This document shows, piece by piece, positions 1-31,610 of a DNA stretch of 31,610 nucleotides (position 1 is the first letter of the stretch; each line of letters starts with the position of its first letter). Location: positions 1-31,610 of the IMG/VR virus record IMGVR_UViG_3300030419_001559; one strand, given 5' to 3'. The stretch is from a virus. The notes under the pieces were generated by a model. The model was not told where the DNA came from. It made no database searches and saw nothing but the letters and a program-made list of their open reading frames with translations. The translations under genes were made by a program, and so were the position numbers.

Positions 1-1
1 A

Positions 2-3000
2 GAAAAAGATCTGCGGGACGACTTGCAAAACCTGATGATGGAGATCGACCCTAAGTATCGGGACGCCCATCTACCACAACTGGGTATGGCACTGGGTCAG
101 GTTGCTGGCCTAATGGGGACTTCATTGATCCCCGGAGTCGGTAAGCCGTTGGCTATGGGTAGTGGTGCCCTGATGATGGCTGGTGACGCGGCTCGTCGTG
201 TAGCGGAATACGAAGAAGCCACCGGAGAGGACGTTAGCAAGTCTAAAGAGCAGTTAGCTATGCTTGCTGGACTTGGCTTAGGTCTAACGGAGGTGGCACC
301 CTTTGGTAAGTATGCCCGCATGATGGGCATGAATAGCAGGCTCGCTTCAGGCTTTGCCGAAACTGCGGCTGACCAAGTAGGTCTGATGACGAGAGGTCAA
401 TTTAACCGCCACTTGCTCCAGTCGGCTGGCAGGCAGTTTGTCGCTGAGGGCTTGCAGGAAGGGCTTTCTGAGTACGCCTTGTCTGCAACAGGACGACACC
501 TGTACGACAAAGACGGGATCGTCAACGATGGCTCTGAAGCGTTTAGAGAAGCCCTGATTGGTGGTGAAGCCGGTGCCATCACCGACGCACTCATGAACAT
601 GGTGCAGAGGTCCGCAGGTGTCCGGGTACTTAACAGCGCAAACTTCAGGGCAAATGACGTACTTGAGCGACGACTCGCGGATCTCCGAGAGAACGGTGTT
701 TTTGAAGACTCACGGATTGAAAACTTCATTACTGGCGGTGATGTAGAGGGGGTCCGAGCGCGACTAGAAAGTGAGGTTGACCCTGAAACGGGTGAGATTC
801 TTACAGAAGAGCAGATTGAAGCTCATCCTGACCTGAAAACAGCCCGCGACATCAGGGCTGTCCATGAAGCGATCCTAGACCCAGAGGGGAAAGCTTTGGA
901 TGTCAGTAGGGCTCAGGCAAAAGAGGAACAGGCAGCGGTTGATGAAGCCTTTGAAGACGGAAGGATTGACGAAAAAGAGCGTGACCGACTCAGGGGCGAG
1001 ATCAGGGCGAGAACGCAACACTTTGAAAAGACCATGGGGACCGTCGCTGCGGCTTTACGAGGTCTTGAGGCTCCGTCCGACGCCACGGTAATCGCAGAGG
1101 AAGAACCTGACCTCAACGTACCATTGACTGAAGAAGAGGTGCAGGTAGAAAGCGAGCGTCTTCAGCAACAACGAGCGGCTCTTGAGGAACAGCTGGCTGA
1201 GGACCCAGAAAACCCTCAAGCAATTAACGCTCTGGGCCTGATAGACCAGACACTAAACGCGAATGAAGCACGTCGCGAAAGCGTTGCGGTTCAGCCTCGT
1301 CCTGAGCCTACCGTCGCAAACATGGCACCCGAGCAAGAATATCTAGGTGCGGATGTTTTAACGGAGATCGCTAAAGATCTGCGTCCTACAGTAGATGAAG
1401 TCGAAGCGGCTGTGGAGGTTTCGCTTGCAGCGGACCAAGGCCGGTTAGCAGCCCTGATAGCCCAAAACAAAGCAGATCTAAAAGAAAAACGGGCTCAGCT
1501 TGACAAGTTAAACCAGCCTGAAAAAACCGATAATCAACGAAGGACGAAGGAACAAAACAAAAGAGTAAAGGAGCTTAAGAGCGAGCAAGTCGAACTTGAA
1601 ACTCTCAGTCTTACCCCTCTAGAGTTGTCGGAAGCTGCTGATAGGTTGATGTCTGAACTCGCAGCAGACTTTTCGACGGCTTGGGGGATGAGGGGACCGT
1701 ATGAGGTCTTGACCGCAGATTTTGATGATCTAAAGCGTTCCCGACCCGATCTGGCAAAACAGAGAGAAAAATACGAAGCAGATCCTCGGCTAGACAGAGC
1801 CATAGAGCTAAGTGATTTGGCTGCAACACGCCAAGAGCAAATAGATGCAGAGCTAGAGGCTGGTGAAGAGGTTTCTTCTGTTGAAGAAAACAGAGCACGA
1901 CTAGAAGAGGTCAGAGCTGAACTTGCAGCTTTGCAGCCCGATGCTTTGTTGGCGTTAGCCCGACGAGAAGTTTCAGACCTAGAACAGACAATTGATGCCC
2001 AAGAAAACGGTGAGGTTCGCTACCAACCTGTCGTGGTGCCTGTTGTGGACCCTGCTACAGGAGAAGTAGTCAGGGATGATCAAGGCAAAATAGTTGCTGC
2101 TAGGGGTGTCGGGAGCGTAGCGATTGAGGGCAGCGGACAAGCTACTTACGAAGACATGCGACTTGCTACTGGGCTAAAACCCAGTACACGTCCTGAGTTT
2201 TTGAAACAACTAAAGAAAGACGCAAGAAAGAGACTTGAAACCGATCAGACACCACTAAGAGATCTAGCAGATAGGTTCGTCACCACAGAACAACGTGACG
2301 CATTTATGTCATTGCTGTTTGATCCTGCTGATCCGGACACATGGCCCGCAGGGTATAGAACGTGGCATGTCAAACAAAAGGGGGAGAAAAAACTATCTCC
2401 GATTCATGCCGAAACGTTAGCCCGAACGGACGGTTACGAGGGGTGGGTTTTCAACTCCGGCCTTAAAGAAGAAGGGTTTCCGGATGGCATGTTGGTGCCC
2501 ATCCCTCGTCCAGACCTTAAGGCCCCGACGTTTCCAACGACTGAAGATCGTAAGCTTAGGTACGATAGCACAGAAAGCCTGCGTAGAGAGGGCGAGAGTG
2601 ACAAGGTTTATCAGGAAAGGAAGCAGCGGGCCACAAAAAGAGTAAGTAACTGGCAAGAGTATCGGACTGATCAAGTAGAGCTGTATGACCGGACGAACTT
2701 TTCAGACCGAGTCCTATCAGGTTCGCAGGTAAGAGACTTGCTAAATGACTTGTATGGCGACGGGTTGCGTGTACAAGTCGTCGGTGCAAGCAAAGACGCA
2801 GCCTTACCTAGAGTCCTTCTCGCAGAACCGGGCACCGAAAGGGCACCATCCCTACGGGAAGAGAAGCAGGTTGGAAAGGAACGGGCCACACGCGCATACA
2901 ATGAGATTTTGGGCTGGTGGAACTCGCTTTCAGTGGCCGAATACCTTGATAAAAAAGGCAAGGACAGACCGCTACCCAGCAAGCTCCGCAAAAAACCTCA

Positions 3001-6000
3001 AATGCGAGCCCTGTATGCTTCGCTAGGCATACTGGCCAATGACAAAGAAGCGGCTCTGCTCAGGGATCTAAAGAAAAACAACTTTGACATCACAATAGAT
3101 GTCATCAAACAGGCACTTGAGATAAAGAATTACAAGGTGCCTGCGAAGGCCACGGCTCTGCTGTCGTCAGGGTTTATGAAAGACTTGATGGCGACCACGG
3201 GTGCAGGGCGCACTGACTGGCAACAACTGTCGAGAGGTGAAAAAGAGGCGGTTCTTTCAAGAATACTGCGTTCTCCTGCTCAGCCTGACACATCCTCCGA
3301 AGGGCGGGCTCAGGTTGTGGAGCTAAGAGAGATCGCGCAAAAACAAAACGAACCCGAAGCTCTACCCAAAACGGAAGAAGAAAAAGCCTTAGATCGCCAC
3401 AATCTCCCGATTGCAAAAGAACGCATCAGAAGGTTCCGTGCTGAGGCGACAAAAGCCTTGAGAAAGTTTGGGTACGACGATATAGCAATTGCGTTTGAGA
3501 ACAGTGCCGGAAGGATCTACGAAGACGTAGAAGACATAGTCATCAACGGCGCATACGAGATAGAGCGCAACCCAGACGGGAGTCCAGTGCTCGTAGACGG
3601 TGAGCCTGTACAGGTTACCGATAGTGATGGCAAGGCAGTGTTCAGGCCACGCTACACCAACAGTGCTGTAGCATCTCTGGACAATTTTGGCACGAGAATC
3701 GTGTTCAATCTTGCTCAAGTCATGACGCAAGAAAACATGAGCAACTTGACCGCCGAACAGGTCATCCAGAATGCCGCAGTCCACGAAGCCATACACGCCT
3801 TGTTTGTTCGCAACCATCTAACTGGTCAAGAGCGCCGCATCCTAGAGCAGTATGGTAGAAGACAGCGTGTTCCTGAGCAGGTCAACAAGGCGGCACACGA
3901 AAAAGGACTTACATGGCGACAGTACATAGCCAGTCAATACTCTAACCTGTCCGAGGCCGACCTTACCGAAGAGACCTCTGTACAGATTTTGGACGCTCTG
4001 GCACAGGGCAAGATTCCGCAAGCCAAGGCTGCGGGTGTCATTGGCAAGATTAAACGTCGCATTGTCTCAACCTTCAATGCGGTGTTCAATGCAGCAGAAA
4101 ACGGAGACATCTTCCCCGTTTTGCGGATCTTTGAAGACATCAAAAAAGGTGAGATTGTAGCGCGGAGACAGCGTAGGGCAGAAGCCGAAGGATTTACGGG
4201 TGCCTCTGCGCTAAGGCTAGTCGAGAGAGCTAAGCCAGAGGACCTAAAAGAGTTGCAAGCGGTCATGGCGTCAGGTGACCGCGCAAAGATTGACGAAGTG
4301 GCCGACAAGATCCTGTTGTCTAGGGAGGAGTTTGCTGACACAAGGTCTGACGAAGACAGGCTGTTGGATTCCTTTGTTGCTGAGATCCGGGCAAGGCAGG
4401 AGATAGCAGACACCCCGACCAATGTTGTAAAACCAGTCCTAAACAGAGATGCGATTGAGTCTGGTGAGGTAGACGCTGAGTCTTTGAACGCAGCGTTCAG
4501 GTTTATAGACGGTCGCAAGCCGCCTTACCGGATGCCTGTTGAACCAAGGGAGTTACGGGCTCTTCGTTGGGGTGGCCCAAAGAGATACGCTGACTCAGAG
4601 AGCCTTGGTATCATCTTGGATGACCTGCCCATTTCCAAGGAACTTAAAGACCCCGGTTCCCAAGTCATGGAAGCGGCTGGCAAACACATGCGGCTACCCA
4701 ACGGAGAGTTTGTAGAGAACTCTGAGGACTTTGGGCGTCTTTTTGAGGGAGAAGGGGATTACGGGTTTAAGGACAACTTCAGATATAGGCTACTCGACAG
4801 GCGTCATCCAATAGGTCTCGCAGAAGAGCGGATGTTGCGTCGGCGTGAAGCCAGACGGCTTTCCGGAGAGTACGGTCCATACAAAGAAGCCCTAGTCACC
4901 TTGGCAGAAACCTCTGCTATTGCTGCGTGGAGGTTTGCGGACAACGCGCTGAACTATCTGCCCGGCATCATGAAGTATGGAATGCTGACCTATAAAGACG
5001 GCGGGTTCAGCATGGACAAGCTTTATGCGAAGGATCTAGATGGCAACGACGTCTTAGACGAGAACGGCCAAAGAATTAAAGTCAAAGCTTTGTTTGACAT
5101 TTTTGCGCCACTAGCAGAGTCCGAACAAGCTCAAAAACTTGCTCAGGCTTACCTGTCCGTTCTGAGAATCAGGGGCATTGAACAACGGGTTGCTGAGGCC
5201 AGAGCAAATCTCACTGCCGCTGAACGGGCTGGTGCTGATACGCGAACACTCGACCAGCTAAACGAAGATGTTCTGTTTTTTGAAGATCTTCTTGCAAGGA
5301 CAAACCCAACAAAAGGTGGGAAGTCCCTGTTCAGTCAAGAACAGATGCGCGAGGTCGAAAAGGTTATTAGCAACCCGGATCCAGACCAAGAGCCGATCGT
5401 CAAAGATGTTGAGCAGTTTGTCGAAGACTATCAGAGATTCAACTACCATGTCATTGAGTTTGCCCAGCAAACAGGGATGGTAAGCGAAGACACTGCGCGG
5501 CTAATGAAATCGATGCCGTATGTGCCTTTTTACAGGGATCTGGGCTGGGAGAACAGCGACACTTTCCAGAATCCAAACAGCGAAGCGGCGGCACAGGAAG
5601 AGAGTCAAGACGGACGCATGAGAGGCGCGCCTCGAATGGACAAGTCTATTGAAGGCAGTTTTGCTCCGCTCAAAGAAGACTTGTTTGGGTTGATTATTGA
5701 AAACGTTAACGCTGTGGTCCGTGATGGCATGTCTAACGTTGCTATCGCTAGAACCATGCGGGATCAGGTCGCTATGGGTACGGGGGTAGAGATCCCCCAA
5801 GTGAGCCAACGGGACGAAGACCGCCTGAAACTCTTGGACACAAGAATTAAAGGACTCGAACAAGATGACCCGGCACTCCCACGGTTGCAGGCCGAAAAAG
5901 ACGCCTTAGAGAACAAGATCGCAGAAATCACGAAGACAAAGAAACAGATCGAAGGTGAGCTTAGGGAACTAGGTTGGCCTGAGATTGAGATCAAGGTGAA

Positions 6001-8047
6001 AGGCATGGCTAGGCCGATGGAGCCATCGGTCGATATTGAGGCAGTCAGGAGAAGGATTGCGGAAGAAAGTGATGTGCCTCTAAGTCAGGTTACAACCCAA
6101 CAGGTTCAGGAAGAGCTTGCGGCAAACGGTCCAAGGACGGACGAGTATCTAGCAGGGCAGACCGAAGCAGATTTTGTTAGCCCCTCGGATATGCTGGATG
6201 GTGGCGAAACCAAAGTGTATCGCGTAACCGATCCACAGCTTGCTAGTTCGGTAATGCTGGTTGGCTTTAGCCCGCTTCAATCCCTAGAAAGTTTCTTTAC
6301 TGACAAGATGAAGCTGCCGCCAGCAGTTGCGACTGGCGTATCAAAGTTGCTGATAGGTTCGTCTAGGGTGTTGCGAGAGACAGTGACGAGATCGCCTCCC
6401 TTCGTGATTAAAAACATCATAAGGGACGCTTTGCAGGCGACTGTGGTTTATGGCGGTGGCCCCGCGATGTTCTTCAGAATTATGGGGAACGCAATCGGCG
6501 GGATGACGGGAAGCAACTTGGTCCAAAGGGCCGAGATGGCTGGACTTGGTATTGGTGTGGACTGGTCAGCTGACCCGAAGACAGCGGGCACCGATATCAA
6601 AAGGATGCTTAAGCGACAGGACATGAACTGGTACAATCCTGTCGATTTTGCAAAAATGCTTTGGAATGGCCTCGGTCACATGACAACGGTTTCTGAGGTT
6701 GCCACCCGCATGGCTGTATACGACCATGCAAAAGCTAGGGGCCTTAGTAACGCAGGAGCCCTGAACCAAGCAATTGAGATCATTAACTATGGTCGTCGGG
6801 GCTCAAGCCCGTTGTGGTCTGTGATCATGGCGATGTCACCGTTTATGAACGGGCGAATCCAAGGCTTGGACGTAACGTACAGGACCCACTTGGGGCGTTT
6901 CGACGCGCCCGGTGTCTTTGAGGGTTCTGGTGGCGGGCTGGGTGGGCTCATCAGTGAAGAGCAGAGGTTGAGCGACCGCAAACGCTACAGGATAGCGACT
7001 GTGCTCGGCAGGGGTGCTTTGTTGTCGTCAGTAACATTCTTGTACTACCTGATGATGAGGGACGAAGAGGAGTACAAAAACGCTCGCGACGATCTGAAGG
7101 ATGATTGGTGGCTAATCCCTCTGGGTAAGGACAAACCCGGAATCAAAATCCCGATACCGTTCGAGATTGGGACCATCTACAAAGTTCTTCCAGAACAGAT
7201 GGCGCGAGCCTTTTTCGAGGACGATCACGATCTAGGTGACATGCGCGATTCCATGCGGCGACAACTTTCATCGTCGTTGTTCTTTGACCTGAGACCGCAG
7301 ATCATTCGTCCGGTTCTTGATGCTGCTCGAAACAAAGACAGTTATCAGCGCGATGAGATTGTGCCTTCGTGGATGGAAGAGACGGTGGCCGCTACGGAGC
7401 AGTTTAATCCGTACACAAACATGGTCACCCGCGTCATGGCTGAGTCGTTAAGCAACGTGCCGTTCTTGAACAACCCTCAGTTGGACTTCCTGACTTCACC
7501 GATGAAGCTTGAGTACATGTTGCGGCAGTACTTCGGCACACTGGGTGCCTATGGAATGGCTACTGCTGATGCCATCACGCGCAATCTCATGGACGAGAAC
7601 GTTGTAGGTACACAGGCCGACTTCTTCGGCACAGAGCTAGACACGTTTATACAAATACCGGGCATCCGAGACCTGATCTTCGATCCACGCAGGGGTGGCG
7701 GATACCAAGAAGACTTCTATGAGGCCGTAGAAGACTTGGACAAGCTGGTCACGACCATGAATCAGATCAGGGATACTCGTGGCTATAGAGAGTCGCTGGA
7801 ATATAAGAAGCGGTATGAGCCCGAGTTCCGGAACGAAAACAGGCTCCGACACTTTGAACGCAGGATGAAACGCTGGCGAGATGACCGGGATCGTTTGTTT
7901 GAAAGAAGAGATCTGAGCAACGAAGAAAAGCGCAGGGTCTTACGCAGGATGTTTGAGCAACGAGATGACATGCTTGACGAAATGGAAGAGATCATGTCTG
8001 ACATCAGGGAAGATCGCAGTGTCACAGAACAATTGTTTGGAGGCTAG
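2..8047 (+). CDS. Giant polyvalent virion/ejection-type protein, 5' partial
   Basis: The frame is open from the left edge, so the true start lies upstream; at least 2,681 residues are visible (numbering below starts at the TTG at 23). Residues about 10-110 are hydrophobic and Gly/Ala-rich, followed by long charged coiled-coil stretches (about 290-680). A zincin-like motif HEAIH lies at about 1254-1258, with an acidic LTEETS segment about 60 residues later that could supply the third ligand. A second hydrophobic section with the FVIKNIIRDALQA stretch (about 2126) resembles the C-terminal part of phage 'large polyvalent proteins' (LPD38-like; from memory). The C-terminus is an Arg/Glu-rich coiled coil. 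Such giant proteins usually sit in the capsid as an internal core and are ejected with the DNA. No RNA polymerase motifs were recognised, so an N4-type virion RNA polymerase is unlikely. It ends two bases before the next gene. Confidence 0.8.
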   Translation, partial: EKDLRDDLQNLMMEIDPKYRDAHLPQLGMALGQVAGLMGTSLIPGVGKPLAMGSGALMMAGDAARRVAEYEEATGEDVSKSKEQLAMLAGLGLGLTEVAPFGKYARMMGMNSRLASGFAETAADQVGLMTRGQFNRHLLQSAGRQFVAEGLQEGLSEYALSATGRHLYDKDGIVNDGSEAFREALIGGEAGAITDALMNMVQRSAGVRVLNSANFRANDVLERRLADLRENGVFEDSRIENFITGGDVEGVRARLESEVDPETGEILTEEQIEAHPDLKTARDIRAVHEAILDPEGKALDVSRAQAKEEQAAVDEAFEDGRIDEKERDRLRGEIRARTQHFEKTMGTVAAALRGLEAPSDATVIAEEEPDLNVPLTEEEVQVESERLQQQRAALEEQLAEDPENPQAINALGLIDQTLNANEARRESVAVQPRPEPTVANMAPEQEYLGADVLTEIAKDLRPTVDEVEAAVEVSLAADQGRLAALIAQNKADLKEKRAQLDKLNQPEKTDNQRRTKEQNKRVKELKSEQVELETLSLTPLELSEAADRLMSELAADFSTAWGMRGPYEVLTADFDDLKRSRPDLAKQREKYEADPRLDRAIELSDLAATRQEQIDAELEAGEEVSSVEENRARLEEVRAELAALQPDALLALARREVSDLEQTIDAQENGEVRYQPVVVPVVDPATGEVVRDDQGKIVAARGVGSVAIEGSGQATYEDMRLATGLKPSTRPEFLKQLKKDARKRLETDQTPLRDLADRFVTTEQRDAFMSLLFDPADPDTWPAGYRTWHVKQKGEKKLSPIHAETLARTDGYEGWVFNSGLKEEGFPDGMLVPIPRPDLKAPTFPTTEDRKLRYDSTESLRREGESDKVYQERKQRATKRVSNWQEYRTDQVELYDRTNFSDRVLSGSQVRDLLNDLYGDGLRVQVVGASKDAALPRVLLAEPGTERAPSLREEKQVGKERATRAYNEILGWWNSLSVAEYLDKKGKDRPLPSKLRKKPQMRALYASLGILANDKEAALLRDLKKNNFDITIDVIKQALEIKNYKVPAKATALLSSGFMKDLMATTGAGRTDWQQLSRGEKEAVLSRILRSPAQPDTSSEGRAQVVELREIAQKQNEPEALPKTEEEKALDRHNLPIAKERIRRFRAEATKALRKFGYDDIAIAFENSAGRIYEDVEDIVINGAYEIERNPDGSPVLVDGEPVQVTDSDGKAVFRPRYTNSAVASLDNFGTRIVFNLAQVMTQENMSNLTAEQVIQNAAVHEAIHALFVRNHLTGQERRILEQYGRRQRVPEQVNKAAHEKGLTWRQYIASQYSNLSEADLTEETSVQILDALAQGKIPQAKAAGVIGKIKRRIVSTFNAVFNAAENGDIFPVLRIFEDIKKGEIVARRQRRAEAEGFTGASALRLVERAKPEDLKELQAVMASGDRAKIDEVADKILLSREEFADTRSDEDRLLDSFVAEIRARQEIADTPTNVVKPVLNRDAIESGEVDAESLNAAFRFIDGRKPPYRMPVEPRELRALRWGGPKRYADSESLGIILDDLPISKELKDPGSQVMEAAGKHMRLPNGEFVENSEDFGRLFEGEGDYGFKDNFRYRLLDRRHPIGLAEERMLRRREARRLSGEYGPYKEALVTLAETSAIAAWRFADNALNYLPGIMKYGMLTYKDGGFSMDKLYAKDLDGNDVLDENGQRIKVKALFDIFAPLAESEQAQKLAQAYLSVLRIRGIEQRVAEARANLTAAERAGADTRTLDQLNEDVLFFEDLLARTNPTKGGKSLFSQEQMREVEKVISNPDPDQEPIVKDVEQFVEDYQRFNYHVIEFAQQTGMVSEDTARLMKSMPYVPFYRDLGWENSDTFQNPNSEAAAQEESQDGRMRGAPRMDKSIEGSFAPLKEDLFGLIIENVNAVVRDGMSNVAIARTMRDQVAMGTGVEIPQVSQRDEDRLKLLDTRIKGLEQDDPALPRLQAEKDALENKIAEITKTKKQIEGELRELGWPEIEIKVKGMARPMEPSVDIEAVRRRIAEESDVPLSQVTTQQVQEELAANGPRTDEYLAGQTEADFVSPSDMLDGGETKVYRVTDPQLASSVMLVGFSPLQSLESFFTDKMKLPPAVATGVSKLLIGSSRVLRETVTRSPPFVIKNIIRDALQATVVYGGGPAMFFRIMGNAIGGMTGSNLVQRAEMAGLGIGVDWSADPKTAGTDIKRMLKRQDMNWYNPVDFAKMLWNGLGHMTTVSEVATRMAVYDHAKARGLSNAGALNQAIEIINYGRRGSSPLWSVIMAMSPFMNGRIQGLDVTYRTHLGRFDAPGVFEGSGGGLGGLISEEQRLSDRKRYRIATVLGRGALLSSVTFLYYLMMRDEEEYKNARDDLKDDWWLIPLGKDKPGIKIPIPFEIGTIYKVLPEQMARAFFEDDHDLGDMRDSMRRQLSSSLFFDLRPQIIRPVLDAARNKDSYQRDEIVPSWMEETVAATEQFNPYTNMVTRVMAESLSNVPFLNNPQLDFLTSPMKLEYMLRQYFGTLGAYGMATADAITRNLMDENVVGTQADFFGTELDTFIQIPGIRDLIFDPRRGGGYQEDFYEAVEDLDKLVTTMNQIRDTRGYRESLEYKKRYEPEFRNENRLRHFERRMKRWRDDRDRLFERRDLSNEEKRRVLRRMFEQRDDMLDEMEEIMSDIREDRSVTEQLFGG

Positions 8048-8049
8048 AA

Positions 8050-8466
8050 ATGTCAGTTAACGGACCCGTGTGGCACCTCCGCAGAGACCTGAAAAAAGGT
8101 GACGCTGTCTGGGGTGAACTCTACAACAAAGAAGACGGTCACTCGTTTTACAGCATAGAGAACTCAGCAACGTTGATCCCAGAGGGGCTACACCCCTGTG
8201 TTAGCGATTACTACCATCGTGGGGACTACCCGACGTTTGAGATCATCGTCGAGGGCAGGGACCGCTTGCTCTTTCATGCGGCCAACTATGCGAACGAGCT
8301 TGAGGGTTGCATCGCTCCGGGCAAGGACCGGGGTGAGACAGAAGACGGACGGCTTGCGGTGTGGAATAGCAAGAAGGCGTTCAATGAGTTTTGGGAGATC
8401 GTGAAAGAGGAGGAGTCTTTTCTTTTAATGATCGAAGACAAAACCGAGGATAAAGACAATGAGTAG
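8050..8466 (+). CDS. DUF5675-like protein
   Basis: This 138-aa protein begins with ATG two bases after the giant gene, with GGAGG eight bases upstream inside that gene. The core pattern (EGLHPC near residue 45, then FEIIVEGRDRLLFHAANYANE, then EGCIAPG) matches my memory of the DUF5675 family. That family is found in many tailed phages next to lysis genes and is marked by a conserved HxGN-like and GCI segment; here the HxGN position reads HAAN. The activity of the family is not established. It has no signal peptide or membrane segment and a very acidic, Lys/Glu-rich tail. Its 3' end overlaps the next gene by 8 bases. Confidence 0.65.
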   Translation: MSVNGPVWHLRRDLKKGDAVWGELYNKEDGHSFYSIENSATLIPEGLHPCVSDYYHRGDYPTFEIIVEGRDRLLFHAANYANELEGCIAPGKDRGETEDGRLAVWNSKKAFNEFWEIVKEEESFLLMIEDKTEDKDNE

Positions 8467-8692
8467 GTTTTTAAGTGTTTTTAAGGACAACAATGACTGG
8501 AACGAGAAGACCATCATCGGAGCAATTTCTTTTGCAATGATGGTAGTTACTGCCGTGGTAGACGTAGCCACGGGAGTGTGGGGGATTGAGCTTTCAATCC
8601 AAGAATTTATTTACAACTCATTCTTGATCATTACGCTTGGCTGTTTCTCAATCAGCGGTGTCGAAAAGTGGGCACCGAAGCGAGATGAGTAA
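8459..8692 (+). CDS. Holin-like small membrane protein
   Basis: The product has 77 residues and two predicted membrane segments: about residues 18-40 (IIGAISFAMMVVTAVVDVAT) and 50-66 (YNSFLIITLGCFSISGV). The N-terminus is charged and the C-terminus is short and basic/acidic (KWAPKRDE). Size, topology and position in a run of membrane genes fit a class II-like holin that would permeabilise the inner membrane, but no holin family was recognised by sequence. The start overlaps the upstream gene, and the stop shares one base with the next start (TAATG), so translation is probably coupled. Confidence 0.5.
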   Translation: MSRFLSVFKDNNDWNEKTIIGAISFAMMVVTAVVDVATGVWGIELSIQEFIYNSFLIITLGCFSISGVEKWAPKRDE

Positions 8693-9087
8693 TGCCTGCG
8701 AGACTAAACGACGGCACCGAGATTGCGATGCCACTTCGCAATCTTCTCTCTATTGTGGTGGGTGTTGCGATTGGTGTCTGGGCTTATTTCGGGATTGTCG
8801 AGCGGTTGAACACCATCGAAACATCATTGATGATCATGGAGCAAGATGTCAGCCTGAACTCCGAGTTTCGGGTGAGGTGGCCACGGGGTGAGCTAGGCTC
8901 GCTACCCGCAGACGCAGAGCAGTTTCTTTTGCTAGGCCACCTTGAGACACAGCTTGAGAAGATCGTGGACGAGGTTGAGTCTGGGAGCGCACCTTTCGAT
9001 CAGCAGCAAGAACTCACACTTGAGTGGCATGCGGAACGCTTAGACGCAATCGAAGACCAGATAGAAGAACTCAAGGCTCGACGATAG
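8692..9087 (+). CDS. Membrane-anchored coiled-coil protein A
   Basis: This 131-aa protein starts at an ATG inside TAATG. One N-terminal membrane segment lies at about residues 18-36 (LLSIVVGVAIGVWAYFGIV). It is followed by a soluble domain with heptad-like acidic/leucine repeats, ending in a strongly predicted coiled coil (LDAIEDQIEELKARR). The topology resembles inner-membrane spanin subunits or structural membrane anchors. I do not recognise the family, although marine phages often carry short proteins of this design beside lysis genes. The next gene starts on the last base of its stop. Confidence 0.6.
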   Translation: MPARLNDGTEIAMPLRNLLSIVVGVAIGVWAYFGIVERLNTIETSLMIMEQDVSLNSEFRVRWPRGELGSLPADAEQFLLLGHLETQLEKIVDEVESGSAPFDQQQELTLEWHAERLDAIEDQIEELKARR

Positions 9088-9371
9088 TGGCTAACGGTAT
9101 CTCCAAGGCGACATCCCTACCTGCGATAAGCGTAGGTTTTGCTGTATCTATACTGGTCGCCACATGGGTAGCAGGTGGACGCTTTGAGGCGATGGAGCGA
9201 GCGGACGCACAGGCCACGGTAGAAATCGAAGACCTGGCAAGCCGCCAAAGTAAATACATCGGTACAACTGGACTGTTGACCGAGCAGATCGACGAGCTTA
9301 CTGACAGGGTGATTCAGCTAGAGCGGGAGATGGCGGTGTTGAAAGTCAAACTTGAGCTTGGTGGTAGCTAG
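9087..9371 (+). CDS. Membrane-anchored coiled-coil protein B
   Basis: I place the start at the GTG in TAGTG (9087), because the longer open frame upstream lies inside the preceding gene and is Arg-rich and out of character. The 94-aa product has a membrane segment at about residues 8-27 (SLPAISVGFAVSILVATWVA) and then an Ala/Glu/Leu helix with heptads (LTEQIDELTDRVIQLEREMAVLKVKLELG). It looks like a second copy of the same design as its upstream neighbour, without clear sequence identity. A spanin-like or membrane-scaffold role is only an inference. Confidence 0.6.
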   Translation: MANGISKATSLPAISVGFAVSILVATWVAGGRFEAMERADAQATVEIEDLASRQSKYIGTTGLLTEQIDELTDRVIQLEREMAVLKVKLELGGS

Positions 9372-9586
9372 TGGTGGATTGCCCAAGGTGTGGAGAGGAG
9401 AGCTACAGTGGCGAACATTTTTGCGGATACTGTGGCTGGTCGTTTACTGACGGATCAAACCTTTGTGCGACCTGCAACAAGACCTTAAAATTAAATGAAG
9501 AGTGCTACGAATGCGTTGAGTACGAAGAAGACGTTTTTGTAAGCACCGACCCAGAGGACTGGTATTACTTAGCAGGAGAGGAGTAA
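9371..9586 (+). CDS. Double zinc-ribbon protein
   Basis: The 71-aa product starts at GTG in TAGTG. It has four CxxC pairs: CPRC and CGYC form one ribbon (residues 4-22), and CATC and CYEC a second (about 32-48). An acidic, aromatic tail follows. Eight cysteines in regular pairs predict two bound zinc ions. Proteins of this type may bind RNA, DNA or protein partners, and nothing here says which. It ends in TAATG, coupled to the phosphoesterase gene. Confidence 0.65.
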   Translation: MVDCPRCGEESYSGEHFCGYCGWSFTDGSNLCATCNKTLKLNEECYECVEYEEDVFVSTDPEDWYYLAGEE

Positions 9587-10428
9587 TGAAGCACTTAGTG
9601 GTGTTTTTTGGGGACATGCACTGCGGCTCCACTGTGGGGTTGTGCCCACCCGAAGGTGTCGAGCTTGATGACGGGGGTCTGTACACCCCCAACAAGGGAC
9701 AGAGGTGGCTCTGGGAAAATTGGGAGTCTGCTTGGTCTAAAATTAAATCTATCAAGCGTGCAAACAGGAAGGCGAAGTTGCACCTTGTGATTAACGGTGA
9801 CGCCACAGACGGCGACCACCACCGGACCACTCAGATAGCAACGAGTCATGAAGGGGTTCATGTGAACTGTGCTATAGAGTCGCTTAGGGTGCCCCTCGCT
9901 CTTAAACCCAGCAGTGTTCATGTCATAAGGGGTACCCCCGCGCACGTTGGAAGAGCTGGCGGCCTAGAGGAGGGCATGGCCAAGGCTCTCAGTGGGATGG
10001 GCTGGCCCGTGGTGGACGACCCCGACACGGGAGCCGCGTCCTCTTACTCGCGAACAATTAAATTTTGCTCAACAGTATTTGATGTAAAACATCATGGGCG
10101 CATGGGAAGGAGGGCGCACACCAAGGGTCCGTACATGCGCTGGTATGCGCAGGACATCTTCTTCAATTATTTGATGGATGGGCAAGACCCTCCCGACATA
10201 GCGATCCGGTCCCACTTCCACCAATTCGCTGACAGTGGGGATATACACAAGGTCAAAACTAGGGCGGTGGCACTCCCCGCATGGCAGTTAGCGACAGAGT
10301 ATGTGCACAGGGTTGCGGAAAGTCTTGCTGACATCGGCCTCGTTTACTTTGAAGTCGATGATGATGATTACAGGATGGGCAAAATCCTGTTTACCCCCGA
10401 TAGACCGACACCCGTGGAGGTACCATGA
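9586..10428 (+). CDS. Metallophosphoesterase (calcineurin-like fold)
   Basis: The 280-aa product has the expected order of metal-binding motifs: GDMHCG at residues 9-14 (DxH), NGDATDGDHH near 70 (GDxxD), RGTPAHVG near 114 in the place of the usual GNHD/E, and RSHFHQF near 208 (GHxH-type). The GNHD replacement by GTPAH is a real departure but keeps a His. The family hydrolyses phosphomono- or diesters with two metal ions. In phages, substrates are mostly unknown and could be nucleic acid ends or nucleotides. It overlaps the winged-helix gene by four bases (ATGA). Confidence 0.8.
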   Translation: MKHLVVFFGDMHCGSTVGLCPPEGVELDDGGLYTPNKGQRWLWENWESAWSKIKSIKRANRKAKLHLVINGDATDGDHHRTTQIATSHEGVHVNCAIESLRVPLALKPSSVHVIRGTPAHVGRAGGLEEGMAKALSGMGWPVVDDPDTGAASSYSRTIKFCSTVFDVKHHGRMGRRAHTKGPYMRWYAQDIFFNYLMDGQDPPDIAIRSHFHQFADSGDIHKVKTRAVALPAWQLATEYVHRVAESLADIGLVYFEVDDDDYRMGKILFTPDRPTPVEVP

Positions 10429-10697
10429 AGACCATGGCAACAGAGGCCGAACTACTAGCTCAGGTTCAAGACGCTCTAACGCTGTCTAGTGACCCTGAGG
10501 GTGCTGTGTCAACGATTGAATTGTCCGAAGCGCTTGGCATACCCCCCAATGCAGTCAGGGAGCGACTAAGAAAGCTCATCGCAAACGGCACAGTCGAGGT
10601 CGTCAGGGTTCCACGCACAAACATTGTCGGCGTGGTGCAGCATCAATATTGCTACCGCCTGTCCCGCAAAGAAGAAACCCCTGGGAAGAACTCATGA
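10425..10697 (+). CDS. Winged-helix DNA-binding protein
   Basis: This 90-aa protein contains a clear helix-turn-helix (STIELSEALGIPPNAVRERLRKLIANGTVEVV, about residues 28-60) followed by a short beta wing (VVQHQYCYRLS). This is the layout of MarR/ArsR-like winged helices or the wHTH units in phage regulators. It probably binds DNA; the target is unknown. The start overlaps the phosphoesterase stop (ATGA), and its stop overlaps the next start the same way. Confidence 0.65.
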   Translation: MKTMATEAELLAQVQDALTLSSDPEGAVSTIELSEALGIPPNAVRERLRKLIANGTVEVVRVPRTNIVGVVQHQYCYRLSRKEETPGKNS

Positions 10698-11320
10698 ACA
10701 GGAATTATTTTTTACCGACACTGGTGCTGGTTGTACTTATATCGTTTTCGGGATTTATTTTTAACAGCAACTCCCAGGCTCGAACTCGTGCGGCTATTGC
10801 AGAGAGTAAGGTTCAGGAGTTGGAGGCCGAAAGAGTGGAGCTAGAATCTCAGTTAATGGAATCCAAAGAGGGTTACATTTTACTGCGAGACAGCTTAAAC
10901 GAAGTGCACGATTCTCTGGCAAAAATCAGAGAGTCTGCAAAAAACGACGCTCTCACAGCCTCTGTAAGCTACAACGAGAACCTTACTACACTACGGACCC
11001 GCCTAGAGGGTCAAAGTGGCTTAGAGGCTCTGCTAGACACCTTAGAATTAAATCACGCAAAAGAGGTCTCCGCATATCAGGTCCAAATCGAAACCTTGGA
11101 AGCTGACAACGCCATGCTCTGGCAGAGGGTTGAAACCCTGGACTCAATGTGGGTTATGGAGCAAGATCTCAACGAGGCGTTGAGGCTTGAGGTTGCCGCC
11201 CTGAATGAACAGTCGGATGCGTGGAAGAGTGTCGCGAACCGTGGGGTGTTTGGAAGGATTGGCGGTGCCATCCCGTATGTCCTAGCTGGTGTGGCTATTG
11301 GCTCGCTCGTCCAGAACTAA
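10694..11320 (+). CDS. Coiled-coil membrane protein, spanin-like
   Basis: I take the ATG at 10694, in an ATGA overlap with the previous gene and preceded by GGGAAG, rather than the longer open frame from 10649. The 208-aa protein has an N-terminal signal-anchor (about residues 7-24, PTLVLVVLISFSGFIF), a long coiled coil (about 30-175, with many E/L/Q heptads), and a Gly-rich C-terminal membrane segment (IGGAIPYVLAGVAIGSLV). A long periplasmic coil flanked by two membrane segments is reminiscent of unimolecular spanins, but no spanin family was recognised. A tail-related or membrane-injection role cannot be excluded. Confidence 0.55.
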   Translation: MNRNYFLPTLVLVVLISFSGFIFNSNSQARTRAAIAESKVQELEAERVELESQLMESKEGYILLRDSLNEVHDSLAKIRESAKNDALTASVSYNENLTTLRTRLEGQSGLEALLDTLELNHAKEVSAYQVQIETLEADNAMLWQRVETLDSMWVMEQDLNEALRLEVAALNEQSDAWKSVANRGVFGRIGGAIPYVLAGVAIGSLVQN

Positions 11321-11594
11321 AAGATACGAGAAGCAGTTCGGTCCCAAGGCTGAGTGGGTACGAAGCCTAGACTGTCACACCTGTGGCAAGTGGGGCCCGA
11401 GTGACCCAGCCCACATGAGATCCCGTGGAGCCGGCGGAACGAGTGAACATCTGGTGCCCTTGTGTCGTGTGTGTCATATGAGGCAACACTCCAAAGGCAT
11501 CAAGACGTTCTTCAGGGAATACGGCGTGGACGATCACATGGCCTTGGCCAAAGAGTACCACGAGCGGTGGCTAGAAAGATCCCGACCTTCATAG
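11289..11594 (+). CDS. HNH endonuclease-like protein
   Basis: The product has up to 101 aa. The core CHTCGKWGPSDPAHM, GAGGTSEH and PLCRVCHMRQH contains two CxxC pairs and the paired histidines of an HNH/beta-beta-alpha-metal fold (SEHLVPLCRVCH as the HNH core). Small HNH proteins of this type nick or cleave DNA; in phages they act in packaging, recombination or as homing enzymes. The start is uncertain: GTG at 11289 overlaps the upstream gene, and TTG at 11298 is an alternative. Its stop codon overlaps the tmRNA-like 3' end on the other strand. Confidence 0.7.
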   Translation: MWLLARSSRTKRYEKQFGPKAEWVRSLDCHTCGKWGPSDPAHMRSRGAGGTSEHLVPLCRVCHMRQHSKGIKTFFREYGVDDHMALAKEYHERWLERSRPS

Positions 11595-11625
11595 TGGAGG
11601 CGGCGGGAATCGAACCCGCGTCCGC
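11592..11625 (-). other. tmRNA (ssrA) 3'-end-like sequence, possible attachment site
   Basis: Read on the minus strand, this stretch has GCGGAC, then a perfect five-base-pair T stem (GCGGG / CCCGC) with the T loop TTCGATT. It continues CGCCTCC-A-CTA, matching the usual tmRNA acceptor 3' end (CCTCC-A-CCA) except for one base. I see no matching GGAGGCG 5' acceptor strand and no tag-peptide module; the upstream minus-strand sequence is coding. It is therefore a fragment, not a working tmRNA. Phage integrases commonly use the 3' end of ssrA as attB, and the phage attP then carries such a copy. No integrase gene lies in this window. Confidence 0.55.
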
Positions 11626-11685
11626 TCCGTGCTCACAAGAGCCTTGCGAAGCGTCAAGACCTGTCACCCCCGTAACACCCACAAC

Positions 11686-11895
11686 TCAAAGGCCACCAAG
11701 GTTTCTCAACCTATCGACCTTGCCGCTTTCAAGTTTGTCGTGGGCCTTCTTAATCATGCTTGCTCGCCACCCAACCTTGCCAGCCTTCAGGCCACGACGA
11801 ATCCCGACACTGGCCCCGTAAAGCACGCACCCCACGAAAATACAAGCAGTTCCTACATTCAAATATTTTTCTTTCCAGCCTGGCTTTGATTTCAT
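11686..11895 (-). CDS. Small membrane protein
   Basis: The 69-aa product starts at an ATG with AGGAAAGAG eight bases upstream. It has a basic N-terminus, one membrane segment (about residues 12-28, LNVGTACIFVGCVLYGASVG), and a strongly basic C-terminal half. It sits just downstream of the strong terminator at 11907-11941, so it depends on read-through or on an unseen promoter. No family was recognised. It is followed by the tmRNA-like fragment. Confidence 0.5.
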   Translation of the reverse strand: MKSKPGWKEKYLNVGTACIFVGCVLYGASVGIRRGLKAGKVGWRASMIKKAHDKLESGKVDRLRNLGGL

Positions 11896-11906
11896 TTCTC
11901 TTTCCT

Positions 11907-11941
11907 AAAAAAACGGGGGCCGCCCCAACAGGGCGACCCCC
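11907..11941 (-). terminator. Intrinsic terminator of the recombination operon
   Basis: On the minus strand an 11-base-pair stem (GGGGG-U-CGCCC / GGGCG-G-CCCCC, loop UGUUG) is followed by G and seven U residues. The U-G pair is possible only in minus-strand RNA (C-A on the other strand), which fixes the direction. It lies 7 bases after the stop of the ribbon-helix-helix gene. Confidence 0.9.
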
Positions 11942-11948
11942 TCGACAC

Positions 11949-12125
11949 TCACGCCTCTAGCGTTTTTTCTTTCTTCGTGTACTGGCTCACGCAGTGCACG
12001 ATGTACTTCGCCCTGCTCCAACCCTTTTTGTCCGCCATCCGGGACACCTCCCTGAAGAGGTCGTTCGGAATCGAAAGAAGGAGCTTTCTTTTGTGGCCCT
12101 TTGGTTGCCTAGAATGGGAGGCCAT
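11949..12125 (-). CDS. Ribbon-helix-helix (Arc/CopG-like) DNA-binding protein
   Basis: This is a 58-aa gene. It starts with ATG preceded by GGAGGAAG at five bases, inside the end of the SSB-tailed gene (17-base overlap). The pattern fits a ribbon-helix-helix fold: a beta strand (KLLLSIP), helix 1 (NDLFREVSRMADKKG), then WSRAKYIVHCVSQY as helix 2 with the usual S/R-x-x-x-I register. Such proteins bind palindromic operators as dimers or tetramers through the strand. It is the last gene before the terminator and a candidate regulator of the operon or of the dispersed palindrome, which is untested. Confidence 0.7.
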   Translation of the reverse strand: MASHSRQPKGHKRKLLLSIPNDLFREVSRMADKKGWSRAKYIVHCVSQYTKKEKTLEA

Positions 12126-12402
12126 CGTCTTCCTCCGCCTCTGCTTCGGGCTCAGGGTCCTCGTTACGCGGACGATCCAACTCTAGCCGGAAGTTCTTGT
12201 AGGGCATACCTGCCTTAGAGACGTTCTCCCACATGGCCACACGGAGCACTGGCATCTGGCCAGTCTTTGCGCGTTCGACCATGGCCTTCAAGAACTCTCT
12301 GGTGAATTCAATCTTGCCGACCTCACTGGGGTGCTTGTCCGTCTTCGCGTACTTATTCTTAAATACTGCGAAGTCGAGCTTTGGGATGTTTGCGTAGTCC
12401 AT
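12109..12402 (-). CDS. SSB-tailed small protein (putative ssDNA-binding protein)
   Basis: The product has 97 aa; ATG preceded by AGAGGAGAA. The C-terminus is highly acidic and ends DDGLPF, very close to the DDDIPF tip by which bacterial SSB recruits repair proteins. The N-terminal part (FAVFKNKYAKTDKHP, then FTREFLKAMVERAKTG, then VLRVAMWEN) could form a short OB-like sheet, but I do not recognise a family. The location directly after the annealing protein supports a single-strand-binding role in recombination. Confidence 0.6.
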   Translation of the reverse strand: MDYANIPKLDFAVFKNKYAKTDKHPSEVGKIEFTREFLKAMVERAKTGQMPVLRVAMWENVSKAGMPYKNFRLELDRPRNEDPEPEAEAEEDDGLPF

Positions 12403-12404
12403 CG

Positions 12405-13106
12405 TTAATTCTCCTCTGCTTTCGCATCGTCGAGTTTAAGTGCCAAGGTTCCTACATCCTTCAACTGCTTGATCAGTCGGGCCGCGCCCTCTTGATCTTT
12501 CTTCTTAATGGCCGTCCTAATGAGGGTTGCCGTCTCCTCGTCCGGGCTCCAACCACGCTCGTGCAAGTCATTGGCCGTAGCCCTGAGGTCTGCAACGAAA
12601 TCAAGCTCAGGCTCGTCCACCACCTCAACCACCGGCTTCGGGGTCTCCTTGGGCTTGGACTTCCGCTTCGGCTTCTTGGGCGGCTCAGGGGCCTCCTCAC
12701 GAGGGAGTGCGTCCCCACTATATAAATAGTTAGCGAGACCGTAAAGACTGAAGCACTTCACGAGGCACCTTTGCTTCGCGTCACTGATTGCCCTGCTATC
12801 AGGGTTAGCCACGGACTTCATCTTGTAGTCCATCACTGGAAGCCACATGTCACGACTTACGTCTCCAATCTTCACGGAACAAGTGACCATTGCTGTGCCG
12901 CCGTTGTAGTACGTCACATCCCTCGTGACCCCTTGGTCGTCCGTCGTTCCATGCCACTTGACCTGTAGGTCTGGATAGTGCTCCATCATCAGTCGCCAAG
13001 CGTGCGACCAACTCAGGTAGGTCAGGCCCATCTTTTCTTCGGTGTACTCCGAACAGTCAATCTTGGACAAGGTTGCCCAAATCTCTCCTGCCGTTGGCTT
13101 AGCCAT
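12405..13106 (-). CDS. Sak/DUF1071-type single-strand annealing protein
   Basis: I place the start at the ATG at 13106 (MAKPTAGEIW), with GAGGAGA seven bases upstream, giving 233 aa; the longer open frame overlaps the nuclease. Residues about 20-135 match my memory of the DUF1071 (SSAP_Sak, Rad52 superfamily) pattern: LTYLSWSHAWRLMMEHYP, YYNGGTAMVTCSVKI, LPVMDYK, then ISDAKQRCLVKCFSLYGLANYLYSGDALP. The protein anneals complementary strands during phage recombination. A Pro/Lys linker separates the core from a helical C-terminal region. It lies between the nuclease and the SSB-tailed gene, as in other phage recombination operons. Confidence 0.85.
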   Translation of the reverse strand: MAKPTAGEIWATLSKIDCSEYTEEKMGLTYLSWSHAWRLMMEHYPDLQVKWHGTTDDQGVTRDVTYYNGGTAMVTCSVKIGDVSRDMWLPVMDYKMKSVANPDSRAISDAKQRCLVKCFSLYGLANYLYSGDALPREEAPEPPKKPKRKSKPKETPKPVVEVVDEPELDFVADLRATANDLHERGWSPDEETATLIRTAIKKKDQEGAARLIKQLKDVGTLALKLDDAKAEEN

Positions 13107-13923
13107 TAGATCTCTCCTCTGCTTGCCATTGTGAACAAAACTCCGATACATCGCACCAAGACTCACACCTCACATACCGACCGCCTCCGTCCACTACGGA
13201 AAAGGCTCCCGACTTTTGTCGGTTAATAAACCCTGCGGCCTCCTCGTAGGTGTCGAAAGTCTTTGGTCTCCCCTTGCCTCCGATCACCTTATAGGCACCA
13301 CGAGCCCACCTCTCTTCGTTTGAACAGGGCATGGTGGCTTCCATTGTGTGCACCGCAACCCTCTGACGCACAAACCTATCTCGCCTCTCTTTCGTCCAGA
13401 GTGGCACGGTAATGGGCACAATCATGGATTCTGGATAATTATTTTTCCCAACCCTGGAGCGCATCCAGTCACGACAGATCGCTACAATCGTCAAGCTCTT
13501 AGGCTCTCTGCCGTTTTGCTCCAAAAGCCATGCGTACATATTCAGCTGTGCTTCCCAATCAGGCTTCAACGCCTTCTGCACAGTGAACACCGACGTAACC
13601 TTGTAGTCGGTGAGGTGCCCGTCTTTGTCTAAGTCGATGGCCCCAGATATCGTTACGCCTTCGCACTCAGCGAACAGCCTCTGCTCAACGATCCCGTCTC
13701 CATACTTCTCTAGGGTGTTGTGCACGCTCGTACCCAACAACATCCACACCCTGTCACGCACATCTGCCGACAGCTTGTCTTCGTGCTCAGCGCGAAGCCT
13801 TACGATCTGAGGCGGCTGAAGCAGTCCCGTCACACTGAAGTCCGCTTCACCTTTGGAGTACGAGTCATCCTCCATGGCCCTGACAAATGCCTCAGGTGCC
13901 CCGTACTGGTTAGTAAGCGTCAC
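13099..13923 (-). CDS. PD-(D/E)XK nuclease, Cas4/RecB-like phage exonuclease
   Basis: I take the GTG at 13923 as start (MTLTNQYGAPEAF), within a GTGA overlap with the upstream stop and with GGAG eight bases before it; 274 aa. Motifs in order are GTSVHNTLE (motif I), SGAIDLDKDGHLTDYKV (catalytic D and DxK), and QLNMYAWLL (QxxxY). The C-terminal CESWCDVSEFC, together with an earlier Cys near MPCSNEERW, may bind an Fe-S cluster as in Cas4. The enzyme would resect DNA ends to provide single strands for the neighbouring annealing protein. Confidence 0.8.
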   Translation of the reverse strand: MTLTNQYGAPEAFVRAMEDDSYSKGEADFSVTGLLQPPQIVRLRAEHEDKLSADVRDRVWMLLGTSVHNTLEKYGDGIVEQRLFAECEGVTISGAIDLDKDGHLTDYKVTSVFTVQKALKPDWEAQLNMYAWLLEQNGREPKSLTIVAICRDWMRSRVGKNNYPESMIVPITVPLWTKERRDRFVRQRVAVHTMEATMPCSNEERWARGAYKVIGGKGRPKTFDTYEEAAGFINRQKSGAFSVVDGGGRYVRCESWCDVSEFCSQWQAEERSNG

Positions 13924-14159
13924 TCTGTTCTCCACACACCAAAGGTGTCGTTGTCCACCCTTCGACAGGCAAACGTCCGGCCCCACTTTCTCCCATAGCG
14001 GTGACAAGCCGACCGCAGGGCTGACTCATTGTTGCCATCGTCGGGCCAGATAAAAGACTGCCCAACCTCAAGCCCCTCCAGTAGCGGTGCAACCCTCACA
14101 GAGCGTGAGCTTTGTGCGGGGGGCAGGGGCACGTTGTCCCTGATCTCTCCGTAATTCAT
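13920..14159 (-). CDS. Small conserved phage protein, paralogue 1
   Basis: The start is at the second Met (MNYGEI, 14159), in an ATGA overlap with the upstream gene and with GGAGGG six bases before; 79 aa. The C-terminal domain (LLEGLEVGQSFIWP, then ALRSACHRYGRKWGRTF, then GVWR) has the same plan as the next gene upstream (VGGLIELP, then AVRSYAWRSSKKLGKKFSVR, then GIWRV). A strand, a basic helix, and a strand pair ending in a WR motif suggest a nucleic-acid-binding unit. This plan recurs in phage early regions; the function is not known. Confidence 0.6.
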   Translation of the reverse strand: MNYGEIRDNVPLPPAQSSRSVRVAPLLEGLEVGQSFIWPDDGNNESALRSACHRYGRKWGRTFACRRVDNDTFGVWRTE

Positions 14160-14416
14160 TGAACCCTCCAAATACCAATGCCGTAATCGGTTACACGAAC
14201 ACTAAACTTCTTGCCTAGTTTTTTTGATGACCTCCAAGCGTAACTTCTCACGGCGGCGACCTTCTCAGCCGCCTCCATTCCAGTCATTGGAAGCTCAATG
14301 AGGCCGCCCACCCCTATCGTCTCAAGTGGCAGATCGCCCCACTTCTTCTTGCGTCCAGGGTTCGGGGGTGGCGGACCCGCGTTCTCATAAACTCTGAACC
14401 TTCTCTCTTCAGACAT
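14156..14416 (-). CDS. Small conserved phage protein, paralogue 2
   Basis: The start is at MSEERRF (14416), overlapping the upstream stop by eight bases; 86 aa. A Pro-rich linker (NAGPPPPNPGRKKKW) precedes a domain that aligns with the downstream neighbour over about 50 residues (VGGLIELP / VGQSFIWP; RSYAWRSSKKLGKKF / RSACHRYGRKWGRTF; GIWRV / GVWRT). The two genes therefore look like a tandem duplication that has diverged. The basic helix suggests nucleic-acid contact. Confidence 0.6.
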   Translation of the reverse strand: MSEERRFRVYENAGPPPPNPGRKKKWGDLPLETIGVGGLIELPMTGMEAAEKVAAVRSYAWRSSKKLGKKFSVRVTDYGIGIWRVQ

Positions 14417-14636
14417 CTGCGTTTCTGTAGAAGTCTTCCAACTCCAGTTGCAGTTCGTCGTCGCCCTCACTACGAAGGCTCTCGTCAACTGCCGAAGCAC
14501 TCACCGCTCGCTTGACCGTGTAAATAGCCTTTATGGCTATCTCTGCCTCCCTGTGAGTTAGGGCGATGAACGGGCCTTGGCCCTGCAACCGCTGGACATC
14601 GTTAAGGTCCATTGATTCGTAAACTGTTACAGCCAC
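14409..14636 (-). CDS. Hypothetical protein, first gene of the recombination operon
   Basis: The product has 75 aa, starting with GTG six bases after AGGAGG. A mostly helical protein with an acidic C-terminus (DDELQLELEDFYRNADV); the middle (LTHREAEIAIKAIYTVKRAVS) is an amphipathic helix. No family was recognised. It is the promoter-proximal gene of the minus-strand operon that ends at 11907-11941. Confidence 0.55.
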   Translation of the reverse strand: MAVTVYESMDLNDVQRLQGQGPFIALTHREAEIAIKAIYTVKRAVSASAVDESLRSEGDDELQLELEDFYRNADV

Positions 14637-14657
14637 AACTACCTCCTTTTGTTTAAG

Positions 14658-14686
14658 TTGCCAAACGGAGTGAACACGGTTATCGT
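14658..14686 (+). promoter_or_regulatory. Possible sigma70-type promoter for rusA and primase-helicase
   Basis: TTGCCA, 17 bases, TATCGT lies in the 89-base gap between divergent genes, about 40 bases upstream of the RusA start. The match is moderate. No equally good promoter was seen for the opposite operon in this gap. Confidence 0.4.
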
Positions 14687-14725
14687 GATGCCCGTCCAGC
14701 GAGGAAAACGATACTTGAATGTGAT

Positions 14726-15169
14726 ATGAAGCGCAAGTCCATCGACAAAGATCCGTGCTGTGTTACGATACTTGGTGAGCCGGCATCGAAAGCCAACTCC
14801 CGCAGGCTTGTCACGGTTAAGGGCCGCGCCATGTTCATTAAGTCAAAGAAAGCTCTTAACTACAAGAGGGGCTTTGAGTTACAGTGCCCCGTTCGTGAGC
14901 CTTTGTACGAAAAGGGACAGGATCTGGCCGTAGCTATGAAGATCTACTATAAAACTAGAAGACCAGATCTTGATGAGTCTCTAATATTAGATTTACTAGA
15001 GGGTTTTGTTTATCAGAATGATAGACAAGTAAAGCTAAAGCATATTGTTTGGGGTTTAGATAAAGAGAACCCTAGAACAGAGATAGTAATATCTACTATA
15101 GACAATAAGGATTTGGTGATTAGTACTTTGTTGGAGAGGATTGGAGGAGAGGATGGAAGTATCAAGTGA
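14726..15169 (+). CDS. rusA: RusA-like Holliday junction resolvase
   Basis: The 147-aa product has the RusA plan: an N-terminal strand and basic stretch (LGEPASKANSRRLV), then RRPDLDESLILDLLEGFVYQNDRQV carrying the catalytic acids (DxD plus a downstream D) and conserved QNDRQV, then a C-terminal strand region. It resolves four-way junctions made by the recombination genes on the opposite strand. GAGGAAAA lies about 20 bases upstream of the ATG, a weak site. From about 14936 onward the gene is much richer in A+T than its first half and its neighbours. It overlaps the primase-helicase start by 17 bases. Confidence 0.85.
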   Translation: MKRKSIDKDPCCVTILGEPASKANSRRLVTVKGRAMFIKSKKALNYKRGFELQCPVREPLYEKGQDLAVAMKIYYKTRRPDLDESLILDLLEGFVYQNDRQVKLKHIVWGLDKENPRTEIVISTIDNKDLVISTLLERIGGEDGSIK

Positions 15170-16907
15170 GATAAAGGCTTTAGGGTCTAGTCTCAGGATT
15201 GGTCAGCACAAGAGGGTATGCCCTGAGTGCAAGGGCACCCGAACAAAGAACAAGAAAGACAGGCCACTTTCCATCAAGGTGGACCCTGACGGTGTGCAGT
15301 ACAGGTGCCATCACTGTGGCACGGAGGGGGGATGGATGCACAAAGGAAAAACACACGATTTCAGGTACGTCGATACGGAGCCAATCATGAAGACAAAGCC
15401 GATTGTTGTAGAGAAGAAGAAGGTCAACGAGTCTGCGTTGGCATACCTCAGGAACAGGAAGATCTCAGACGAAGTTATTGAGAAGTACACGGTGTGCTCT
15501 GAGTACAGGTTCAATGGCACGGTCACCCCTGCTGTTGGTTTCCTGTACACCAAGGGCGACACGATTGAAGCCGCGAAGTGGAGGAGCGCGGACGACAAGA
15601 AGCAGTTTTCGCAAGAAAATGTTTGTACAGATTTTTTCAATCTGGACAGCTACGTTGACGGCAATGACATCCTGATCTGCGAAGGCGAGATGGACGCCTT
15701 GGCTTGGATGAGTGCCGACATTCCTGACAACCTGACCGTCCTGTCTATCCCAAACGGCGCACCGGCTGGGGTCAAGGATGGCAAGATCGACCCAAAAGAC
15801 GACAAGAAGTTTGGGTACATCTGGAGGGCAGAGAAGCAACTAGCCACAGCGGGGCGAATCCTTCTCAATACGGACAACGATGGCCCCGGCAACGCCTTGC
15901 AAAAGGAGATTATACGCCGCATTGGTGGGTCTAAAGCGTGGGTCATATCTCTAGGTGAGTACAAGGATGCGGCAGAAGCGAACGCTGACGCAGGCCCATC
16001 GTTTCTGGAGAATGCATTAGACAGCGCGACCGTGCTACCGATCATCGGTGTGCATACGGTGAACGACATCTTCGATTCGGTCGTGAACCTGTACGAACAG
16101 GGACAGGTCAAAGGTGCTTCCACTGGCCTCACCTCCTTGGATGAGTACATGCAAGTACCCGCCGGCATGCTCACGATAGTCACGGGGTTTCCTGCCTCTG
16201 GTAAGTCGGATCTCATTGATCAGATCTGTGTGAACCTGGCCAAGAGTCATAACTGGAAAACTGTTTTTTGTAGCTTTGAGAAGCCTGCCAACTACCACTA
16301 TGCGCAGCTCGCACAAAAGGTGGTGGACCGCCCATTCTTCATGGATAAGAGCGTCAACCGAATGACGCAGGAAGAAATGGAATTCGCTAGGCAAGTCATG
16401 GAAGACTCCTTCGTGTTCATGGATAGCCGTGGTGGTGGGGCTATGGACATTGATAGCATCCTCAGCAAGGCCTCTGAATGCGTTCTAAGGTACGGCAGTC
16501 GCATACTGGTCATCGACCCCTACAACTACATCGACATGGGCTCAGGGCGCGAGACAGACGCCATCAGCCAGATGCTCACAAAGATTCAGCAGTGGGCCAA
16601 GAACCACGATGCCCACGTTTTTTTTATTGCCCACCCAGCCAAACTCTCCAGTGAGCGCAGGAGTGGGAAGAAGGTTGTTGTTACCGGACTGGATATCAGC
16701 GGCTCCCACACATGGTTCAGTAAGGCCGACATCGGCCTCACGGTATGGAGGCACCCCAAGGACGAGGAGCCGCCTGAGGCTCATGTCTGGAAGGCTCGTT
16801 GGAATTGGGTCGGCAAAAACGGATCATGCCCACTACACTACGATGTGAACAGTGGTCGGTGGCACGACTTCAGCCCCGCCTTCGACGACTACGATTGGGA
16901 TTTTTAA
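15153..16907 (+). CDS. T7 gp4-like primase-helicase
   Basis: I choose the ATG at 15153 (MEVSSEIKAL), preceded by GGAGGAG, over one four codons upstream; 584 aa. An N-terminal zinc ribbon (CPEC at about residue 24, CHHC at about 52) reads primer sites. A TOPRIM segment follows (ILICEGEMDALAWM, about 171-184; later LLNTDNDGPG). The C-terminal RecA-like helicase has Walker A GFPASGKSD (about 347) and Walker B RILVIDPYNYID (about 450), with an IAHPAK motif after it. The layout is that of ring-shaped replicative primase-helicases at the phage fork. Confidence 0.92.
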   Translation: MEVSSEIKALGSSLRIGQHKRVCPECKGTRTKNKKDRPLSIKVDPDGVQYRCHHCGTEGGWMHKGKTHDFRYVDTEPIMKTKPIVVEKKKVNESALAYLRNRKISDEVIEKYTVCSEYRFNGTVTPAVGFLYTKGDTIEAAKWRSADDKKQFSQENVCTDFFNLDSYVDGNDILICEGEMDALAWMSADIPDNLTVLSIPNGAPAGVKDGKIDPKDDKKFGYIWRAEKQLATAGRILLNTDNDGPGNALQKEIIRRIGGSKAWVISLGEYKDAAEANADAGPSFLENALDSATVLPIIGVHTVNDIFDSVVNLYEQGQVKGASTGLTSLDEYMQVPAGMLTIVTGFPASGKSDLIDQICVNLAKSHNWKTVFCSFEKPANYHYAQLAQKVVDRPFFMDKSVNRMTQEEMEFARQVMEDSFVFMDSRGGGAMDIDSILSKASECVLRYGSRILVIDPYNYIDMGSGRETDAISQMLTKIQQWAKNHDAHVFFIAHPAKLSSERRSGKKVVVTGLDISGSHTWFSKADIGLTVWRHPKDEEPPEAHVWKARWNWVGKNGSCPLHYDVNSGRWHDFSPAFDDYDWDF

Positions 16908-16966
16908 AAGAATTAAAATTAAAACTGCGGGCCAAAAATATTTTTATCCAAGTCCAGCAGTTGGGG

Positions 16967-17254
16967 TCACTCTCCGTAGAGAAAGTCGATCCAGCCACTG
17001 GTCGTGATGAACGCGGGCGTACCTTCCCCCGCCCATGCACCTAGCTGATTGAAGTCAAAGAACTCGACAGCCTCTTCCGTCGTCATGCCGTCGTCCACGA
17101 GCCTTTGCAGGACCCTCTCTTTGTCGTAAACAATGACAGGCTCCATGCCGTGACGCTCTAGTACTCCCGCCACACAGCTATCGTAGCCATCCAATGTGCG
17201 TGCCTTGCTGTCGGGGCCTAGATGTTTACGAATCCTCCTCATATGGCTGTTCAC
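16967..17254 (-). CDS. Conserved phage protein with YDxC...VYDKExxL...GMTxEEAVEFF pattern
   Basis: The 95-aa product starts with GTG four bases after AAGGAGGT. The pattern DGYDSCVAGVLERHG, VIVYDKERVLQRLVDDGMTTEEAVEFFDFNQLGAW, then GTPAF recurs in many tailed phages as a short protein of unknown function. The DDGMTxEEAxE(Y/F)F helix is its best-conserved part. It converges on the primase-helicase with a 59-base A+T-rich gap between. Confidence 0.7.
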   Translation of the reverse strand: MNSHMRRIRKHLGPDSKARTLDGYDSCVAGVLERHGMEPVIVYDKERVLQRLVDDGMTTEEAVEFFDFNQLGAWAGEGTPAFITTSGWIDFLYGE

Positions 17255-17263
17255 AGTACCTCC

Positions 17264-17401
17264 TTACGGTGTCAAAAGAGAGTCGAGCAACATAGAGATG
17301 ATTGCTAGGCTCACGATAAGATCTAGTGATTGAACAACAAGAACCAAAACAGCGGCAACGCAAACCCAGAAAAATAGCCGTTCAAAAGTATTTTTGTTCA
17401 C
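17264..17401 (-). CDS. 45-aa membrane micro-protein
   Basis: A GTG start in a GTGA overlap with the preceding gene opens a 45-codon frame that fills the gap to the next gene. The product is almost entirely hydrophobic: residues about 7-25 (ERLFFWVCVAAVLVLVVQSL) and 28-40 (LIVSLAIISMLL) could form one long or two short membrane helices. Overlap coupling and the exact fit between neighbours support it. No family was recognised; a lysis or superinfection-exclusion role is possible. Confidence 0.55.
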   Translation of the reverse strand: MNKNTFERLFFWVCVAAVLVLVVQSLDLIVSLAIISMLLDSLLTP

Positions 17402-18006
17402 TGGGCGGCCTCCCCTGTGTACCCTGCCATCAGTGACTTATAGCTGAATTTCTTGCCAAGAGCTTCTTCGATTCCGATTTGCTTCGGCTCAAAGCCAAGG
17501 ACCCCACCTTCTGGGTGCCTGTAATAGCAGACAGAACTGACAGTAGCCTTGCCGTACACAAACATCTTTCCGGTTTTCGTTAAGCGCCACATCCCAGACG
17601 AGCGCTTGTCCTGCTCGGGATCTTTAGGCATGCGCTCCATCAATCCCCAATACCTGAGTTTCGCGTAGTCCCCGCCACCGTTAATTGCACCTGAAGAAGG
17701 GATGTGGTGGTGCCACCGCGAACCATTGTGGGACTCCGAAGGCAACTGTTCGTGTCGCATGGAGTTTCTTTTGTTGTCCATGTATGCAAGCCAGCACAGA
17801 ACCCTGACGTACGAGCCCAGCTTGTAGGCGTAAACCTTACTCCTGCCCCCACAGAGGGCGCACTTGGAGACAGGTTGTCTCGACAACTCCCTAAGCTCTT
17901 CTAGGTCAAGGGTTTCAAGCGAATCACTCATAGTCGGCTCCTTGACCACATCGAATATAGATGTCTGTCTTGGGTCATTAAGCGCATCCTCCATCCACTC
18001 GGTCAT
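17398..18006 (-). CDS. Hypothetical protein with one zinc-ribbon pair
   Basis: The 202-aa product starts at an ATG with AGGAGAGGG upstream. The N-terminal third is acidic and Leu-rich; CALCGG at about residue 49 is a single CxxC. The middle and C-terminal part (GGGDYAKLRYWGLMERMP, then SGMWRLTKTGKMFVYGK) looks like a winged-helix unit with its wing, often seen in phage proteins of unknown role. It may therefore bind DNA or RNA. Its leader region carries the opposed small-RNA gene. Confidence 0.6.
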   Translation of the reverse strand: MTEWMEDALNDPRQTSIFDVVKEPTMSDSLETLDLEELRELSRQPVSKCALCGGRSKVYAYKLGSYVRVLCWLAYMDNKRNSMRHEQLPSESHNGSRWHHHIPSSGAINGGGDYAKLRYWGLMERMPKDPEQDKRSSGMWRLTKTGKMFVYGKATVSSVCYYRHPEGGVLGFEPKQIGIEEALGKKFSYKSLMAGYTGEAAQ

Positions 18007-18081
18007 TTCCTGCCCTCTCCTGGTGTAAGTTTAAAACCAAAAATATTTCTTACCGCCTGCGTGCTCGAACTTCCGCCGTTC

Positions 18082-18110
18082 TTGACTAGCCGTGCACCAA
18101 TCAATATTAT
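18082..18110 (+). promoter_or_regulatory. Strong sigma70-type promoter of the small RNA
   Basis: TTGACT, exactly 17 bases, TATTAT: five of six consensus bases in each box with ideal spacing. It points away from the surrounding minus-strand genes. Transcription should begin near the A at 18118. Confidence 0.75.
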
Positions 18111-18117
18111 TGGTACC

Positions 18118-18228
18118 ATGCTACGATCCTCCTCTCTCGTAGTGTGTGTGCAAAAAGAGAACGATTCCTCCTCGTTCCGCCCCTTGGCTAGTTAGTCAGG
18201 CTCCGACTCGCTACCCAAGGGGTTTTTT
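18118..18228 (+). ncRNA. Candidate small RNA with two anti-Shine-Dalgarno loops
   Basis: About 111 nt between a near-consensus promoter and an intrinsic terminator. Hairpin 1 (arms CTACGA 18121-18126 and TCGTAG 18137-18142) has the loop TCCTCCTCTC and extends by four more pairs, two of them G-U, which form only in this strand's RNA. Hairpin 2 (GAACGA 18159-18164, TCGTTC 18172-18177) has the loop TTCCTCC. Both loops therefore show CCUCC, complementary to the GGAGG sites before most genes here. Hairpin 3 is the terminator. An alternative reading is a leaderless 25-codon peptide from ATG 18118. It is antisense to the leader between two minus-strand genes. No known RNA family was recognised. Confidence 0.6.
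18180..18228 (+). terminator. Intrinsic terminator of the small RNA
   Basis: Arms CCCCTTGG (18180-18187) and CCAAGGGG (18215-18222), with inner pairs TAG/CTA and AGTC/GACT, are followed directly by TTTTTT. On the opposite strand no T run follows, so it acts on plus-strand transcripts. It overlaps the last codons of the YkgJ-like gene. Confidence 0.8.
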
Positions 18229-18740
18229 GTTTGCCCAAACAGAGACAATACGTCAGCCCACTCGTCGGCTGGGGCTTCGTAATGTTGCTTGGTTTCCGGG
18301 TCAAACTTGCAGATGGTGGGCAGAATCGAAGAGAGCCGTGCCTCGGGCTTGGCCAACATGATCCTGTACCCATACCCCACAATGAAGCACGCACCCCCAT
18401 CTCCCACGACTTCATCGGCTTTTTTGTTAAGCCGCCTAGACTCTCTCCAGTCCTGCGTGGAGTCGGTGTCGGTGTAGAGAACTAAACCAGTACCCAAGCC
18501 GTCGTTATGGTTTTCGGTAACGGCCACAGCGCCCACCCTATCCGGCCTGTCGTCGATGGTCCCGGCACCATTTAACCAGTCACAAGAAAAGCGTGCGCAT
18601 TCGTAGGGTCGCTTGTCGTAGATGCCACACCCGTCATCGGTCAAGTGCTCACACCGGACCCCGGCAGGCTTGTTCAACTCGTGGACATAAAGTGCTGTGC
18701 AACAAGATGTGCATGGGCCACAACTGCGAAACCTGCTCAT
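18192..18740 (-). CDS. YkgJ-family zinc/iron-chelating protein
   Basis: The 182-aa product has, in its first 55 residues, the Cys pattern of the YkgJ/UPF0153 family: CGPCTSCC, then CEHLTDDGCGIYDKRPYECARFSCDW. The family is thought to bind zinc or an iron-sulphur cluster; the biochemical role is unknown. The rest has a GYGYRIMLAKPEARL core. The start overlaps the small coiled-coil gene upstream (ATGA). Its last bases form part of the opposed terminator. Confidence 0.75.
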   Translation of the reverse strand: MSRFRSCGPCTSCCTALYVHELNKPAGVRCEHLTDDGCGIYDKRPYECARFSCDWLNGAGTIDDRPDRVGAVAVTENHNDGLGTGLVLYTDTDSTQDWRESRRLNKKADEVVGDGGACFIVGYGYRIMLAKPEARLSSILPTICKFDPETKQHYEAPADEWADVLSLFGQTKNPLGSESEPD

Positions 18741-18853
18741 GGCCTATCCTTCAGCTCGTTTAAGTATTTCTGTATTCGTTCAAGTAGTTGATCTAAAGAG
18801 TCGATTCGGGTCATAAGTTTTTCCACCCGATCTTTCATGTCTTGGTTGTCCAT
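18737..18853 (-). CDS. 38-aa coiled-coil micro-protein
   Basis: The ATG sits in a TGATG overlap with the previous gene and the stop in an ATGA overlap with the next. The product (MDNQDMKDRVEKLMTRID and on through a Leu heptad pattern LLERIQKYLNEL) is one long amphipathic helix that should form a coiled coil. The double overlap and exact gap fit are the evidence for a real gene. Function unknown. Confidence 0.5.
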   Translation of the reverse strand: MDNQDMKDRVEKLMTRIDSLDQLLERIQKYLNELKDRP

Positions 18854-19221
18854 CAATTTATTCCCCCCTCGCCAAACGATTTCTCAAGGTACCTTCTTTC
18901 TGAGTCTTCTTGCATTTTTGCAAAGGCTTGTTCGATCTCATCGTCCTCGTCGAACAACTCAATCAGCCTTGGCATGATGTCATAGAACTCCTCCAAAAAT
19001 GGCAAAACAGCGTCTGTCCAAAAAATTTCTTGTTGCTCGCTGGTGTGTGCACTCCCTTGGGATTCCCCAAGTAGATTGCTTACGCCTTTGTCCAGTGAGA
19101 CCCCAAGGTTGAAGACATCAGCCATGGCGTTGTACATCTTCGTGTAGTGCTCGGATCTCCAGCTATGTAAGGCGATAGCCCTCCTCGTCCGCTCTCTAGC
19201 GGCTTTCTCTCGCTCCTTCAC
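18853..19221 (-). CDS. Hypothetical helical protein
   Basis: The 122-aa product starts with GTG; AAGGAG lies about ten bases upstream. The N-terminus is basic and helical (EREKAARERTRRAIALHSW) and the C-terminal half acidic (LIELFDEDDEIEQAFAKMQED). No family or catalytic motif was recognised. It is coupled to the micro-protein gene by TGATG. Confidence 0.55.
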   Translation of the reverse strand: MKEREKAARERTRRAIALHSWRSEHYTKMYNAMADVFNLGVSLDKGVSNLLGESQGSAHTSEQQEIFWTDAVLPFLEEFYDIMPRLIELFDEDDEIEQAFAKMQEDSERRYLEKSFGEGGIN

Positions 19222-19223
19222 AG

Positions 19224-19601
19224 CTACTCACTCCTTGAATTAGTGATGAATTTTTCCAAGATGGCAAAACGGTAGGCCTTCACGAACAAACGCTTGACCA
19301 AGATGTAGCCCACCCGCAACCAAGCAGACAACACTCGAAGCCAGGAAAATATATTTCTGTCTCGCTGCGTCGCCTGACTACTCCGACACCTTGCTCTAGG
19401 CATGGGCCCGTTACAAATCTCTGGCGAGTCCCAACAATCAAAAGTCATTGTGCATCCAGAGTTCCTACAGGCGTACAACTCCATGTACCCTGCCTTGGTC
19501 ACCAGTACAGGGTCGTGTCCCCGCCTCATGGCATTTCGGATAGACCTCCGAACGAGTCGCCTTGCGCCTTCAGTCCTGACGCCAACATCCATGTCGGACA
19601 T
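19224..19601 (-). CDS. Hypothetical Cys-containing basic protein
   Basis: The 125-aa product starts at an ATG with AAGGAGA upstream. Five cysteines in the middle (CRNSGC, CWDSPEIC, ARC) could bind a metal. The C-terminal third is basic and hydrophobic (FSWLRVLSAWLRVGYILVKRLFVKAYRFAILEKF) and looks membrane-associated. The function is not recognised. It ends two bases before the next start. Confidence 0.5.
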   Translation of the reverse strand: MSDMDVGVRTEGARRLVRRSIRNAMRRGHDPVLVTKAGYMELYACRNSGCTMTFDCWDSPEICNGPMPRARCRSSQATQRDRNIFSWLRVLSAWLRVGYILVKRLFVKAYRFAILEKFITNSRSE

Positions 19602-19619
19602 CTTTATTTCTCCTTGGGT

Positions 19620-19820
19620 TTAAACGTAATGATCGTCATACTCCCTCAACACACAGTGCAAATAGAAGTGAAGCCTCTTGACGTGCTCCCACTCCAGAAG
19701 GAATTCGTCGTCACCTAAGGTAACCTTGGTGACCCATCCATAATTGTCACTCTTGTCAGTGTCATCTGTCACTTTCGCACTTACTTGGTCTGCGTGCCAA
19801 ACCAGTTTCTTTCGTCTCAT
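19620..19820 (-). CDS. Small hypothetical protein
   Basis: The 66-aa product starts at an ATG with CAGGAG seven bases upstream. It has alternating strand-forming segments (WVTKVTLGDDEFLLEWEHVK) and a His/Asp tail (REYDDHYV). No family was recognised. It follows the zincin-VWA gene by 25 bases on the same transcript. Confidence 0.5.
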   Translation of the reverse strand: MRRKKLVWHADQVSAKVTDDTDKSDNYGWVTKVTLGDDEFLLEWEHVKRLHFYLHCVLREYDDHYV

Positions 19821-19845
19821 CTTGGGCTCCTGTTTTTGTGACGGG

Positions 19846-21105
19846 TTAGATTTTTACTACGGTGCCAAACAGCCTCGACGATCCGTTGTAAGTGTACGCT
19901 GGCGTTTCACATGTGGTCGCCCACAGAACAGGGTATGGTGGGCGCTTACAACTCACCGAACCAAAGCCGTCTGTGAAGTACACGAGAGCGCTAACATCTT
20001 TCTCTTTGCGGTTGTCTTTAATCCAATTGAAGATTGGAGTAAATGACGTACCGCCGCCCCCATGAACGTTCAGTTCCATGCACTCGGCACCCCTGCCGTT
20101 CTTGAGGTTGTACTCCCACCACGGGGTCCCAGTCTCGGGATTTATGTGAACGCGACTATCCACATAAGCAACCATGATCTTACTTATTCTGAGTCGCTTG
20201 GCTGTGACAACCATGGTCTGACGAGCCTTGTCAAAGTCATCCAGTCCCATTGATGCAGACGAATCGAACACACAGTAGAGTGTCTCGGCCCGCTTCTCGG
20301 CTGTTGGGATAAATATATCTTGGGACATCCATCTTTTATTGGGCCGCTTGAAGCTCCGGTAGCTCTTGACGCTCTTGGCCAACCACTTCTTCAGAATACT
20401 CAGGGATCGGGCGTCTCCGTAGTTACTCTCCTTGACCTTGGTAACCATGTCGCCGTCACCCAACCCCATCGCCCTCTCTTGAAGAGCGGCCTCCTCGACG
20501 CGCTCTAGAATTTGCTGTTCCAGTTCTGCCAACTCCTCCGGGGTGCCGTCGCACTCAGGCGCGTCCAGAATCTCACCAATGCAGTCCCCGTTATCCCCGG
20601 AGCCGTCATTCTCCCCCGGCTCTGTCCCGTCGCCACCGTTCTCCTCCTCCTCGGGGGGTTGCCAACCCTCGGCCAGAAGAATCTTGCACACCCGTTCGAC
20701 TGACCCGTCATAATTTTTATTCAGAACCTTGTGGTCCTCCGGCCACCGAATCCTGTTTTCGGGCAGAACAAAGTCTTTGTCTGGGCCATAATTTGCGCTT
20801 TGTATGATCCACTCGTTGATCACCATGTCGCATGCCACGTTCCACAGCTTTGGGTGGAAGTCTCCACGCCTTGTGTGGTGCAGGTTCGACACATGAAGCG
20901 CTTCATGGATGATGACACCCGCGACCTCACGATCACTCAGCGGGGCAACCCACTCCGGGTTGGCTAAGATTCTTGTCCCGTCAGTGGCCATGGTCCCTTC
21001 GTTCATCTCCTCAATAGGGAGACCACCCATCATGGTGTAGGCCCCAGGTGCGGCAGTAAATAATTTTGCCCTGATTTTCTTGATTCTTTGGACAGTACTG
21101 GACAT
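19846..21105 (-). CDS. Zincin-VWA protein (DUF2201-like metallopeptidase)
   Basis: The 419-aa product starts at an ATG with GGAGGGGGT upstream. The N-terminal half carries HEALHVSNLHH (about residues 67-77), the HExxHxxxxxH-type zinc site of a metallopeptidase, in the DUF2201 style. An acidic Glu/Gly/Asp linker (about 155-185) follows. The C-terminal half is a von Willebrand A-type domain with a full MIDAS: DSSAS (about 281-285), a Thr in GGGGTSF, and FTDG. MoxR ATPases act together with VWA proteins as chaperone-like remodelling pairs. The ATPase two genes upstream is thus its likely partner. Confidence 0.85.
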   Translation of the reverse strand: MSSTVQRIKKIRAKLFTAAPGAYTMMGGLPIEEMNEGTMATDGTRILANPEWVAPLSDREVAGVIIHEALHVSNLHHTRRGDFHPKLWNVACDMVINEWIIQSANYGPDKDFVLPENRIRWPEDHKVLNKNYDGSVERVCKILLAEGWQPPEEEENGGDGTEPGENDGSGDNGDCIGEILDAPECDGTPEELAELEQQILERVEEAALQERAMGLGDGDMVTKVKESNYGDARSLSILKKWLAKSVKSYRSFKRPNKRWMSQDIFIPTAEKRAETLYCVFDSSASMGLDDFDKARQTMVVTAKRLRISKIMVAYVDSRVHINPETGTPWWEYNLKNGRGAECMELNVHGGGGTSFTPIFNWIKDNRKEKDVSALVYFTDGFGSVSCKRPPYPVLWATTCETPAYTYNGSSRLFGTVVKI

Positions 21106-21114
21106 ACCCCCTCC

Positions 21115-22122
21115 TTAGTTAAGCCAATCGTCTAGTAGATCTGTCTTGGATTTACGAGCCACCTCAGCGATGTCCTGCAATGTCTCCTTGACCTCCTTCC
21201 TCATGGTGTCATCCTCTCCACTCAAGGCCTTACGAGCATCGGACAGGGACCCACCGCCAATCGCTTCGATCTTGCTCATAAGGTCGCGTGTCATGGACGC
21301 CGCTTGAGTAAGCTCTGCGTTCTCAAGAGCCGTGGTCCACTGCTCTGCCCTCTCGGCGGCGGCTTGGAGTTTTTGCCAACCCTTGGTCTTTGGCAACGAG
21401 TTCCCCGCCCGGCTGTCACCCTCATTGAAAACATATCCGTCGATACCGGCAATGATACCGTTGACCTCATCCATGATACTCTCGGCAACACTATTTACCG
21501 CATTGGATATTTTTCTTTCGGCCTCCAGCTTGGCGTCCGCTTTCATTCTCTCCATCACCTCTTCGGGATGGGATATGCGGATGTCACCCTCAATCCCACG
21601 GATGTCGTTGAGCGGTTTGATCCAGACCTTCCAACTGTAGCATTTGCGTAGCTCAGCCACGGGGATGAAGTAGTCTTGAAACCTGCCGTTGAGTTCAGTC
21701 AACGCCTCCGCTCTCATCCTGTCCCACTGGCTGAATAGTTCAGTCTCAAGAATCCGCTCCCACTCTTGGCGGAAACTGATCATCTTAGACTCATACTCAG
21801 ATATTTTACTAGCATCCAGCAGGTAGTCGGCGTTACTGATGCGCCCACCGTAATCGTTGTTCCTTGTGGTTGACCAAGGGACCGTCACGGACTTCATGTA
21901 GTTCCGCGCTCGTGCGACAACGGCGTTCAGCTTGCGCTGAACCACTTGGTCCATCACGACGACTTGGCCCCTAGTCTTGCTCTCCAGTATGCCCGTGGCC
22001 TCTGCACCTCCACGCGCAACATCTCTATCCGACTTGATCCCACCTCTCTGTGTCACCTCTAGACTTGTGAGACAAAAGGCCTTCCAGAGTTCTTTGATGT
22101 TGTCATCCAGATTGTCCTGCAT
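21115..22122 (-). CDS. Helical partner protein of the MoxR/VWA module (DUF3150-like)
   Basis: I take the ATG at 22122 (MQDNLDDNIKELW), with AAGGAGGAG upstream; 335 aa. It is almost entirely helical and highly charged, with coiled-coil stretches (KISEYESKMISFRQEWERILETEL; AKLEAERKISNAVNSVAESI) and a central WKVWIKPLNDIRG segment. Its place between the MoxR ATPase and the VWA protein, and its overall look, match the DUF3150 proteins I remember from similar phage clusters; this assignment is from memory and moderate. It probably links ATPase and VWA subunits. Confidence 0.6.
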   Translation of the reverse strand: MQDNLDDNIKELWKAFCLTSLEVTQRGGIKSDRDVARGGAEATGILESKTRGQVVVMDQVVQRKLNAVVARARNYMKSVTVPWSTTRNNDYGGRISNADYLLDASKISEYESKMISFRQEWERILETELFSQWDRMRAEALTELNGRFQDYFIPVAELRKCYSWKVWIKPLNDIRGIEGDIRISHPEEVMERMKADAKLEAERKISNAVNSVAESIMDEVNGIIAGIDGYVFNEGDSRAGNSLPKTKGWQKLQAAAERAEQWTTALENAELTQAASMTRDLMSKIEAIGGGSLSDARKALSGEDDTMRKEVKETLQDIAEVARKSKTDLLDDWLN

Positions 22123-22139
22123 TGTTACTCCTCCTTGGT

Positions 22140-23291
22140 TTAGAAACGAAAGTCTGCGCAACGACTCATGTGGCGACCCCACTCCACCTCTGAAGTCACA
22201 TCCTTATTCACTGCCTGTGCCATGTGGGCGAAGGTTACCTCCAACTCTTCCCCAAACAATTTGATAAACGGGAACAATTTATTTACTTGCGCCGGATCGC
22301 CCTTGACTCGCTTCGACAGCATCGCGGTCATGGAGCAGAGCGTCTGCCTACCGTTGTGGCTTACATCGTTCCTGATCCGTTCGATCTCAGACATGTGTCC
22401 GTCAGGGTCGTTGATCATGGCGTCAATGTCATCCAACCTTTCCATCGCCTTGTGCATCGCATACAGTTCCGTGCTTGCTTGGACACCGATGAAGCCCTCG
22501 GCAATACCCCTACCTAGGTTTGTGTCTAGATCTACCAATCCCGCGAGCATCAGATCGCTGAGCCGCTTAGCCTGCCTCGCGCAATTGAACGGCTGTCCCT
22601 CCACGGTACCTTTGTGGTGTTGAGTGAACAGCCACTCGTCCCCAAACGCTTTGGTGCAAGACACAATGAGTGGATGAAGCTCGCCTGCGTGGTAATTCAG
22701 GAATGAGTTGGAATCATTGCTTACCTCAATGATACACGCCCTCGACACCAGATCGGATTGCAAGTCCACTGACCCTGCATTGTCCTCCACCCTGTTGCCT
22801 GTTGCCACGATGCGCATACCGTCCGGCTTGATCCACGCATCACCCAATCGGCCCTCGTTCACGATGGACGCGACCGACTTGAAGTGCTCCTCTTCCTTGG
22901 CAACCTCATCCAACAAAAGCGTATTGTGAATAAGATTTTTTGGACCCCAAGTGTGGTCAGCGCCCGCAAGGAATGATGCGGCGATGGTTTCGTAGACGGT
23001 GCCCTCGTCTCCCCGTGTGAAGTTGGGGAACATCACCTCCTCCTTACCCTTCGCACTGATGTTGATGAAGGTGTAGGTGGGCGACCCGTCATGTGGGCGA
23101 TCAACGCTACTGTCGATAGGCTCCTCGCCTGTCTCGTCAACAGCCCTGCGCCTCACGATCTCCTTGGCGATGTCGGTCTTGCCTGCTCCGTTCCGACCAA
23201 GCAGGAGCACCGCAACGTCCTCCTTCAAGAGCATCACCCCGGCCTCAGTGGCCTCCTCGGGGCTCAGCTGTATCCTTGAAGTGTTCTTCAT
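22140..23291 (-). CDS. MoxR/CbbQ-like AAA+ ATPase
   Basis: The start is at the ATG at 23291 (MKNTSRIQL) with GGAGGAG eight bases upstream; 383 aa. Walker A GRNGAGKTD (about residues 32-40), Walker B TLLLDEVAKEEEH (about 123), and sensor 1 IVATGNRVED (about 159) are present, with Arg residues (LVSRACIIEV) in the arginine-finger region. MoxR-type ATPases form rings that remodel or insert cofactors into partners together with VWA proteins, and both partner genes follow directly. Its leader has a copy of the dispersed palindrome. Confidence 0.85.
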   Translation of the reverse strand: MKNTSRIQLSPEEATEAGVMLLKEDVAVLLLGRNGAGKTDIAKEIVRRRAVDETGEEPIDSSVDRPHDGSPTYTFINISAKGKEEVMFPNFTRGDEGTVYETIAASFLAGADHTWGPKNLIHNTLLLDEVAKEEEHFKSVASIVNEGRLGDAWIKPDGMRIVATGNRVEDNAGSVDLQSDLVSRACIIEVSNDSNSFLNYHAGELHPLIVSCTKAFGDEWLFTQHHKGTVEGQPFNCARQAKRLSDLMLAGLVDLDTNLGRGIAEGFIGVQASTELYAMHKAMERLDDIDAMINDPDGHMSEIERIRNDVSHNGRQTLCSMTAMLSKRVKGDPAQVNKLFPFIKLFGEELEVTFAHMAQAVNKDVTSEVEWGRHMSRCADFRF

Positions 23292-23421
23292 TTCTACTCC
23301 TCCAGTAGAAGGGGGGGGGAAATTTTTTCCCCCTCCGTGGAACATCCTCTCAAACTTTCTACTAAATCTAAATCAAATTTATTTTTTGTCCAGTCTCCAT
23401 ATCCAGGGGGGTGAGATTTGA
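23292..23421 (-). promoter_or_regulatory. Leader of the MoxR gene with possible promoter
   Basis: No gene is seen in this A+T-rich stretch. On the minus strand TGGACA (23387-23392), 16 bases, TAGATT (23365-23370) could be a promoter, with a start near 23358. The palindrome at 23315-23333 would then lie in the untranslated leader, 25-43 bases into the RNA. A 67-aa frame across this stretch has no SD and is not supported. Confidence 0.4.
23315..23333. repeat. Dispersed palindrome, copy 1
   Basis: GGGGG-AAA-TTT-TTT-CCCCC with extra G on the left. It lies in the leader of the MoxR-like ATPase gene. Confidence 0.8.
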
Positions 23422-23964
23422 TTACTCTATGTTCAGGAATTGTTCGGACCTCTCGGCCACCTTTCCATGGTAGTCCTGACAGTACGCGCTCCTGCACCCG
23501 TTGTATCCAAGCAATCCTGCGCGCTCGCTCCCGTGTCTTTGAATCATGTCGGCAAGTATCGCCCCACCTCTACACACTGACCCGGAAACGCTCTCCATTG
23601 AACCTTTGCACAGCCAAGCGCTCCTGTGCATCGGCATAACTTGGTACAGTCCAATGGCTCCGGCGTAGCTTACCGCCAACGTGTCAAGCCATGGGTTCTC
23701 CACCATGAGCACACCGACCATCGTGGATACGGGTAGCTTGTGCCTATCACTCACGGCACGGATCTGACCCGCTATCCTGCGCACGGCACCCTCGTCCGCA
23801 CACCCATTGCCTTCGCACTGCCATCGGTTGTGCCAGAGATAGACCGCCACTGTGTCCACCTGTGCAACAATGGGATCTAACTCCACGACAGGAATCTCGG
23901 GCTGCTGACAAGCAGAAAAACCCAAAAGCAAAAATATATTTACTTTGCGGGCCGGCCACGTCAT
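23422..23964 (-). CDS. Lytic transglycosylase-like lipoprotein
   Basis: The start is at the ATG at 23964 (MTWPARKVN), which overlaps the upstream stop (TGATG); 180 aa. The N-terminus is a short basic stretch, a hydrophobic run (VNIFLLLGFSAC) and a Cys after FSA, a plausible lipobox, so the protein may be anchored in the membrane. The domain from about 55 has a catalytic-type Glu in MVENPWLD, then SYAGAIGLYQVMPMH as the SLT/goose-lysozyme-like GxxGLxQ motif, and ERAGLLGYNGC as the downstream A-x-x-YN motif. It probably cuts peptidoglycan at entry or lysis. Extra cysteines suggest disulphides. Confidence 0.75.
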   Translation of the reverse strand: MTWPARKVNIFLLLGFSACQQPEIPVVELDPIVAQVDTVAVYLWHNRWQCEGNGCADEGAVRRIAGQIRAVSDRHKLPVSTMVGVLMVENPWLDTLAVSYAGAIGLYQVMPMHRSAWLCKGSMESVSGSVCRGGAILADMIQRHGSERAGLLGYNGCRSAYCQDYHGKVAERSEQFLNIE

Positions 23965-24197
23965 CACTCGTTCCAATACTTGGGCGCGCCAATCTCTTCC
24001 TCTTCCCATATGGGCTCGTCCGTTTCGTACCGCTCCATAATGTCAGACCGGAACTTTCGCTTGAAGCACACGTCACACATCCTCCCGCAGTAGATCCCGT
24101 ATCCGTCGTACTGGGGGTATGCAGGCCTCCTCTCAAACCCCGCGTGGAATACCGGCGTGTCGTCGCAGTATCGGCAGTCGTCAGCTTTGTTTTGCAT
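23964..24197 (-). CDS. Small Cys-rich conserved phage protein
   Basis: The 77-aa product starts at an ATG with AGAAGGAGAA upstream. It has CRYC near the start and CGRMCDVC in the middle, probably one zinc site. The segment YDGYGIYCGRMCDVCFKRKFRSDIMERYETDEPI resembles a short protein common in marine phages (YDGRGIYL-type), whose function is not known. It ends with KYWNE, like its upstream neighbour. Confidence 0.6.
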   Translation of the reverse strand: MQNKADDCRYCDDTPVFHAGFERRPAYPQYDGYGIYCGRMCDVCFKRKFRSDIMERYETDEPIWEEEEIGAPKYWNE

Positions 24198-24222
24198 CGT
24201 TCGGTTCTCCTTCTTGAATGGT

Positions 24223-24243
24223 GGGGGAGCGGAGTGCTCCCCC
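24223..24243 (-). other. Intergenic hairpin
   Basis: GGGGGAGC and GCTCCCCC, eight pairs with a five-base loop, lie between two minus-strand genes. No T run follows in either direction, so it is not a normal terminator. It could stabilise or process the mRNA. Confidence 0.6.
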
Positions 24244-24251
24244 TCCCGGTG

Positions 24252-24452
24252 CTACTCGTTCCAACACCTTGGGTTATACTCCATCTGATGCATCTCACTT
24301 AGCATGGCCACCATGAGCCGAAGGACCGGGGTGTGCCCCAACTCCTCAAGCTCCCTCAAGAAATCCTCCAAAGGTTCGATGGTCTCGTACTGTTCCCACT
24401 CACCCGTGATGTCTTTGGCGATCTGCCTCGCCACCTTTTGGTAAATCCTCAT
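24252..24452 (-). CDS. Small hypothetical protein
   Basis: The start is at MRIYQKVARQ (24452), with GGAGAGGAG upstream and an ATGA overlap with the previous stop; 66 aa. Acidic and helical (EWEQYETIEPLEDFLRELEEL). The tail RCWNE is shared with the downstream neighbour. Function unknown. Confidence 0.55.
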   Translation of the reverse strand: MRIYQKVARQIAKDITGEWEQYETIEPLEDFLRELEELGHTPVLRLMVAMLSEMHQMEYNPRCWNE

Positions 24453-24676
24453 GACTCCTCTCCTGATTTGCACAGCTCAAGAAATATATCTTTATCAAAG
24501 TAGGGGTTTTGTTCCGCTAGGACACCCCCAATCCTGTCGGCAACCACATCAAGGGCCTCGTCCCACTGGTGCGAGTACGAGCTTGGCCCTGACTCAGCCG
24601 TGTCACGAATCGCTGAGGCGACAGCGACATAGATGTAATGGGGGAAGATCGTCCGCTGCCTAGCTCCGTCTACCAC
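24449..24676 (-). CDS. Small hypothetical protein
   Basis: The 75-aa product starts with GTG inside the end of the upstream gene. Mostly helical, with FPHYIYVAVASAIRDTA and WDEALDVVADRIGGVL. No family recognised. Overlaps on both sides (7 and 4 bases) support coupled translation. Confidence 0.5.
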   Translation of the reverse strand: MVDGARQRTIFPHYIYVAVASAIRDTAESGPSSYSHQWDEALDVVADRIGGVLAEQNPYFDKDIFLELCKSGEES

Positions 24677-24885
24677 AGGTACACCTCCATCCTTGAGACA
24701 TAGGTATCCAACACTGCGTTCAACTCACTGTTGTCCACATCAACGGGTGGGTCGGACTCGTCCACCTCAAACTCCAAGAGATCTCCGTGGCTGTCCTGTA
24801 CCACCCGAATGTGCTTACCCGCTAGGCGGGAGCACGGCCACCTGACTTCCCAATCATTGGGCACATCTACTTCTACCGCAATCAT
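24670..24885 (-). CDS. Small acidic hypothetical protein
   Basis: The 71-aa product starts at an ATG with GGGGGAG four bases upstream and an ATGA overlap. It has strand-rich segments (EVRWPCSRLAGKHIRVVQD) and an Asp/Glu-rich middle (FEVDESDPPVDVDNSE). Function unknown. Confidence 0.5.
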   Translation of the reverse strand: MIAVEVDVPNDWEVRWPCSRLAGKHIRVVQDSHGDLLEFEVDESDPPVDVDNSELNAVLDTYVSRMEVYLW

Positions 24886-25094
24886 AACTCCCCCGCCCCC
24901 TTGTAAATCTCACGGACAATGACTTGATCGACAGTAAGGCCAAAGCTGTCCTCCAGTCGGTTCAATAGCTTGTGGGCCTCGACCTGAGCGTTGTTCATGT
25001 TGGCTGTCACAATCTCCTTATCCACGGACAGATGCGACTGATCATCACGGTCTGTGCACGTCATGGTGATTTTGAAATGCTTAAGGGTTCTCAT
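24882..25094 (-). CDS. Small hypothetical protein
   Basis: The start is at MRTLKHFKITM (25094), with AAGGAGCAG upstream; 70 aa. A strand (HFKITMTCTDRDD) is followed by a helix (NMNNAQVEAHKLLNRLEDSFGL) and a strand (VDQVIVREIYK), so a small alpha/beta fold is likely. It overlaps the preceding zinc-protein gene by 14 bases. Confidence 0.55.
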   Translation of the reverse strand: MRTLKHFKITMTCTDRDDQSHLSVDKEIVTANMNNAQVEAHKLLNRLEDSFGLTVDQVIVREIYKGAGEL

Positions 25095-25299
25095 GTCCTG
25101 CTCCTTGGTTATTGGTATTGGTTCCCCGCGAAATCCACCGGCCATTCCGGCCATCGTCGCAACCCTTGCACACACGGTCAGGGTTGTCTCCTCCCATGGG
25201 TGCTTGCCTCCCGCACTCCATACACACCTCAATAGACCGAACCCTCGGCCTGTCGGCGCTACCCTCAAACACCTCAATAAACCTGCGCTTGTCAGTCAT
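25081..25299 (-). CDS. Small zinc-ribbon protein
   Basis: The 72-aa product starts at an ATG with GAGGAGGT upstream. CMEC and CKGC, 17 residues apart, make one zinc ribbon. The tail is Arg/Asn/Gly-rich. It starts within the end of the upstream zinc gene, just after palindrome copy 2. Function unknown. Confidence 0.6.
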   Translation of the reverse strand: MTDKRRFIEVFEGSADRPRVRSIEVCMECGRQAPMGGDNPDRVCKGCDDGRNGRWISRGTNTNNQGAGHENP

Positions 25300-25483
25300 T
25301 GCTGACCTCCTCGTTGGGGGGGAAAACTTTTCCCCCGTCTACTTGGACTCCAAGAACAGCCTTCAACCTTGCGGGAATGACACGGAAGTCATTGCAGACA
25401 TCGCAACACCTACCGTCACGGACAGGCACAGCGTTGTGCCCGTACCCCACGATCAACTCACCACAGATCACGCACCTACTCAT
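25292..25483 (-). CDS. Small zinc protein whose C-terminus is encoded by a palindrome
   Basis: The 63-aa product starts at an ATG with GGGAGGAG upstream. CVIC and CDVC form one zinc-binding site (residues 4-7 and 27-30). The tail GGKVFPP is encoded by the dispersed palindrome, so the repeat was either accommodated in frame or inserted there. Confidence 0.6.
   Translation of the reverse strand: MSRCVICGELIVGYGHNAVPVRDGRCCDVCNDFRVIPARLKAVLGVQVDGGKVFPPNEEVSND
25316..25336. repeat. Dispersed palindrome, copy 2
   Basis: GGGGG-AAAA-C-TTTT-CCCCC with two extra G. It lies in the 3' end of one zinc-protein gene and about 20 bases upstream of the next start. Confidence 0.85.
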
Positions 25484-25539
25484 CGCACTCCTCCCATCTC
25501 ATTCCTCTTCAGAGATTCTGATTGTTTTTTGCTTCAGGA

Positions 25540-26034
25540 TCACCAGCTGGCTTCGTAGTAGAAGTTGACCTTTGTAAAAGACCCCTCCGGATCTGGGATT
25601 GAGAGGGCTCGGTTGATGATATCCACGGTCGCCTCAAGGTCCTGAATGTACCAGTCGTCGTAAGAAGTGCTTCCGAAGAAGAAGCCCGACTGAGTGGGCA
25701 GGATCTGGGAGCCGTCAACCTTCCCGTCATGAACGAGGTCGAGGACTTCAAGGCACAGCGACCGAAGCTCCCCCAACTGGTCGCGACGCACATACGACTC
25801 CTGACACTCATCTACGCCGCCTTGGCAGTTGTCAACGAACCATTTGTGGATCGCGTTCGCTTTCCTCCAGTAGCCCACCGTGACAGTGACCGTTGCGGAG
25901 GGCGACTCCTGATCGAAGTGCGAACCCATGCCCACAGATTCGATCACATCTGCGAACACCTTCTGCTCTGGTTCATCTTGGAACTTGTAGCCGCCCACAT
26001 GCTTGCGAGCCTTTAGATACATGTCGAGTCCCAT
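25540..26034 (-). CDS. Conserved 'MGLDMYLKA' protein
   Basis: The start is at MGLDMYLKARKHVGG (26034), with AGAGGAGGAAGG upstream; 164 aa. The N-terminal MGLDMYL(K/N)A signature, followed by YWRKANAIHKWFVDN and later FFFGSTSYDDWYIQDLEAT, marks a family common in phages and some bacteria, sometimes misannotated as phosphoglycerate kinase. Its function is not established. It forms an alpha/beta protein of ordinary length for the family. Confidence 0.8.
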   Translation of the reverse strand: MGLDMYLKARKHVGGYKFQDEPEQKVFADVIESVGMGSHFDQESPSATVTVTVGYWRKANAIHKWFVDNCQGGVDECQESYVRRDQLGELRSLCLEVLDLVHDGKVDGSQILPTQSGFFFGSTSYDDWYIQDLEATVDIINRALSIPDPEGSFTKVNFYYEASW

Positions 26035-26081
26035 CGTTCCTTCCTCCTCTTGGTGACAAATATTATTTGTCGGTTGATTGT

Positions 26082-26288
26082 TTACACCCCGAACGATGCC
26101 GTACCTCTTCGAGCGTACTGCTTCATGCGCCAAGCCGTCGCGAACATATTTTTGCGGAGCGTTTTGGGTATGTGCTTACCCTTTGCGAAATGCTCCAACT
26201 TGTCCGCGAGGTTTTCAAAGTCGTGTCGCTCGTAGGTGTCGTGCGTCCACTCCTCATTGGAGTGGTACCCGTCGCTTGGCTTACTCAT
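26082..26288 (-). CDS. Small hypothetical basic protein
   Basis: The start is at MSKPSDGYHSN (26288), with GGGAGAAG upstream and an ATGA overlap; 68 aa. His/Glu-rich N-terminal half, basic C-terminal helix (KTLRKNMFATAWRMKQYARRG). No family recognised. The 47 bases after its stop hold no further feature. Confidence 0.55.
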   Translation of the reverse strand: MSKPSDGYHSNEEWTHDTYERHDFENLADKLEHFAKGKHIPKTLRKNMFATAWRMKQYARRGTASFGV

Positions 26289-26677
26289 CTCACTTCTCCC
26301 ACTCTGGTTCGGGTGGTGCCCCTTGGTTCTTTGTCGTACACCTTCAGGCTGTAGCCTTCGCTCTCCATGTATGCGCGGATCGCGTTCTGGTGGATCGTGG
26401 TTGTTGTGCTGTACTTCGTGGCGTTGAACAGATACCGGGGGCCGTTCGCACACCAGTAATCTGAGCACTGGTCGCACGTCCAATAGTCACCATTCCAAGT
26501 CCAACAGAATTCCTCGCACATAGCGGAGAAGTCACAGCACACGATCCATGTAGCGTAGGAGTAGATCCCGTCGCCATCTGTCCAGATGGAGTCGCCCCGC
26601 TCCCCGAAGGGCTTACCGTTCTCCCATGCCTTGACGGTGCCTTGCTGATTTCTCCTCAACTCAAGAACATTCCTCAT
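26285..26677 (-). CDS. Hypothetical Cys/Trp-rich protein
   Basis: The start is at MRNVLELRRN (26677), with AAGGAGGAG upstream; 130 aa. The centre has CC, C, C, CxxC and a further C with many aromatic residues (IVCCDFSAMCEEFCWTWNG, then CDQCSDYWC), which suggests metal binding. It is coupled to the next gene by ATGA. Function unknown. Confidence 0.6.
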   Translation of the reverse strand: MRNVLELRRNQQGTVKAWENGKPFGERGDSIWTDGDGIYSYATWIVCCDFSAMCEEFCWTWNGDYWTCDQCSDYWCANGPRYLFNATKYSTTTTIHQNAIRAYMESEGYSLKVYDKEPRGTTRTRVGEVR

Positions 26678-26678
26678 G

Positions 26679-26903
26679 TCACTCCTCCTTATACTCAAGT
26701 CCGAACATACACACGGCACACACAGGGACTTCGACCCCCGAATCGCCGTCCACCAAAACAACACCGGGCTTCCTGCCACACCGGCACAGCACCGCACCCG
26801 GAATGACACGGGGGTATCTGACCTTGCGGTCAGAGAACCGCACCCTCCTCTGGACGTTGGGCTTACTCACTCCGCTTGCGTTAGCACGAAATACTACGTT
26901 CAT
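26679..26903 (-). CDS. Small hypothetical zinc-binding protein
   Basis: The start is at MNVVFRANAS (26903), with GGAGGAGGAG upstream; 74 aa. CRCG and CAVC (residues about 42-64) could bind one zinc. The N-terminal part is basic (RRVRFSDRKVRYPR). It ends one base before the next gene's start. Function unknown. Confidence 0.55.
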   Translation of the reverse strand: MNVVFRANASGVSKPNVQRRVRFSDRKVRYPRVIPGAVLCRCGRKPGVVLVDGDSGVEVPVCAVCMFGLEYKEE

Positions 26904-26904
26904 G

Positions 26905-27246
26905 TCACTCCTCCTCCATTGCGGTTGAGATTGCGGCACGCACTACTTCAGGGTTCTCGCCCAGAAACCTCATGCACCTGAGCGTGTCACCCGACGACGG
27001 CTCACCCGATGGCTCCCACAAACAGCGGGGACATTCGTACCCCGACTCGACCTTGATGGAAACAGGGTCATCCTCGTAGTACACAGGGTGAACCTGAATA
27101 ACCACGCGCCCCCGCACCTTTGGAGGGCTTCCGCGCCCCGTCCATTCCGTGACTGACGCATGGACGTAGTTGCCACTCCTCCGAACGTCTCTGAGAATCA
27201 GCGATTCGGTAGGATCTGATGAGTACACGACAAAACCTTGGTTCAT
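26905..27246 (-). CDS. Hypothetical protein with CxxC motif
   Basis: The 113-aa product starts at an ATG with AGGAGGAG upstream. The N-terminal part is strand-rich (FVVYSSDPTESLIL; GRVVIQVHPVYYEDDPVSIKV); CPRC near residue 71 and one later Cys are seen. The C-terminus is helical and acidic. No family recognised. Palindrome copy 3 lies 18 bases upstream of the start. Confidence 0.55.
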   Translation of the reverse strand: MNQGFVVYSSDPTESLILRDVRRSGNYVHASVTEWTGRGSPPKVRGRVVIQVHPVYYEDDPVSIKVESGYECPRCLWEPSGEPSSGDTLRCMRFLGENPEVVRAAISTAMEEE

Positions 27247-27263
27247 CTCACTCCTCCTGCTAA

Positions 27264-27283
27264 GGGGGGAAAACTTTTCCCCC
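27264..27283. repeat. Dispersed palindrome, copy 3
   Basis: GGGGG-AAAA-C-TTTT-CCCCC with one extra G, in the 46-base gap between two minus-strand genes, upstream of the 27246 start. Confidence 0.85.
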
Positions 27284-27292
27284 GTTACTGGT

Positions 27293-28054
27293 TCAACCCG
27301 AATGGCGGGTCCGCTTGATCTGCTTCCTGAGTAACTCCTGACCGGCTTTGTCCTCGCCGGCCACCAACTGCAACGTCATACCACACTTGCCGTTGCTCGG
27401 GACCATCGTACCAAGAACCTTCTTGGCTGTCGTGCATGACACGCACACGGTCGTGTCAGGGATAGCGGCCAATCGCTCGGGCGCTATCGGCTCGCCACAC
27501 ACAGAGCACGCCGAAGCCTCGTCCCACTTGTCGAAGTCTCGTTGGTTCTTGTCTGCCCACTCGTCCAACGTGGGCGCTACAGCCTCCGACGCAGGCCCTC
27601 GCGCTTCGTTAGGCTGACGGCCAGGTCCGTACTGGTACGTCCCGTCCGGTAGAACGTCACCGATGTAACACTTGGGTAACCGCCTGTAGCTGTGAAGTGG
27701 TGCGGCCTTGGCCTTGGGTGAGGCCTCAACCTTCACAACCTTGATGTCCTCAGGCTTGACTCGCCGTCGTGTTACTGGCCGCTCGCCATCCCTGCGCTTG
27801 CGCGCCGTGGAGGGGAAAATTTTTCCCCCTTTTGCTGTCCGCCCCATGAACTCCACAGGCGACCGCCTACGCTGTACCGACGCCTCACTCATGGCCTCTC
27901 TAGGCTCAGGCAACGGGAACGGCAGGTGGTCCTCCACCTCTTTGATGATGCGGTACGCCTGACGCACAGTCTTTGCGTTCTTGGCTCGCACCCAATGCGG
28001 TGGAGAGATCCTCTGGAGACAGGCGGGGACGTACCGCCTGACCTCATCGCTCAC
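27293..28054 (-). CDS. DksA/TraR-type zinc-finger protein with long basic N-terminal region
   Basis: The 253-aa product starts at an ATG with a weak SD (GAG far upstream). The first half is basic and looks disordered (RRRSPVEFMGR, GERPVTRRRVKPED). The C-terminal finger CSVCGEPIAPERLAAIPDTTVCVSC (about residues 183-207) matches the DksA/TraR C4 zinc finger, usually found in proteins that enter the RNA polymerase secondary channel. The DksA coiled coil is not evident, so an RNA-polymerase role is only possible. It is the first gene after the strong minus-strand promoter at 28142-28170. Palindrome copy 4 lies inside its frame (GGKIFPS). Confidence 0.65.
   Translation of the reverse strand: MSDEVRRYVPACLQRISPPHWVRAKNAKTVRQAYRIIKEVEDHLPFPLPEPREAMSEASVQRRRSPVEFMGRTAKGGKIFPSTARKRRDGERPVTRRRVKPEDIKVVKVEASPKAKAAPLHSYRRLPKCYIGDVLPDGTYQYGPGRQPNEARGPASEAVAPTLDEWADKNQRDFDKWDEASACSVCGEPIAPERLAAIPDTTVCVSCTTAKKVLGTMVPSNGKCGMTLQLVAGEDKAGQELLRKQIKRTRHSG
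27812..27829. repeat. Dispersed palindrome, copy 4 (inside a gene)
   Basis: GGGG-AAAA-T-TTTT-CCCC plus C, inside the DksA/TraR-type gene and in frame. It encodes GGKIFPS within a disordered region. Confidence 0.85.
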
Positions 28055-28072
28055 TCTCTGGCTCCTGTCAGA

Positions 28073-28091
28073 GGGGGAAAATTTTTCCCCC
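28073..28091. repeat. Dispersed palindrome, copy 5 (leader)
   Basis: A perfect GGGGG-AAAA-T-TTTT-CCCCC. It lies between the strong minus-strand promoter and the first gene, about 45-62 bases into the predicted RNA. Confidence 0.85.
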
Positions 28092-28141
28092 GGTACTGGC
28101 CCGACCCCCTCTAGGTTGGGCGCTTTTCTCGACTACATATA

Positions 28142-28170
28142 AATATACCTAAAAACAAGTATTTTGTCAA
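28142..28170 (-). promoter_or_regulatory. Strong sigma70-type promoter of the long minus-strand operon
   Basis: On the minus strand: TTGACA (28165-28170), 17 bases, TATATT (28142-28147), a perfect -35 box and a five-of-six -10 box. Transcription should start near 28135 and run into the DksA/TraR-type gene and the small genes beyond. Confidence 0.75.
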
Positions 28171-28215
28171 CCTCCAACAAGGGGGGGTTAAATTCTGACG
28201 GGTGGCGAGAAGTAA

Positions 28216-28233
28216 GGGGGGAAAATTTTTCCC
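28216..28233. repeat. Dispersed palindrome, copy 6 (abutting a promoter)
   Basis: GGG-AAAA-T-TTTT-CCC with three extra G. It ends one base before the -35 box of the plus-strand promoter at 28235. Confidence 0.85.
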
Positions 28234-28234
28234 A

Positions 28235-28263
28235 TTGACCTAACAAATCCCTAATGATATCAT
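28235..28263 (+). promoter_or_regulatory. Sigma70-type promoter of the small terminase gene
   Basis: TTGACC, 17 bases, TATCAT: five of six consensus bases in the -35 and four to five in the -10 box. The predicted transcription start (about 28269-28271) falls on the ATG of the gene. Confidence 0.65.
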
Positions 28264-28268
28264 GCTGT

Positions 28269-28709
28269 ATGCCTAACCCACCCACGATTACGCCTAAGCA
28301 GTCTGCTTTCGCAGGCTTTGTAGCGAAGGGACACTCCTACGCGGAGGCCTATCGTAAGGCGTACGATGCGAGCAAGATGAGCAAGCAGGTGGTGTGGAAC
28401 AACAGCTCCAAGCTCGCCAAGAATCCACGGGTGAAGGAAGCTATCGAAGCGCTCAAGTCTGACACCAAGGTAGCGAAGCAAGCGCACGAAAAGCTAAGCA
28501 ACGACTGGATTATCCAGAAGCTCAGGGCCGAAGCCGTAGACGGAAACAACTCCCCGTCCAACAGGATCAGGGCACTTGAACTACTAGGTAAGGCGGGGGG
28601 ACTGTTCGAAGAATCTACCCACGTCACGTTCGAGAACCGGTCATCAGACGACCTAGAGAAAGAGCTGATGGACAAGCTCGCCATGTGGTCGTCAGCTAGT
28701 AAGGCATAG
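28269..28709 (+). CDS. Small terminase subunit (TerS) candidate
   Basis: I take the ATG at 28269 (MPNPPTITPKQ), 146 aa; an ATG five codons upstream lies in the -10 box. The N-terminal TPKQSAFAGFVAKGHSYAEAYRKAYDASKMS is the typical helix-turn-helix of small terminase subunits of the 'terminase_2' kind, followed by VWNNSSKLAKNPRVKEAIEAL. The C-terminal part (NRIRALELLGKAGGLFEE) is also seen in such proteins. It recognises the packaging site and loads the large subunit. No large subunit follows in this window, which is unusual. A leaderless mRNA is implied by the promoter position. Confidence 0.75.
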   Translation: MPNPPTITPKQSAFAGFVAKGHSYAEAYRKAYDASKMSKQVVWNNSSKLAKNPRVKEAIEALKSDTKVAKQAHEKLSNDWIIQKLRAEAVDGNNSPSNRIRALELLGKAGGLFEESTHVTFENRSSDDLEKELMDKLAMWSSASKA

Positions 28710-28747
28710 GGGTTAGGAACAGCCCTTAAAACTAGGTATAGGGGGGC

Positions 28748-28766
28748 GGGAGAAAACTTCTCCCCC
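28748..28766. repeat. Dispersed palindrome, copy 7 (variant)
   Basis: GGG-AGAA-AAC-TTCT-CCC, a diverged copy in which a matching pair has changed in both arms (A to G, T to C), so the symmetry is kept. Confidence 0.7.
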
Positions 28767-28843
28767 AAAAACCTCACCTAACCCAAAGCCTTGGCGACCC
28801 GTACCTCATCCTGCCCCCTCTAGATGGGGGTACTACTAAGCAA

Positions 28844-28863
28844 GGGGGAAAAAATTTTCCCCC
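28844..28863. repeat. Dispersed palindrome, copy 8
   Basis: GGGGG-AAAA-AA-TTTT-CCCCC plus C, followed by ATTG as in copy 6. Confidence 0.85.
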
Positions 28864-28895
28864 CATTGCGCCGACCCGTACCTCAACGCGACCCT

Positions 28896-28932
28896 GGGCG
28901 GGGTGGGGTGGGGCCGGGGTTGGGTGGTGGGG
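28896..28932 (+). other. G-quadruplex-type tract
   Basis: Six or more runs of three to four G separated by one to five bases (GGGCGGGGTGGGGTGGGG and on to 28932). It is on the plus strand in the non-coding stretch after the terminase gene. Confidence 0.65.
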
Positions 28933-29100
28933 AATCATGGCCACGCAAGGAGCTTGCGACTGGTGCGCGTGGTCCTTTAGTTGGGGCTGGGTGGGAGAGC
29001 GTTGGAGGGGCCCCGACGCAGAGGTAGAGATACATCGAAGGTTGCGGGGGGCTCAACGCCAGTTGGCCTGGCCCCCGGACTCGAACCTTGGGAGCGGAAC

Positions 29101-29139
29101 AAAAAAAAGCGGGAGCCGGGTTATTAGCCCGGCCCCCGC
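29101..29139 (-). terminator. Intrinsic terminator of the 297-aa gene
   Basis: On the minus strand, a twelve-pair stem (GCGGG-G-GCCGGG / CCCGGC-U-CCCGC) with loop CUAAUAA is followed by eight U. The G-U pair fits minus-strand RNA only. Confidence 0.9.
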
Positions 29140-29153
29140 CAGTGGTTAGAGGA

Positions 29154-30047
29154 TTACTCGTTGTCCGCCGAGGACGGGATGAGTTGCTCTTCCGGGATCA
29201 CCATGGCCCGGATTTCTTTGATGTCAGACGCGGCCTTGGACTGCGCCCTCTGGTGGATGATCCTGTGAGCGTCGATCTTGGCGTTGGCCTCCTTCAGCGG
29301 CATGGGGGGAAGGAGCACGATTTCGGTGTCGTACTCCCTGTCCTTGCCGCCCCAGCGGATGGTCGTGGTCTTGGTGCCGTCTTCGTGCTCGGTCCACTCG
29401 TAGTCGGACACCTTGCCTCGGAGGAGCCAGATGTCGGAAGGGTGGCCCACCGGGTGCCCAACGGGCACCTTGGTGTTGTCCATGTGGTAGTTCACGACCC
29501 TTCCGGCAACCTCGCTAACCTTCGCCCACTTGGACCTGACCCCGTTGGCGTCCAGCCTCAGGATCGCCCTGACATCCGTGGCCATATCCGGGAACTGAAG
29601 GGACCAGAAGATGTTGCGGATGTCGTCGGCCTTGTTCAGGATGTTCTGCCGGGCCGCCTTCCCGTAGTCGCTCCGGCTTCTGGGCTTCTGCTCCCGGTCC
29701 GTCTTGAGACAGCCGTGCTTCTTGTCCCAGTCGTACTGGGCCTTACCGGCCTCGCGAGTCCTCTTACGGAGGTCGAAGTACAGGTCGTTACGAGCGGCTC
29801 GAACTGAGGCCCAGCCATCGTCGTCCTTGCCGAACTTGGCCTTGGGCTGGTGGTCCTTCGTCAGGAGGGTGTCAATCGCCTCCGTGAGGATCGCCTGGAG
29901 GTAGTTCGAGGCGTTTCCATCAAGGCCCACGATGGAGGATCGGGCCATCCCCAGACTTGTGGATGCGTCGATGAACGCGGCTCTGGACTCGCGAGTCGCG
30001 TCGTTGACTGCGAGTACTGCGGCCTTCTGGGATGCTTCGTTACTCAT
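29154..30047 (-). CDS. Hypothetical 297-aa protein, GC-rich gene
   Basis: The start is at the ATG at 30047 (MSNEASQKAAV), with GAGGAGT six bases upstream. The protein is charged and helical in its first half (WASVRAARNDLYFDLRKRTREAG), and has VPVGHPVGHPSDIWLLRGKVSDYEW with a duplicated VGHP in the middle. A strand-rich part follows (TKTTTIRWGGKDREYDTEIVLLPP), then an acidic tail. No family recognised. Base composition is clearly higher in G+C than the long minus-strand operon, and the gene has its own hairpin leader and terminator. It looks like a separately acquired, independently expressed unit. Confidence 0.65.
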   Translation of the reverse strand: MSNEASQKAAVLAVNDATRESRAAFIDASTSLGMARSSIVGLDGNASNYLQAILTEAIDTLLTKDHQPKAKFGKDDDGWASVRAARNDLYFDLRKRTREAGKAQYDWDKKHGCLKTDREQKPRSRSDYGKAARQNILNKADDIRNIFWSLQFPDMATDVRAILRLDANGVRSKWAKVSEVAGRVVNYHMDNTKVPVGHPVGHPSDIWLLRGKVSDYEWTEHEDGTKTTTIRWGGKDREYDTEIVLLPPMPLKEANAKIDAHRIIHQRAQSKAASDIKEIRAMVIPEEQLIPSSADNE

Positions 30048-30057
30048 ACTGACTCCT

Positions 30058-30073
30058 CGGGGTTGAGACCCCG
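30058..30073 (-). promoter_or_regulatory. Hairpin abutting the SD of the 297-aa gene
   Basis: On the minus strand CGGGGU-CUCA-ACCCCG is followed directly by AGGAGU and, four bases later, the ATG. The same arrangement is at 30464-30479. Confidence 0.7.
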
Positions 30074-30086
30074 TTGAGTTGAAGGT

Positions 30087-30111
30087 GACTGCGGGGCGAA
30101 TCCCCACAGTC
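30087..30111 (-). other. Leader hairpin upstream of the 297-aa gene
   Basis: GACUG-U-GGGG / CCCC-G-CAGUC with loop AUUCG on the minus strand. The U-G pair supports minus-strand RNA. No U run follows, so it is probably part of the leader. Confidence 0.6.
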
Positions 30112-30116
30112 GCACG

Positions 30117-30149
30117 AGAAAAGCCACCCAACCCGAAGGCTGGGTGGCT
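30117..30149 (-). terminator. Intrinsic terminator of the 96-aa gene
   Basis: On the minus strand AGCCACCCA-GCC / GGU-UGGGUGGCU closes a UUCG tetraloop with a C-G pair and is followed by UUUUC. The tetraloop on this strand confirms the direction. Confidence 0.85.
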
Positions 30150-30162
30150 AAACCTCGCAAGG

Positions 30163-30453
30163 CTAGAAGGGCAGGTCGTCCTCCAGATCGTCGTCGTCGT
30201 CAGCGGCGAAAGGGTCCGGCCACGGATTGCGGTGGATGGCGGAGGACGCCTCGTACTCCTCACCGATCCTCGCGTTCTCCCGCGCAACCTCCTGGGCGAC
30301 GGGATCGCAGGGCCAGCAGACCTCCTCGAATTGGACGTGGACGAAGCGCTTTCCGCCCTCCCGCACGCGGAACTCCTCGGCCATCGGATCTTCTTCGATG
30401 TGGGACTCGGTGGCCACGCCGCACTTCGGGCAAGTCTGAACTTCGATAATCAT
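30163..30453 (-). CDS. Zinc-ribbon protein with SSB-like acidic tail
   Basis: The 96-aa product starts at an ATG with GAGGAGT upstream and a hairpin directly before the SD. CPKCG and CWPC (residues 8-11 and 46-49) make one zinc ribbon. The C-terminus DDDDDLEDDLPF ends like the tip of bacterial SSB proteins (DDDIPF). A single-strand-binding or SSB-partner-mimicking role is therefore possible. The body between ribbon and tail (FVHVQFEEVCWPCDPVAQEVAREN) matches no family I know. Confidence 0.65.
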   Translation of the reverse strand: MIIEVQTCPKCGVATESHIEEDPMAEEFRVREGGKRFVHVQFEEVCWPCDPVAQEVARENARIGEEYEASSAIHRNPWPDPFAADDDDDLEDDLPF

Positions 30454-30463
30454 TCTTACTCCT

Positions 30464-30479
30464 CGGGGTCAAAACCCCG
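30464..30479 (-). promoter_or_regulatory. Hairpin abutting the SD of the 96-aa gene
   Basis: On the minus strand CGGGGU-UUUG-ACCCCG is followed directly by AGGAGU and the ATG. Same stem and spacing as at 30058-30073, with a different loop. Confidence 0.7.
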
Positions 30480-30969
30480 GTCGGGTAGGCTCTGGTGCGC
30501 TCTCGCTCCAGAGATGGATCAAGGGAAATCGGCCACCGCCCTTGGCGGCAAGATATGTCAAGGTATGCTTCACCGCCTTGACATGTCTTGGATTTGTGTA
30601 TTCGCGTGCTTCAAGCGGTAGCTTGAAAGCATCGCACACAAATCTGGTAACGCCATGGGACTTGCCGCAGGTCCCCTGCGGTGAGCCGGCGCTTGGATGG
30701 ATTTGATGTAGTTATCAAAGCCATCCAATTCGCCGCCTCATTCGACTCCGCTCAGGATGAGTTGTTCTTTAGTCCTAAGAACAACTCATCCGTGCATGAC
30801 ATGGTTAAACAATCTCGAACGAGATTGTTTAGCCACCGATTTAAATTGAGGCATCTGTGGAGAGAGAGAGGAAAAAAATCAAATCAATCAACTAAAATAA
30901 GCAAAGGTTGATTTTTTTTGGATAATGCGACACCAAACATGTGGCGCATTATCCACCCGAAGGGCCACT

Positions 30970-31053
30970 ATGAAGCATTTCATCGTTCTCCCGATAGCCG
31001 ATGGCTTCGAGGTAGTTATCGAAGACATCTCTGTGCTGTCGGTAGGACGATGA
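30970..31053 (+). CDS. Possible 27-aa peptide inside the hairpin array
   Basis: ATG to TGA encodes MKHFIVLPIADGFEVVIEDI plus seven residues. The segment DGFEVVIEDI repeats DGFDVVIKAI, which can be read in the plus strand at 30696-30725, and three of the five base changes are at third codon positions. There is no good SD, and the same bases form a hairpin, so this may be structure and not a gene. Confidence 0.2.
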   Translation: MKHFIVLPIADGFEVVIEDISVLSVGR

Positions 31054-31072
31054 AGGTGCTGTGGTGGGGGAA

Positions 31073-31167
31073 GAATTCCTTACTGCAATCTTAGCTCCGA
31101 AATTGACTCATCGCTGGGGGGAAATCTTTTCCCCCCACCTGCGCGGAGCTTAGATTGCCAGGAATTC
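31073..31167. repeat. Nested inverted repeat enclosing palindrome copy 9
   Basis: Outer arms GAATTCCT (31073-31080) and AGGAATTC (31160-31167). Middle arms CAATCTTAGCTCCG (31085-31098) and CGGAGCTTAGATTG (31144-31157), with one mismatch. In the centre is GGGGGG-AAATCTTTT-CCCCCC (31116-31136). Together they could extrude as one long cruciform or fold as one RNA. Confidence 0.85.
31116..31136. repeat. Dispersed palindrome, copy 9 (in hairpin apex)
   Basis: GGGGGG-AAA-TCT-TTT-CCCCCC, at the apex of the nested inverted repeat. Confidence 0.85.
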
Positions 31168-31431
31168 GCGTGGTGGTGGGTTCCTGTATGTCGGGCAACG
31201 CCCGACTGCTGTTGGGGTGGTAGAACTAACCCTGTTCACTAGAACAGGGTTGGCCGAACAATTCCGAAGAAAGACAGGAGAGCAACTCGGTGCGATGCCC
31301 TAAGGCATTTCGAGATAGTACAGGGGTGTTGGGTGTGGGGCGGGTACTAGCTCGAACTGAAAGCGCACCGTTGGGCTCGGATGGATTTCGCAGGGGTTGT
31401 TCGGGGGTGGTGGGGCGCTGTGTCCTGTTAA

Positions 31432-31477
31432 GGGTCTACCCTAGGGGGGGGTAGTATCCCCCCAGTGGGGTAGACCC
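31432..31477. repeat. Two-tier inverted repeat
   Basis: Outer arms GGGTCTACCC (31432-31441) and GGGTAGACCC (31468-31477) are perfect. Inner arms are a run of eight G and a run of six C around TAGTAT. Confidence 0.8.
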
Positions 31478-31579
31478 CCCTCTGCGCTTCGCGCCGCTGT
31501 TTTATATATAAACAGTGTTTTGCACATTCTACCACCAATTTTTGATAATGTCACGGCCCCGTTTAGTTTTTGTCACACA

Positions 31580-31610
31580 ACCTAGTATTATCTATATAGA
31601 TTTACTAGGT
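31580..31610. repeat. Imperfect palindrome at the window edge
   Basis: Arms ACCTAGTA (31580-31587) and TACTAGGT (31603-31610) enclose the inner palindrome ATCTATATAGAT. The right arm ends exactly on the last base of the window. Confidence 0.75.

Follow-up and report, generated by a model that had tools for sequence, protein, structure and literature searches.

Promoter, hairpins and terminator at the locus

The locus is an intergenic stretch in a 31.6-kb IMG/VR virus record, which was analysed over its whole length and is called the window here. Both adjoining genes lie on the minus strand, neither matched a Pfam family, and the window has no plus-strand gene downstream. On the plus strand, a promoter, two hairpins with CCUCC-type loops and an intrinsic terminator with TTTTTT follow one another (Table 1). 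These elements, along with the opposite direction of the flanking genes, were found exactly where the earlier note had read them. The minus-strand gene at 18192-18740 shares its last codons with the terminator stem.

Table 1. Coordinates in the window of the features that make up the small-RNA locus
Feature	Position	Strand	Basis
Promoter: -35 TTGACT (18082-18087), 17-nt spacer, -10 TATTAT (18105-18110)	18082-18110	+	Motif read in sequence
Predicted small RNA, ~112 nt	18117-18228	+	Fold z and match to covariance model R1; start inferred from -10 box
Hairpin 1, in both clades	18117-18146	+	Compensatory changes
Loop 1, UCCUCCUCUC	18127-18136	+	UCCUC invariant, 9/9 members
Hairpin 2, confined to the window's clade	18159-18177	+	Relatives' stems rewritten
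Hairpin-2 loop UUCCUCC; CCUCC kept in relatives	18165-18171	+	Sequence comparison
Hairpin-2 complement, then CTTTTT: possible terminator of leftward transcription	18158-18178	-	Sequence
Intrinsic terminator of the small RNA: stem 18180-18222, TTTTTT 18223-18228	18180-18228	+	Terminator in every member

Folding with RNAfold gave -48.3 kcal/mol and a z of -6.7 for a transcript of 18113-18228, and a z of -4.1 for 18082-18228; in both cases, none of 200 shuffles was as good. Two hairpins in a row as strong as these, with CCUCC-type loops, occur at 0.017 per dinucleotide-shuffled window. The promoter is among the three best sigma-70 matches across 11-31 kb, a region in which the total number of such matches is not above chance. 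Strong divergent sigma-70-like promoters are found at 28170-28142 on the minus strand and 28235-28263 on the plus strand (11/12 and 10/12), with the leftward gene block on one side and, on the other, a gene that weakly matches a terminase small subunit.

Conservation in related phages

Two starting points, the primase/helicase gene (15153-16907) and the minus-strand gene next to the locus, which encodes 202 aa, led to a small group of uncultured phages. The small RNA was observed in all 11 phage records that hold the primase and its downstream flank, with nine distinct sequences among them (G000, G001, G002, G003, G006/G008, G007/G009, G011, G012 and L116); three more records break off within the primase and fall outside this count. 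Primase identity across the phages that bear the small RNA is 60-92%, and the RNA always lies downstream of the primase on the same strand. The promoter TTGAC-17-TANNNT is present in all nine distinct members, and a terminator in every one. Promoter, structure, loop, terminator, strand and synteny are conserved.

Three relatives, L006, L004 and L003 (primase 92, 75 and 74% identical), have the promoter, both hairpins and the terminator in the same place, and hairpin 1 of L006 retains CUACGAUCCUCCUCUCUCGUAG. L003, which belongs to G003, deviates in structure: it scores 18.5 bits (E 0.015), its stem is shifted by two and its loop is UCGUCCUC. R1, built from the window, L006 and L004, matched the window over its full length at 108.8 bits, the window being one of its training sequences, and recovered sister-clade RNAs (primase ~61%) just downstream of the primase at E-values of 4.7e-7 to 7.5e-5. 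These RNAs have TTGAC[T/G]-17-TANNTT, a strong terminator and a single hairpin, for example UACUAUAAGA-CCUCCUC-UCUUGUGGUA. Of the remaining members, that in G012 was spotted by eye and by its R2 score (G012 is in the R2 training set), while L116 came from a loop pattern search (R1 E 4.8e-6) and has a primase-sized reading frame of 588 aa just upstream of the small RNA. The proposal in the earlier note of a phage small RNA with an anti-Shine-Dalgarno (SD) loop is upheld by the relatives, which keep the promoter, hairpin 1, the CCUCCUC loop and the terminator; its second anti-SD loop is confirmed in the window's clade, whereas the sister phages have one anti-SD hairpin plus the terminator.

Selection on hairpin 1 was evaluated in an alignment of eight members, which was padded by hand with N and therefore leans towards structure. 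Standard pairs were found in 87.5% of its cells, and both-sided (compensatory) changes at four of nine pairs, a count that is inflated by the kinship of the aligned members. None of 500 shuffles matched this pairing together with the both-sided changes, and sliding the two strands by 1-3 columns lowered the pairing to 20-50%. In hairpin 1, 11 G-U pairs stand against one A-C pair, and the plus strand is therefore the functional RNA; the earlier note had fixed the strand by the G-U pairs of the window, and the argument holds in the relatives too. Loop 1 is the most constant part, with CUCCUC invariant in eight of eight members and UCCUC in nine of nine once L003 is added. As in RNAs of the ar14 type, the loop motif is conserved while the stems diverge. 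The hairpin-2 stems read GAACGA/UCGUUC in the window, GAUGCAC/GUGCGUC in L006 and AGAAGGA/UCCUUCU in L004, each with a CCUCC loop.

A coding explanation was rejected. The members share no conserved reading frame, and the differences between their lengths are not multiples of three. Hairpin 2, moreover, is missing from one clade and has been rewritten in the other, which likewise does not fit a coding sequence. Having its own promoter and terminator and no conserved reading frame, the locus has the marks of an independently transcribed, intrinsically terminated sRNA.

The loop pattern was also matched by the viral contigs L120, L111 and L113, which were discarded as members; what matched there were opposite-strand ribosome-binding sites and not hairpins. 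In L120 (10788-10826) and L111 (1640-1677), the putative ribosome-binding site CTACGAGAGAGGAGG precedes an ATG and is exactly complementary to the core of loop 1 together with the 3' arm of the same hairpin. This complementarity is probably chance plus SD enrichment, and the search pattern selected for it.

Beyond the group, no similar DNA was found in an annotated phage collection, and among 55 viral contigs with two spaced TCCTCC motifs the two-hairpin RNA was present only in a known relative. Searches with the primase or the neighbour protein against one genome per species, for 84,980 species, returned no prophage or host copy. By terminase, the relatives comprise Pelagibacter phages, one phage from seawater and one from a lake, the last with a gammaproteobacterium given as its host. 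When most of these four genomes were searched, the only match was a terminator-like one in L107 (E 0.007), which has no CCUCC loop.

Several other elements were observed in the window and its relatives. At 11592-11671 on its minus strand, the window has a tRNA-like domain of 80 nt, which reaches 58.7 bits against the Rfam tmRNA model (cut-off 47) and received no ARAGORN call. It has an acceptor stem, a T arm, a short helix with a 17-nt loop and the end CCACTA, and lacks the whole mRNA-like part. Hairpins resembling a T arm plus acceptor, such as GAGGTGcGTGGGTTCAACTCCCACCACCTCACA, and without an anticodon arm, are found in L093 (4684-4733, minus strand, in G002) and L095 (12011-12041, plus strand, in G001), and could be attachment sites or tRNA-mimic elements. 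In sister phages (L007, L008, L010 and L012-L015), the intergenic region just upstream of the homologue of the 202-aa gene has a conserved G/C-rich hairpin without a T run; in L007 this hairpin reads GGGGGTTGGGCGG...CCGCCAACCCCCC. On the minus strand, the stretch 19846-23345 of the window has a gene for a DUF2201/VWA-like metallopeptidase-type protein and, close by, an ATPase gene, annotated as MoxR-like in relatives; both genes have orthologues in several phages of the group.

Comparison with known RNAs

The small RNA matched no Rfam family at threshold. The sub-threshold matches with the same loop feature were ar14 (RF02344; 13.5 bits, E 1.5, cut-off 58.8) and CcsR1 (RF02791; 11.3 bits, E 2.6, cut-off 65.3). 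In the relatives, none of eight loci reached the gathering level, and four sister loci gave no match up to E 1. We consider it close to certain that this is a real, conserved and uncatalogued phage small RNA.

NfeR1, an ar14 member from alpha-rhizobia, consists of three hairpins whose CCUCCUCCC loops are ultraconserved on highly different stems, and silences ntrB through the anti-SD seeds in these loops (PMC10746234). The phage RNA is likewise a short hairpin sRNA with an anti-SD loop motif, divergent stems and an intrinsic terminator. However, ar14 is bacterial and has three CCUCCUCCC loops, the terminator loop included, whereas the phage-encoded RNA has one or two CCUCCUC(UC) loops, none of them in the terminator. 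The CcsR1-4 or cuckoo RNAs of Rhodobacter and its relatives also have CCUCCUCCC hairpin loops, and the weak match aligns the loops. The CcsR RNAs are processed by RNase E from a co-transcript with ccaF1 (DUF1127) (PMC10253847). The phage locus carries a promoter and a terminator of its own, and no Pfam family was matched by either adjoining gene. The phage RNA resembles ar14 and CcsR1 in design and not in descent, and belongs to neither by score or loop count.

More distant designs share the principle. UCCC-loop RNAs such as LhrC and staphylococcal RNAIII pair with G-rich translation-start sequences. In Xanthomonas, the C-rich loops of sX13 repress mRNAs with G-rich start regions (PMC3771888). 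These RNAs resemble the phage RNA in pairing of C-rich loops with G-rich translation starts, but they are chromosomal, with other motifs (4C/5C, UCCC) and another structure. The c4 RNA of phages P1 and P7 is, in a 2025 review of phage sRNAs (PMC12197685), a phage-encoded RNA whose target-complementary sequence, probably in loops, blocks a ribosome-binding site. It targets a single gene, ant, whereas the loop of the present RNA is a generic anti-SD sequence and its locus is intergenic. A keyword search of that review returned no RNA family like this one.

Leader complementarity and possible modes of action

With genes and starts called by a simple script whose start choice favours AGGAGG-like cores, loop 1 had a mean predicted duplex energy of -11.3 kcal/mol against the 43 predicted leaders of the window and -6.5 against coding sequence. 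A 16S-like tail gave -10.0 and -6.7, respectively; in G001, the generic tail (GAUCACCUCCUUUCU) suits the leaders slightly better than loop 1. The loop is thus predicted to suit leaders about as well as the ribosome tail, or better, and this complementarity is partly expected because any CCUCC sequence would have it. In three of six phages tested, few random sequences were as good as the loop's own 3' extension (16/300 in G000, 7/300 in G001 and 0/300 in G007); in G008, 111/300 were, and in the window's phage the extension ranks 14th of 64 pyrimidine extensions. These model energies weakly support a tuning of the extension to phage leaders.

No target was decisively ahead when leaders of orthologous genes were ranked across eight phages. 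The Sak annealing-protein gene (13106) had the best mean rank, 0.19, and was never worse than 0.29; we treat it as a lead, because strong SD sequences are conserved anyway. The leaders at 13106, 12402 and 24452, put forward earlier as near complements of loop 1, are all plausible, and among those with orthologues only 13106 is consistently high in all eight.

We infer that the small RNA is transcribed and that, in the cell, it pairs with its targets and represses them. It would be a stand-alone regulatory RNA of ~112 nt, starting at a host-type promoter and stopping at a terminator of its own. The CCUCC(UCUC) loop would face the solvent on hairpin 1, as well as on hairpin 2 in members that have it, and could pair with GAGAGGAGG-type SD sequences of mRNA leaders, keeping ribosomes from binding to selected mRNAs of phage and/or host. 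The RNA would then repress translation in trans, by the principle used by alphaproteobacterial sRNAs with anti-SD loops. We regard such an sRNA, masking SD sites in trans, as the most likely mechanism, with a probability of about 0.6.

The main rival is a sponge or decoy, in which the loops would catch something other than leaders, for instance a CCUCC-binding protein or a host sRNA whose seed is of the GGAGG type, and its removal would benefit the phage. The loop is short and generic enough for this, Caulobacter CrfA was first thought to pair with mRNAs and proved to be an sRNA sponge (PMC12559287), and the phage-sRNA review describes phage-encoded anti-sRNAs such as AgvB (PMC12197685). Against this reading, no candidate partner was identified, what is invariant in the loop is precisely the anti-SD core, and the phage's own leaders offer plenty of matching sites. 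We judge a sponge to be unlikely.

A purely transcriptional role is more doubtful still. The site separates the primase side from the leftward gene block. Read on the minus strand, the hairpin-2 complement runs into CTTTTTGC, and inspection of L006, L004 and L003 shows T runs after it there too. Judged from these letters, the complement may end leftward transcription while overlapping the small RNA, and hairpin 2 is therefore weaker as independent evidence. The locus could accordingly be read as a control element without RNA function, made of convergent terminators (and a promoter), with hairpins that terminate either strand. A leftward terminator, however, accounts for neither the kept CCUCC loop nor hairpin 1, which is flanked by no T run, bears compensatory changes and plus-strand G-U pairs, and keeps its invariant loop in phages without hairpin 2. 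The conserved promoter ahead of hairpin 1 would likewise be unexplained. It is similarly improbable that the RNA is a host-takeover factor that lowers host translation and spares phage mRNAs: the promoter is of host type and a generic anti-SD loop would encounter many host leaders, but the SD sequences of phage leaders are of the same type, which leads one to expect self-inhibition.

SD masking in trans remains our preferred reading. Small RNAs with anti-SD loops are already known from bacterial chromosomes, and neither Rfam nor the literature found describes a phage family that keeps one. The conserved family supplies sequences, a promoter, a fixed landmark downstream of the primase and clear loop mutations for testing. 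If masking of SD sites is correct, a single loop would give the phage simple control over many mRNAs, its own or those of the host. A more specific and tentative possibility is that this phage family retains a dedicated RNA version of the anti-SD function as a post-transcriptional timer, with a host-type promoter, that masks the extended GAGAGGAGG leaders of genes for replication and recombination, such as Sak. In that case, the SD sequences of these phages would be tuned both to the ribosome and to the small RNA.

Follow-up and report, generated by a model that had tools for sequence, protein, structure and literature searches.

Structured RNAs encoded by phages

To our knowledge, the large RNAs of phages described so far were discovered through conserved sequence and structure. 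The phage RNA known as phi29 pRNA, 174 nt in length, is tied to packaging. GOLLD is a very structured phage and prophage RNA of more than 800 nt, one part of which is more variable, and ROOL is a large ornate phage RNA whose function is unknown (PMC12286853). A feature of ROOL and GOLLD is the homo-oligomeric RNA cage. In staphylococcal phages, the structured cabRNAs belong to the terS/terL area; their sequences are unrelated among phages and all form hairpins, and they are sensed by CBASS cyclases, which cabRNA binds and activates, and cabRNA is a molecular player in immunity (PMC10686824). Here, we analyzed a locus in the IMG/VR virus record IMGVR_UViG_3300030419_001559, which is 31,610 bases long and lacks end repeats; its whole length is called the window below. 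The locus belongs to a group of uncultured marine phages, and the results point to an element, RNA (or single-stranded), that has not been described before and whose action depends on its shape, not its sequence.

A kilobase of consecutive hairpins

The initial annotation had described positions 30480-31500 as a chain of unrelated hairpins and had suggested that its folding be compared with shuffled sequence on both strands. With 40 dinucleotide shuffles per strand, both strands fell far below the shuffles: the minimum free energy (MFE) was −514.2 kcal/mol for the plus strand, compared to −361 ± 8.6 for its shuffles (z = −17.7), and −437.4 kcal/mol for the minus strand, compared to −306 ± 8.8 (z = −14.9). 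The chain of hairpins was borne out by the MFE fold, which contains 24 hairpin loops, has 72% of its bases paired, and reaches 16 pairs in its longest uninterrupted helix. The six most folded 300-nt segments of the record's plus strand all lie within this region. Near-perfect arms of 15 to 20 nt are found at 30549/30576, 30755/30777, 30802/30820, 30919/30941, and 31432/31458, and the T·G pair reported for the stem at 30802-30835 is present. As the annotation had stated, the arms do not represent a single repeat in several copies; two hairpins, at 30696-30725 and 31000-31029 on the plus strand, are 83% alike and have the identical loop GTAGTTATC, and stem differences between the window and its relative L004 in the second copy include double changes.

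The chain also contains long-range helices that close sub-domains. On the plus strand, the closing helix of domain I is formed by 26 pairs between its 5′ strand (30500-30532) and its 3′ strand (30836-30868), the latter carrying the conserved sequence CTGTGGAGAGAGAG, while a branched sub-domain at 31254-31404 is closed by 22 pairs between 31254-31283 and 31375-31404 and is absent in L004. The plus-strand hairpin at 30549-30590 bears the conserved loop GGTATGCTWCACCGCC on variable stems in the window, L004, and L018, and the same loop occurs at the apex of the rods of L029 and L036 (see below). An A-run/T-run hairpin at 30869-30919 (plus), terminator-like on either strand, is also found in L018 and L019 and is absent in L004. 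The last hairpin of the chain, a G-run/C-run terminal hairpin at 31432-31477 (plus), stands at a fixed distance from the conserved element described below.

Relatives with the same locus

Relatives were gathered from IMG/VR by searches with the orphan protein encoded beside the chain, TerS, TerL, and the conserved element. Beside the window, about 12 further distinct contigs carry the locus: L004, L018, L019 (=L023), L013 (=L022), L017, L034, L028, L033, L115, L027 (with the near-identical L031 and L118), L029 (=L030), and L036 (with L037). Their TerL proteins, where present, share about 85% identity or more within the group, and identity to TerL of isolates is at most 58%, the nearest being 023Pt_psg01, DSL-LC04, and the Pelagibacter phages HTVC027P and HTVC023P. 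The locus lies between a minus-strand gene of about 300 aa and the conserved element, upstream of the TerL gene. From the minus-strand start codon to the element, the gap measures about 0.5 to 1.06 kb in members, and its plus strand yielded z-scores of −6.1 to −17.3 in 12 members (20 shuffles each). Two more distant phages that have the element and a TerL of 79-80% identity, L053 and L058, showed absent or weak folding (z of +1.2 and −3.4). The cultured phage HTVC027P (L103, MN698241.1) has a weaker hairpin cluster at L103 positions 2165-2712 (z of −4.4 on the plus and −3.7 on the minus strand), where diverging genes upstream of TerL leave a gap of 548 nt; this analogous gap corresponds to 17,670-18,219 in record MN698241. 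By blastn, the region matched nothing in GenBank phages or PLSDB plasmids.

Sequence turns over while pairing is kept

The contrast between the folded part and its surroundings is clearest in L018, L022, and L023, in which TerS is 95-98%, the element 99-100%, and the next 800 bp downstream 94-98% identical, whereas the chains are 41-48% identical, compared to 43% for shuffled sequence. The window and L004 are closer, with 94% identity over aligned parts and about 400 nt missing in L004. Architecture varies as well: some members have a single rod of about 500 nt in place of the chain, as is the case for L029 and L036, which are 67% identical and each fold into one rod, that of L036 measuring 571 nt with an MFE of −336.7 kcal/mol (z = −20.9). 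What persists among the chains is a G-run/C-run or C-rich terminal hairpin at a fixed distance from the element. CTGTGGAGAGAGAG is kept in the window, L004, L019, and L017 and is present as a variant in L018. Exact matches to AGGTATGCTWCACCGCCT in IMG/VR fell in family contigs in five of six cases; the sixth, in L154, was discarded because the loop match there lies within a protein-coding gene, in a phage that is not related.

We then compared the pairing itself. In five sequences, the helix that closes domain I has a core of 11 pairs whose strands are about 230 to 370 nt apart; 90.9% of the cells pair, and 4 of the 11 pairs are changed on both sides. Its covariation score of 0.409, obtained from strands aligned without gaps around the helix and hence biased towards structure, exceeds the 0.146 of shuffles, of which 1 in 500 scored as high, and the 0.03-0.11 of slid partners. 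In the rods of L029 and L036, with the L036 structure placed on the alignment, 17 of 256 pairs are changed on both sides, compared to 1 to 6 in slid controls. The closing helix and the rod pairs covary, and relatives keep both the pairing and the region, the loss of which the initial annotation had named as refuting its reading. Folding far beyond chance coincides with covarying pairs, as in a large structured phage noncoding RNA. From this we infer selection for the folded state, together with a few loops.

Palindromes might also have accumulated neutrally or selfishly, with templated repair of quasi-palindromes maintaining them and without any molecular function; this would account for the unusually perfect stems and for indels that ignore helix borders. 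The four indels between the window and L004 avoid helices no more than random placement would, which also speaks against the explanation we favor below; modular exchange of hairpins between these two is not claimed. We nevertheless consider a neutral origin very unlikely, given the fixed location and orientation of the locus over diverged phages, the covarying long-range helix and rod, the shared loops, and a strand bias.

Strand of the folded molecule

This bias was measured in helices defined with G·T disallowed on both strands, so that the count is strand-neutral. Inside helices, single mismatches comprise 54 G·T versus 12 A·C, and at helix ends 140 versus 56; relative to composition, the G·T excess inside helices has a P value of 1e-5 (4e-4 with one member per group), and that at helix ends 8e-4. 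The same count in Escherichia coli 16S and 23S rRNA gave 1:0, too few mismatches for calibration. One-sided changes between relatives lean to G·T, as read from poor alignments, and those between the rods are near even, with 14 to G·T and 12 to A·C on the plus-strand fold. The MFE is lower on the plus strand in 12 of 12 members, composition accounting for part of the difference. Because the mean z-scores of plus and minus strand differ little across members, the argument for the plus strand rests on the wobble counts, and strand-biased mutation could mimic the G·T excess. Altogether, there is moderate evidence for a single-stranded plus-strand molecule, more likely RNA than DNA. We accordingly place the body of the proposed structured RNA at 30480-31500 on the plus strand, from its MFE and z-score, the z-scores of −6 to −17 in relatives, and the excess of G·T over A·C.

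A conserved element at the right end of the record

Downstream of the chain, a conserved single-copy element with an AT-rich stretch occupies 31506-31610, with no strand assigned; it contains AACAGTGTTTTGCACAT at 31511-31527 and is 92-100% identical in close relatives. Its consensus reads AACA[GC]TGTTTTGCACAT, and its core is present in 16 aligned loci. The window record ends within this conserved 105-bp element, stopping exactly at an inverted repeat, ACCTAGTA..TACTAGGT (ACCTAGTATTATCTATATAGATTTACTAGGT), at 31580-31610. Past the inverted repeat, relatives continue with an AT-rich tract containing AGATTATCTA-like repeats, then late genes. A role as a repeated phage promoter was rejected, as there is one copy per genome; pairing of the element back to the chain was not supported (mean z of −0.7 versus shuffled chains); and 27 matches to the element in bacterial genomes fit chance in number and hosts, with three sequences looked at. 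In L115, a tRNA-Asn gene lies on the opposite strand just past the element (L115:2414-2486).

A conserved single-copy element followed by an AT-rich tract of repeated units would also suit the initiator part of a single-strand initiation or replication origin, in which the chain would act as single-stranded or extruded DNA. The strand bias is compatible with such an origin, since G·T is stable in single-stranded DNA too. We regard it as quite unlikely: the folded part is replaced wholesale, whereas origins are usually conserved in sequence, and closing helices that span 230 to 370 nt fit RNA better. GC skew, moreover, tracks the strand of the genes and not the distance from the hairpin region, and it was rejected as a replication signal.

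The element also harbors the best promoter match found, a promoter-like site on the minus strand at 31526-31554 (GTGACA-17-TAGAAT; read from 31554 to 31526, 10 of 12 positions with TG) that reads back into the chain and was identified by consensus match only. No sigma70-like promoter was found on the plus strand just upstream of the chain, which weighs against the plus-strand RNA favored below. The chain could be a giant structured 5′ leader of the minus-strand orphan gene(s): transcription would begin at the element and cross the chain before reaching the start codon, and the folds would control mRNA expression or stability. Among the rivals, this one is the strongest, given that the chain spans the distance from a promoter-like site to the start codon; in the members examined, it fills the gap between element and minus-strand start codon exactly. 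Minus-strand terminators are found downstream of both the small and the large minus-strand genes, and in HTVC027P, gp33 and gp34, the minus-strand genes that adjoin the corresponding gap, are set apart as a separate class by their expression (PMC12753301). Still, a leader appears unlikely: the 54:12 ratio of G·T to A·C is opposite to what a minus-strand RNA predicts, the lower plus-strand MFE in all 12 members, partly a matter of composition, points the same way, and the promoter hexamers are not the best-conserved bases of the element.

Neighboring genes

The left flank is formed by the gene for the terminase small subunit, TerS (28254-28709, plus; PHROG 51, E = 6.6e-14), whose protein is 93-98% identical in close relatives and 82-98% across members. 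Two minus-strand genes follow: a fast-evolving orphan gene of 297 aa (29154-30047), which adjoins the chain in relatives, and a small gene of 96 aa (30163-30453), present only in some relatives between the chain and the orphan gene. In a 61.6-kb relative, G001 (L013), the element is followed by the AT-rich tract, a short lipoprotein-like ORF, a 148-aa ORF, a 77-aa ORF, and TerL, all on the plus strand; TerL starts about 0.3 to 1 kb past the element in relatives.

Identity between the window's orphan protein and its homologues is 19-53%. Its AlphaFold2 model is confident (pLDDT of 87.5) and has no fold match, so the protein gives no functional hint: it had no Pfam match and no PDB profile match, Foldseek against PDB and BFVD returned no match below an E value of 0.07, and the best VIA-align hit (Z = 6.2), to a helical design, was uninformative. 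The pI ranges from 5.7 to 9.3 among members and is thus not consistently basic, which weighs against the explanation favored below. The partner gene in L029, of the rod type shared with L036, was not detected as a member of the orphan-gene family, and gp33 of HTVC027P had no detectable relation to the orphan protein. Both minus-strand genes of the window carry the same small hairpin, CGGGGTY(T/C)(T/G)ACCCCG, immediately before the ribosome-binding site GAGGAGT (30464-30479 and 30060-30075).

The initial annotation had also offered a packaging region near the terminase gene. The proximity holds, TerS lying at 28254-28709 and TerL downstream in relatives, where the chain sits between the two; no sign of a packaging role was seen. 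We regard a packaging-motor RNA like phi29 pRNA, or a cos or pac region, as most improbable because the terminase proteins hardly vary: TerS and TerL keep 91-98% identity beside folded parts of unrelated sequence, and a specific contact during packaging would not tolerate this. The repeat CGACCCGTACCTC just after TerS is a better candidate for a TerS site.

Among small hairpins just after TerS, the motif CGACCCGTACCTCA is repeated at 28796-28812 and 28872-28890, with at least two copies in each of L004, L013, L017, L018, L019, and L027. It is a candidate TerS/packaging or regulatory site.

Other features of the window

A complete 80-nt tRNA-like domain of tmRNA lies at 11592-11671 on the minus strand (RF00023, 58.7 bits, E = 1.5e-22). 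Here, 17 nt replace the mRNA-like part of about 310 nt; the acceptor stem looks intact, with a G3·U70 wobble, and the 3′ end is CCACTA. The locus may be a mini-tmRNA of the phage that acts in ribosome rescue, or else a remnant or attachment site. Seven related records contained no RF00023 match over the family cutoff. At 19846-23345 (minus), genes for a DUF2201 metallopeptidase/VWA protein and an AAA ATPase (PHROG 1314 and 1297) stand side by side with an unassigned 355-aa gene in between.

A proposed role in antagonism

Turnover of sequence of the kind seen in the chain is typical of antagonistic interactions. Because this turnover is fast and takes place beside near-identical flanks, and because cabRNA offers the nearest functional precedent, we favor a plus-strand, structure-dependent, protein-binding RNA that evolves in an arms race alongside the neighboring orphan protein, a tentative reading to which we give slightly less than an even chance. 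A noncoding RNA would be read from the plus strand, towards TerS and TerL, and would fold into a compact, mostly double-stranded body, either a hairpin chain in domains or a single rod of about 500 nt. Its function would require intense folding, a few loops, and a closing helix rather than its overall sequence, and it would evolve very fast in concert with the adjacent orphan gene, between nearly unchanged flanks. Under antagonistic selection, the RNA may bind a protein, be it a host factor, a defense sensor, or the orphan protein, and would act as a decoy, a shield, or an RNP with the orphan protein. Transcription of the region, protein binding, and the decoy or RNP role are what we infer from comparing sequences.

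A bolder version, possible but doubtful, is a viral RNA class that keeps only its intense foldedness, in which sequence, loops, and architecture (chain or rod of about 200 bp) all turn over, serving as an arms-race decoy or shield with a co-evolving orphan protein. If true, this would be something new. A decoy or RNP would represent an RNA-based, fast-evolving player in the conflict between marine phages and their hosts. As folding is kept while sequence is swapped wholesale in near-identical phages, searches based on conservation, such as Rfam and blastn, miss the locus.

Comparison with known RNAs

The initial annotation had proposed a large structured plus-strand RNA of GOLLD/ROOL size. The large plus-strand RNA is the best-supported reading, given that relatives keep region and pairing, helices covary, and wobbles favor the plus strand; the identification with GOLLD or ROOL does not stand. 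At the gathering score, GOLLD and ROOL were found neither in the window nor in 11 relatives, and no Rfam family matched the hairpin region; at E ≤ 10, positions 29900-31610 of the window gave no GOLLD or ROOL match and only sub-threshold microRNA-precursor hairpins, none of them credible. Primary sequence and architecture are also unconserved, unlike those of GOLLD and ROOL.

Compared to phi29 pRNA, which belongs to a phi29-type genome with another packaging system, the comparison here was made via Rfam only. The locus resembles cabRNA as a structured phage RNA of the terS/terL area with sequences unrelated between phages, but cabRNA consists of about 400 nt of coding sequence within terS/terL, whereas the hairpin chain is a dedicated intergenic element outside both genes. 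With GOLLD it shares being a large, very structured phage RNA; however, GOLLD has a 3′ region conserved in sequence and structure, whereas the chains of L018, L022, and L023 align no better than a shuffled sequence does, and what the hairpin loci have in common is limited to the element and the terminal hairpin. A single secondary structure characterizes ROOL, whereas the hairpin locus switches between chain and rod. GOLLD and ROOL are encoded near tRNAs, whereas no tRNA was found in the window and, among 14 loci scanned, only L115 has one. Within the large structured phage RNAs, the locus would be a new variant that differs from both GOLLD and ROOL in each of the features tested.
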